Part shown: piece by piece, positions 1-35,135 of the stretch
Layout: every line of letters begins with the position of its first letter
Position numbering within the stretch: position 1 is the first letter of the stretch
Assembly (NCBI GenBank): GCA_001303445.1
Contig: LJTQ01000060.1
Span: 1-35,135, forward strand
DNA: 35,135 nucleotides
Origin: Betaproteobacteria bacterium SG8_39
GTDB taxonomy: Bacteria > Pseudomonadota > Gammaproteobacteria > Burkholderiales > SG8-39
Direction of reading: 5' to 3'
The notes under the pieces: generated by a model
The model's input: the letters and a program-made list of their open reading frames with translations, nothing else
What the model was told of the DNA's origin: nothing
Databases searched by the model: none
Translations under genes and position numbers: made by a program

Positions 1-2
1 CG

Positions 3-383
3 CGCGCGCTGCGCGCCCTGTATGTCGTGCTCGGCTTCCTGTGCGTCGGCATCGGCATCGCGGGCGCGGTGCTGCCCGTGCTGCCGGCGACGCCGTTCTT
101 CCTGCTCGCGGCCGCCTGCTTCGCGCGTGCCTCCGCGCGCTTTTACAACAGGCTGCTCAACAACCCGACCTTCGGGCCCACAATCCGCGAGTGGCGGCGC
201 TTCCGCAGTATCCGTTTCCGCACCAAGGTCTGGGCGATCGTGCTGATGTCGTCGATGCTGGCCATCTCAACGACCTTCTTCGTCGAGAACCGCAATGTCC
301 AGGCCGGGCTCGCGGTGCTGGGCGTGCTGCTCGCGATCTGGATGTGGCGCATCCCGTCGCGCGACCGGCCGCCTGCGCGCTAG
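3..383 (+). CDS. YbaN/DUF454 family inner-membrane protein, 5' truncated
   Basis: The frame is open to the left edge, so the true start is probably outside the window. A GTG at 27 would give 118 residues, but the hydrophobic segment already begins before it. The protein resembles the small inner-membrane YbaN (DUF454) family. It has an N-terminal hydrophobic hairpin with the family-like stretch VLPVLPATPFFLLAAACFAR, a central basic region (around REWRRFRSIRFRTK), and a C-terminal membrane pair ending in MWRIP, as in YbaN. The function of the family is unknown. Its stop codon overlaps by four bases the end of the convergent gene that follows. Family assignment is confident; the start is not visible. 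Confidence 0.85.
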   Translation, partial: RALRALYVVLGFLCVGIGIAGAVLPVLPATPFFLLAAACFARASARFYNRLLNNPTFGPTIREWRRFRSIRFRTKVWAIVLMSSMLAISTTFFVENRNVQAGLAVLGVLLAIWMWRIPSRDRPPAR

Positions 384-844
384 TTCGTTTTCTTGCTGTT
401 CTTCTCGGCTTTCGGCTGCGGCGGTTCGCCGTAGTCGTACTTCAGCTCGAACTTGCCATCCGGCATGAATATCAGCGTCGCGCTGGTCCAGCGCCGCTGC
501 TCGCGCGCGGGAATATTGCGGTTGAGCGACCAGACGTTTTCGAACACCGTCTTGCGGTCGCAGGAAGGAATCGGCTTGCCGACCGGGTCGTCGCCGGGTG
601 CGACGAACAGGCATTGCACCTCGAAGTCGCGCGCCCCGCCTTTTTCGGCGAGCTGGCCCACGACCACCCAGGCGCGATCCCACTTCTCCGGCAGCCCGCC
701 GCCAAAGGCGCCGAAGATCGTCTCCAGCACCTTCGGGTCGGGCGGCTCGGGTTTGTCGGCGTCTGCCTTGTTCTGCGCGCGCAGCGCGCCGGGCAGCGCC
801 AGGGAAACAGCGACGAGCAGGGCTGCCAGGAAACTTCTGTTCAT
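380..844 (-). CDS. secreted hypothetical protein
   Basis: The product has 154 residues with a clear signal peptide (about residues 1-23, cleavage near ALRA/QN). The mature domain is about 130 residues, contains two cysteines, and ends in a lysine-rich tail. The stretch WTSATLIFMPDGKFELKYDY is faintly like the YezG/DUF600 immunity-protein fold, but I would not assign function on that. The gene is alone on the minus strand and has its own sigma70-like promoter: a -35 CCGACA and a -10 TAGAAT separated by 17 bases. A GGAG precedes the ATG. Its 3' end overlaps the YbaN-like gene. The gene is very likely real; its role is unknown. Confidence 0.75.
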   Translation of the reverse strand: MNRSFLAALLVAVSLALPGALRAQNKADADKPEPPDPKVLETIFGAFGGGLPEKWDRAWVVVGQLAEKGGARDFEVQCLFVAPGDDPVGKPIPSCDRKTVFENVWSLNRNIPAREQRRWTSATLIFMPDGKFELKYDYGEPPQPKAEKNSKKTN

Positions 845-868
845 GAGAATCGCTCCGATGAGGTTCGA

Positions 869-897
869 ATTCTATCCCGCTGTGGATTGCCTGTCGG
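869..897 (-). promoter_or_regulatory. sigma70-like promoter for the secreted hypothetical gene
   Basis: On the minus strand, CCGACA (897-892) and TAGAAT (874-869) are separated by exactly 17 bases. The predicted start is near 862, leaving a leader of about 18 nt before the ATG at 844. It lies back to back with the plus-strand promoter. Confidence 0.55.
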
Positions 898-915
898 CTG
901 CCGGGTGACTAGCAT
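887..915 (+). promoter_or_regulatory. sigma70-like promoter for the small membrane protein gene
   Basis: TTGCCT (887-892) and TAGCAT (910-915) are spaced by 17 bases. The predicted transcript would begin about at the ATG at 925, so the message may be leaderless or nearly so. Its -35 overlaps the -35 of the divergent promoter by one base, so the two promoters should compete. Confidence 0.5.
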
Positions 916-924
916 TTGCCCCCT

Positions 925-1152
925 ATGGACCTGCTCGAGCGCAAAAGGTTGCATGCGATACCCGGCATCGGGCGCGAAGTGCTGGCGACACTGGCGGGCA
1001 TCGTGCTCGCGCTGACGCCGCTTGCGCTGTGGATCGCCTGGTCACCGCAGGTCATGGGGCTCGTGCTCGCCGCCGCCGCGGTGGCGGCGGTGCTGGTCGT
1101 GGCCTGCTGGCCCGATCGCGCGCCGCAGCGGCACGTCGGATACGGCGAATGA
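925..1152 (+). CDS. small membrane protein, unknown
   Basis: This is a 75-residue protein with a charged N-terminus (MDLLERKRLHAIPG) followed by two hydrophobic helices at roughly residues 20-40 and 44-61, so it is probably an inner-membrane hairpin. A TTG at 916 would add three residues. I prefer the ATG at 925 because it fits the predicted transcription start. No family is recognised. It lies seven bases before the next small gene and probably shares its transcript. Confidence 0.6.
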   Translation: MDLLERKRLHAIPGIGREVLATLAGIVLALTPLALWIAWSPQVMGLVLAAAAVAAVLVVACWPDRAPQRHVGYGE

Positions 1153-1159
1153 GCATGCG

Positions 1160-1447
1160 ATGGCGATCCCCGTCACTGTGCTGACCCAGGCGCTGCGCCG
1201 TGCCGGCGAGGGCGACTGGCACGGTGCGCACGAGATCGTCCAGCAGCACGAAGGGGATGCGTACGCCGACTGGATCCATGCGGTGTTGCATCGCATCGAG
1301 GGCGACCTGGGCAATGCACGTTACTGGTATCGCCGCAGCGGCCGCGCCCTCGTGGAGAACGAATCACCCCAGGCGGAGCTCGCGCGCATCGCCGGCGTGC
1401 TCGGGGACGCGCAGCTATCGAAACCACCCAGAAAGGGCAGCACATGA
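1160..1447 (+). CDS. small soluble hypothetical protein
   Basis: This gene encodes 95 residues, beginning [21 protein letters not shown] chose the ATG at 1160 because the upstream part of the frame is low quality and overlaps the preceding gene. The helical, alanine-rich sequence with [19 protein letters not shown] and a following [15 protein letters not shown] looks like one and a half TPR-like helical hairpins. This is a resemblance only. No signal peptide is present, so it is probably cytoplasmic. Its last four bases overlap the start of the crotonase gene (ATGA), so it may be translationally coupled to the anthranilate operon. A role in that pathway is unproven. Confidence 0.7.
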
Positions 1448-2280
1448 AGCAATACCGCATCGATCTCGCCGGCTACAAGGCGAAGCATTTCCAGTGGCAG
1501 GTGGCCGGCAAGGTGGCGACCATCACCCTCAATCGTCCCGAGCGCAAGAATCCACTCACCTTCGATTCGTATGCCGAGCTGCGCGATCTGTTTCGGCAGC
1601 TGCAGTACGCGCAGGACGTCAAGGCGGTCGTCGTCACCGGCGCGGGCGGCAACTTCTGCTCGGGCGGCGACGTGCACGAGATCATCGGCCCGCTGGTCGC
1701 GCTGCAGAAGGCGGACGACATGGGCGGGCTGCTCGAATTCACGCGCATGACCGGCGACCTGGTCAAGGCGATGCGGGCCTGCCCGCAGCCGATCGTCGCC
1801 GCGGTCGACGGCATCTGCGCCGGCGCCGGCGCCATCATCGCCATGGGCTCCGACCTGCGCCTGGGCACCGCGGCGAGCAAGGTCGCGTTCCTTTTCGTGC
1901 GCGTCGGACTCGCCGGCGCGGACATGGGCGCCTGCAACATTCTGCCGCGACTCATCGGTGCCGGCCGCGCGGCGGAGCTGCTCTACACCGGGCGCGCGAT
2001 GGACGGTGCGGAAGCGGAGCGCTGGGGCTTCTACAATCGCCTGTGCGAGTCGGACAAGCTGCTCGCCGAAGCACAGACGCTCGCCAAGTCGCTCGCCGAC
2101 GGTCCGACCTTCGCGCATGCGATGACCAAGAAATGCATCCACCAGGAGTGGAGCATGGGTGTCGACGAGTCGATCGAGGCAGAGGCCCAGGCGCAGGCGA
2201 TCTGCATGCAGACCAAGGATTACGAGCGCGCCTACAACGCCTTCGTCGCCAAGCAGAAGCCCGTGTTCCAGGGCGACTGA
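1444..2280 (+). CDS. enoyl-CoA hydratase/isomerase (crotonase) family protein of an anthranilate-CoA operon
   Basis: A 278-residue protein of normal crotonase length. It shows CoA- and oxyanion-hole motifs at about residues 68-77 ([12 protein letters not shown]) and 123-130 (GICAGAGA). Position 160 is an aspartate in GLAGADMG. The two glutamates used by classical hydratases (rat E144 and E164) are not at the matching places: the region after the oxyanion hole reads AIIAM and the next reads FVRVG. D160 is therefore the likely acid/base group, and the enzyme may be an isomerase or ring-opening crotonase rather than a hydratase. It is the first gene of a set encoding an acyl-CoA dehydrogenase, an aryl-CoA ligase and a 2-aminobenzoyl-CoA monooxygenase/reductase. 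In Azoarcus evansii such beta-oxidation genes accompany the last two. Confidence 0.88.
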
Positions 2281-2287
2281 CGAACCG

Positions 2288-3454
2288 ATGGACCGCTTCG
2301 CGCACCTGGGCTGGCCGTTCTTCGAGCCGCGACATGCGGCGCTCGCTGCCGAGGCGGAGCGCTGGGCAACGACGCTCGACTGGGCGCACGACGAGGAGGC
2401 CTCGGCACCGCGCGGCGCCGAGGCCGACACGACCTGCCGGCGGCTGGTGCGCGAGCTTGGCGCCGCGGGCTACCTGCGGCACTGCGTTCCCGGCGGCGAC
2501 GTGTTCGACGTGCGAGCGATCGCGCTGCTGCGCGAGGTGTTCGCCTACCACGCCGGCCTCGCCGATTTTGCCTTCGTCATGCAGGGCCTGGGCAGCGGGC
2601 CGATCGCGCTCGCGGGCAGCGAGGCGCAGCGCGCCCGGCATCTGCCGCGCGTCGCTGCGGGTGAGGCGATCGCGGCGTTCGCGCTCTCCGAGCCCGATGC
2701 GGGCTCCGACGTCGCCGCATTGTCGACCACGGCGCGCCGCGACGGCGACGCCTGGGTGCTGAACGGTGCCAAGACCTGGATCTCGAACGGCGGCATCGCA
2801 GACCTGTACGTCGTATTCGCGAAAAGCGAAGACGCGTCCGGAACGCGCGCGATCTCGGCCTTCGTCGTCGAGGCCGGAACGCCGGGGCTCGATGCGAGCG
2901 AGCGGGTCGCGATCATCGCGCCGCATCCCATGGCCACGCTGCGTTTCACCGACTGCCGCATCCCGGCCGAAAACCTGCTCGGCAGACCCGGCGAGGGCTT
3001 CAAGCTCGCGATGCGCAACCTCGACGTCTTCCGCACAACGGTTGCCGCGGCGGCGCTCGGCTTTGCACGCCGCGCGCTCGACGAGGGGCTCGCGCGCTCC
3101 AGGACGCGCCGCATGTTCGGCCAGGTGCTGGCCGATTTCCAGCTTTCGCAGGCCCGTCTGGCCGACATGGCGACCGGGATCGAAGCCGGCGCCCTGCTCA
3201 CCTATCGCGCGGCCTGGCTGCGCGATACGCAGGGCGCGCGCATCACGCGCGAAGCGGCGATGGCGAAGATGTTCGCGACCGAAACCGCGCAGCAGGTGGT
3301 CGACGCGGCGGTGCAGCTCTTCGGCGGGCTCGGCGTGGCCAGCGGCCATCCGGTCGAGCGTCTGTACCGCGAGGTGCGCGCGCTGCGCATCTATGAGGGC
3401 GCCACCGAGGTGCAGAAGCTGATCATCGCGCGCGAGCTGCTCAAGGCTTCGTGA
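2288..3454 (+). CDS. acyl-CoA dehydrogenase
   Basis: This gene encodes 388 residues starting at the ATG at 2288, seven bases after the crotonase stop. It has the standard three-domain FAD acyl-CoA dehydrogenase layout. The signature [17 protein letters not shown] and the WISNGG flavin-contact motif lie in the middle beta domain, and the C-terminal helical domain ends with [11 protein letters not shown]370 in that motif sits where medium-chain-type dehydrogenases keep the catalytic base. The reaction is alpha,beta-dehydrogenation of an acyl-CoA with electrons passed to ETF. In this operon its likely substrate is an alicyclic or ring-opened CoA ester made from 2-aminobenzoyl-CoA. The substrate is inferred from context only. 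Confidence 0.92.
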
Positions 3455-3464
3455 GGATTTGCGC

Positions 3465-5081
3465 ATGACGACCAGCTCGCATGTCGATACCTTTGCCCGC
3501 GACAACCTGCCGCCGAAAGCCCAGTGGCCCGAGCTGCTCTTCGAGCGGCCCGAGCTGAGCTATCCCGAGCGCATGAATTGCGCGACCGAGCTCGTTGACC
3601 GGCATGTCGCCGCCGGTCGCGGCGCGGGCATCGCGCTGCGCGCGCCGGACGGCGCCTGCAGCTACCTGCAGCTCGCCGCGCAGGCCAACCGCATCGCGCA
3701 TGTGCTGGTGAAGGAGATGGGCCTCGTACCCGGCAACCGCGTGCTGCTGCGCGGGCCGAACAACCCGATGATGGCGGCCTGCTGGCTGGCGGTGATGAAG
3801 GCGGGCGGCGTGTGCGTGGCGACGATGCCGCTGCTGCGCGCACGCGAGCTGACCGACATCGTCAACAAGGCGCAGGTCACCCATGCGCTGTGCGACAAGC
3901 GGCTCGAGGCTGAGCTCAGGGCGGCGCTGCCGGCCTGCCCGACGCTGCGCGCGGACGCGATCCGCAGCTGGTACGACGACGCGCCCGATGCGCTCGAGCG
4001 GCTCGCGCTGCAGCAGCCCGAGCACTTCGCAAACGTCGATACCGCGGCCGACGATGTCGCGCTGATCGCCTTCACCTCGGGCACGACCGGCAAGCCGAAA
4101 GGCACGATGCACTTCCACCGCGACGTGGTCGCCATGTGCGACCTGTTCCCGCGTTCCTGCCTGAGGGTGCGGGCGGACGACGTATTCTGCGGCACGCCGC
4201 CGATCGCGTTCACCTTCGGCCTGGGCGGGATGCTCGCCTTCCCGCTGCGCGCCGGCGCGTCGACCGTGCTGGTCGAAAAGCTCACCCCCGAGTCGCTGTT
4301 CGAGACGATCGAGCAGTTCCGCGCCACGGTGTTGTTCACCTCGCCGGTCATGCTGCGGGCGATGGCGGCGCTCGCACCGAACTACGATTTTTCGAGCCTC
4401 AGGATCTGCGTTTCGGCGGGCGAAGCGCTACCCGACGCGACGCGCCAGCTGTTCACTCAGGCGACCGGCGTCGAGATCCTCGACGGACTGGGCTCGACCG
4501 AGATGATTCACATCTTCATCTCGCATACGGCGGAGCGGGCGCGGCGCGGCGCGACCGGCTATGCGATTCCCGGCTACCGGGCGACGGTGCTCGACGAGGC
4601 GGGACAGCCCTGCGCGCCGGGGGTCGTCGGGCGGCTCGCGGTCAAAGGGCCGACCGGCTGCCGTTACCTCGCCGACGAACGGCAGACGAACTACGTGCAG
4701 AACGGCTGGAACGTGACTGGCGACGCCTACCGCATGGATGCGGACGGCTACTTTTTTTACGAGGCGCGCACCGACGATATGATCATTTCGGCCGGCTATA
4801 ACATCGCCGGGCCGGAGGTGGAGGGCGCGCTGCTGACGCATCCAGCGGTCTCCGAATGCGGCGTCGTTGGCACCCCCGACCCCGAGCGCGGCACCGTGGT
4901 CAAGGCCTTCGTGGTCCTGAAGCCGGGGCAGGCAGGTGATCGGGCAATGATCGAGGCGCTGCAGACTCACGTGAAGAACACGATTGCGCCGTACAAGTAC
5001 CCGCGCCGCATCGAGTTCGTCGACGCGCTGCCGCGCACCGAGACCGGCAAGTTGCAGCGCTTTCGCCTGAGGTCGGCGTGA
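3465..5081 (+). CDS. abmG: 2-aminobenzoate-CoA ligase (benzoate-CoA ligase family)
   Basis: An ANL-superfamily acyl/aryl-CoA synthetase of 538 residues. The P-loop-like motif FTSGTTGKPKG is at 203-213, followed by DGLGSTEM. The hinge region contains YEARTDDMIISAGYNI, and K529 in ETGKLQRF is the adenylation lysine. It activates an aromatic acid with ATP and CoA. The length and overall pattern match benzoate/2-aminobenzoate-CoA ligases, and the gene directly precedes the 2-aminobenzoyl-CoA monooxygenase/reductase gene. That context is why I name anthranilate as substrate; benzoate or salicylate are alternatives. I chose the ATG at 3465; a TTG two codons earlier is possible. The gene begins 11 bases after the dehydrogenase gene. 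Confidence 0.82.
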   Translation: MTTSSHVDTFARDNLPPKAQWPELLFERPELSYPERMNCATELVDRHVAAGRGAGIALRAPDGACSYLQLAAQANRIAHVLVKEMGLVPGNRVLLRGPNNPMMAACWLAVMKAGGVCVATMPLLRARELTDIVNKAQVTHALCDKRLEAELRAALPACPTLRADAIRSWYDDAPDALERLALQQPEHFANVDTAADDVALIAFTSGTTGKPKGTMHFHRDVVAMCDLFPRSCLRVRADDVFCGTPPIAFTFGLGGMLAFPLRAGASTVLVEKLTPESLFETIEQFRATVLFTSPVMLRAMAALAPNYDFSSLRICVSAGEALPDATRQLFTQATGVEILDGLGSTEMIHIFISHTAERARRGATGYAIPGYRATVLDEAGQPCAPGVVGRLAVKGPTGCRYLADERQTNYVQNGWNVTGDAYRMDADGYFFYEARTDDMIISAGYNIAGPEVEGALLTHPAVSECGVVGTPDPERGTVVKAFVVLKPGQAGDRAMIEALQTHVKNTIAPYKYPRRIEFVDALPRTETGKLQRFRLRSA

Positions 5082-5121
5082 AGCCGGGCGGCGGCGCGGC
5101 GCGCAAGGGGCGATCACTCGC

Positions 5122-7380
5122 ATGAAGATCCGCTGCATCGGCGGAGGACCCGCCGCGCTGTACTTCAGCCTGCTGGTCAAGAAGGCGCACCCGGACTGGG
5201 ATGTGCAGATCTTCGAGCGCAACCCGGCGAACGTGACCTGGGGCTTCGGGGTGGTGTTTTCCGACGAGACGATGGAAAGCTTCCGCGAGGCCGACGCGCC
5301 CTCATTTCGCGCGATCACCGACGCCTTCGTCCACTGGGACGACATCCACATCTTCTTCAAGGGCGAGAAATTCGTCTCCACGGGGCACGGCTTCGCCGGC
5401 ATGCAGCGCCTGCGGCTGCTGCAGATTATCGAGGCCCGCGCGCGCGAGCTCGGCGTCGGGATCACACACGACGCGGACGTTACCGGCCTGGAGACGTACC
5501 GGGACGCCGATCTCATCGTCGCCGCCGACGGCATCAATTCGTTCATCCGCCGGCAGCATGCAGACGCCTTCGGTGCCGACGTCGTCATGCGGCCGAACAA
5601 GTTTGTCTGGCTGGGATCGGACAAGCGCTTCGACGCGTTCACCTTCTACTTCAACCGCAATGCGCACGGCCTGTGGCGCGCCCACTGCTACCAGTACATG
5701 CCGGGAACCTCGACCTTCATCGTCGAGTGCACCGAGGCAACCTGGCAGCGTGCGGGGCTCGCCGATGCCAGCGAGGCCGACACCATCGCCTACTGCGAGA
5801 ACGTGTTCGCCGGGGAGCTCGACGGCGCGAAGCTGGTGTCCAACATGTCCCTGTGGCGCAACTTTCCGCGGGTGCGCAACCGCCGGTACTTTCACGAAAA
5901 TATCGTGCTGCTCGGCGACGCGCTGCACACGGCGCATTTCTCGATCGGCTCGGGCACCAAGCTCGCGATGGAGGACGGCATCGCACTCGCCAACGCGCTC
6001 GAGCGCAGCGCGACGCTTGCGCAGGCGCTCGCCGCCTTCCAGGCCGAGCGCGAGCCGGTCGTCGACAGCCTGCAGCGCGCCGCGCAGGTGTCGATGGAGT
6101 GGTTCGAGGAAACCGAGCGCTATGCCGAGCGCATGGCGCCGCGGCAGTTCGCCTATGCGCTGCTCACCCGCAGCCTGCGCATCAACCACGACAACCTGCG
6201 ACGGCGCGATCCGGTTTTCGTCGAGCAGGCCGATACCTGGGTTGCGGAGCAGGCGTTTGCCGCGGTGGGGCGGCCGCGGCCCGAGGGCAAAGCGCCGCCG
6301 CCGATCTTCACGCCGTACCGGCTGCGCGGACTGACGCTCGAGAACCGCATCGTCGTCTCGCCGATGTGCCAGTACTCGGCAGTCGATGGCGTGGTGGGCG
6401 ACTGGCACCTGGTGCACCTCGGCAGCCGGGCGATCGGCGGCGCGGGGCTGGTGCTCACGGAGATGACCTGCGTCGGCCCGCAGGCGCGCATCACGCCGGG
6501 CTGCGCCGGAATCTGGAACGATGCGCAGGTCGCGGCCTGGCGGCGCATCGTCGATTTCATCCATGGCCACTCGCAGGCCAAGGTCGGCCTGCAGATCGGG
6601 CATGCCGGGCGCAAGGGTTCGACGAAGCTGCTGTGGGAGGGGGTCGACCAGCCCCTGGCCGAAGGCAACTGGGAGGTGATCGCGCCGTCCGCGATTCCCT
6701 ACCAGGCGTTCTGCCACCGGCCGCGCGAGATGACGCGCGCCGACATGGACGCGGTGGTCGCCGACCATGCGGCCGCGGCGCGGCGCGCCGCGGCCGCGGG
6801 CTTCGACCTGCTCGAGCTGCACATGGCGCATGGCTACCTGCTGTCGACCTTTCTCTCGCCGCTGACCAACCGGCGCGGCGACGCCTACGGCGGCGCCATA
6901 GAGAACCGCCTGCGCTTCCCGCTGGAGGTCTTCGCTGCGGTGCGCGCAGCCTGGCCGCAGGACAAGCCGATGTCGGCGCGCATCTCGGCCACCGACTGGA
7001 AGGCCGGGGGTTTTTCGGATGCCGACGGCGACGCGCTGGTGGCAGCGCTCAAGGACGCGGGCTGCGACATCGTCGACGTGTCGACCGGACAGGTGGTCGG
7101 CGACCAGGAACCGCAGTACGGCCGGCTCTGGCAGCTGCCGTTCTCGACGCGGCTGCGCCTCGAAGGCGGCATGCCGACCATGGCGATCGGCAACATCCAG
7201 TCCTTCGGCGATGCCAACGCGATCATCGCGGGCGGGCGTGCCGACCTGTGCGTGCTGGCGCGCATGCACCTCGCCGATCCCTACTGGACGCGGCACGCCG
7301 CCTACGAGTACGGCTGGCCGCTGCCCTGGCCGAACCCGTACCAGTCGGTGAGTCTGCCCTACACGCCGCGCTGGAGCTGA
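5122..7380 (+). CDS. 2-aminobenzoyl-CoA monooxygenase/reductase (salicylyl-CoA 5-hydroxylase/OYE fusion)
   Basis: This 752-residue fusion flavoprotein has an N-terminal half that is a PHBH-like FAD monooxygenase. It carries the dinucleotide motif IGGGPAA at residues 6-12, the DG motif with D136 in AADGINS, and the GD motif with D266 in LLGDALH. From about residue 395 a complete old-yellow-enzyme domain begins (IFTPYRLRGLTLENRIVVSP), with MCQYSA and the LSPLTNRRGDAYGG signature. The known Azoarcus evansii enzyme is the same two-flavoprotein fusion. It hydroxylates and then reduces 2-aminobenzoyl-CoA, using O2 and NAD(P)H, to 2-amino-5-oxocyclohex-1-ene-1-carbonyl-CoA. The protein is usually annotated as a bifunctional salicylyl-CoA 5-hydroxylase/oxidoreductase. 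It is the last gene of the operon, 40 bases after the ligase gene. Confidence 0.92.
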   Translation: MKIRCIGGGPAALYFSLLVKKAHPDWDVQIFERNPANVTWGFGVVFSDETMESFREADAPSFRAITDAFVHWDDIHIFFKGEKFVSTGHGFAGMQRLRLLQIIEARARELGVGITHDADVTGLETYRDADLIVAADGINSFIRRQHADAFGADVVMRPNKFVWLGSDKRFDAFTFYFNRNAHGLWRAHCYQYMPGTSTFIVECTEATWQRAGLADASEADTIAYCENVFAGELDGAKLVSNMSLWRNFPRVRNRRYFHENIVLLGDALHTAHFSIGSGTKLAMEDGIALANALERSATLAQALAAFQAEREPVVDSLQRAAQVSMEWFEETERYAERMAPRQFAYALLTRSLRINHDNLRRRDPVFVEQADTWVAEQAFAAVGRPRPEGKAPPPIFTPYRLRGLTLENRIVVSPMCQYSAVDGVVGDWHLVHLGSRAIGGAGLVLTEMTCVGPQARITPGCAGIWNDAQVAAWRRIVDFIHGHSQAKVGLQIGHAGRKGSTKLLWEGVDQPLAEGNWEVIAPSAIPYQAFCHRPREMTRADMDAVVADHAAAARRAAAAGFDLLELHMAHGYLLSTFLSPLTNRRGDAYGGAIENRLRFPLEVFAAVRAAWPQDKPMSARISATDWKAGGFSDADGDALVAALKDAGCDIVDVSTGQVVGDQEPQYGRLWQLPFSTRLRLEGGMPTMAIGNIQSFGDANAIIAGGRADLCVLARMHLADPYWTRHAAYEYGWPLPWPNPYQSVSLPYTPRWS

Positions 7381-7412
7381 GCGCCGCTGCACGTGGTGCC
7401 GCGCCGGGCCGG

Positions 7413-7418
7413 TATCAT
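7413..7418 (+). promoter_or_regulatory. -10-like element of tag
   Basis: TATCAT lies six bases before the tag ATG, and no Shine-Dalgarno sequence fits between them. No good -35 is seen. If it is used, the transcript would start at or next to the initiation codon. Confidence 0.35.
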
Positions 7419-7424
7419 GGGCGC

Positions 7425-7997
7425 ATGTCGAATCGCAGGCGTTGCGCGTGGGCGAAAAATCCGCGCGCGGTGGCTTATCACGATCGCGAGTGGGGAGTGC
7501 CGGTGCGCTCGGACCGGCGCCTGTTCGAAATGTTGATTCTCGAGGGCGCGCAGGCCGGCCTCGCCTGGGACACCGTGCTCGCCAAGCGCGCGCGTTACCG
7601 CGCGGTGTTCGACGGCTTCGATCCGAAGAAGGTCGCGCGCTACGGTGTGCGCAAGAAGGCGCAGCTGCTGGCCGATCCGGGGATCATCCGCAACCGCGCG
7701 AAAATCGATGCGGCGGTGCTGAATGCGCGGCAAGCTCTCGCGGTGCAAAAGGAGTTCGGCAGCTTCTCGCGCTACGTCTGGGCGTTCGTCGAAGGGCGGC
7801 CGGTGCAGAACCGCTGGCCGCGCATGCGGCAGGTGCCTGCACGCAGCGCCGTGTCCGATGCGCTGGCGAAGGATCTCAAGCGGCGCGGCTTCAAGTTCGT
7901 CGGCACGACCATCATGTACGCCTTCATGCAGGCCGTGGGGATGGTGAACGACCACACGCTCGATTGCTTCCGCCACTGGGCGCTGCACCGGCGATGA
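7425..7997 (+). CDS. tag: DNA-3-methyladenine glycosylase I
   Basis: This cytoplasmic base-excision enzyme of 190 residues removes 3-methyladenine from alkylated DNA. The pattern AYHDREWGVPVRSDRRLFEM, then LEGAQAGLAW, then RRGFKFVGTTIMYAFMQAVG closely follows E. coli Tag. All four zinc ligands known from E. coli are present as C7, H19, H177 and C181. The ATG at 7425 gives a start that matches the family; an ATG at 7417 is out of frame. The gene follows the anthranilate operon by 44 bases but has no functional link to it. Its stop overlaps the next start (ATGA). Confidence 0.96.
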   Translation: MSNRRRCAWAKNPRAVAYHDREWGVPVRSDRRLFEMLILEGAQAGLAWDTVLAKRARYRAVFDGFDPKKVARYGVRKKAQLLADPGIIRNRAKIDAAVLNARQALAVQKEFGSFSRYVWAFVEGRPVQNRWPRMRQVPARSAVSDALAKDLKRRGFKFVGTTIMYAFMQAVGMVNDHTLDCFRHWALHRR

Positions 7998-8485
7998 GGG
8001 CGGTCGTCACCGCGGCGCTGCTGCTGCTTGCGCTGCGCGCGCACGCCTTCGACGTCGACGGTGTCGGCCCGGGGGCGAGCGAAGCCGACATCCACGGCGC
8101 GTTTCCGAGCGCCTACTGCAAGACGCTCGAATGGCGAAGCCAGGCGGCCGAGCGGCGCTGCGACGACGGGCAGATTTCCTTTGCCGGGGTGCAGGCGCGG
8201 ATCACGTTCTTCCTGCGCGGCGACGTGGTGCAGGGCTTCAACCTGCGATTCGCGACGAGCGATCAGCCGCGGGTGACGGCTGCGCTCAAGTCGCGCTGGG
8301 GCGCGCCCGCAGCCGAGACCCGGGACTTGATCCAGCGCAAGGGGCAGTCCGATCGCGAGGTCTACAAGATCACATGGAACAGGGCGGATGACCGGGCGAC
8401 GCTGATCTGGCGGCCCGATCACAAGCGCTGCTGGCTGATGGTATCGCGGGGAGACTTCGCGGAAGAGATCTATCGGGTGCGTTGA
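7994..8485 (+). CDS. secreted hypothetical protein
   Basis: The product has 163 residues with a short signal peptide (residues 1-18, ending AHA/F). The mature part is about 145 residues with several cysteines (C32, C51 and a late C near KRCW). GVGPGASEADIHGAFPSAYC near the start of the mature part suggests a small alpha/beta periplasmic domain that senses or modulates something, but I cannot name a family. The start codon overlaps the tag stop (ATGA), so translation is coupled. The coding frame is convincing; its function is unknown. Confidence 0.72.
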   Translation: MRAVVTAALLLLALRAHAFDVDGVGPGASEADIHGAFPSAYCKTLEWRSQAAERRCDDGQISFAGVQARITFFLRGDVVQGFNLRFATSDQPRVTAALKSRWGAPAAETRDLIQRKGQSDREVYKITWNRADDRATLIWRPDHKRCWLMVSRGDFAEEIYRVR

Positions 8486-8535
8486 GCAGGTGCCCGGTGT
8501 GCCTTTCGCGCAGCGCGCGGACGGGGACGAGAGCC

Positions 8536-10029
8536 ATGTTTGAGTCGGCGGAACTGGGTCACGAGCTTTCCAAGGGTGAGTTCAGGAAAGTCGAGCCGCG
8601 GCTGCGCGCGGATCTGCTCGACGCGCAGTACGCGCTGTCGCAGGACGGGCGCTTTCCGGTAATCGTCCTGATTTCGGGCGTGCGCGGCGCGGGCAAGGGT
8701 GAGACCGTCAATCTGCTCAACGAGTGGATGGATCCGCGCCACATCTTCACCTCGGCGTTCGACAAACCGACCGACGAGGAGCGCGAGCGCCCGCCGATGT
8801 GGCGCTTCTGGCGCGCGCTACCACCGAAGGGCAAGATCGGCATGCTGTTCGGCTCCTGGTACACCGGGCCGATCATCGATCGCGTGTTCAAGCGTTCCAG
8901 GCCGGCCGATCTCGTGCGCTCGATCGACGAGATCAACCGCTTCGAGAAGATGCTCGCCGACGATGGCGCGCTGATCCTGAAGTTCTGGTTCCACCTGTCG
9001 AAGAAGCGCCAGAAAAAGCGCCTCAAGGCGCTGGCGGACGATCCCGAGACGAGCTGGAAGATCACCAAGCGCGACTGGGACTTCTTCAAGCTCTATGACC
9101 GCTTTTATGCGGTGAGCGAGGAGGCGCTGCGCGAGACCTCGACCGCCTGGGCGCCGTGGATCGTGGTCGAAGGCTCGGATCCGGAATACCGTGCGGTGAC
9201 CGTCGGCCGCACGCTGCTCGAGGCGATGCACAGGCGCCTCGCGGCGCCGCCCGAGCGGCGGGCGAAGAAAAGCGATGCGGCGCCGCTGGTGCGCCCGGTC
9301 GACAACCTGCAGATCATCGACACGCTCGACCTGTCGGTGAGCCTGGCGCGCGACAAGTACCGCGCGGCGCTGCGCAAGCGGCAGCGCGAGCTCGCGCTGC
9401 TCACGCGCCATCCGAAATTCAACCGGCACACGGTGGTGGCGGTGTTCGAGGGCATGGACGCGGCAGGCAAGGGCGGCGCGATCCGCCGCATCACTGCGGC
9501 GCTCGACGCGCGGTTGTACCGTGTCATTCCGATCGCCGCGCCGAGCGACGAGGAGCGCGTGCAGCCCTACCTGTGGCGCTTCTGGCGCCACGTGCCGCGC
9601 GCGGGACGCTTCACGATGTACGACCGCAGCTGGTACGGCCGGGTGCTGGTCGAGCGCGTCGAGGGCTTCGCCCAGGAAGCCGACTGGATGCGTGCCTACG
9701 CCGAGATCAACGACTTCGAGGAGCAGCTCGCGCGGCACGGCGCGGTGGTCATCAAGTACTGGCTGCAGATCTCGAAGTCCGAGCAGCACAAGCGCTTCAA
9801 GCTTCGCGAGAAAACGCGCCACAAGCAGTTCAAGATCACGCCCGAGGACTGGCGCAATCGCGAGAAGTGGAACGCCTACCAGGTCGCCGCGGCCGACATG
9901 ATCGAGCGCACCGGCACGGCGCAGGCGCCCTGGGTGATGGTCGAGTCGAACGACAAGTACTGGGCACGCGTGAAGGTGCTCGACTCGCTGGTCGAGGCGC
10001 TCGAGGCGCGGCTCGGCGGCCGCAGCTAG
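8536..10029 (+). CDS. pap: polyphosphate:AMP phosphotransferase (two-domain PPK2)
   Basis: The 497-residue product is made of two tandem PPK2 domains, the length typical of class II PPK2/PAP enzymes. These transfer phosphate from polyphosphate to AMP, giving ADP. The C-terminal domain has an intact Walker A (EGMDAAGKGG, residues 305-314) and a lid/Walker B region with YDRSWYGR (Y362, D363). The N-terminal domain keeps a Walker A (SGVRGAGKGE, 48-57), but the matching place reads LFGSWYTG (104-111), with no aspartate. The first domain is therefore probably degenerate in catalysis and structural or regulatory in role. The ATG at 8536 is preferred over a TTG at 8482 because the family starts near MFESAELG. 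The protein is cytoplasmic. Confidence 0.92.
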   Translation: MFESAELGHELSKGEFRKVEPRLRADLLDAQYALSQDGRFPVIVLISGVRGAGKGETVNLLNEWMDPRHIFTSAFDKPTDEERERPPMWRFWRALPPKGKIGMLFGSWYTGPIIDRVFKRSRPADLVRSIDEINRFEKMLADDGALILKFWFHLSKKRQKKRLKALADDPETSWKITKRDWDFFKLYDRFYAVSEEALRETSTAWAPWIVVEGSDPEYRAVTVGRTLLEAMHRRLAAPPERRAKKSDAAPLVRPVDNLQIIDTLDLSVSLARDKYRAALRKRQRELALLTRHPKFNRHTVVAVFEGMDAAGKGGAIRRITAALDARLYRVIPIAAPSDEERVQPYLWRFWRHVPRAGRFTMYDRSWYGRVLVERVEGFAQEADWMRAYAEINDFEEQLARHGAVVIKYWLQISKSEQHKRFKLREKTRHKQFKITPEDWRNREKWNAYQVAAADMIERTGTAQAPWVMVESNDKYWARVKVLDSLVEALEARLGGRS

Positions 10030-10063
10030 AGCCGGGCGTGGAGTGCCTTGACGCGGAGGCGCG

Positions 10064-10576
10064 ATGAGCACGGTCCGCGCCATCGTCGTCAGAGAGGTTC
10101 GCGAGGCATTGCCGCCGTTCGTCTTCTTTCTCGTTCTGTTTCACCTGATCGCGCTCACCAAGGCGGTCGCGCTCGACGAGTACAGCGTCACCGCGCTGCG
10201 CGCAACGTTCGCCACGGTCGGTGCGCTCATCGTCGCCAAGGCCATTTTGCTGGTCGAGGCGCTGCCGATCCTCCGGCTGCGCTCGGCGAGCCGCTTGATC
10301 GAGCTGCTGTGGAAAACGCTGCTTTTTGCCCTCGTCGCGCTCGCCTTTCGCTTTCTGGAAGAGCTGCTGCCTCTGGTCGCAAAATACGGCAGCGTGGTGA
10401 CGGCCGTTGACCGTTTGCTGGACGAGGTGCACTGGCCTCTGTTCTGGGTCATCGCCCTGTGGATGCTCCTCAGCCTGTTTTGCTATTGTGTCGCCGCCGA
10501 ACTGGTGCGCGCACTGGGTGTCGCAAACGTCCGGCAGGCGCTATTCGGCCGGGGTGGCGGGAGAGCCGAACGCTGA
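10064..10576 (+). CDS. four-helix integral membrane protein, unknown
   Basis: A 170-residue protein with about four transmembrane helices (near residues 17-38, 48-68, 84-105 and 124-146) and a basic C-terminus. A Shine-Dalgarno CGGAGG lies just before the ATG. I recognise no characterised family. A glutamate (residue 68, in LLVEALP) and an arginine/glutamate pair (RFLEELLP) lie in or near the helices. It follows the polyphosphate phosphotransferase gene by 34 bases and probably shares its transcript. It is convergent with the AraC gene. Confidence 0.75.
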   Translation: MSTVRAIVVREVREALPPFVFFLVLFHLIALTKAVALDEYSVTALRATFATVGALIVAKAILLVEALPILRLRSASRLIELLWKTLLFALVALAFRFLEELLPLVAKYGSVVTAVDRLLDEVHWPLFWVIALWMLLSLFCYCVAAELVRALGVANVRQALFGRGGGRAER

Positions 10577-10615
10577 CGCCGGGCAGCGCGCGGTCGGCGA
10601 ACGTTTGCGCGGCGC

Positions 10616-11680
10616 CTAGTCGGGCCGCACGGTATGCGCCGCGCGCCACTGCGCCGGCGTGCGACCCGACCAGCGCTTGAACGCGCGGCTGAACGCGCTC
10701 GCGTCGGCGTATTCGAGCGCCGTCGCGATTGCAGCGAGGCTCATCGTGCTCTCGGCGAGGTATTGCCGGGCGGCCGCGTAGCGTACCCCATCGAGCTCGT
10801 CGTGAAAGGTAGTGCCCTCGTCGTGCAGCCGACGGTTGAGCGTGCGCGGGTGGATGCCGAGCTGGCGGGCGACATCGCTGGCCGTGGTCTTGCGCACGGC
10901 CAGCAGGCCGCGCAGCAGCCCGCGCACCGCACCGACCAGATTCACTTCGCGCTGCGCGTGCAATGCCGCGGCTTCGGCCTCGAGGTGGCGATGCAGCAGC
11001 GAATCGGCGCCCGACAGTCGATGGTCGAGCCAGTGCACGGGAAAGGCGACCGCGCTCTGCGCTGCGTCGAAGCGCAGGGGTGCCTGGAAGAACCGCTTCC
11101 AGGGCGCCGGGTCGCGCGGCGCTTGGCGAGAAAGCTGAACTTCGCTCGGACGCCAGTCCCCGCCGCACAGGCTGCGCAAGATGTTGCAGGCGACGGCAAT
11201 CGACAGGTCATAAATCTGTCCTGCCGCAGTCACGTCCGGCTCGTGGATTGCGTAGCCGAGCAGGCTGACGCCGCCGCTTGCCCTCACGAACGGCACGCCG
11301 CCGTCGTCGTGCAGGTCGAGGTGGGCGACCAGATCGTGCAGCGCCGTCCGTACGTCGGGCGCCGCACTCAGCATGAATCCTGCGACGCCGAGGGACGAGG
11401 GGCTGGCACGCTGGCCAACGAGCAGGCCGAAGTACTCGCAGCCTGTCGCCTCGGCGCAGCGCGCGATCAGTCGATCCGCGGAGGCGTACGGTACCCGTGC
11501 GTCGGGATCGTCGAACAGCGCAGGCTCGAACCCGGTATCCCGCAAGAGCGCCTCGGGATCGCAGCCCAGCTCGCGCATGACCTCCGGGATGGCCATCAGC
11601 GGGCCAATGCGCACCAGGCCGCCGACCGCGACGTGGCCCTTGCGCGGCGGTGCTCGAGGCGACCTCCTCGGTGCGTTCAT
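10616..11680 (-). CDS. AraC-family transcriptional regulator with Arabinose_bd-type N-terminal domain
   Basis: The product has 354 residues from the ATG at 11680. The frame runs further upstream to 11923, but that part is low-complexity and overlaps the divergent gene, so I excluded it. The N-terminal 210 residues or so resemble the ligand-sensing domain found in OruR-type regulators (around GLVRIGPLMAIPEVMRELG). The C-terminal domain holds two helix-turn-helix motifs: TTASDVARQLGIHPRTLNRR, then SLAAIATALEYADASAFSRA, ending with the AraC signature FKRWSGRTPAQWR. Such regulators often activate neighbouring catabolic genes with lipid-like or small organic ligands. It reads away from the exported-protein locus, which it probably controls, and a cluster of GACAAT half-sites lies between the two. 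Confidence 0.92.
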   Translation of the reverse strand: MNAPRRSPRAPPRKGHVAVGGLVRIGPLMAIPEVMRELGCDPEALLRDTGFEPALFDDPDARVPYASADRLIARCAEATGCEYFGLLVGQRASPSSLGVAGFMLSAAPDVRTALHDLVAHLDLHDDGGVPFVRASGGVSLLGYAIHEPDVTAAGQIYDLSIAVACNILRSLCGGDWRPSEVQLSRQAPRDPAPWKRFFQAPLRFDAAQSAVAFPVHWLDHRLSGADSLLHRHLEAEAAALHAQREVNLVGAVRGLLRGLLAVRKTTASDVARQLGIHPRTLNRRLHDEGTTFHDELDGVRYAAARQYLAESTMSLAAIATALEYADASAFSRAFKRWSGRTPAQWRAAHTVRPD

Positions 11681-11912
11681 CTCGAACCGAACCCCGGTTT
11701 CCCGATGTCGCGAATTGTCGATTAATTGTCCGGTTTCGACAATGCGGGGCCGCCAAAACGTGGTGACAATCGCAAATGCCCTTTTCGGCGGCCCGTGATC
11801 TGGCGCGCGCCTTTGTGTTGGATCAAGACGGTTGCGAGAGGCGAGGGCAACCTTCGCCGAGGCGGGCACACCGCAATTCCATTCCTCTGCAGGCAAGGTA
11901 CGGAGGCGCAGA
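11681..11912. other. divergent intergenic region of the AraC gene and exported-protein locus
   Basis: This is the largest gap between genes in the window (232 bases), and it holds the half-site cluster described separately. The part from 11771 to 11912 shows no further repeat that I can see. A Shine-Dalgarno CGGAGG at 11901-11906 belongs to the next gene. Confidence 0.6.
11714..11770. promoter_or_regulatory. candidate operator: GACAAT/ATTGTC half-site cluster
   Basis: An 8-bp inverted repeat, ATTGTCGA (11714-11721) and TCGACAAT (11736-11743), has a 14-base spacer. An extra ATTGTC lies at 11725-11730 and a further GACAAT at 11765-11770. TTGTCG and GACAAT are 17 bases apart on both strands, so the same bases could serve as weak promoters in both directions. 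The position 34-90 bases upstream of the AraC start fits autoregulation plus control of the divergent genes. Confidence 0.5.
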
Positions 11913-12686
11913 ATGATTCGCACAGCTAGGCGGCACGCCGCAGGTCTGATTGCGGCCCTTACGCTTTTCCCGGTCGTGCTGCACGCCGGTACGGCGCAGG
12001 CTGCGGGCGTCGATCCTCAGGCCGAAAAGCTGCTCAAGGCTTCGACCGACTTCCTCGCGGCGCAAAAGCGCTTCAGCGTCGACACGCGCAGCACGCTCGA
12101 GGTCGTGCTCGAGTCGGGCCAGAAGCTGCAGTTCGATCATGCCGTGCGCGCCACCATGCGGCGCCCCAACAAGCTGCGCGCCGAGCGCGTCGGCGACCTG
12201 ATCGACCAGGTCTTTTATTACGACGGCAAATCGCTCACCCTCTACAACCCGGGCGCGAAATTCTACGCCACGGTCGCGGCGCCCGGGACGCTCGAGGAAA
12301 TGCTCGATTACGCGCGCGAGAAGCTCGACATCGTCGCCCCGGCGGGCGACCTGCTGTACCGCAACGCGTTCGAGATCCTGATGACCGACGTCACCGACGG
12401 CTTCATCGTCGGCAAGGCGGCGATCGAGGGCGCGCGCTGCGTCCACCTCGCCTTCCGCGCGCCGCACGTCGACTGGCAGATCTGGATCGAGGACGGCAAG
12501 CGGCCGCTGCCGCGCAAGCTGGTCATCACCTCGCGCGACGTCGTCAACGCACCGCAGTTCACGACCGTGATGACGAAGTGGAAGCTCGCGCCGAAGGTCT
12601 CGCAGCGCCTGTTCGAATTCAGGCCGCCGAAGGGCGCCAAGAAGGTCGAGTTCCTGCCGCTCGTCGGAGAAACGCAATCGCGCTAA
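11913..12686 (+). CDS. DUF2092 family exported protein
   Basis: This 257-residue periplasmic protein has a signal peptide to about residue 30 (ending AQA/AG) and a good ribosome site (CGGAGG) before the ATG. The mature sequence fits DUF2092: a helix with LLKASTDFLAAQKRFSVD, the strand segment MRRPNKLRAERVGD, then VFYYDGKSLTLYNPGAKFYA and DWQIWIEDGKRPLPRK. The fold of this family is thought to be LolA/LolB-like, a half-barrel that binds lipid-like ligands; no enzyme activity is known. It is the first gene of the exported locus, followed after 17 bases by the next gene. A role in shuttling a hydrophobic substrate is my inference. Confidence 0.87.
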   Translation: MIRTARRHAAGLIAALTLFPVVLHAGTAQAAGVDPQAEKLLKASTDFLAAQKRFSVDTRSTLEVVLESGQKLQFDHAVRATMRRPNKLRAERVGDLIDQVFYYDGKSLTLYNPGAKFYATVAAPGTLEEMLDYAREKLDIVAPAGDLLYRNAFEILMTDVTDGFIVGKAAIEGARCVHLAFRAPHVDWQIWIEDGKRPLPRKLVITSRDVVNAPQFTTVMTKWKLAPKVSQRLFEFRPPKGAKKVEFLPLVGETQSR

Positions 12687-12703
12687 ATGCGGAGGACACT
12701 GGG

Positions 12704-13138
12704 ATGAAAATGACACTCAACCGGTTGCTGCTCGCCGCTGCACTGCCGCTGCTGCTTCTCGCCGATATCGCACCGCACGCCCTGCTCGGCCTGAGCTTTG
12801 TGCGCGAGGCGGCCGCAATCATCGGTCGGCCCTTGACGCCCGTTTCCTACGCCGGGGTCGCGCGTCGCACGACGCGTCGCGCGGTGTACGCAACGAGCGT
12901 TACGGCGAGCTCTGCGGCATCGGCCAGCGCATCGCAACAACAGCAACAACAGCAGCCGGCCGCACCGCCCCCGTCGCCGCCGGCGGGTTCTTTGCCGGTC
13001 GGCACCGTCGTCTCGGCCCTTCCTTCGGGCTGCGTCTCGGCGCCGATCAGCGGCGTCGAGTATTACCTCTGTGGTGGGGTGTATTACCGCCCGGCGTTCC
13101 AGGGCAACAACCTGATCTACGTGGTGCAAAAGCCCTGA
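12704..13138 (+). CDS. exported Q/P-rich small protein, DUF6515-like
   Basis: This 144-residue protein has a signal sequence (KMTLNRLLLAAALPLLLLAD). An S/A-rich stretch precedes a glutamine run (Q78-Q84, encoded by repeated CAACAACAG) and a proline-rich linker. A C-terminal domain of about 45 residues contains LPSGCVSAPISGVEYYLCGG and VYYRPAF. Two cysteines flank this small domain and could form a disulfide. The tail resembles the YYxCxGxYYRP pattern of DUF6515-like secreted proteins; function unknown. GGAGGA precedes the ATG. It lies between the DUF2092 and sulfatase genes, so it may be a periplasmic or surface partner of the sulfatase. Confidence 0.72.
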   Translation: MKMTLNRLLLAAALPLLLLADIAPHALLGLSFVREAAAIIGRPLTPVSYAGVARRTTRRAVYATSVTASSAASASASQQQQQQQPAAPPPSPPAGSLPVGTVVSALPSGCVSAPISGVEYYLCGGVYYRPAFQGNNLIYVVQKP

Positions 13139-13200
13139 TGCGGCGCTTGCTCGAATGCATTGCTGATTCGCGGGACCGACCCGTCTTAAAGGACACTGCC

Positions 13201-16122
13201 ATGAAATCACGAATTACTCTTCTGCTCGTGGCCGCGGCACTCGCGTCACCATTTGCGGCGATTTCCCAAAGCACCGGCGCGCTCGATCGCACCGTGCTGC
13301 CGATCCCGGATCCGAAGCGCCCGCTTTATAAGCAGCTCGACGCGCGCACCGTGAAGGCGCCGCCCCGCTTCCAGGTCAAGGCGCCTGCCGGCGCGCCGAT
13401 GCCCTCGTCCTTCGGCGGTCCGGTGCCGATGCCGACGATGGACGCACTCGCAAAGCAGGGCCTGCGCTACAACAATTTCCACACCACGGCGCTGTGCTCG
13501 CCGACGCGCGCCGCGCTGAAGGCGGGGCGCAACCATCACACGGTGAACATGGGCTTCATCACCGAGATGGCGACGTCGTTTCCGGGCGCGACGGGGCAGA
13601 TCCCGAACAGCACGGCGCCGCTCGCCGAGACGCTGCGCCTCAATGGCTACAGCACCGCGGCGTTCGGCAAATGGCACGAGACGGCAAGCTGGGAAGCGAG
13701 CGTCGCCGGGCCGTTCGACCGCTGGCCGACGCGGCAGGGCTTCGACAAGTTCTACGGCTTCCTTGGGGGCGAAACGAACCAGTGGGCGCCGTACCTGTAC
13801 GACGGCGATGCCCAGGTCGGGCTGCCCGACGATCCGAACTACCACTTCCTCACCGACATGACCGACAAGGCGGTGGCGTGGCTCAAGTACCAGAAAGCGC
13901 TGACGCCGGACAAGCCGGCGTTCATCTACTTCGCACCGGGGGCGACGCACGCGCCGCACCACGTGCCGAAGGAGTGGATCGCACGCTGGCAGGGCAAGTT
14001 CGAGCAGGGCTGGGACGCACTGCGCGAGGAGACGCTCGCCCGCCAGATCCAGATGGGCCTCGTGCCGCCGGGCACCCAGCTTGCGCCGAAGCCGGCGGCG
14101 ATCAAGGACTGGGACAAGCTGTCGGCGGACGAGAAGCAGCTGTTTACGAAGCAGGTCGAGGTGTTTGCCGCCTATGCGGAGTTCACCGACCACGAAGTGG
14201 GCCGTTTGCTCAAGGCTTTCGAAGCGGTCGGCCAGGCCGACAACACGCTCGTTTTCTACATTGCCGGCGACAACGGCACCAGCGGCGAGGGCGGCCAGAA
14301 CGGCATGTTCAACGAGTACACCTACTTCAACGGTGTGCACGAGAAGGTCGGGGACATGCTCAAGCGCCTCGAGCAGTGGGGCGGCCCCGAAACCTACCCG
14401 CACATGGCCGCGGGCTGGTCGGTTGCGCTGGACGCGCCGTTCGGCTGGATGAAGCAGGTGCCGTCGGACTTCGGCGGCACGCGCAACGGCATGGTGGTGC
14501 GCTGGCCCAAGGGCATCAAGGCAAAGAACGAGGTTCGCACCCAGTTCGGCCACGTGATCGACATCGCGCCGACGATCCTGCAGGCGATCGGGCTGCCCGA
14601 ACCCAAGCTCGTCAACGGCGTGAAGCAGATCCCGATGGAAGGCAAGAGCCTGCTGGCTTCGTTCGACAATCCCAAGGCGAAGGGCCGCACGACGCAGTAC
14701 TTCGAGATCGCCGGCAACCGCGCGATCTACCACGACGGCTGGTACGCGCGCACCATCCATCGCGCGCCCTGGGAGCCGAAGGGGCGGCACCCGCTCGACA
14801 AGGACGTGTGGGAACTGTACGACGTGCGCGCCGACTTCAGCCTGGCGAACGACCTTGCGGCGAAGCACCCGAAGAAGCTCGCCGAGCTGCAGGCGCTCTT
14901 CATGCAGGAGGCCGAGAAGTATCACGTCCTGCCGATCGACGACCGGGTATTCGAGCGCCTGGACGCCAAAGCCGTCGGCCGTCCGGATCTCATGGGCGGG
15001 CGCAGCTCGCTGACCCTGGCAGAAGGCATGACCGGCATGCTGGAAGCCGTCTTCATCAACGTGAAGAATCGCTCCAAGACGATCACCGCCGACATCGAGG
15101 TTCCGGCGAGTGGTGCGAACGGCACGATCATCGCGCAGGGCGGGCGTTTCGGCGGCTGGTCGCTGTACGTCAAGGACGGCGTGCCGGCCTACGCCTACAA
15201 CTTCCTCGGCCTGCAGCGCACCACGATCGCCGCCGCGAAGCCACTCGCGTCGGGCAGGCACACGCTGCGTTTCGAGTTCGCCTATGACGGCGGCGGGCCG
15301 GGCAAGGGCGGCATGGGCACCCTGTCCGTCAACGGGGAGAAGGCTGCGGAAGGGAGAATCCCCCACACCCAGGCCGGCATCTTCTCGGCCGACGAGACCG
15401 CCGACGTCGGCATCGACCTCGGCACGCCGGTGGTCGAGGCGATCGGGTCGGAGGCGAAGTCGCGCTTTACGGGGCGCATTCCGAAGCTGACGGTGGAAGT
15501 GCATGCCGCGGCCCCCGCCGACAAGGCTGCGGGTGACGCGGCGGCGAAGGAAGCGAAACGCAAGATCGAGGAAGTTCCGGCCGCGCATGGCCTGCCGCCT
15601 TCGGTCGAGGCCGCGAGCTTCGCCGTGTATCAACCCGGGGTCGCCGGTGGCGTTGTCTCCCGCACTGTCGAGGTCAGCGCTACGGTGACCGCCATCGACA
15701 AGGTGAAGCGCGAGGCAACGCTGAAGGGGCCCGACGGGGGCACCGTCACCGTCAAGGTCGGGCCGGAGGCGGTCAACTTTGACCAGGTGGAAGTCGGTGA
15801 CACCGTCAATGCGACGCTCACGCGTGAGCTGGTGGCATTCGTCGTCGGCAAGGACGCGACCGTGCGCGACGATGCGGCCGCCGCGATGGCGCGCGCCAAG
15901 AAGGGCGAGCAGCCGGGCGGCATGCTGGCCGGCACGGTGCAGCGGGTCGGCACGGTGGTGGAGATAGACCACTGGAAGCGTCGCGTGACGCTCCGCTTCG
16001 AGGACGGTTCGACCGAGACCTTCCCGGTGCGGCCCGACGTGAACATGAGGGCGCATCAGGTCGGCGAGAAGGTCGTCTTCCAGGCCACCGAGGCGATCGC
16101 CGTCGACGTCACGAAACGCTGA
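13201..16122 (+). CDS. exported arylsulfatase-like protein, metal-site segment missing, with C-terminal repeat extension
   Basis: This 973-residue protein has a Sec-type signal peptide (about 1-22). Residues 90-600 match the large bacterial arylsulfatase A family: FHTTALCSPTR with the formylglycine Cys C99, FGKWHE, YFAPGATHAPHH, and GDNG with D357/N358. Residues 600-767 form the usual beta-rich C-terminal domain. Relatives have a strand such as NVVIVLIDDxGFG between GAP and the SSFGGP motif. Here GAP (64-66) joins directly to MPSSFGGP, so about 13 residues with both Asp metal ligands are absent, in frame. After residue 767 a 206-residue extension carries an A/K-rich linker and two similar repeats (about 827-882 and 917-970). 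A sulfate-ester hydrolase ancestry is clear; present activity is doubtful. No maturase gene is in the window. Confidence 0.88.
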   Translation: MKSRITLLLVAAALASPFAAISQSTGALDRTVLPIPDPKRPLYKQLDARTVKAPPRFQVKAPAGAPMPSSFGGPVPMPTMDALAKQGLRYNNFHTTALCSPTRAALKAGRNHHTVNMGFITEMATSFPGATGQIPNSTAPLAETLRLNGYSTAAFGKWHETASWEASVAGPFDRWPTRQGFDKFYGFLGGETNQWAPYLYDGDAQVGLPDDPNYHFLTDMTDKAVAWLKYQKALTPDKPAFIYFAPGATHAPHHVPKEWIARWQGKFEQGWDALREETLARQIQMGLVPPGTQLAPKPAAIKDWDKLSADEKQLFTKQVEVFAAYAEFTDHEVGRLLKAFEAVGQADNTLVFYIAGDNGTSGEGGQNGMFNEYTYFNGVHEKVGDMLKRLEQWGGPETYPHMAAGWSVALDAPFGWMKQVPSDFGGTRNGMVVRWPKGIKAKNEVRTQFGHVIDIAPTILQAIGLPEPKLVNGVKQIPMEGKSLLASFDNPKAKGRTTQYFEIAGNRAIYHDGWYARTIHRAPWEPKGRHPLDKDVWELYDVRADFSLANDLAAKHPKKLAELQALFMQEAEKYHVLPIDDRVFERLDAKAVGRPDLMGGRSSLTLAEGMTGMLEAVFINVKNRSKTITADIEVPASGANGTIIAQGGRFGGWSLYVKDGVPAYAYNFLGLQRTTIAAAKPLASGRHTLRFEFAYDGGGPGKGGMGTLSVNGEKAAEGRIPHTQAGIFSADETADVGIDLGTPVVEAIGSEAKSRFTGRIPKLTVEVHAAAPADKAAGDAAAKEAKRKIEEVPAAHGLPPSVEAASFAVYQPGVAGGVVSRTVEVSATVTAIDKVKREATLKGPDGGTVTVKVGPEAVNFDQVEVGDTVNATLTRELVAFVVGKDATVRDDAAAAMARAKKGEQPGGMLAGTVQRVGTVVEIDHWKRRVTLRFEDGSTETFPVRPDVNMRAHQVGEKVVFQATEAIAVDVTKR
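15679..16110 (+). repeat. two divergent protein repeats in the sulfatase C-terminal extension
   Basis: Two segments share the plan [A/G]TVxxID-x-x-KRxxTL, then a DG turn, an acidic/valine strand, and QVxVGDxV or QVGEKV. The first starts near ATVTAIDKVKREATLKGPDG (about residue 827) and the second near GTVVEIDHWKRRVTLRFEDG (about residue 917). They look like paired small beta-barrel or OB-like units, which elsewhere I would expect in a separate exported protein. The similarity is by eye. Confidence 0.6.
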
Positions 16123-16226
16123 TGCACGACGAAGACATCGGTTGCGGTTCAAGCGCCGCTGGCGTAGGTTCGCGGAACGGATTGACGCATGACGGGATCC
16201 GGCCTTCCAGATATCGGGGAGCATGA

Positions 16227-17069
16227 ATGAAGCACGCATTGCTGACTGCCGCGCTCGCCGGCCTCGCGCTGCTTGCGCCGTTGCAGGCCTCGGCGCAGGC
16301 CGCGGCCGATCGCTGGACCTTTTCCGTCATGCCCTACCTGTGGTTGCCGAGCCTCGACGCCAAGCTGAATTACGGCCCGCCGCCCGCGAGCGGCGCGAGC
16401 GCCAACGTCGATGTCAATGCCAGCACGCTGCTCGAGAATCTCGACTTCGCCTTCATGATCAACGGCGAGGCGCGCAAGGGTCGCTGGCTGCTCGCGACCG
16501 ATGTCATCTATCTCGATTTGAGTAGCTCCGACAGCAAGGTGAAAAGCGTCGACTTCAACCCGGGCCCGGGGCGCGTCAACATATCGACCGCTGCGCTCGA
16601 CGCGGGCACCAACGTGAAACTCACGGGCTGGCTCTGGACGGCGGTTGGCGGATATGCGGCCGTCCAGGCGCCGCGTGCGAGCCTCGACGTCATCGGCGGG
16701 TTGCGCTACCTGGGCCTGACGGCCAAGACCGACTGGCAGCTGACGACGACGGTCACCGGCCCGGCGGGCACGACGCCGTTCGCGCGAACGGGCAGCGTGG
16801 AGAAGTCGAAGGACGTCTGGACGGCCATCGTCGGGGCAAAAGGACGCGCGAAGCTGGGCGAGGGCGACTGGTTCCTGAACTACTACGTCGACCTCGGTGG
16901 CGGGTCGTCGACGTTCACCTGGCAGGGCGTCGCGGGCGTCGGCTATGCCTTCAAATGGGGCGAGCTCGTCCTCGACTACCGCTATCTGAGTTACAGCCAG
17001 AGCGGCGACAAGTTGTTTGACGACTTGAGCCTCGGCGGCGTCGCGCTCGGCGCGAGCTTCCGGTTCTGA
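16227..17069 (+). CDS. outer-membrane beta-barrel protein
   Basis: This gene encodes 280 residues with a signal peptide (1-24, ASAQA). The mature protein shows alternating hydrophobic strands and aromatic girdles, starting with DRWTFSVMPYLWLPSLDAKL and ending in a C-terminal strand whose last residues are FRF, the usual BAM-recognised phenylalanine end. The segments GGLRYLGL, WFLNYYVDLGGG and LVLDYRYLSY are typical of OmpA/OmpW-sized eight-stranded barrels. GGGGAG precedes the ATG. It is 104 bases downstream of the sulfatase gene. It may be a pore or receptor for the system; the substrate is unknown. Confidence 0.82.
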   Translation: MKHALLTAALAGLALLAPLQASAQAAADRWTFSVMPYLWLPSLDAKLNYGPPPASGASANVDVNASTLLENLDFAFMINGEARKGRWLLATDVIYLDLSSSDSKVKSVDFNPGPGRVNISTAALDAGTNVKLTGWLWTAVGGYAAVQAPRASLDVIGGLRYLGLTAKTDWQLTTTVTGPAGTTPFARTGSVEKSKDVWTAIVGAKGRAKLGEGDWFLNYYVDLGGGSSTFTWQGVAGVGYAFKWGELVLDYRYLSYSQSGDKLFDDLSLGGVALGASFRF

Positions 17070-17162
17070 GCGGCACGCGCAACGATTCACCGACGCTGAC
17101 AAGGGCGCCTCGACCCGGTGCTGCCGGGCGTGCGCCGGTGCAATGATTGGGGATGGAACCGT

Positions 17163-17186
17163 GCGATGGCGCGATGGTGCGATGGC
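17163..17186 (+). repeat. three tandem 8-bp units at the start of the outer-membrane transporter gene
   Basis: GCGATGGC, GCGATGGT and GCGATGGC follow each other without gaps. They sit inside the extended reading frame of the next gene but upstream of the GTG start I prefer. A copy-number change would shift the frame only if translation begins at an upstream ATG (17147 or 17153). Confidence 0.7.
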
Positions 17187-17209
17187 GCGGCGGGGGGATC
17201 GTAAACGTA

Positions 17210-18142
17210 GTGACAGATCGATGGCGTGCGTTCGCGATTCCGATCCTCGTCATGGCCGCGGTACTGTGCATTGCCGCGGCGCGGGTCGCACATGCGCAGG
17301 ACATGGAGCCGCGCGCATACTCGAACGCCCCGGTCGGCTTGAACTTCCTTGTCGCCGGCTACGCGTATTCGCGCGACGGCGTGGCGTTCGACACCTCGCT
17401 GCCGATCACGGATACGCAGCTCGAGACGTCGAGTGTCGTCCTTGCCTATGGCCGGGTGCTCGACATCGCGGGCATGTCGGCCAAGCTCAATGTCATTGTG
17501 CCGTACACGGAGCTGAGCGGAACCGCGCGCTTCGCGGGTCAAGCGCGGTCGCGCGACGTCTCCGGTTTTGCCGATCCCAGCATCAAGCTGTCGGTCAACC
17601 TGTACGGCGCGCCGGCGCTTTCGCTGCAGGACTTCGCGCGCTATCGGCAGGACCTGATCGTGGGGGCCAGCCTGCGGGTGACGGTGCCCGTCGGGCAGTA
17701 CGATGATACGAAAGTCGTGAACCTGGGCTCGAACCGCTGGTCGTTCAAGCCCGAGGTGGGCGTGTCGAAAGCGCTCGGGCCCTGGACGCTTGGGGCGACC
17801 GCCGCGGCCACCTTCTACACCGACAACAAGGATTTCTTCGGCGGCAGCACGCGAGCGCAGGACCCGCTGTACTCCGTCGAAGGGCATGTCATCTACAGCT
17901 TCGCGCGCGGCATCTGGGGTTCGTTTGACGCCACCCACTTCAACGGCGGGCGTACGACGTTGAACGGCACGCAGAGCAACGATCTGCAGCAGAACTGGCG
18001 CATCGGCGGCACCCTGGCGTTTCCGCTGAACGTCTACGATTCCATCAAGCTTTACGCCAGCAGCGGCGTTGCCGCGCGCACCGGCAACAACTTCGACCTG
18101 CTCGGCATCGCCTGGCAGCGGCGCTGGGGCGCCGGCCTGTGA
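17210..18142 (+). CDS. outer-membrane transporter, Phenol_MetA_deg-like
   Basis: Starting from the GTG at 17210 the protein has 310 residues with a signal peptide ending in VAHA/QD. An ATG at 17147 would add 21 residues before it, which would be odd for a signal peptide. The mature protein is a predicted beta-barrel with PVGLNFLVAGYAYS, the loop ending VPYTELSG, DPSIKLSVNLYGAPAL, LRVTVPVGQYD, and LGSNRWSFKPEVGVSKALG. These match the MetA-pathway phenol-degradation channel family (PF13557), usually found beside catabolic genes and presumed to pass hydrophobic substrates through the outer membrane. It follows the first barrel gene and is part of the same exported locus. Confidence 0.85.
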   Translation: MTDRWRAFAIPILVMAAVLCIAAARVAHAQDMEPRAYSNAPVGLNFLVAGYAYSRDGVAFDTSLPITDTQLETSSVVLAYGRVLDIAGMSAKLNVIVPYTELSGTARFAGQARSRDVSGFADPSIKLSVNLYGAPALSLQDFARYRQDLIVGASLRVTVPVGQYDDTKVVNLGSNRWSFKPEVGVSKALGPWTLGATAAATFYTDNKDFFGGSTRAQDPLYSVEGHVIYSFARGIWGSFDATHFNGGRTTLNGTQSNDLQQNWRIGGTLAFPLNVYDSIKLYASSGVAARTGNNFDLLGIAWQRRWGAGL

Positions 18143-18192
18143 CAGGGGCCTCACGGCCGCGACACCGTAGCTAGGACAATAAGGGGGAAATC

Positions 18193-18771
18193 ATGAACCG
18201 GTTCATTCTTGGTTTGCTGGTGGTCTCGGCGGCGATGCTCGGCGCTGCTGCGGCGCAGGCAAAGACCTGCGAGGGTGTGACGTTTCCGGACTCGGTGCAG
18301 GCCGCCAGCGCGACGCTGAAACTCAACGGCCTCGGCCTGCGCAAAGCGACTTTTCTCAAGGTCAAGGTCTACGTCGGTGCGCTCTACCTGCCGCGGGCCT
18401 CGAAGGACGCGGACGCGATCCTGAAGGCGAATGCGTCCAAGCGGCTGGTGCTGCACTTCGTGCGCGACGTGGGCGGCGACGACCTGAGCAAGGGCTGGGA
18501 CGAGGGCTTCGAGAATAACGCTGGAAGCGCGCTCGACGCGCTCAAGCCGCGCATCGCGGCGTTCAAGGCGATGATGACCGACGTGAAAAAGGGCGATACG
18601 CTGAGCCTGCAGCACAAGCCGGGCGCGGGCGTGGAGGTGGCGGTCAAGGGGGCGGCCAAGGGATCGATCGAGGGCGACGACTTCGCGCGCGTGCTGTTCG
18701 CCATCTGGCTCGGCGCCAGGCCGCCGAACGACGATCTGAAGTCGGGGCTGCTTGGCGGCGAGTGCAGTTGA
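18193..18771 (+). CDS. chalcone isomerase-like exported protein
   Basis: This 192-residue protein has a signal peptide (1-23, AQA/K). The mature domain resembles the bacterial chalcone-isomerase-like family (PF16036): TCEGVTFPDSV, LKLNGLGLRKATFLKVKVYV with the GALYLP strand, then RLVLHFVRDV, a helix with GWDEGF, and a C-terminal FARVLFAIWLGARPPNDDLK. The family binds fatty acids or hydrophobic small molecules in plants. Bacterial exported members have no proven reaction. A strong ribosome site (GGGGGAA) precedes the ATG. It is the sixth gene of the exported locus, 50 bases after the transporter gene. Confidence 0.9.
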   Translation: MNRFILGLLVVSAAMLGAAAAQAKTCEGVTFPDSVQAASATLKLNGLGLRKATFLKVKVYVGALYLPRASKDADAILKANASKRLVLHFVRDVGGDDLSKGWDEGFENNAGSALDALKPRIAAFKAMMTDVKKGDTLSLQHKPGAGVEVAVKGAAKGSIEGDDFARVLFAIWLGARPPNDDLKSGLLGGECS

Positions 18772-18814
18772 GGCGCGACTGCGGCCGTTGATCGAACGCA
18801 GGAGGAGACAAGCC

Positions 18815-20236
18815 ATGCACGTTGTGCGCGTCATCATCGGGATCCTGGCTGCGGCGGTGATCGGCGGCTGCGCCGGCCGGCCGGTCAACGAGCGGATCAC
18901 GCAGGTCGATCCGCAGTCGGGCTACCGACCCTATCTGCTGATCCCGAAGCGCAAGAACAACGACCAGAGCACGCTGTTCGTGACATCGTTCTCGGGCGGC
19001 GGCACGCGCGCGGCGGCGCTTTCCTACGGCGTGCTCGAGGAACTGCGGCGTACCGCGATCCATGTCGGCGGCGAGCGCCGCCGGCTGCTCGACGAAGTCG
19101 ATCTGATGATCGGCGTCTCGGGCGGCAGCTTCACCGCACTCTCCTACGCGCTCTACGGCGAGCGGCTGTTCGACGAGTACGAGCAGCGCTTTTTGAAGCG
19201 CGACGTGCAGGGCGAGCTGCTCTCGCGCGCGCTCAATCCCTTCAACTGGTGGAAGTTCGTCGGCGGCACGGCCGGGCGCTCCGAGCTTGCCGCCGAGCTG
19301 TATGACGAGATCCTGTTCGAGAACGCGACCTTCGGCGACCTGCTGAAAAAGGACGGCCCGGTCGCGATTGCCACCGGCACCGATATCTCGACCGGATACC
19401 GCGTTGCATTTTTCCAGAACGACTTCGACCTGCTGTGCTCGGACCTGAACAGCGTGCGCCTGTCGCGCGCGGCGGCGACCTCGTCCGCGGTACCGGTGGT
19501 GCTGTCGGCGCTCACGTTCGACAACTACGGCGGCAGCTGTGGCTACCGGTACCCGGCCTGGTTCGAGGCGGTTACGAGGGCCGAAGGCCGCGCCCGGCCG
19601 ACGGCGCGCGCGTTCCAGCGCTACCTCGCGATGGAGTCGTTCCAGAACAGCAAGGACCGTCCCTACATCCACCTGGTCGACGGCGGCGTGGCGGACAACA
19701 TCGGGGTGCGCGGCGTGATCGAGACGCTCGAGGAGCTCGGCGCGAGCGCGAGGTTCCGCGGCGAGGTCGGCTTCGGCGTCGTCAAGCGCATCGTGTTGCT
19801 GGTCGTCAATTCGCACGCCTCGCCGAGCACCGACTGGGACCGCGAGGAGGATCCGCCCGGGATGATCGGCCAGCTGCTGCAGGCCTCGGGCGTGCCGATC
19901 GATCGCTACTCGTTCGAGACCGTCGAATCGTTGAAGGACCGCGCCGAGATCCACAAGTGGCGGCGCGAGCTGCTGGTCGCGCGGGCGCGGCTCGCCGGCA
20001 AGAGCGAAGCCGAGGCCGATGCGAGCGTGCCGAAGGTCGACATCCAGGTCGTCGACATCGCCTTCGACGCGATCCGCGATGCGAAAGAACGTGAGTACTT
20101 CATGAACCTGCCGACCAGCTTCGTGCTCGCGCCGGAGCAGGTCGACCGCCTGCGCGAGATCGCGGGCCGGCTGCTGCGCGCCTCGCCCGACTACCAGGTT
20201 CTGGTGCGCGAGATGGGCGGCACGCCGGGCAATTAG
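18815..20236 (+). CDS. patatin-like phospholipase, probable lipoprotein
   Basis: This gene encodes 473 residues. The N-terminal segment MHVVRVIIGILAAAVIGGC ends in a possible lipobox with C19, so the protein may be lipid-anchored. The patatin catalytic set is complete: oxyanion motif SGGGTRA (60-66), nucleophile S102 in GVSGGS, and the dyad aspartate D289 in VDGGVADN. It should be a serine esterase or acyl hydrolase acting on lipids in the envelope. Long residues 360-440 form a helical segment typical of large bacterial patatins. GGAGGA precedes the ATG at 18815. It lies 43 bases after the chalcone-isomerase-like gene and ends the locus. Confidence 0.9.
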   Translation: MHVVRVIIGILAAAVIGGCAGRPVNERITQVDPQSGYRPYLLIPKRKNNDQSTLFVTSFSGGGTRAAALSYGVLEELRRTAIHVGGERRRLLDEVDLMIGVSGGSFTALSYALYGERLFDEYEQRFLKRDVQGELLSRALNPFNWWKFVGGTAGRSELAAELYDEILFENATFGDLLKKDGPVAIATGTDISTGYRVAFFQNDFDLLCSDLNSVRLSRAAATSSAVPVVLSALTFDNYGGSCGYRYPAWFEAVTRAEGRARPTARAFQRYLAMESFQNSKDRPYIHLVDGGVADNIGVRGVIETLEELGASARFRGEVGFGVVKRIVLLVVNSHASPSTDWDREEDPPGMIGQLLQASGVPIDRYSFETVESLKDRAEIHKWRRELLVARARLAGKSEAEADASVPKVDIQVVDIAFDAIRDAKEREYFMNLPTSFVLAPEQVDRLREIAGRLLRASPDYQVLVREMGGTPGN

Positions 20237-20297
20237 CCGCTAAACAATCCGCTCCAGGTCTTCGCGCTGATCTCCGGGAACGGTCCCCGGTAGCGGC
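20236..20297. terminator. nested inverted repeats between convergent genes
   Basis: GCCGCTA (20236-20242) pairs with TAGCGGC (20291-20297). Inside it CCGGG (20274-20278) pairs with CCCGG (20286-20290), adjacent on the right side. There is no T run. It lies between the patatin gene and the minus-strand hydrolase gene, where a bidirectional terminator would be expected. Confidence 0.35.
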
Positions 20298-20312
20298 GTG
20301 CCTCGCTTCGCC

Positions 20313-21098
20313 TCAGGTCGGCAGAAACTCGGCCAGCGCCCGGTCGAAGGCCTGTGGCTGCTCGATGTTCGACAGGTGCGCGGCTTGAGGCAGGATGTCG
20401 AGCCGCGAGCCCGGCGCGTTGTCGTGGATCGCCTGCGACATCGCCACCGGCGTGCCCTGGTCATCGGCCCCGACGATGATCTGGATCGGCACCTTGATTT
20501 CCTTCAGCCGCGCGGTGAGGTTGAGCTTGGGGATCGCACGGCAGCAGCCGACGTAGCCGGGCACCGGCGTGTTGGCGATCAGCGCGCCGACGCGCTGCAT
20601 CGTCTCGGGATGCGCGCTGCGGTACGGTGCGGTGAACCAGCGCTCGAGCGTCGGCTGCACCAGCGCCTGCATGCCCTGCGTCTGCGCGACCTTGATGCGC
20701 TCTTCCCACACCGGACCGACCTCGGGCGGGATGCGGCTCGAGGTGTCGGCCAGCACCAGGGTCTGCAGGATGCCGGGGTACTTGAGCGCGAAGGTCTGCC
20801 CGATCATGCCGCCCATCGACAGGCCGCAGTAGTGCGTCTGCGAGATCTTCAGGTGCTCGAGCAGCCCCTTGAGATCGTCGGCGAGCTGCTCGAGCGTGTA
20901 GTCGCCCACCGGCGCGCTGCTCTGGCCGTGGCCGCGCGTGTCGTAGGCCAGGATGCGGTAGCGGTCCTTGAAGCTCGCGATCTGCTCGTCCCACATGCGC
21001 ACGCTGCAGGCCAGCGAATGGCTGAGCGTGAGCCAGGGCGCGCCCTCCTTGCCGTGGATCTCGTAATAGACGTCGATGCCGTTTGCCTTGGCCTTCAT
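20313..21098 (-). CDS. alpha/beta hydrolase, 3-oxoadipate enol-lactonase-like
   Basis: The product has 261 residues from the ATG at 21098, which has an excellent ribosome site (GGGAGGAG). It matches the PcaD-type pattern: SHSLACSVRMWDEQIASF, YDTRGHGQSSAP, YTLEQLADDLKGLLEHL, the nucleophile S94 in CGLSMGGMIG, an acidic residue in GADDQGTP, and the final His in AAHLSNIEQP. PcaD opens the enol-lactone of the beta-ketoadipate pathway. No other genes of that pathway are nearby, so the real substrate may be another ester or lactone. It follows the phosphodiesterase gene by 25 bases on the same strand, so the two form an operon. It has no signal peptide. Confidence 0.85.
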   Translation of the reverse strand: MKAKANGIDVYYEIHGKEGAPWLTLSHSLACSVRMWDEQIASFKDRYRILAYDTRGHGQSSAPVGDYTLEQLADDLKGLLEHLKISQTHYCGLSMGGMIGQTFALKYPGILQTLVLADTSSRIPPEVGPVWEERIKVAQTQGMQALVQPTLERWFTAPYRSAHPETMQRVGALIANTPVPGYVGCCRAIPKLNLTARLKEIKVPIQIIVGADDQGTPVAMSQAIHDNAPGSRLDILPQAAHLSNIEQPQAFDRALAEFLPT

Positions 21099-21123
21099 GA
21101 CCGTTCTCCTCCCGTCAATTTGA

Positions 21124-22278
21124 TCAGACCGCTGCAACCACCAGCGGCACGCGCATTTCGTCCTCGCTCGTGCCACCGTGGTTGCCGATATGCCGATGCC
21201 GGGCCTCGCCCGGCGTCCGATCCCGGATCGTATACCGGCCGTTCATCACCAGGGCGACGTCGCCGATCCGCTCTGCGAGCCGCGGGTGCGGCGCGCCGGG
21301 ACCGAACCAGCCTTGCGCGACGAGCTGGCCGCTCGGCCGCACGTCGGCGCGCGCGCCGAGCCAGTCCGCCGCGCGCTGCATGAACGACTCGATGTGGCCT
21401 GCCTGCACATAGCAGTAGGCCACGCGCGGCTCGCCGCACAGCGGATAGCGCAGCAGCGCGGAAAGCCCCGGCGCGTCGGCGAGGTCGAGCGCCTCCTCGT
21501 CCGCAACGTCGACGAAGCCGTGATCGGCGCTCAGCACGACGATGCTGTCGGTGCCGGCGAGCCGCGCGAGCAGGGCGCCGAAGGCGGCGTCGACCGCCGC
21601 GAGCTGCGCGAGCGCGGCGGGGCTTTGGTGGCCGTGCTGGTGCGAGCTGGTGTCGTAATCGGGCCAGTAGGCATAGATGAGCTTGCGCTCGTCCCCCGAT
21701 TTCACCGCGGCCTCGGTCTCGGCGACGAGACCGTCGAGCGTCGTATACGGCCGGCGCTCGGCGCGGCCGCAATGAAACCGGTTGTAGTCCGAATCGACGA
21801 TGCTCTGCGGCGTGACCACGATCGCCCGCGACGCGAGCGCGTCGAACAGCGACGTCGCCTCGAAGGCGCGCTCGGGCGCCAGGCCGCGCGCCCGCAGCGA
21901 GCGCTTGTCGCCGCGCGAAACGAAGGGCAGCGGCGCGCCGACGCAGCCCGCGGCGCCGAAATAGGGGAACCAGCCGGTGAGACCGTGCTCGGCCGGCGCG
22001 CAGCCGGTGTAGCTGGTGGTGATGGCGCTTGCCGTGGTCGAGGGAAACACCGAGGTGATCGCGGCGAGGCGCCGGCGGTGGATCTCGCCGCCTGCGGCGT
22101 ACCGCGCCAGCAGGCCGTCGCCGAGGCCGTCGACGATCACCAGCACGACGTTGCGCGCGGCGGCCAGTTGCGCCGCCGGCAACGCCGCCAGCGGCGGGTG
22201 GCGCGGCGTCGCGCCGCAGGCCCCGGCGAGCGAGGCCATCAGGTTGAGGAGACTTCCTCCGCCGTAGTCGGGCAGCAT
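21124..22278 (-). CDS. type I phosphodiesterase/nucleotide pyrophosphatase family protein
   Basis: This 384-residue member of the alkaline-phosphatase superfamily (PF01663) shows VVLVIVDGLGD with the first metal Asp, FPSTTASAITT with the catalytic threonine of FPSTT, and then WPDYDTSSHQHGH with metal-binding Asp and His. SADHGF and a late HGGTSEDEM supply further metal ligands. No clear signal peptide is present, so the protein is probably cytoplasmic. The reaction would be hydrolysis of a phosphodiester or phosphonate ester; the substrate is unknown. It is the first gene of a two-gene minus-strand operon and divergent from the conserved hypothetical gene at 22371. Confidence 0.88.
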   Translation of the reverse strand: MLPDYGGGSLLNLMASLAGACGATPRHPPLAALPAAQLAAARNVVLVIVDGLGDGLLARYAAGGEIHRRRLAAITSVFPSTTASAITTSYTGCAPAEHGLTGWFPYFGAAGCVGAPLPFVSRGDKRSLRARGLAPERAFEATSLFDALASRAIVVTPQSIVDSDYNRFHCGRAERRPYTTLDGLVAETEAAVKSGDERKLIYAYWPDYDTSSHQHGHQSPAALAQLAAVDAAFGALLARLAGTDSIVVLSADHGFVDVADEEALDLADAPGLSALLRYPLCGEPRVAYCYVQAGHIESFMQRAADWLGARADVRPSGQLVAQGWFGPGAPHPRLAERIGDVALVMNGRYTIRDRTPGEARHRHIGNHGGTSEDEMRVPLVVAAV

Positions 22279-22334
22279 GCCTGCAATCGTGTCGAGTGGA
22301 ACCGGGGAAACCGGGTGGGCACACCATTTTCCGA

Positions 22335-22340
22335 TAAAAT
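22335..22340 (+). promoter_or_regulatory. -10-like element of the conserved hypothetical gene
   Basis: TAAAAT lies 30 bases before the ATG at 22371, with CGAGG just upstream of the start. A matching -35 is weak. It stands out from the GC-rich surroundings. Confidence 0.4.
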
Positions 22341-22370
22341 GCGGTCGACCATTCCCCCGAGGTTCGCGCC

Positions 22371-22925
22371 ATGCGGCACGAAGTGCACGTCCACGCAGAC
22401 ATTCCCATCCTCGAAGGCGTTTCGCGCAAGCAGCTCGAGCAGGCGCTGATGCCCTGGCTCGAGTACCTCGACGCCGAGAACATGGGCGATGTGAAGAGCC
22501 TCGAGCCCAACGAGCCGGGGGTCCAGTACGACGACAAGGAGCTGCTGCTGCACCTGTGCTGGACCGGCGAGATCGGGCGCAGCTTCCATCGCGTCTTCGA
22601 GGAGGCGCTCGACAACCTCGGGCACTACTGCTACGAGGCCGTCGAGGTCGACCTCACCCTGTACCACGACAACGGCGAGCAGGAGTCGCGCCTGATGTTC
22701 GTCGGCCCGACGGCGCAGGCGATCCACGAGGCGCAGCGGCGCTGCATGATCGAGGATGTCACCGCACTGCTCGAGCGCCAGTTCGAAAAGGAATCCACCG
22801 CCGAGGTGCTGACTCTGGTGAACGAGCTGTTCGATCGCCAGTGGAAGGAGCGCAGCGCCGAAGGCAAGCGCTCGGACCGGGCGTTCGAGGCCTATACGCG
22901 GCCGTCGCGGAAGAATTTGCACTGA
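22371..22925 (+). CDS. conserved hypothetical protein (DUF6806-like)
   Basis: A soluble acidic protein of 184 residues. It begins with a beta strand (HEVHVHADIPI) and a helix (SRKQLEQALMPWLEYLD). It continues with PGVQYDDKELLLHLCWTGEI, a helix with FHRVFEEALDNLG, a strand pair EAVEVDLTLYHDN, and a long C-terminal helix with LVNELFDRQWKERSAE. I believe this is the betaproteobacterial DUF6806 family, but the match is from memory and tentative. No catalytic motif or signal peptide is visible. It stands alone, with a hairpin 56 bases after its stop. Confidence 0.72.
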   Translation: MRHEVHVHADIPILEGVSRKQLEQALMPWLEYLDAENMGDVKSLEPNEPGVQYDDKELLLHLCWTGEIGRSFHRVFEEALDNLGHYCYEAVEVDLTLYHDNGEQESRLMFVGPTAQAIHEAQRRCMIEDVTALLERQFEKESTAEVLTLVNELFDRQWKERSAEGKRSDRAFEAYTRPSRKNLH

Positions 22926-22980
22926 GGGCGGGACGGTGGTGACGGGTCCGAGCCGCGTCGCCGGTTTGGGTTCTCAGGGG

Positions 22981-23037
22981 TCTCGTGCCTTCGCGACGCT
23001 GCACGGTAAAGTTGTGCAGCGTCGCGAAGGCACGAGA
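22981..23037 (+). terminator. perfect 24-bp inverted repeat (hairpin)
   Basis: The left arm 22981-23004 and right arm 23014-23037 are exact reverse complements, with a nine-base loop GGTAAAGTT. The arms start TCTCGTGCC and end GGCACGAGA. Only a weak TTG follows, so it is not a standard rho-independent terminator, although it would stop or protect the upstream transcript. It lies 88 bases before the MetY-like start. Confidence 0.8.
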
Positions 23038-23125
23038 TTGAATTGCCCATTGGCCGCCCGACGTCTGGGTTAGGGTCGGCAGTCCGCGCAGGCGCACACC
23101 ACAGCAAACCCGCCGAAGAGTCACC

Positions 23126-24433
23126 ATGCCAGGCCCCAAATACCCCGGTTTCGACACGCTCGCACTGCACGCCGGGCACACGCCGGACGCGACCTTCGGT
23201 GCGCGCGCGGTGCCGATCTACGCCACCACCTCGTACGTGTTCCGCGACAGCGAGCACGCGGCGTCGCTGTTCAACATGGAGCGCGCCGGGCACGTCTACT
23301 CGCGCATCTCGAATCCGACGGTGGCAGTGCTCGAAGAGCGGGTCGCGGCGCTCGAGGGCGGCGTCGGCGCGATCGCGACGGCCTCCGGGCAGGCGGCACT
23401 GCACCTCGCGGTGGCGACGCTGATGGATGCGGGCAGCCACATCGTCGCCTCGAATTCGCTTTACGGCGGCTCGCACAATCTGCTCGGTTACACGCTGTCG
23501 CGCTTCGGCATCGAGACGACGTTCGTCAATCCGCGCGAGCCGGAGAATTTCCGCCGTGCGCTGAAGGACAACACGCGGCTGGTGTTCGGCGAGACGCTCG
23601 GCAACCCCGGGCTCGACGTGCTCGACATCCCGGCGGTGGCGGCGATCGCGCACGCCGCGGGCGTGCCGCTGCTGGTCGACGCGACCTTCACCACGCCCTG
23701 GCTGATGAAGCCCTTCGAGCACGGCGCCGACCTGCTGTACCACTCGGCCACCAAGTTTTTAGGCGGGCACGGTGTGGCGATCGGCGGCGTGCTGGTCGAC
23801 TCGGGGCGCTTCGACTGGGAAAAGAGCGGCAGGTATCCGCAGCTCACGCAGCCCTACGCGGGCTTTCACGGCATGGACTTCGAGGAGGAATCCGGCACGC
23901 GCGCCTTCCTGCTGCGCGCGCGCAGGGAGGGTCTGAGGGACTTCGGCGCCTGCATGGCGCCGATGACGGCGTTCCAGATCCTGCAGGGCATCGAGACGCT
24001 GCATTTGCGCATGCCGCGCCACATCGAGAACACCCGCAAGGTGGTGGCGTTTCTCGCCGCGCACGAGATGGTCGAGTCGGTCGGCTATCCGGAGCTGCCG
24101 CAGCACCCGGACCACGCGCTCGCCCAGCGGCTGCTGCCGCGGGGCGCGGGCGCGGTGTTTTCCTTCGACATGCGGGGCGGGCGCGAGGCGGGGCGGCGTT
24201 TCATCGAGAGCCTGCAGCTGTTCTCGCACCTGGCGAACGTCGGCGACGCGAAATCGCTCGTCATCCACCCGGCGACGACAACGCACTACCGCATGTCGGA
24301 CGCAGACCTGAAGAAGGCCGGCATCGGCCCGGGCACGGTGCGCCTGTCGATCGGTCTGGAGGATGCGGAAGACCTGATCGCGGACCTCGGCCGCGCGCTG
24401 GGGGCGGCGAAGCGCGGCCTGCAGGCGGGCTGA
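23126..24433 (+). CDS. metY: O-acetylhomoserine aminocarboxypropyltransferase-like (MetY) enzyme
   Basis: This 435-residue Cys/Met-metabolism PLP enzyme shows the long MetY form: FDTLALHAGHTPDATFGARA, PIYATTSYVF, YSRISNPTVAVLEERVAALE, the PLP lysine K210 in HSATKFLGGHG, and SLVIHPATTTH near the end. MetY makes homocysteine from O-acetylhomoserine and sulfide in the cytoplasm. Its stop overlaps the start of an alpha/beta hydrolase gene (TGATG), which in turn overlaps a ThDP enzyme gene. That context is unusual for a methionine gene, so related reactions such as a thiol elimination are possible. The annotation as MetY family is firm; the exact substrate is less so. Confidence 0.88.
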   Translation: MPGPKYPGFDTLALHAGHTPDATFGARAVPIYATTSYVFRDSEHAASLFNMERAGHVYSRISNPTVAVLEERVAALEGGVGAIATASGQAALHLAVATLMDAGSHIVASNSLYGGSHNLLGYTLSRFGIETTFVNPREPENFRRALKDNTRLVFGETLGNPGLDVLDIPAVAAIAHAAGVPLLVDATFTTPWLMKPFEHGADLLYHSATKFLGGHGVAIGGVLVDSGRFDWEKSGRYPQLTQPYAGFHGMDFEEESGTRAFLLRARREGLRDFGACMAPMTAFQILQGIETLHLRMPRHIENTRKVVAFLAAHEMVESVGYPELPQHPDHALAQRLLPRGAGAVFSFDMRGGREAGRRFIESLQLFSHLANVGDAKSLVIHPATTTHYRMSDADLKKAGIGPGTVRLSIGLEDAEDLIADLGRALGAAKRGLQAG

Positions 24434-25239
24434 TGGACTTCAGCGTCGACGGCCAGCGCGCGTTCGCCTACACGGCGGCGCACGAGCTCGATCCTGCGAA
24501 GCCGACGATCGTGTTCGTGCATGGCGCGGGGCTGGATCATTCCTGGTGGGGCCTGCAGAGCCGCTATTTCGGCTATCACGGCTACAACGTGCTGGCGGTC
24601 GACCTGCCGGGCCACGGTCGCTCCGACGGAGCGCCGCTCGCAAGCGTCGAGGCGATGGCCGACTGGGTCGCGCGGCTGCTCGACGCGGCAGGCATCGAGC
24701 GCGCGGCGCTCGTCGGCCATTCGATGGGCGCGCTGACCGCCATCGAGTGCGCGGCACGCCATCCGGCGCGCGTGGCGCGCATCGCGCTGCTCGGCGTTGC
24801 CTACCCGATGAAGGTGTCGGCGGCATTCCTCGATGCCGCAGGCCGTAACGACCCGGCCGCATTCGATATGGACACGATCTGGGGGCATGCGCCGCGCGTG
24901 CCGCTCGGCGGCAACCCGAACCCCGGGATGTGGATGTACGGCGACACGCTCGCGCGGCTCGGTCGCCTGCGCCCCGGGGTCCTTCACGCCGGCCTCAAGG
25001 CCTGCAACGATTACGCCGCGGGGCTGGAGAGTGCGGCGAAGGTCGCCTGTCCGGTGCTGTTCATCCTCGGCCACCGCGACCTCATGGCCCCGCCGCGCAA
25101 TGCCGCAGGCTTGGTCAAGGCGTTCAAGTCGGCGCAGACCGTGCTGCTGCCGCCTGCGGGCCACTCGCTGATGGCCGAAGCGCCGGATGCGACGCTCGAC
25201 GCGCTGATCGCATTTTTTTCCACCGAGACGACGTCGTGA
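24433..25239 (+). CDS. alpha/beta hydrolase
   Basis: A cytoplasmic alpha/beta hydrolase of 268 residues. The oxyanion segment FVHGAGLDHSWW is followed by VDLPGHGRSDG, the nucleophile S97 in LVGHSMGAL, an acid residue in LGHRDLMAPP, and the final His in PPAGHSLMAEAPD. The reaction would be hydrolysis of an ester, thioester or C-C bond; no closer family is obvious. Its start codon overlaps the MetY stop by one base. Its own stop overlaps the GTG start of the ThDP enzyme gene. The three genes therefore look translationally coupled and should act in one pathway. Confidence 0.88.
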   Translation: MDFSVDGQRAFAYTAAHELDPAKPTIVFVHGAGLDHSWWGLQSRYFGYHGYNVLAVDLPGHGRSDGAPLASVEAMADWVARLLDAAGIERAALVGHSMGALTAIECAARHPARVARIALLGVAYPMKVSAAFLDAAGRNDPAAFDMDTIWGHAPRVPLGGNPNPGMWMYGDTLARLGRLRPGVLHAGLKACNDYAAGLESAAKVACPVLFILGHRDLMAPPRNAAGLVKAFKSAQTVLLPPAGHSLMAEAPDATLDALIAFFSTETTS

Positions 25240-26959
25240 CGCCCGCACAGCGCATTGCCCGCCTCACCGGGCGCGACGCCTTTCTCAAGCTGCTCGTCGA
25301 CGAGGGCGTGACACATCTGTTCGGCAACCCGGGCACCACCGAGCTCGCCATCATGGAGGCGGTGCCCGGCACGCCGGAGCTGAACTACGTGCTCGGCACG
25401 CAGGAAGCGGTGGTGGTCGGCATGGCCGACGGCTTTGCACGTGCCTCGGGTCGGCTCGCCGCGGTCAGCCTGCACGTTGCGCCCGGCCTCGGCAACGCGA
25501 TGGGCGCGCTCTACAACGCGAAATTTTCCGGCTCGCCGCTGATCGTCACCTGCGGTCAGCAGGAGCAGGGCCACGGCCTGCTCGAGCCGCTGCTCTATGA
25601 CCCGCTGGTGCCGATCGCTGCGCCGATGGTGAAGTGGGCGATCGAAGCGACGCGCGTCGAGGACCTGCCGCGCATCCTGCGCCGCGCGGCGAAAGTGGCG
25701 CTCACGCCGCCCACCGGGCCGGTGTTCGTCAGCCTGCCGGGCGACGTGCTCGACGCCGAGGCAGAGCTCGACCTGGGCCATGCGACGCGCATCGAAGCGG
25801 CGACGCGGCCCTCGGATGACGCGCTCGATCGGCTGGCCGCGCGGCTGCTCGCCGCCAAGCGCCCGGCGATCATCGCCGGCCATGAGCTCGCGACGCGCGA
25901 CGCCTTCGCCGAAGCGACCGCGCTCGCGGAGCTGCTGGGCGCCGCCGTGTACCAGCAGTCGGTGCCGTACGCGGCGTCGTTTCCGAGCGAGCATCCGCTC
26001 TATCTGGGCGCGTTCACGCGCAGCCAGAAGCTGGTGCGCGCTGCCCTCGAGGACTACGACCTGCTGGTCTGCCTCGGCGCCGACCTGCTGCGCATGTCGG
26101 TGATGAGCCCCGTCTCGCCGCTGCCTGAAACGCTGCCTGTCGTTCACATCAGCGAGCGCGACTGGGAGCTGGGGAAGCTGTCGTTCACATCAGCGAGCGC
26201 GACTGGGAGCTGGGGAAGAACTATCCCACCGATCTTGCGATCCGCGCCGACGTCAAACAGACGCTCGCCGCGCTGCTGCCGCGCCTCGCCGCGGCGCGCA
26301 CGCCGCAGCTGGCGCAGGCGGCGTCGGGGCGCGGCGCTGCACTCGCGCCGAAGAACTGGAGCGCGCAGCGCGACAAGCTGCGCGTTGATGCGCTGCTGGC
26401 GGCCGAGACCACGCCGATCGACCCCCGCTTCCTGATGCTGCGCCTCGCAGAATCGATCCCGCCCGACGCGGTGGTGGTGGAGGAGGCGCTGACCTCGGCC
26501 AACACGCTGCCCGGGGTGCTGGCGGTGCGCGAGCGTCAGCGCTTCTACGGCCTGGCGAGCGGCGGCCTGGGCTTCGGCGTACCGGGCGCCGCGGGCGTGA
26601 GCCTCGCACTGCCCGGACGGCCGGTGGTCGCGGTGATCGGCGACGGCAGCGCGCTCTACGGCATCCAGGCGCTGTGGACGGTGGCGCACCACAAGCTGCC
26701 GGTGACCTACGTCATTGCCAACAACCGCAGCTACCGCATCCTCAAGGAACGGCTGGTGTCGTTCCGCGGCTCGGACAGGTTCGTCGGCATGGATCTGCGC
26801 GATCCCGAGATCGACTACACCGGGCTCGCGCGCTCGATGGGGCTTGCGGCCCGGCGTGTGACAGACCCGGCCGACATCGCGCCTGCGCTGCGCGAGGCGG
26901 TGAAGAGCGGCGCGCCGCAGCTCATCGAGGTGATGGTCGCCGACGGCTTCGGCGGCTGA
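25236..26959 (+). pseudogene. ThDP-dependent enzyme (benzoylformate decarboxylase/acetolactate synthase-like), frameshifted by a 41-bp duplication
   Basis: From the GTG at 25236 the frame runs through the N-terminal ThDP domain: FGNPGTTELA, the cofactor-activating E57 in GTQEAVVVG, then SLHVAPGLGNAMGAL and GQQEQGHGLLEP, and on into the central domain. At 26137-26218 a 41-bp stretch is present twice, and the downstream frame is lost; the first frame ends at 26435. The rest of the protein lies in another frame up to 26959, with the ThDP motif GDGSALYGIQALW and VIANNRSYRIL. Removing one copy gives 560 residues, a normal length. The serine of the benzoylformate decarboxylase GNPGSNE motif is threonine here. 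An ATG at 26435 in the restored frame could make a 174-residue C-terminal fragment. The cause could be a real mutation or a sequencing/assembly error. Confidence 0.88.
26137..26218 (+). repeat. perfect tandem duplication of 41 bp
   Basis: Copy one is 26137-26177 and copy two is 26178-26218. They are identical, start CTGTCGTTCACATC and end GAGCTGGGGAAG. The unit is not a multiple of three and breaks the ThDP enzyme gene. Confidence 0.97.
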
Positions 26960-27010
26960 GGGATGAAATCGCTGCGCGGCGTGTTCTGTGCGTAGGAACA
27001 GGAGGACGTA

Positions 27011-27841
27011 ATGCGACTTCTCACGGTGCTGCTCACGATGGGGTTGGCGCTCGCGCCGGCGGCCGCGCCCGCGGCGGCGGAACTGCCGATCTTCGACGCG
27101 CACGTCCACTTCAGCCACGACGCCGCCGACCAGATCGCGCTGAGCGACGCGGTCGCGATCCTGCGCAAGGCGGGGCTGAAAGGCGCGCTCGTCTCGAGCT
27201 CAGACGACGCGGGCACGCAGAAGCTCTACGAAGCCGCGCCGGACATCGTCGTGCCGGAGCTGCGGCCCTACCGCAGGCGCGGCGAGATCGGCAGCTGGGT
27301 GCGCGACGCGACGGTGATCGACTATCTGGAAGCGCGCCTCAAGCGCTACCAGTACGCCGCCATCGGCGAGTTCCATCTCTACGGTGCCGATGCCGACCTG
27401 CCGGTGCCGCGGCGCATGGTCGAGTTGGCGAAGCAGCACGACCTCATGCTGCATGCGCATTCGGACGCCGACGCGGTCGAGCGGCTGTTCGCGCAGTGGC
27501 CGCAGGCGCGCATTCTCTGGGCGCATTCGGGGTTCGATCAGCCTCAGAAGGTGCGCGCGATGCTGCGCAAGCACACGAACCTCTGGGCCGACCTCGCCTT
27601 CCGCACCGACCAGGCCAGCGGCGGCAAGGTCGACGCCGAGTGGCGCAAGGCGTTCGAGGAATTTCCAGACCGCTTCATGGTCGGCACCGACACCTTCACC
27701 CCGGAGCGCTGGTACTTCATCGGCGAGCACGCTGACTGGTCGCGCGAGTGGCTCAAGGATCTGCCGCCCGCGCTCGCCGAGCGTATCGCCTGGAAGAACG
27801 GCGAGGACGTCATCCGGGCGGCATTCGCGCGCAGGCGCTAG
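27011..27841 (+). CDS. exported metal-dependent amidohydrolase (Amidohydrolase_2)
   Basis: This 276-residue protein has a signal peptide (1-23, ending AAA/EL) and a strong ribosome site (AGGAGGACGT) before the ATG. The TIM-barrel amidohydrolase motifs are in order: IFDAHVHF (H31, H33 metal ligands), GEFHLYG, LMLHAHSD, ILWAHSGF, and VGTDTF with the final aspartate. Members of PF04909 hydrolyse or decarboxylate small aromatic or lactone-type acids. A periplasmic form is less usual. It lies 51 bases after the ThDP gene and is transcribed in the same direction. A role in the same pathway is possible but unproven, since the neighbouring enzymes are cytoplasmic. Confidence 0.87.
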   Translation: MRLLTVLLTMGLALAPAAAPAAAELPIFDAHVHFSHDAADQIALSDAVAILRKAGLKGALVSSSDDAGTQKLYEAAPDIVVPELRPYRRRGEIGSWVRDATVIDYLEARLKRYQYAAIGEFHLYGADADLPVPRRMVELAKQHDLMLHAHSDADAVERLFAQWPQARILWAHSGFDQPQKVRAMLRKHTNLWADLAFRTDQASGGKVDAEWRKAFEEFPDRFMVGTDTFTPERWYFIGEHADWSREWLKDLPPALAERIAWKNGEDVIRAAFARRR

Positions 27842-27895
27842 CGCGGGATTGATCAAGTGGGCTCCGCCCCTTGAGTACCCTCGACTTCAGTCGGA

Positions 27896-27926
27896 ACTCC
27901 GATCAAGTCGTTGAGTTGATCGGAGT
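27896..27926 (+). promoter_or_regulatory. 11-bp inverted repeat just upstream of the YtkA-like gene
   Basis: ACTCCGATCAA (27896-27906) pairs exactly with TTGATCGGAGT (27916-27926) around a nine-base loop. A partial copy, GATCAAGT, is also found at 27851-27858 within TTGATCAA, and again inside the hairpin at 27901-27908. The right arm ends nine bases before the ATG at 27936, so it could act as an operator or an RNA hairpin hiding the ribosome site. It may also terminate transcription from the amidohydrolase gene. Confidence 0.5.
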
Positions 27927-27935
27927 CTCCATGCG

Positions 27936-28334
27936 GTGATGATGCGGCGCATCCTGGCTGCGGTGCTGCTTGCGGCCGGTGCGCCCGTGCTGGCCTGCGA
28001 CTCACCCGGGGCGGACTATGCGCGGCTCGAATCGCCGCGCTTCGTGCTGTGGATGGCGACCCGGCCTGCGCCGGTGCCGATCGGCAGCGAGTTCGCGATC
28101 GACGCAGTGCTTTGCGCAAAGGGTGCGACGTCCGCCGATGCGGTCGGCTTCGATGCGTGGATGCCGGCACACCGACACGGCATGAACTCGCGCCCGAGCG
28201 TACGGGCGCTGGACGGCGGGCGCTGGCGCGCGGAGGGCTACCTCTTCCACATGCCAGGGCGCTGGCAGTTCACCTTCGAGATCGATACGGCGTCCGGGCG
28301 AGAGCGACTCACACACGACGTGGAGCTCGACTGA
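27936..28334 (+). CDS. exported YtkA-like domain protein
   Basis: This 132-residue protein has a signal peptide (ending VLA/C or near it). The mature part is a single beta-sandwich of about 110 residues resembling YtkA-like proteins (PF13115): FDAWMPAHRHGMNSRPSV, then GGRWRAEGYLFHMPGRWQFT, then an ending strand RLTHDVELD. The conserved MPxHxHGM histidines and methionines suggest a metal site, perhaps copper. It overlaps or nearly abuts the di-haem peroxidase gene (ATG two bases after its stop). Such small proteins commonly accompany cytochrome c peroxidase genes. The role is likely periplasmic redox or metal handling, inferred from the pairing. Confidence 0.83.
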   Translation: MMMRRILAAVLLAAGAPVLACDSPGADYARLESPRFVLWMATRPAPVPIGSEFAIDAVLCAKGATSADAVGFDAWMPAHRHGMNSRPSVRALDGGRWRAEGYLFHMPGRWQFTFEIDTASGRERLTHDVELD

Positions 28335-28336
28335 CC

Positions 28337-29527
28337 ATGCGGCTGATCGCGCTACTCGCAGCGGCGCTGCTGGCCCACGACGCGGCGGGCGGGCTGCTTG
28401 ACTTCACCGCTGCCGAACTGCGCGCGATCGAGCGCCACGGGCCGTGGCCGCCGCCGGCGCCGCGCGATCCGTCGAACCGCGTCTCGGGCAACGCGGAGGC
28501 CATCGCGTTCGGCGAGTTGCTGTTCTTCGATACCCGGCTCTCGCCGAACGGCGCCATGTCCTGCGGCCGCTGCCACCAGCCGGGCCGGGCGTGGACCGAC
28601 GGACGCCGCACGCCGGGCGGCGTGATCGGTGCGACCGGGCGTGACGCGCTCACCCGCAATACGCCGACGCTGTGGAACGCGGGCTTCGGGCGCTGGTTCG
28701 GCTGGGGCGGCGGCTCGGACACGATCTGGTCGTTCAGCCTGCGCCCGATCCGCCACCCGCTCGAGATGGGCTCGAGCGCCGCGCACATGGCGCGTACCCT
28801 GCGCGCCGACCCCGAACTCGCCTGCCGTTACCGGCGCGTGTTCGGCGAAGCCGGCAAGCCGGACGAGGCGCTGCTGGTCGATGTCGTCAAGGCGATCGCG
28901 GCCTTTGTCGAGACGCTGGTTTCGGCGCGCAGCCCGTTCGACGAATTCCGCGACGCGCTCGCCCGCGGCGACCGCGATGCTGCCGCCCGCTACCCGCTCG
29001 CCGCGCAGCGCGGGCTGCGGCGGTTCGTCGGCGAAGGCAACTGCAGCGTCTGCCATTTCGGGCCGGCGTTCAGTAACGGCGAGTTCGGCGACATCGGCGT
29101 GCCCTTTTTCGTGCCGAGCGGCGTCGACAGCGGGCGCTATGCCGGCATCCAGCGCCTGCGCGCCGATCCCCACAACCTGCTCGGGCGCTTCAACGACCGC
29201 CCGGGCGACGCGGGCGCGGCGCGCACGCGCCACGTGCAGCTGCAACCGAGAAACTTCGGCGAGTTCAAGGTGCCGGGCCTGCGCAACGTGGCGAAGACGG
29301 CGCCCTACATGCACGACGGCTCGCTCGCGACGCTGAGCGACGTCGTCAAGCATTACTCGGAGCTGGACGAGAACCGGCTGCACACCGAGGGCGAGAGGAT
29401 CCTGCGCCCGTTGCGCCTCTCGCCACAGGCCTCGGCGGATCTCGTCGCCTTCCTGGAATCGCTTTCGGACACCGGGCGCTACGTCAGCGGCGCGCCCAGT
29501 CGGTGCGCTTCACGGCGAGTGCAGTGA
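28337..29527 (+). CDS. di-haem cytochrome c peroxidase (MauG/CcpA family)
   Basis: A periplasmic protein of 396 residues with a short signal peptide (1-18). Two CXXCH haem c motifs are present, CGRCH from C76 and CSVCH from C236. Between them are features of the family: FDTRLSPNGAMSCGRC, GRDALTRNTPTLWNAGF, and FSLRPIRHPLEMG. After the second haem motif KVPGLRNVAKTAPYMHDGSL is the region with the conserved tyrosine or methionine and histidine near the active-site haem. It reduces H2O2 with cytochrome electrons or oxidises a partner protein as in MauG. The start is two bases after the YtkA-like gene. Its last 44 bases overlap the convergent MATE gene. MauG-type versus peroxidase activity cannot be separated here. 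Confidence 0.93.
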   Translation: MRLIALLAAALLAHDAAGGLLDFTAAELRAIERHGPWPPPAPRDPSNRVSGNAEAIAFGELLFFDTRLSPNGAMSCGRCHQPGRAWTDGRRTPGGVIGATGRDALTRNTPTLWNAGFGRWFGWGGGSDTIWSFSLRPIRHPLEMGSSAAHMARTLRADPELACRYRRVFGEAGKPDEALLVDVVKAIAAFVETLVSARSPFDEFRDALARGDRDAAARYPLAAQRGLRRFVGEGNCSVCHFGPAFSNGEFGDIGVPFFVPSGVDSGRYAGIQRLRADPHNLLGRFNDRPGDAGAARTRHVQLQPRNFGEFKVPGLRNVAKTAPYMHDGSLATLSDVVKHYSELDENRLHTEGERILRPLRLSPQASADLVAFLESLSDTGRYVSGAPSRCASRRVQ

Positions 29528-30869
29528 GGCTGCCGAAGACCACCAGGCCGACGGCGACCAGCGCGAACACCGCCCACAGCGGACCGCTCAGGGCGAGCAC
29601 CAGCGCGGCGCCGACGACGACGAGCAGCAGCCGCACGGTGCCGGCGAGTACCGGCCAGACGACGTGCCCCGAGCCCTGCGAGGCGAAGTACAGCACGATG
29701 GCAATGCCGAGGAAGGTGTAGCTCGGCCCGACGATGCGCAGGTAGAGCTGACCCGCCTCCAGAACCTGCGGGTCGTCGGAGAAGATGCCGACCCAGACCT
29801 GCGGCGCGATGGCCACCGTGATCCCGATCGCCAGGCTGACCGCGCCGGCGATCGCGGCACCGGTCCAGGCGATGTCCTTTGCGCGCGCCAGATGCCCGGC
29901 GCCGACATGGGTGCCGACCATCGGCAGCATCGCCTGGCCGATCGAGAATACCAGCGGCACCTGCAGCAGCTCGAGGCGCACGCCGACGCCGTAGCCGGCG
30001 AGCGCCGCGGTGCCGTAGCGTCCGACGAAGCCGGTGACGATGACCGCGGTGAGCACCGTCTGCAGCGCGGAGACTGATGACACCGCGCCGACGCGCAGGA
30101 TATCCCGGAAGCGCCGCCATTCGAGCCGCCAGTGCGCACGGCTCGGGCGCAGCGGCGTGTTCCAGACATACAGGGCCATCCCCACGCTCGCCAGGCTGAA
30201 GGTCGTGACATAGGCGACCCCGGCGCCGGCGATGCCGAGCGAGGGCAGGCCGAATGCGCCGAGCGTCAGCGTGCCCGAAAGCGGTACGTGGATCATCGCC
30301 GCGAGAATCAGCACCAGCGAAGGCACCAGCGTGTTGCCGCTGCCGCGCAGCACGCTGGCGAAGGTGTTCGAGATCCACACCGCGATCGCGCCGGAGAACA
30401 CGACGTTCGAATAAATCAGCGCCTGCGCCAGCGCGTCATCCTTGCCGCCGAGCAGGCGATACAGGCCGGCGCCCGTGCCGAGCAGCAGCACGGTGAATGT
30501 CAGGCCGAGGATGAGCGCGATGACCAGGCCATGCGCGACGAGCGCGCGCGCCGCCTCCTCTTCGCCGGCGCCGAGTGCGCGCGCGATCGCCGAGGACACG
30601 CCGCCGCCCATCGCGCCGGCCGAGGTCATCTGCAGCAGCATGATGAGCGGAAAGACCAGTGCGAGGCCCGCCAGGGGTTCGGTGCCGAGCCGTCCGACGA
30701 AGTAGGTGTCGCCGATCGAGATCGCGGTCTGGAATAGCGCCAGCAGGGCGGGCGGCCCCGCGAGCCGCCCGAGCGTGGGCAGGATCGGCGCATCGAGCAG
30801 GCGCTGCGTCGCCAGACGCTTGATGTGCGGGCGCGCTGCGGGCCTGGCCTCGACCGGCGGCTGATCCAT
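29484..30869 (-). CDS. MATE family efflux transporter
   Basis: The inner-membrane protein has 461 residues and about 12 transmembrane helices in two homologous halves. It contains GDTYFVGRLGTEPLAGLALVFP, the first-half pattern for MATE proteins, and a corresponding second-half segment GYGVGVRLELLQVPLVFSIG. The N-terminal 30 residues are cytoplasmic and proline/arginine-rich. Such transporters export drugs or organic cations using a Na+ or H+ gradient; the substrate is unknown. It is transcribed alone on the minus strand. Its 3' end overlaps that of the peroxidase gene, and its start is divergent from the LrgA-like gene. Confidence 0.93.
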   Translation of the reverse strand: MDQPPVEARPAARPHIKRLATQRLLDAPILPTLGRLAGPPALLALFQTAISIGDTYFVGRLGTEPLAGLALVFPLIMLLQMTSAGAMGGGVSSAIARALGAGEEEAARALVAHGLVIALILGLTFTVLLLGTGAGLYRLLGGKDDALAQALIYSNVVFSGAIAVWISNTFASVLRGSGNTLVPSLVLILAAMIHVPLSGTLTLGAFGLPSLGIAGAGVAYVTTFSLASVGMALYVWNTPLRPSRAHWRLEWRRFRDILRVGAVSSVSALQTVLTAVIVTGFVGRYGTAALAGYGVGVRLELLQVPLVFSIGQAMLPMVGTHVGAGHLARAKDIAWTGAAIAGAVSLAIGITVAIAPQVWVGIFSDDPQVLEAGQLYLRIVGPSYTFLGIAIVLYFASQGSGHVVWPVLAGTVRLLLVVVGAALVLALSGPLWAVFALVAVGLVVFGSLTALAVKRTDWARR

Positions 30870-30919
30870 GCGCGCAGCCTAGCAGCGCCGCCATCCCCGC
30901 GGTCGCGTGTTTCGCGGGT

Positions 30920-30928
30920 TGCTAAGAT
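30920..30928 (+). promoter_or_regulatory. extended -10 promoter element of the lrgA-like gene
   Basis: TGCTAAGAT combines a TGn extension with a TAAGAT hexamer (30923-30928). It lies six bases before the ATG at 30935, which has no Shine-Dalgarno sequence. The spacing is the same as at tag and suggests a leaderless or very short-leader message. Confidence 0.4.
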
Positions 30929-30934
30929 GCGCGC

Positions 30935-31267
30935 ATGCTTGCCGCGCTCACCGTACTGCTGGTCTACCAGTTGATCGGCGAAGTGCTGGTCCAGCTCCTG
31001 GCCCTGCCGGTGCCGGGGCCGGTGGTCGGTATGCTGCTGCTGTTCGTCACGCTGCTCGCGCGCGGCAGTGCGCCGGAATCGCTGCGCACGACCGCCAACG
31101 GCCTGCTCGCCCACCTCTCGCTGCTCTTCGTGCCGGCCGGTGTCGGCGTGATGCTGCATTTCGAGCGTCTCGGCGCGGAGTGGCTGCCGATCACGGTGGC
31201 GCTGGTGGCGAGCACGGTGGTCACCATCGGCGTCGCCGCGCTGGTCATGCGGGCCCTGCAGCGATGA
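30935..31267 (+). CDS. LrgA/CidA family holin-like protein
   Basis: This 110-residue inner-membrane protein has four helices. Near the N-terminus VYQLIGEVLVQLLALPVPGP is followed by VVGMLLLFVTLL; then comes LLAHLSLLFVPAGVGVM. These match LrgA/CidA proteins (PF03788). They are compared with phage holins/antiholins in control of murein hydrolase activity, and some are now linked to organic-acid export. It is followed by the LrgB partner with a four-base overlap. Confidence 0.93.
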   Translation: MLAALTVLLVYQLIGEVLVQLLALPVPGPVVGMLLLFVTLLARGSAPESLRTTANGLLAHLSLLFVPAGVGVMLHFERLGAEWLPITVALVASTVVTIGVAALVMRALQR

Positions 31268-31995
31268 GCGGCACCGCGAGTACGTTTGCCGAAATCTGGG
31301 TCTACCTGTCGGCTTCGCCGCTGCTCGGGCTGACGGTCACGCTGCTTGCCTACCAGGCGGCGTACTGGATCTACGAAAAGGCGAAGATGAACCCGCTGGC
31401 GAACCCGGTGGCGATTTCGGTGGCCATGCTCGTCGCGCTGCTGTGGTTCACCGACACGCCGTATCCGACCTACTTCGAGGGTGCGCAGTTCGTCCATTTC
31501 CTGCTCGGCCCGGCGACCGTTGCGCTCGCCGTACCGCTGTATGCCAACCTCGAGACGCTGAAGCGCAACCTGCTGCCGCTTGCCGGCGCGCTGGTCGCCG
31601 GTTCGGTCACCGCCGCGCTCTCCGCAGTCGGCATAGGCTGGGCGCTCGGCGCAAGTCGCGAGACGCTGCTCTCGCTGGCGCCGAAATCGGTCACCACGCC
31701 GATCGCCATGGGCATCGCTGAAAAGCTCGGCGGCCTGCCTTCGCTGACCGCGGTGCTGGTGGTGACGACCGGCATCCTCGGCGCCGTGCTGGCGCGCGGC
31801 ACGCTGAATCTGCTGCGGGTGAAGGATCATGCGGTGCGCGGCTTCGCGGTGGGGATCGCCGCGCACGGCATCGGCACCGCGCGCGCGTTTCAGGTGTCCG
31901 AGACCATGGGCGCTTTCGCTGGCCTCGGCATGGGGCTGAACGGCATGGCGACCGCGTTCCTGTTCCCCGTGCTGGTCACGCTCTGGGGCGGCTGA
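31264..31995 (+). CDS. LrgB/CidB family membrane protein
   Basis: The product has 243 residues with about six or seven transmembrane helices. The family pattern is clear: LLAYQAAYWIYEKAKMNPLANPV, FLLGPATVALAVPLY, then the signature LAPKSVTTPIAMGIAEKLGG and VGIAAHGIGTARAFQ. It works with the LrgA-like protein encoded just before. ATGA overlap at 31264-31267 indicates coupled translation. The 3' end overlaps the VanZ-like gene by 20 bases on the opposite strand. Confidence 0.94.
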   Translation: MSGTASTFAEIWVYLSASPLLGLTVTLLAYQAAYWIYEKAKMNPLANPVAISVAMLVALLWFTDTPYPTYFEGAQFVHFLLGPATVALAVPLYANLETLKRNLLPLAGALVAGSVTAALSAVGIGWALGASRETLLSLAPKSVTTPIAMGIAEKLGGLPSLTAVLVVTTGILGAVLARGTLNLLRVKDHAVRGFAVGIAAHGIGTARAFQVSETMGAFAGLGMGLNGMATAFLFPVLVTLWGG

Positions 31996-32362
31996 CCGCA
32001 GCCTCGAGCCGAGCCAGCAGCCGTCCGCCGCTCGCCAGCGCCGCGCCCCAGCCGAGCGTGACGCCCAGCGCGTTGGCAACCATGTCTAAGGGCTCGTAGC
32101 TCCGGTAGCCGAGCGCGCCCTGCACGAACTCGAGGGCGACGCCAAGCAGGGCGAAGCCGATCGCATAGGCGAGTCGCGGTCCTGTCGTCGGATACAGCTG
32201 ACCGAACCAGAACATGAGGACGCCGTAGCCGAGCAAATGGCCGAGTTTGTCGCCTTGTTCGATGTCGATCGTCGGCGGGTTGGGCGTGAGCGACAACCAG
32301 ACGATCGTCGCCACCCAGCCCCAGCCGAGCGCGAGCCAGAGCGGACGCAGCCGCTGCGCCAT
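31976..32362 (-). CDS. VanZ-like membrane protein
   Basis: This 128-residue inner-membrane protein has four helices. The VanZ pattern is present: WLSLTPNPPTIDIEQGDKLG, HLLGYGVLMFWFGQL, then LLGVALEFVQGALGYRSYEP, and LDMVANALGVTLGW. VanZ gives low-level teicoplanin resistance in enterococci. In proteobacteria the family's role is unknown. The ATG at 32362 shares one base with the stop of the radical SAM gene (TGATG), so it is coupled to it. Confidence 0.9.
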   Translation of the reverse strand: MAQRLRPLWLALGWGWVATIVWLSLTPNPPTIDIEQGDKLGHLLGYGVLMFWFGQLYPTTGPRLAYAIGFALLGVALEFVQGALGYRSYEPLDMVANALGVTLGWGAALASGGRLLARLEAAVSRPRA

Positions 32363-33513
32363 CAGAACAGCGCCATCTGCCCGGCGGGGTCCGGACGGCG
32401 AAAGCGGCCGCAATCGAGCGCGCGCCGCGGCGCCTGCCCGCGCTCGTCGCCGTTCAGCCCGTACTTGCGGCAGGCCAGCTCGAAGCGCCGGCCGATCAGC
32501 TCGGCGTAGGTGCCGGTTCCCGTCATGCGCGTGCCGAAACGCGGGTCGTTGTCGCGTCCGTCGCGCAGCTGCTGCACCAGGCTCATGACGTGCGCCGCTC
32601 GCTGCGGCAGCTGCGTCGCGAGCCATTCGCGGAACAGGGCCTTCAGCTCGTTCGGCAGGCGCAGCATCTGGTAGCCGGCCATCGTCGCGCCGGCCTGCGC
32701 CGCGGCCTCGAGCGCTTCCTCGATCGACTTCTCGTTCAGCGCCGGGATCACCGGTGCCATCATCACGCCCACCGGTACGCCGGCTTCGGCGAGCGCGCGA
32801 ATCGTGTCGAGCCGCCGCTGCGGCGCGGGCGCGCGCGGCTCGAGCCGGCGCGCGAGCACGCGATCGAGCGTGGTCACGGTGACGAACACCTTGGCGAGGT
32901 TCGCGCGTCCCATCGGGCCGAGCAGGTCGAGGTCGCGCTCGACGAGCGCAGACTTGGTGACCAAGGTCAGCGGATGCTGGCACTCGGCGAGCACCTCGAT
33001 CAGCTCGCGCGTAATGCGGTAGCGCCGTTCCGCCGGCTGGTAGCAGTCGGTGTTGGCGCCGATCGCGATCGGCGAGCAAACGTAGCCGCGCCGGCCGATC
33101 TCGGCGCGCAGGACCTCGGCGGCGTTCAGCTTGGCGAACAGGCGCGACTCGAAATCGAGTCCGGGGGAGAGCTCCAGGTAGGCATGCGCCGGCCGGGCGT
33201 AGCAGTAGATGCAGCCGTGCTCGCAGCCGCGGTACGGATTGACCGACAGCTCGAAGGGCAGGTCGGGCGACGCGTTGCGCTGGATGAGCGAGCGCACGCG
33301 CTCTTCGGTGATCCGGGTGTCGAGCGGCGCTGCGGGCTCGTCGTCTGCGGTCCAGCCGTCGTCGTAGGCCTCGCGCTCGACCGATTCGAAACGCCCGGCG
33401 ACGCGCGACAGCGCGCCGCGTGCCTTGTAGCCAGGCTGCCCTGTCTGAAACCGGATTGGAACCGCCGCGATGCTGCGCGTTTCCTTGGTTTCGTTAAATG
33501 CGTCCTTCGCCAT
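32362..33513 (-). CDS. PA0069-type radical SAM protein
   Basis: This cytoplasmic protein of 383 residues has a CxxxCxxC iron-sulfur cluster motif at C97, C101 and C104 (GCEHGCIYCYARPAHAY), the pattern of radical SAM enzymes. GANTDCYQPAE, LVTKSALVERDLDLLG and PVIPALNEKSIEEALEAAAQ are features of the PA0069 group, which is related in sequence to spore photoproduct lyase. The group's substrate is unknown. The start at 33513 is chosen because the longer open frame upstream runs antisense through the MFS gene and is not coding. It is followed directly by the VanZ-like gene. Confidence 0.92.
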   Translation of the reverse strand: MAKDAFNETKETRSIAAVPIRFQTGQPGYKARGALSRVAGRFESVEREAYDDGWTADDEPAAPLDTRITEERVRSLIQRNASPDLPFELSVNPYRGCEHGCIYCYARPAHAYLELSPGLDFESRLFAKLNAAEVLRAEIGRRGYVCSPIAIGANTDCYQPAERRYRITRELIEVLAECQHPLTLVTKSALVERDLDLLGPMGRANLAKVFVTVTTLDRVLARRLEPRAPAPQRRLDTIRALAEAGVPVGVMMAPVIPALNEKSIEEALEAAAQAGATMAGYQMLRLPNELKALFREWLATQLPQRAAHVMSLVQQLRDGRDNDPRFGTRMTGTGTYAELIGRRFELACRKYGLNGDERGQAPRRALDCGRFRRPDPAGQMALF

Positions 33514-33525
33514 CTCGCCGCCCGT

Positions 33526-33531
33526 TAGAAT
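33526..33531 (+). promoter_or_regulatory. -10-like element of the MFS gene
   Basis: TAGAAT lies 42 bases before the chosen ATG. A second AT-rich stretch, TGTATAAATG, touches the start codon itself and would place a transcription start after it, so I favour the upstream element. No clear -35 is seen. Confidence 0.35.
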
Positions 33532-33573
33532 GCGCCGCACCTTACGCGCAGCGCCTGCTCGGGAACTGTATAA

Positions 33574-34758
33574 ATGCACAGTAGTATACGCCGAAACGTC
33601 GGCCTGCTCGCCGTGTGCCAGGCGCTGCTGATGACCAATAATTCGACGCTCATCGCGATCAACGGCCTGGCCGGGCTCGCACTGGCGCCGATCGCCTGGC
33701 TGGCCACGCTGCCGGTGACCTGCTGGGTGCTGGGCGGGGCGATCGCCACGATGCGCGCCTCGCTGCACATGAAGCGCGTGGGTCGCCAGCGCGGCATGAC
33801 GATCGGCACGCTCTGGGGCATCGTCGGTGCGCTGATCTGCGCGGCTGCGATCGCACTGCAGAGCTTCTGGCTGCTGTGTTTCGGCACGCTGGTCTTCGGC
33901 GTGTACAACGCCTACGGCCAGTACTACCGCTTCGCCGCGGCCGATGTGGCGAGCGCGGACTTCCGGGCGACCGCAATTTCGCTGGTTCTGGCCGGCGGTC
34001 TGGTTGGCGGCGTACTCGGGCCGACGACCAGCCGGCTGACCATCGATCTGTTCGCAACCAAGTTCGTCGGCGCCTATCTCGCGCTCATCGGTTTCGCGCT
34101 GCTGACCATGCTGCTGCTGCGCTTCATCCGCATCCCGACGCCATCGGCGGCCGAGCAGCAGGCGAGCGGCCGCTCTCTGATCGAGATCGCGGCACAGCCG
34201 AAGTTCTTCGTTGCAGTGCTCGCCGGGGCGATCGGCTACGGGGTGATGAATTTCCTCATGACCTCCACGCCGATTGCGATGGGCGTGTGCGGACACCCCT
34301 ACGGCGACGCCGCATTCGTCATCTCGTCGCACGTGGTCGCGATGTTTGCCCCCTCGTTCGTGACGGGTGCGCTGATCCGCCGCTTCGGCGTGCTGCCGGT
34401 GATGTTCGTCGGCGCGCTGCTGAACGTCGCATCCATCTCGATCGCGCTCTCCGGGGTGAGCGTGCCGCAGTTCTGGGGCTCCCTGGTGATGCTCGGCGTG
34501 GGATGGAACTTCCTGTTCATCGGCGCGACGGCGATGCTGACCGAAACCTACCGTCCGGAAGAGCGCGCCAAGGCGCAGGGCGCCAACGACTTCGCGATCT
34601 TCCTCATGATGACGATTTCCTCGCTTACCTCCGGCATGATCGTGACGAGTGCCGGCTGGGAGCGGGTGAACTATGCGGCGGCGCCGATGATCGCCGTGGT
34701 CGCGATCCTGATCGCCTGGCTGGCGCTGCGCCAGCGCGCGGCGCGGGGGGCTGCATGA
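33574..34758 (+). CDS. MFS transporter
   Basis: An inner-membrane transporter of 394 residues with about 12 helices. Helix 1 contains VGLLAVCQALLMTNNSTLIA, and helix 2 starts PIAWLATLPVTCWVLGGAIA. The loop 2-3 motif region MKRVGRQRGM is the usual MFS basic loop. The second half has GALIRRFGVLPVMFVGALLN and the helix-8 region GWNFLFIGATAMLTETY. The substrate is unknown. There is no Shine-Dalgarno sequence before the ATG, but a later start would cut helix 1. The last four bases overlap the next gene (ATGA), so the transporter may import or export that enzyme's substrate. Confidence 0.9.
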   Translation: MHSSIRRNVGLLAVCQALLMTNNSTLIAINGLAGLALAPIAWLATLPVTCWVLGGAIATMRASLHMKRVGRQRGMTIGTLWGIVGALICAAAIALQSFWLLCFGTLVFGVYNAYGQYYRFAAADVASADFRATAISLVLAGGLVGGVLGPTTSRLTIDLFATKFVGAYLALIGFALLTMLLLRFIRIPTPSAAEQQASGRSLIEIAAQPKFFVAVLAGAIGYGVMNFLMTSTPIAMGVCGHPYGDAAFVISSHVVAMFAPSFVTGALIRRFGVLPVMFVGALLNVASISIALSGVSVPQFWGSLVMLGVGWNFLFIGATAMLTETYRPEERAKAQGANDFAIFLMMTISSLTSGMIVTSAGWERVNYAAAPMIAVVAILIAWLALRQRAARGAA

Positions 34759-35135
34759 GCGCCCCGGCGACGCCTGGCATCGCACTCGACGCGGTCGACA
34801 CGCCCGCGCTGGTCATCGACCTGGACGCGTTCGAGCGCAACCTGGCGCGGCTCGGCGATTCGATCGCCGGGCGCGGCGTACGCCTGCGCGCGCACGCCAA
34901 GACGCACAAGTGCGCAGAGATCGCGCGGCGCCAGGTCGCCGCCGGCGCGATCGGCGTGTGCTGCCAGAAGGTTTCGGAGGCCGAAGCCATGGTCGCCGGC
35001 GGCATCGAGGACGTCCTGGTCTCGAACGAAGTCGTCGGCGAGCGCAAGCTCGCGCGGCTTGCCGGGCTGGCGCGCCGCGCGCGCCTCGGCGTCTGCGTCG
35101 ACGACGCCGGCAACGTGCGCGCGCTGTCGGCCGCC
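34755..35135 (+). CDS. D-threonine aldolase/D-serine dehydratase-like PLP enzyme, 3' truncated
   Basis: The first 127 residues are in the window and the frame is open at the right edge. VDTPALVIDLDAFERNLARL and RAHAKTHKCAEIARRQ are the N-terminal features of fold-type III PLP enzymes of the DSD1 family. K49 in HAKTHK is the PLP lysine. The family cleaves D-threonine or related beta-hydroxy D-amino acids, or dehydrates D-serine. GVCCQKVSEAEAM and GIEDVLVSNEVVG are also typical. The start overlaps the stop of the MFS gene, so the two likely form an operon for a D-amino acid or hydroxy-amino acid. Confidence 0.87.
   Translation, partial: MSAPATPGIALDAVDTPALVIDLDAFERNLARLGDSIAGRGVRLRAHAKTHKCAEIARRQVAAGAIGVCCQKVSEAEAMVAGGIEDVLVSNEVVGERKLARLAGLARRARLGVCVDDAGNVRALSAA

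Follow-up and report, generated by a model that had tools for sequence, protein, structure and literature searches.

Among the closest known systems to the gene analyzed here is the arylsulfatase PAS/AtsA of Pseudomonas aeruginosa (structure 1hdh), which PMC5066984 classes as S1_4 and describes as having four calcium ligands, Asp13, Asp14, Asp317 and Asn318. The window, a stretch of 35,135 nucleotides that is contig C176 of its source genome (an environmental-DNA draft, or MAG, of 3.14 Mb in 233 contigs, 84.5% complete), encodes a protein that shares the sulfatase fold and motifs of this enzyme (phmmer 3.6e-50). Apart from one gap, the gene reads as that of an ordinary formylglycine arylsulfatase of the S1 type, secreted and dependent on calcium.

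Pfam matched the protein to PF00884 (1.9e-52, 178.9 bits against a cut-off of 25) over residues 64-464 and profile positions 12-300 of 301, and to PF16347 (SGSH_C; 2.7e-7). Entry into PF00884 was at position 12 of 301, compared to position 1 or 2 in the three other PF00884 matches of the source genome. The ORF listing starts the gene at an in-frame upstream ATG at 13138 (994 aa); we number from the ATG at 13201, which is preceded by AAAGGA and where, by eye, a signal-peptide-like stretch starts. Domain limits beyond those of Pfam were also set by eye. The gene and its parts are as follows:

13201..16122, + strand: sulfatase gene, 973 aa (ORF list; ATG 13201, stop 16120-16122), with an N-terminal signal-like segment, a sulfatase domain at residues ~64-570, a further domain to residue ~770 and a C-terminal extension at residues ~800-973
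13390..13410, + strand: junction of GAP and MPSS, between 13398 and 13399, where the first strand with its two calcium-binding Asp residues is absent
13495..13509, + strand: CSPTR, the formylglycine motif (C/S-x-P-x-R), with C99 encoded by TGC at 13495-13497
13669..13677, + strand: K157-W158-H159, counterpart of the PAS K-W-H that includes His115, paired by alignment
13945..13962, + strand: THAPHH, residues 249-254, with T249, H250 and H254 present
14266..14277, + strand: GDNG (G356-D357-N358-G359), in which D357 and N358 are the counterparts of PAS Asp317 and Asn318
14452..14454, + strand: K418 in WMKQ, which does not vary in alignment A1 and is presumably the counterpart of PAS Lys375
15601..16119, + strand: C-terminal extension (residues 801-973), fused to the sulfatase in the window gene and in its relatives L003 and L004

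The first-pass annotation held that GAP runs directly into MPSSFGGP with about 13 residues missing in frame, and that CSPTR with C99, KWH, THAPHH and GDNG are all present. The ORF and an alignment to the closest relative, L004, bear out the missing residues, and every one of the motifs can be read in the window protein. Codon 66 (CCG), the last of GAP (residues 64-66), ends at 13398, and codon 67 (ATG, M67 of MPSSFGGP) begins at 13399. Absent between them, in frame, are 13 residues (39 bases) spelled like N-V-V-I-V-L-I-D-D-x-G-F-G in close relatives; the alignment to L004 puts the loss at exactly 13 residues. L001, the copy found in the genome itself, matches the window gene without difference, gap included. 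The segment that would hold the first calcium-ligand pair on the first strand (Asp13/Asp14 of AtsA) is missing, and of the calcium site only the second pair (D357-N358 of DNG) is kept. Another sulfatase of the source genome (L103, on G000:C48) has CTAGR in place of C-x-P-x-R.

Distribution and age of the gap

None of the 112 homologous loci (111 distinct, L097 repeating L004) lacks the first-strand block with its two aspartates, which was recognized in 107 of them by the pattern N-x6-DD-x-G followed by C/S-x-P-x-R and in five by eye (L086, L092, L093, L094 and L110). When 84,980 species genomes were scanned, 158 stretches encoded relatives; the best 80 of these are among the 112, and all 80 carry a P-N-x6-D-D block. 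The further 32 loci were matched in genomes of relatives (61), of the family (98), of the order (399) and of the class (369), with a separate E-value limit for each search. Across 63 intact homologues aligned, N40, D47, D48, G50 and F51 are invariant (of 78 segments that could be used, alignments A1 and A2 include 63). The only same-genus genome examined, G001 (97% complete), gave no match at E 1e-50, so that the closest comparison is L004, which is 84% identical over 972 columns. Motif types are mixed in the group, with 84 CSPTR and 13 SSPTR among the 107 pattern matches. Four distant sulfatases of related genomes (L086, L092, L093 and L094) have C-S-T-T-R in place of C-S-P-T-R, and L110, an orthologue from a different genome of the order, carries an in-frame stop codon after the Asp pair and ahead of CSPTR.

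The first-pass annotation had proposed asking whether orthologues in related genomes share the gap, and none of the 112 loci does. Among the relatives examined, the gap appears private to the source genome and young, and we do not take it as the mark of a conserved pseudoenzyme. Three readings had been offered at the outset: a recent inactivating deletion and a sequence error of a multiple of three, both of which fit these results, and a pseudo-sulfatase kept for binding, which they do not support. The last would be an inactive folded protein maintained to bind sulfated ligands or to partner the neighboring DUF2092 and outer-membrane proteins. The frame is open over all 973 aa, which speaks for it; however, the gap is absent from every homologous locus, and selection on the protein does not clearly look long relaxed or changed in direction, which leaves this reading unsupported. 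The other catalytic motifs are still present. We consider it very unlikely.

To the extent that age can be read from the rest of the gene, the window copy looks little altered. In an 82-row alignment (without L064, which has a truncated ORF, L097, which equals L004, and the distant L083-L096), uniformity is 95% or more in 293 columns, and the window departs at eight, of which six lie in the gap and two are D to E. Of the 287 near-invariant positions outside the gap, these two D to E changes are thus the only ones altered. Departures at the 293 columns number four in L004 and one in L003, with a maximum, setting aside the divergent L099, of 12 (L072). Apart from the gap and the N-terminal signal region, the alignment to L004 shows one internal indel in ~970 aa, a single residue long.

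Values of dN/dS from the window copy are 0.17 to L004, 0.20 to L012, 0.16 to L006 and 0.26 to L003, and those among intact pairs are 0.20 (L004-L012), 0.14 (L004-L006) and 0.24 (L004-L003), so that the window-L004 value lies within range; it reflects mostly the history before the loss event. Restricted to residues 60-470, the window gives 0.199 to L012 against 0.176 for L004, and 0.131 to L006 against 0.094, and the two are about equal to L003. On accelerated evolution of the window copy, relative-rate results were mixed and not decisive: 7 of 22 comparisons exceed a chi-square of 3.84, with the window branch longer in four and the other branch longer in three. This lack of a consistent rate change also speaks against a maintained pseudo-sulfatase, whereas the mild excess of unique changes in the window over L004 with 7 of 8 outgroups, two of them above 3.84, speaks for it. 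Nothing clearly marks a long time without function, which argues that the event is young or an artefact. Given the higher dN/dS at residues 60-470 and the 7 of 8 outgroups, the loss could still be somewhat older.

Predicted structure and metal site

AlphaFold2, which is no test of stability, was given residues 28-600 of the window protein and, with an unchanged set of homologues, the corresponding part of L004. The window model reached a mean pLDDT of 75.4 and a pTM of 0.82 (five models, 75.4 down to 59.1), compared to 83.7 and 0.91 for intact L004 (83.7 to 81.0). In L004, strand 40-47 leads into the aspartates D47/D48; the window model contains nothing that corresponds to this strand and no visible replacement for it, and strands 74-80, 137-144, 226-234 and 335-341 shorten to 61-63, 124-129, 213-218 and 324-328. 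Compared with 1hdh_A, the window model aligns with Z 33.0 and 2.7 A over 474 residues from chain residue 12, and the L004 model with Z 43.7 and 2.2 A over 489 from chain residue 3. The protein as written would almost surely have no sulfatase activity and probably folds poorly. The weakened predicted fold is a further point against a pseudo-sulfatase maintained in folded form.

Alternatively, the sulfatase could be active with its metal site rebuilt from aspartates supplied elsewhere, which the first-pass annotation had named as a result that would overturn its reading. In favor, Asp14 is variable (76% conserved) and Asp13 is replaced in rare sequences according to PMC5066984, and the other motifs of the window protein are intact. 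Here, however, the loss takes an entire strand and more than a single residue, the alignment shows no additional acidic motif, and the junction (model residues 29-40) has pLDDT below 50. The match to 1hdh starts at model residue 37 (G64) and chain residue 12, which, judged from the range starts only, would put G64-A65-P66 about where Asp13 and Asp14 lie. Both alignment and structure prediction were searched for such substitute aspartates, and none was found; a rebuilt site is the least probable of the readings, and we give it almost no weight.

Neighboring genes and maturase

The sulfatase gene is flanked by three neighbors:

11832..12686, + strand: DUF2092 predicted periplasmic protein, upstream (Pfam 7.9e-75; homologues on 16 of 80 loci)
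12701..13138, + strand: weakly DUF6515-like small protein, directly upstream (E 2.3e-4, below the cut-off; homologues on 10 of 80 loci)
16227..17069, + strand: 280-aa protein, outer-membrane-barrel-like by eye, downstream (no Pfam match; homologues on 21 of 80 loci)

These counts refer to the best 80 of the 158 sulfatase loci, some of which are ended early by contig ends. All three neighbors occur together with the sulfatase on four of the 80 loci (L003, L004, L010 and L015), and two of the three on other loci, including three from Verrucomicrobia (L031, L035 and L064) in which the pair is DUF2092 and the barrel-like protein. The C-terminal ~170 residues have a counterpart, 47-55% identical, that lies upstream of and apart from the sulfatase in three loci (L071:6001-6489; L045:6001-6492; L039:1043-1534, ~5.5 kb from the sulfatase). 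No Pfam family matched this extension above its cut-off, CusF_Ec falling below it at E 0.0012.

No formylglycine-generating enzyme (FGE) and no anaerobic maturase (anSME) was found in the 84.5% complete source genome. Its one PF03781 protein is nearest SenA/EgtB, with 379 bits to SenA, below the cut-off of 420 for that model. A PF03781 match occurs in 12 of the 15 genomes that carry intact relatives and is absent from three (G486, G490 and G492); the anSME cut-off was passed by two (G484 and G488) of ten genomes tested, eight of which hold intact relatives. As G490, with neither a PF03781 nor an anSME match, and G491, with just a split 73-bit PF03781 match, carry intact orthologues and likewise lack a clear maturase, the missing maturase is weak evidence of inactivity. 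Just downstream of the L003 sulfatase (~9117-10268) lies an anSME match of 474 bits, if G484:C1 is the same record as that locus.

The absent maturase, and the DUF2092, DUF6515-like and sulfatase neighborhood that is kept at L003 and L004 too, are what a pseudo-sulfatase kept for binding might lead one to expect. In its lineage-specific form, the protein would have dropped its calcium-binding strand, perhaps with the maturase, and become a secreted binder of sulfated ligands in a DUF2092/outer-membrane cassette, a scenario to which we attach a marginally smaller probability still than to the general one. A search of the open-licence literature for inactive sulfatases described as a pseudosulfatase or pseudoenzyme with formylglycine returned no paper. 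Were the gap found in several strains, a sulfatase without the strand that begins its core sheet would show a route from sulfatase to binding protein. With a single copy from a single draft genome, the case is mainly a caution, in that the domain and CSPTR alone would suggest an active sulfatase.

Possible deletion or assembly error, and known sulfatases

Our preferred explanation, to which we give an even chance, is a single, private and recent in-frame deletion of 39 bases in the sulfatase gene of the source strain. The product would lack the first core beta strand and with it the counterparts of Asp13/Asp14 of the P. aeruginosa arylsulfatase; loss of the strand would leave no calcium site at the formylglycine and hence no sulfatase activity. 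The gene would be a newly broken allele, with too little time for decay elsewhere. We place this only slightly ahead of an assembly or consensus error, in which the gene of the organism is intact and ~39 bases were dropped while the contig was built; the latter falls a little short of an even chance, the two are nearly tied, and we do not defend the margin.

Several observations favor such an error. The source genome is fragmented and incomplete (233 contigs, 84.5%), and the remainder of the gene looks fully functional. Within the sulfatase domain, the 82-row alignment has gaps of at least four residues only in the window and in L071, those of L038, L045, L070 and L099 falling outside the domain, and the 22-residue gap of L071 coincides with NN in its record and is read as an assembly gap. 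As the only other sizeable gap in the domain is of this kind, such faults do occur in the same gene. Assembly error is a known source of false pseudogenes according to PMC11017572, which concerns frameshifts and stops and not in-frame losses.

Other features of the window argue against an error. It contains no Ns or ambiguous bases, and the sulfatase gene itself has just the one single-residue internal indel against L004 noted above. A PPK2 stretch (8038-10013) aligns to the same-genus G001 at equal lengths (1976 and 1976 bases, 85%), and a second stretch (74% to G001) differs by one base, 1018 versus 1019. An in-frame length would be a ~1-in-3 chance for a random error.

Two specific routes to the loss were tried and rejected. 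The first, an assembly tangle through DNA shared between genomes, would place the missing block in a hot spot of cross-genome identity. Among 3081 pairs of 79 orthologues (without the window, L064, L071, L097, L099 and the distant L083-L096), the block stands near the median instead: its rank out of 767 is 370 when exact runs of 21 bases or more are counted, 360 for 27 or more and 399 for 33 or more. The second, slippage between direct repeats, found no long repeat at the two gap borders in the DNA of relatives (13 loci), which also weighs against an assembly error; whatever the codon choice, a direct repeat at these borders would probably amount to at most 1-2 matching bases.

Most likely, this is an otherwise normal S1 sulfatase gene with one private lesion or assembly fault, ordinary in kind and no new type of protein. 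Known systems frame the difference. The four calcium ligands of PAS (Asp13, Asp14, Asp317 and Asn318) have counterparts in the window protein for the last two only. A gut-symbiont mucin sulfatase (7all) is the tied best structural neighbor (Z 33.6, 2.6 A over 464; phmmer 9.9e-54), and its phmmer match starts only past the gap, with query residue 70 paired to residue 44 of the chain. The nearest relatives, L004 (= L097; Burkholderiales MAG FR_12) and L003 (bin78), are uncharacterized sulfatases 84% and 80% identical to the window protein over 972 columns. They resemble it in length class, in the C-terminal fusion and in the upstream DUF2092 and DUF6515-like genes; L003 differs in having Ser for Cys in the motif (SSPTR for CSPTR), and, unlike the window protein, both keep the 13-residue block with its Asp pair.
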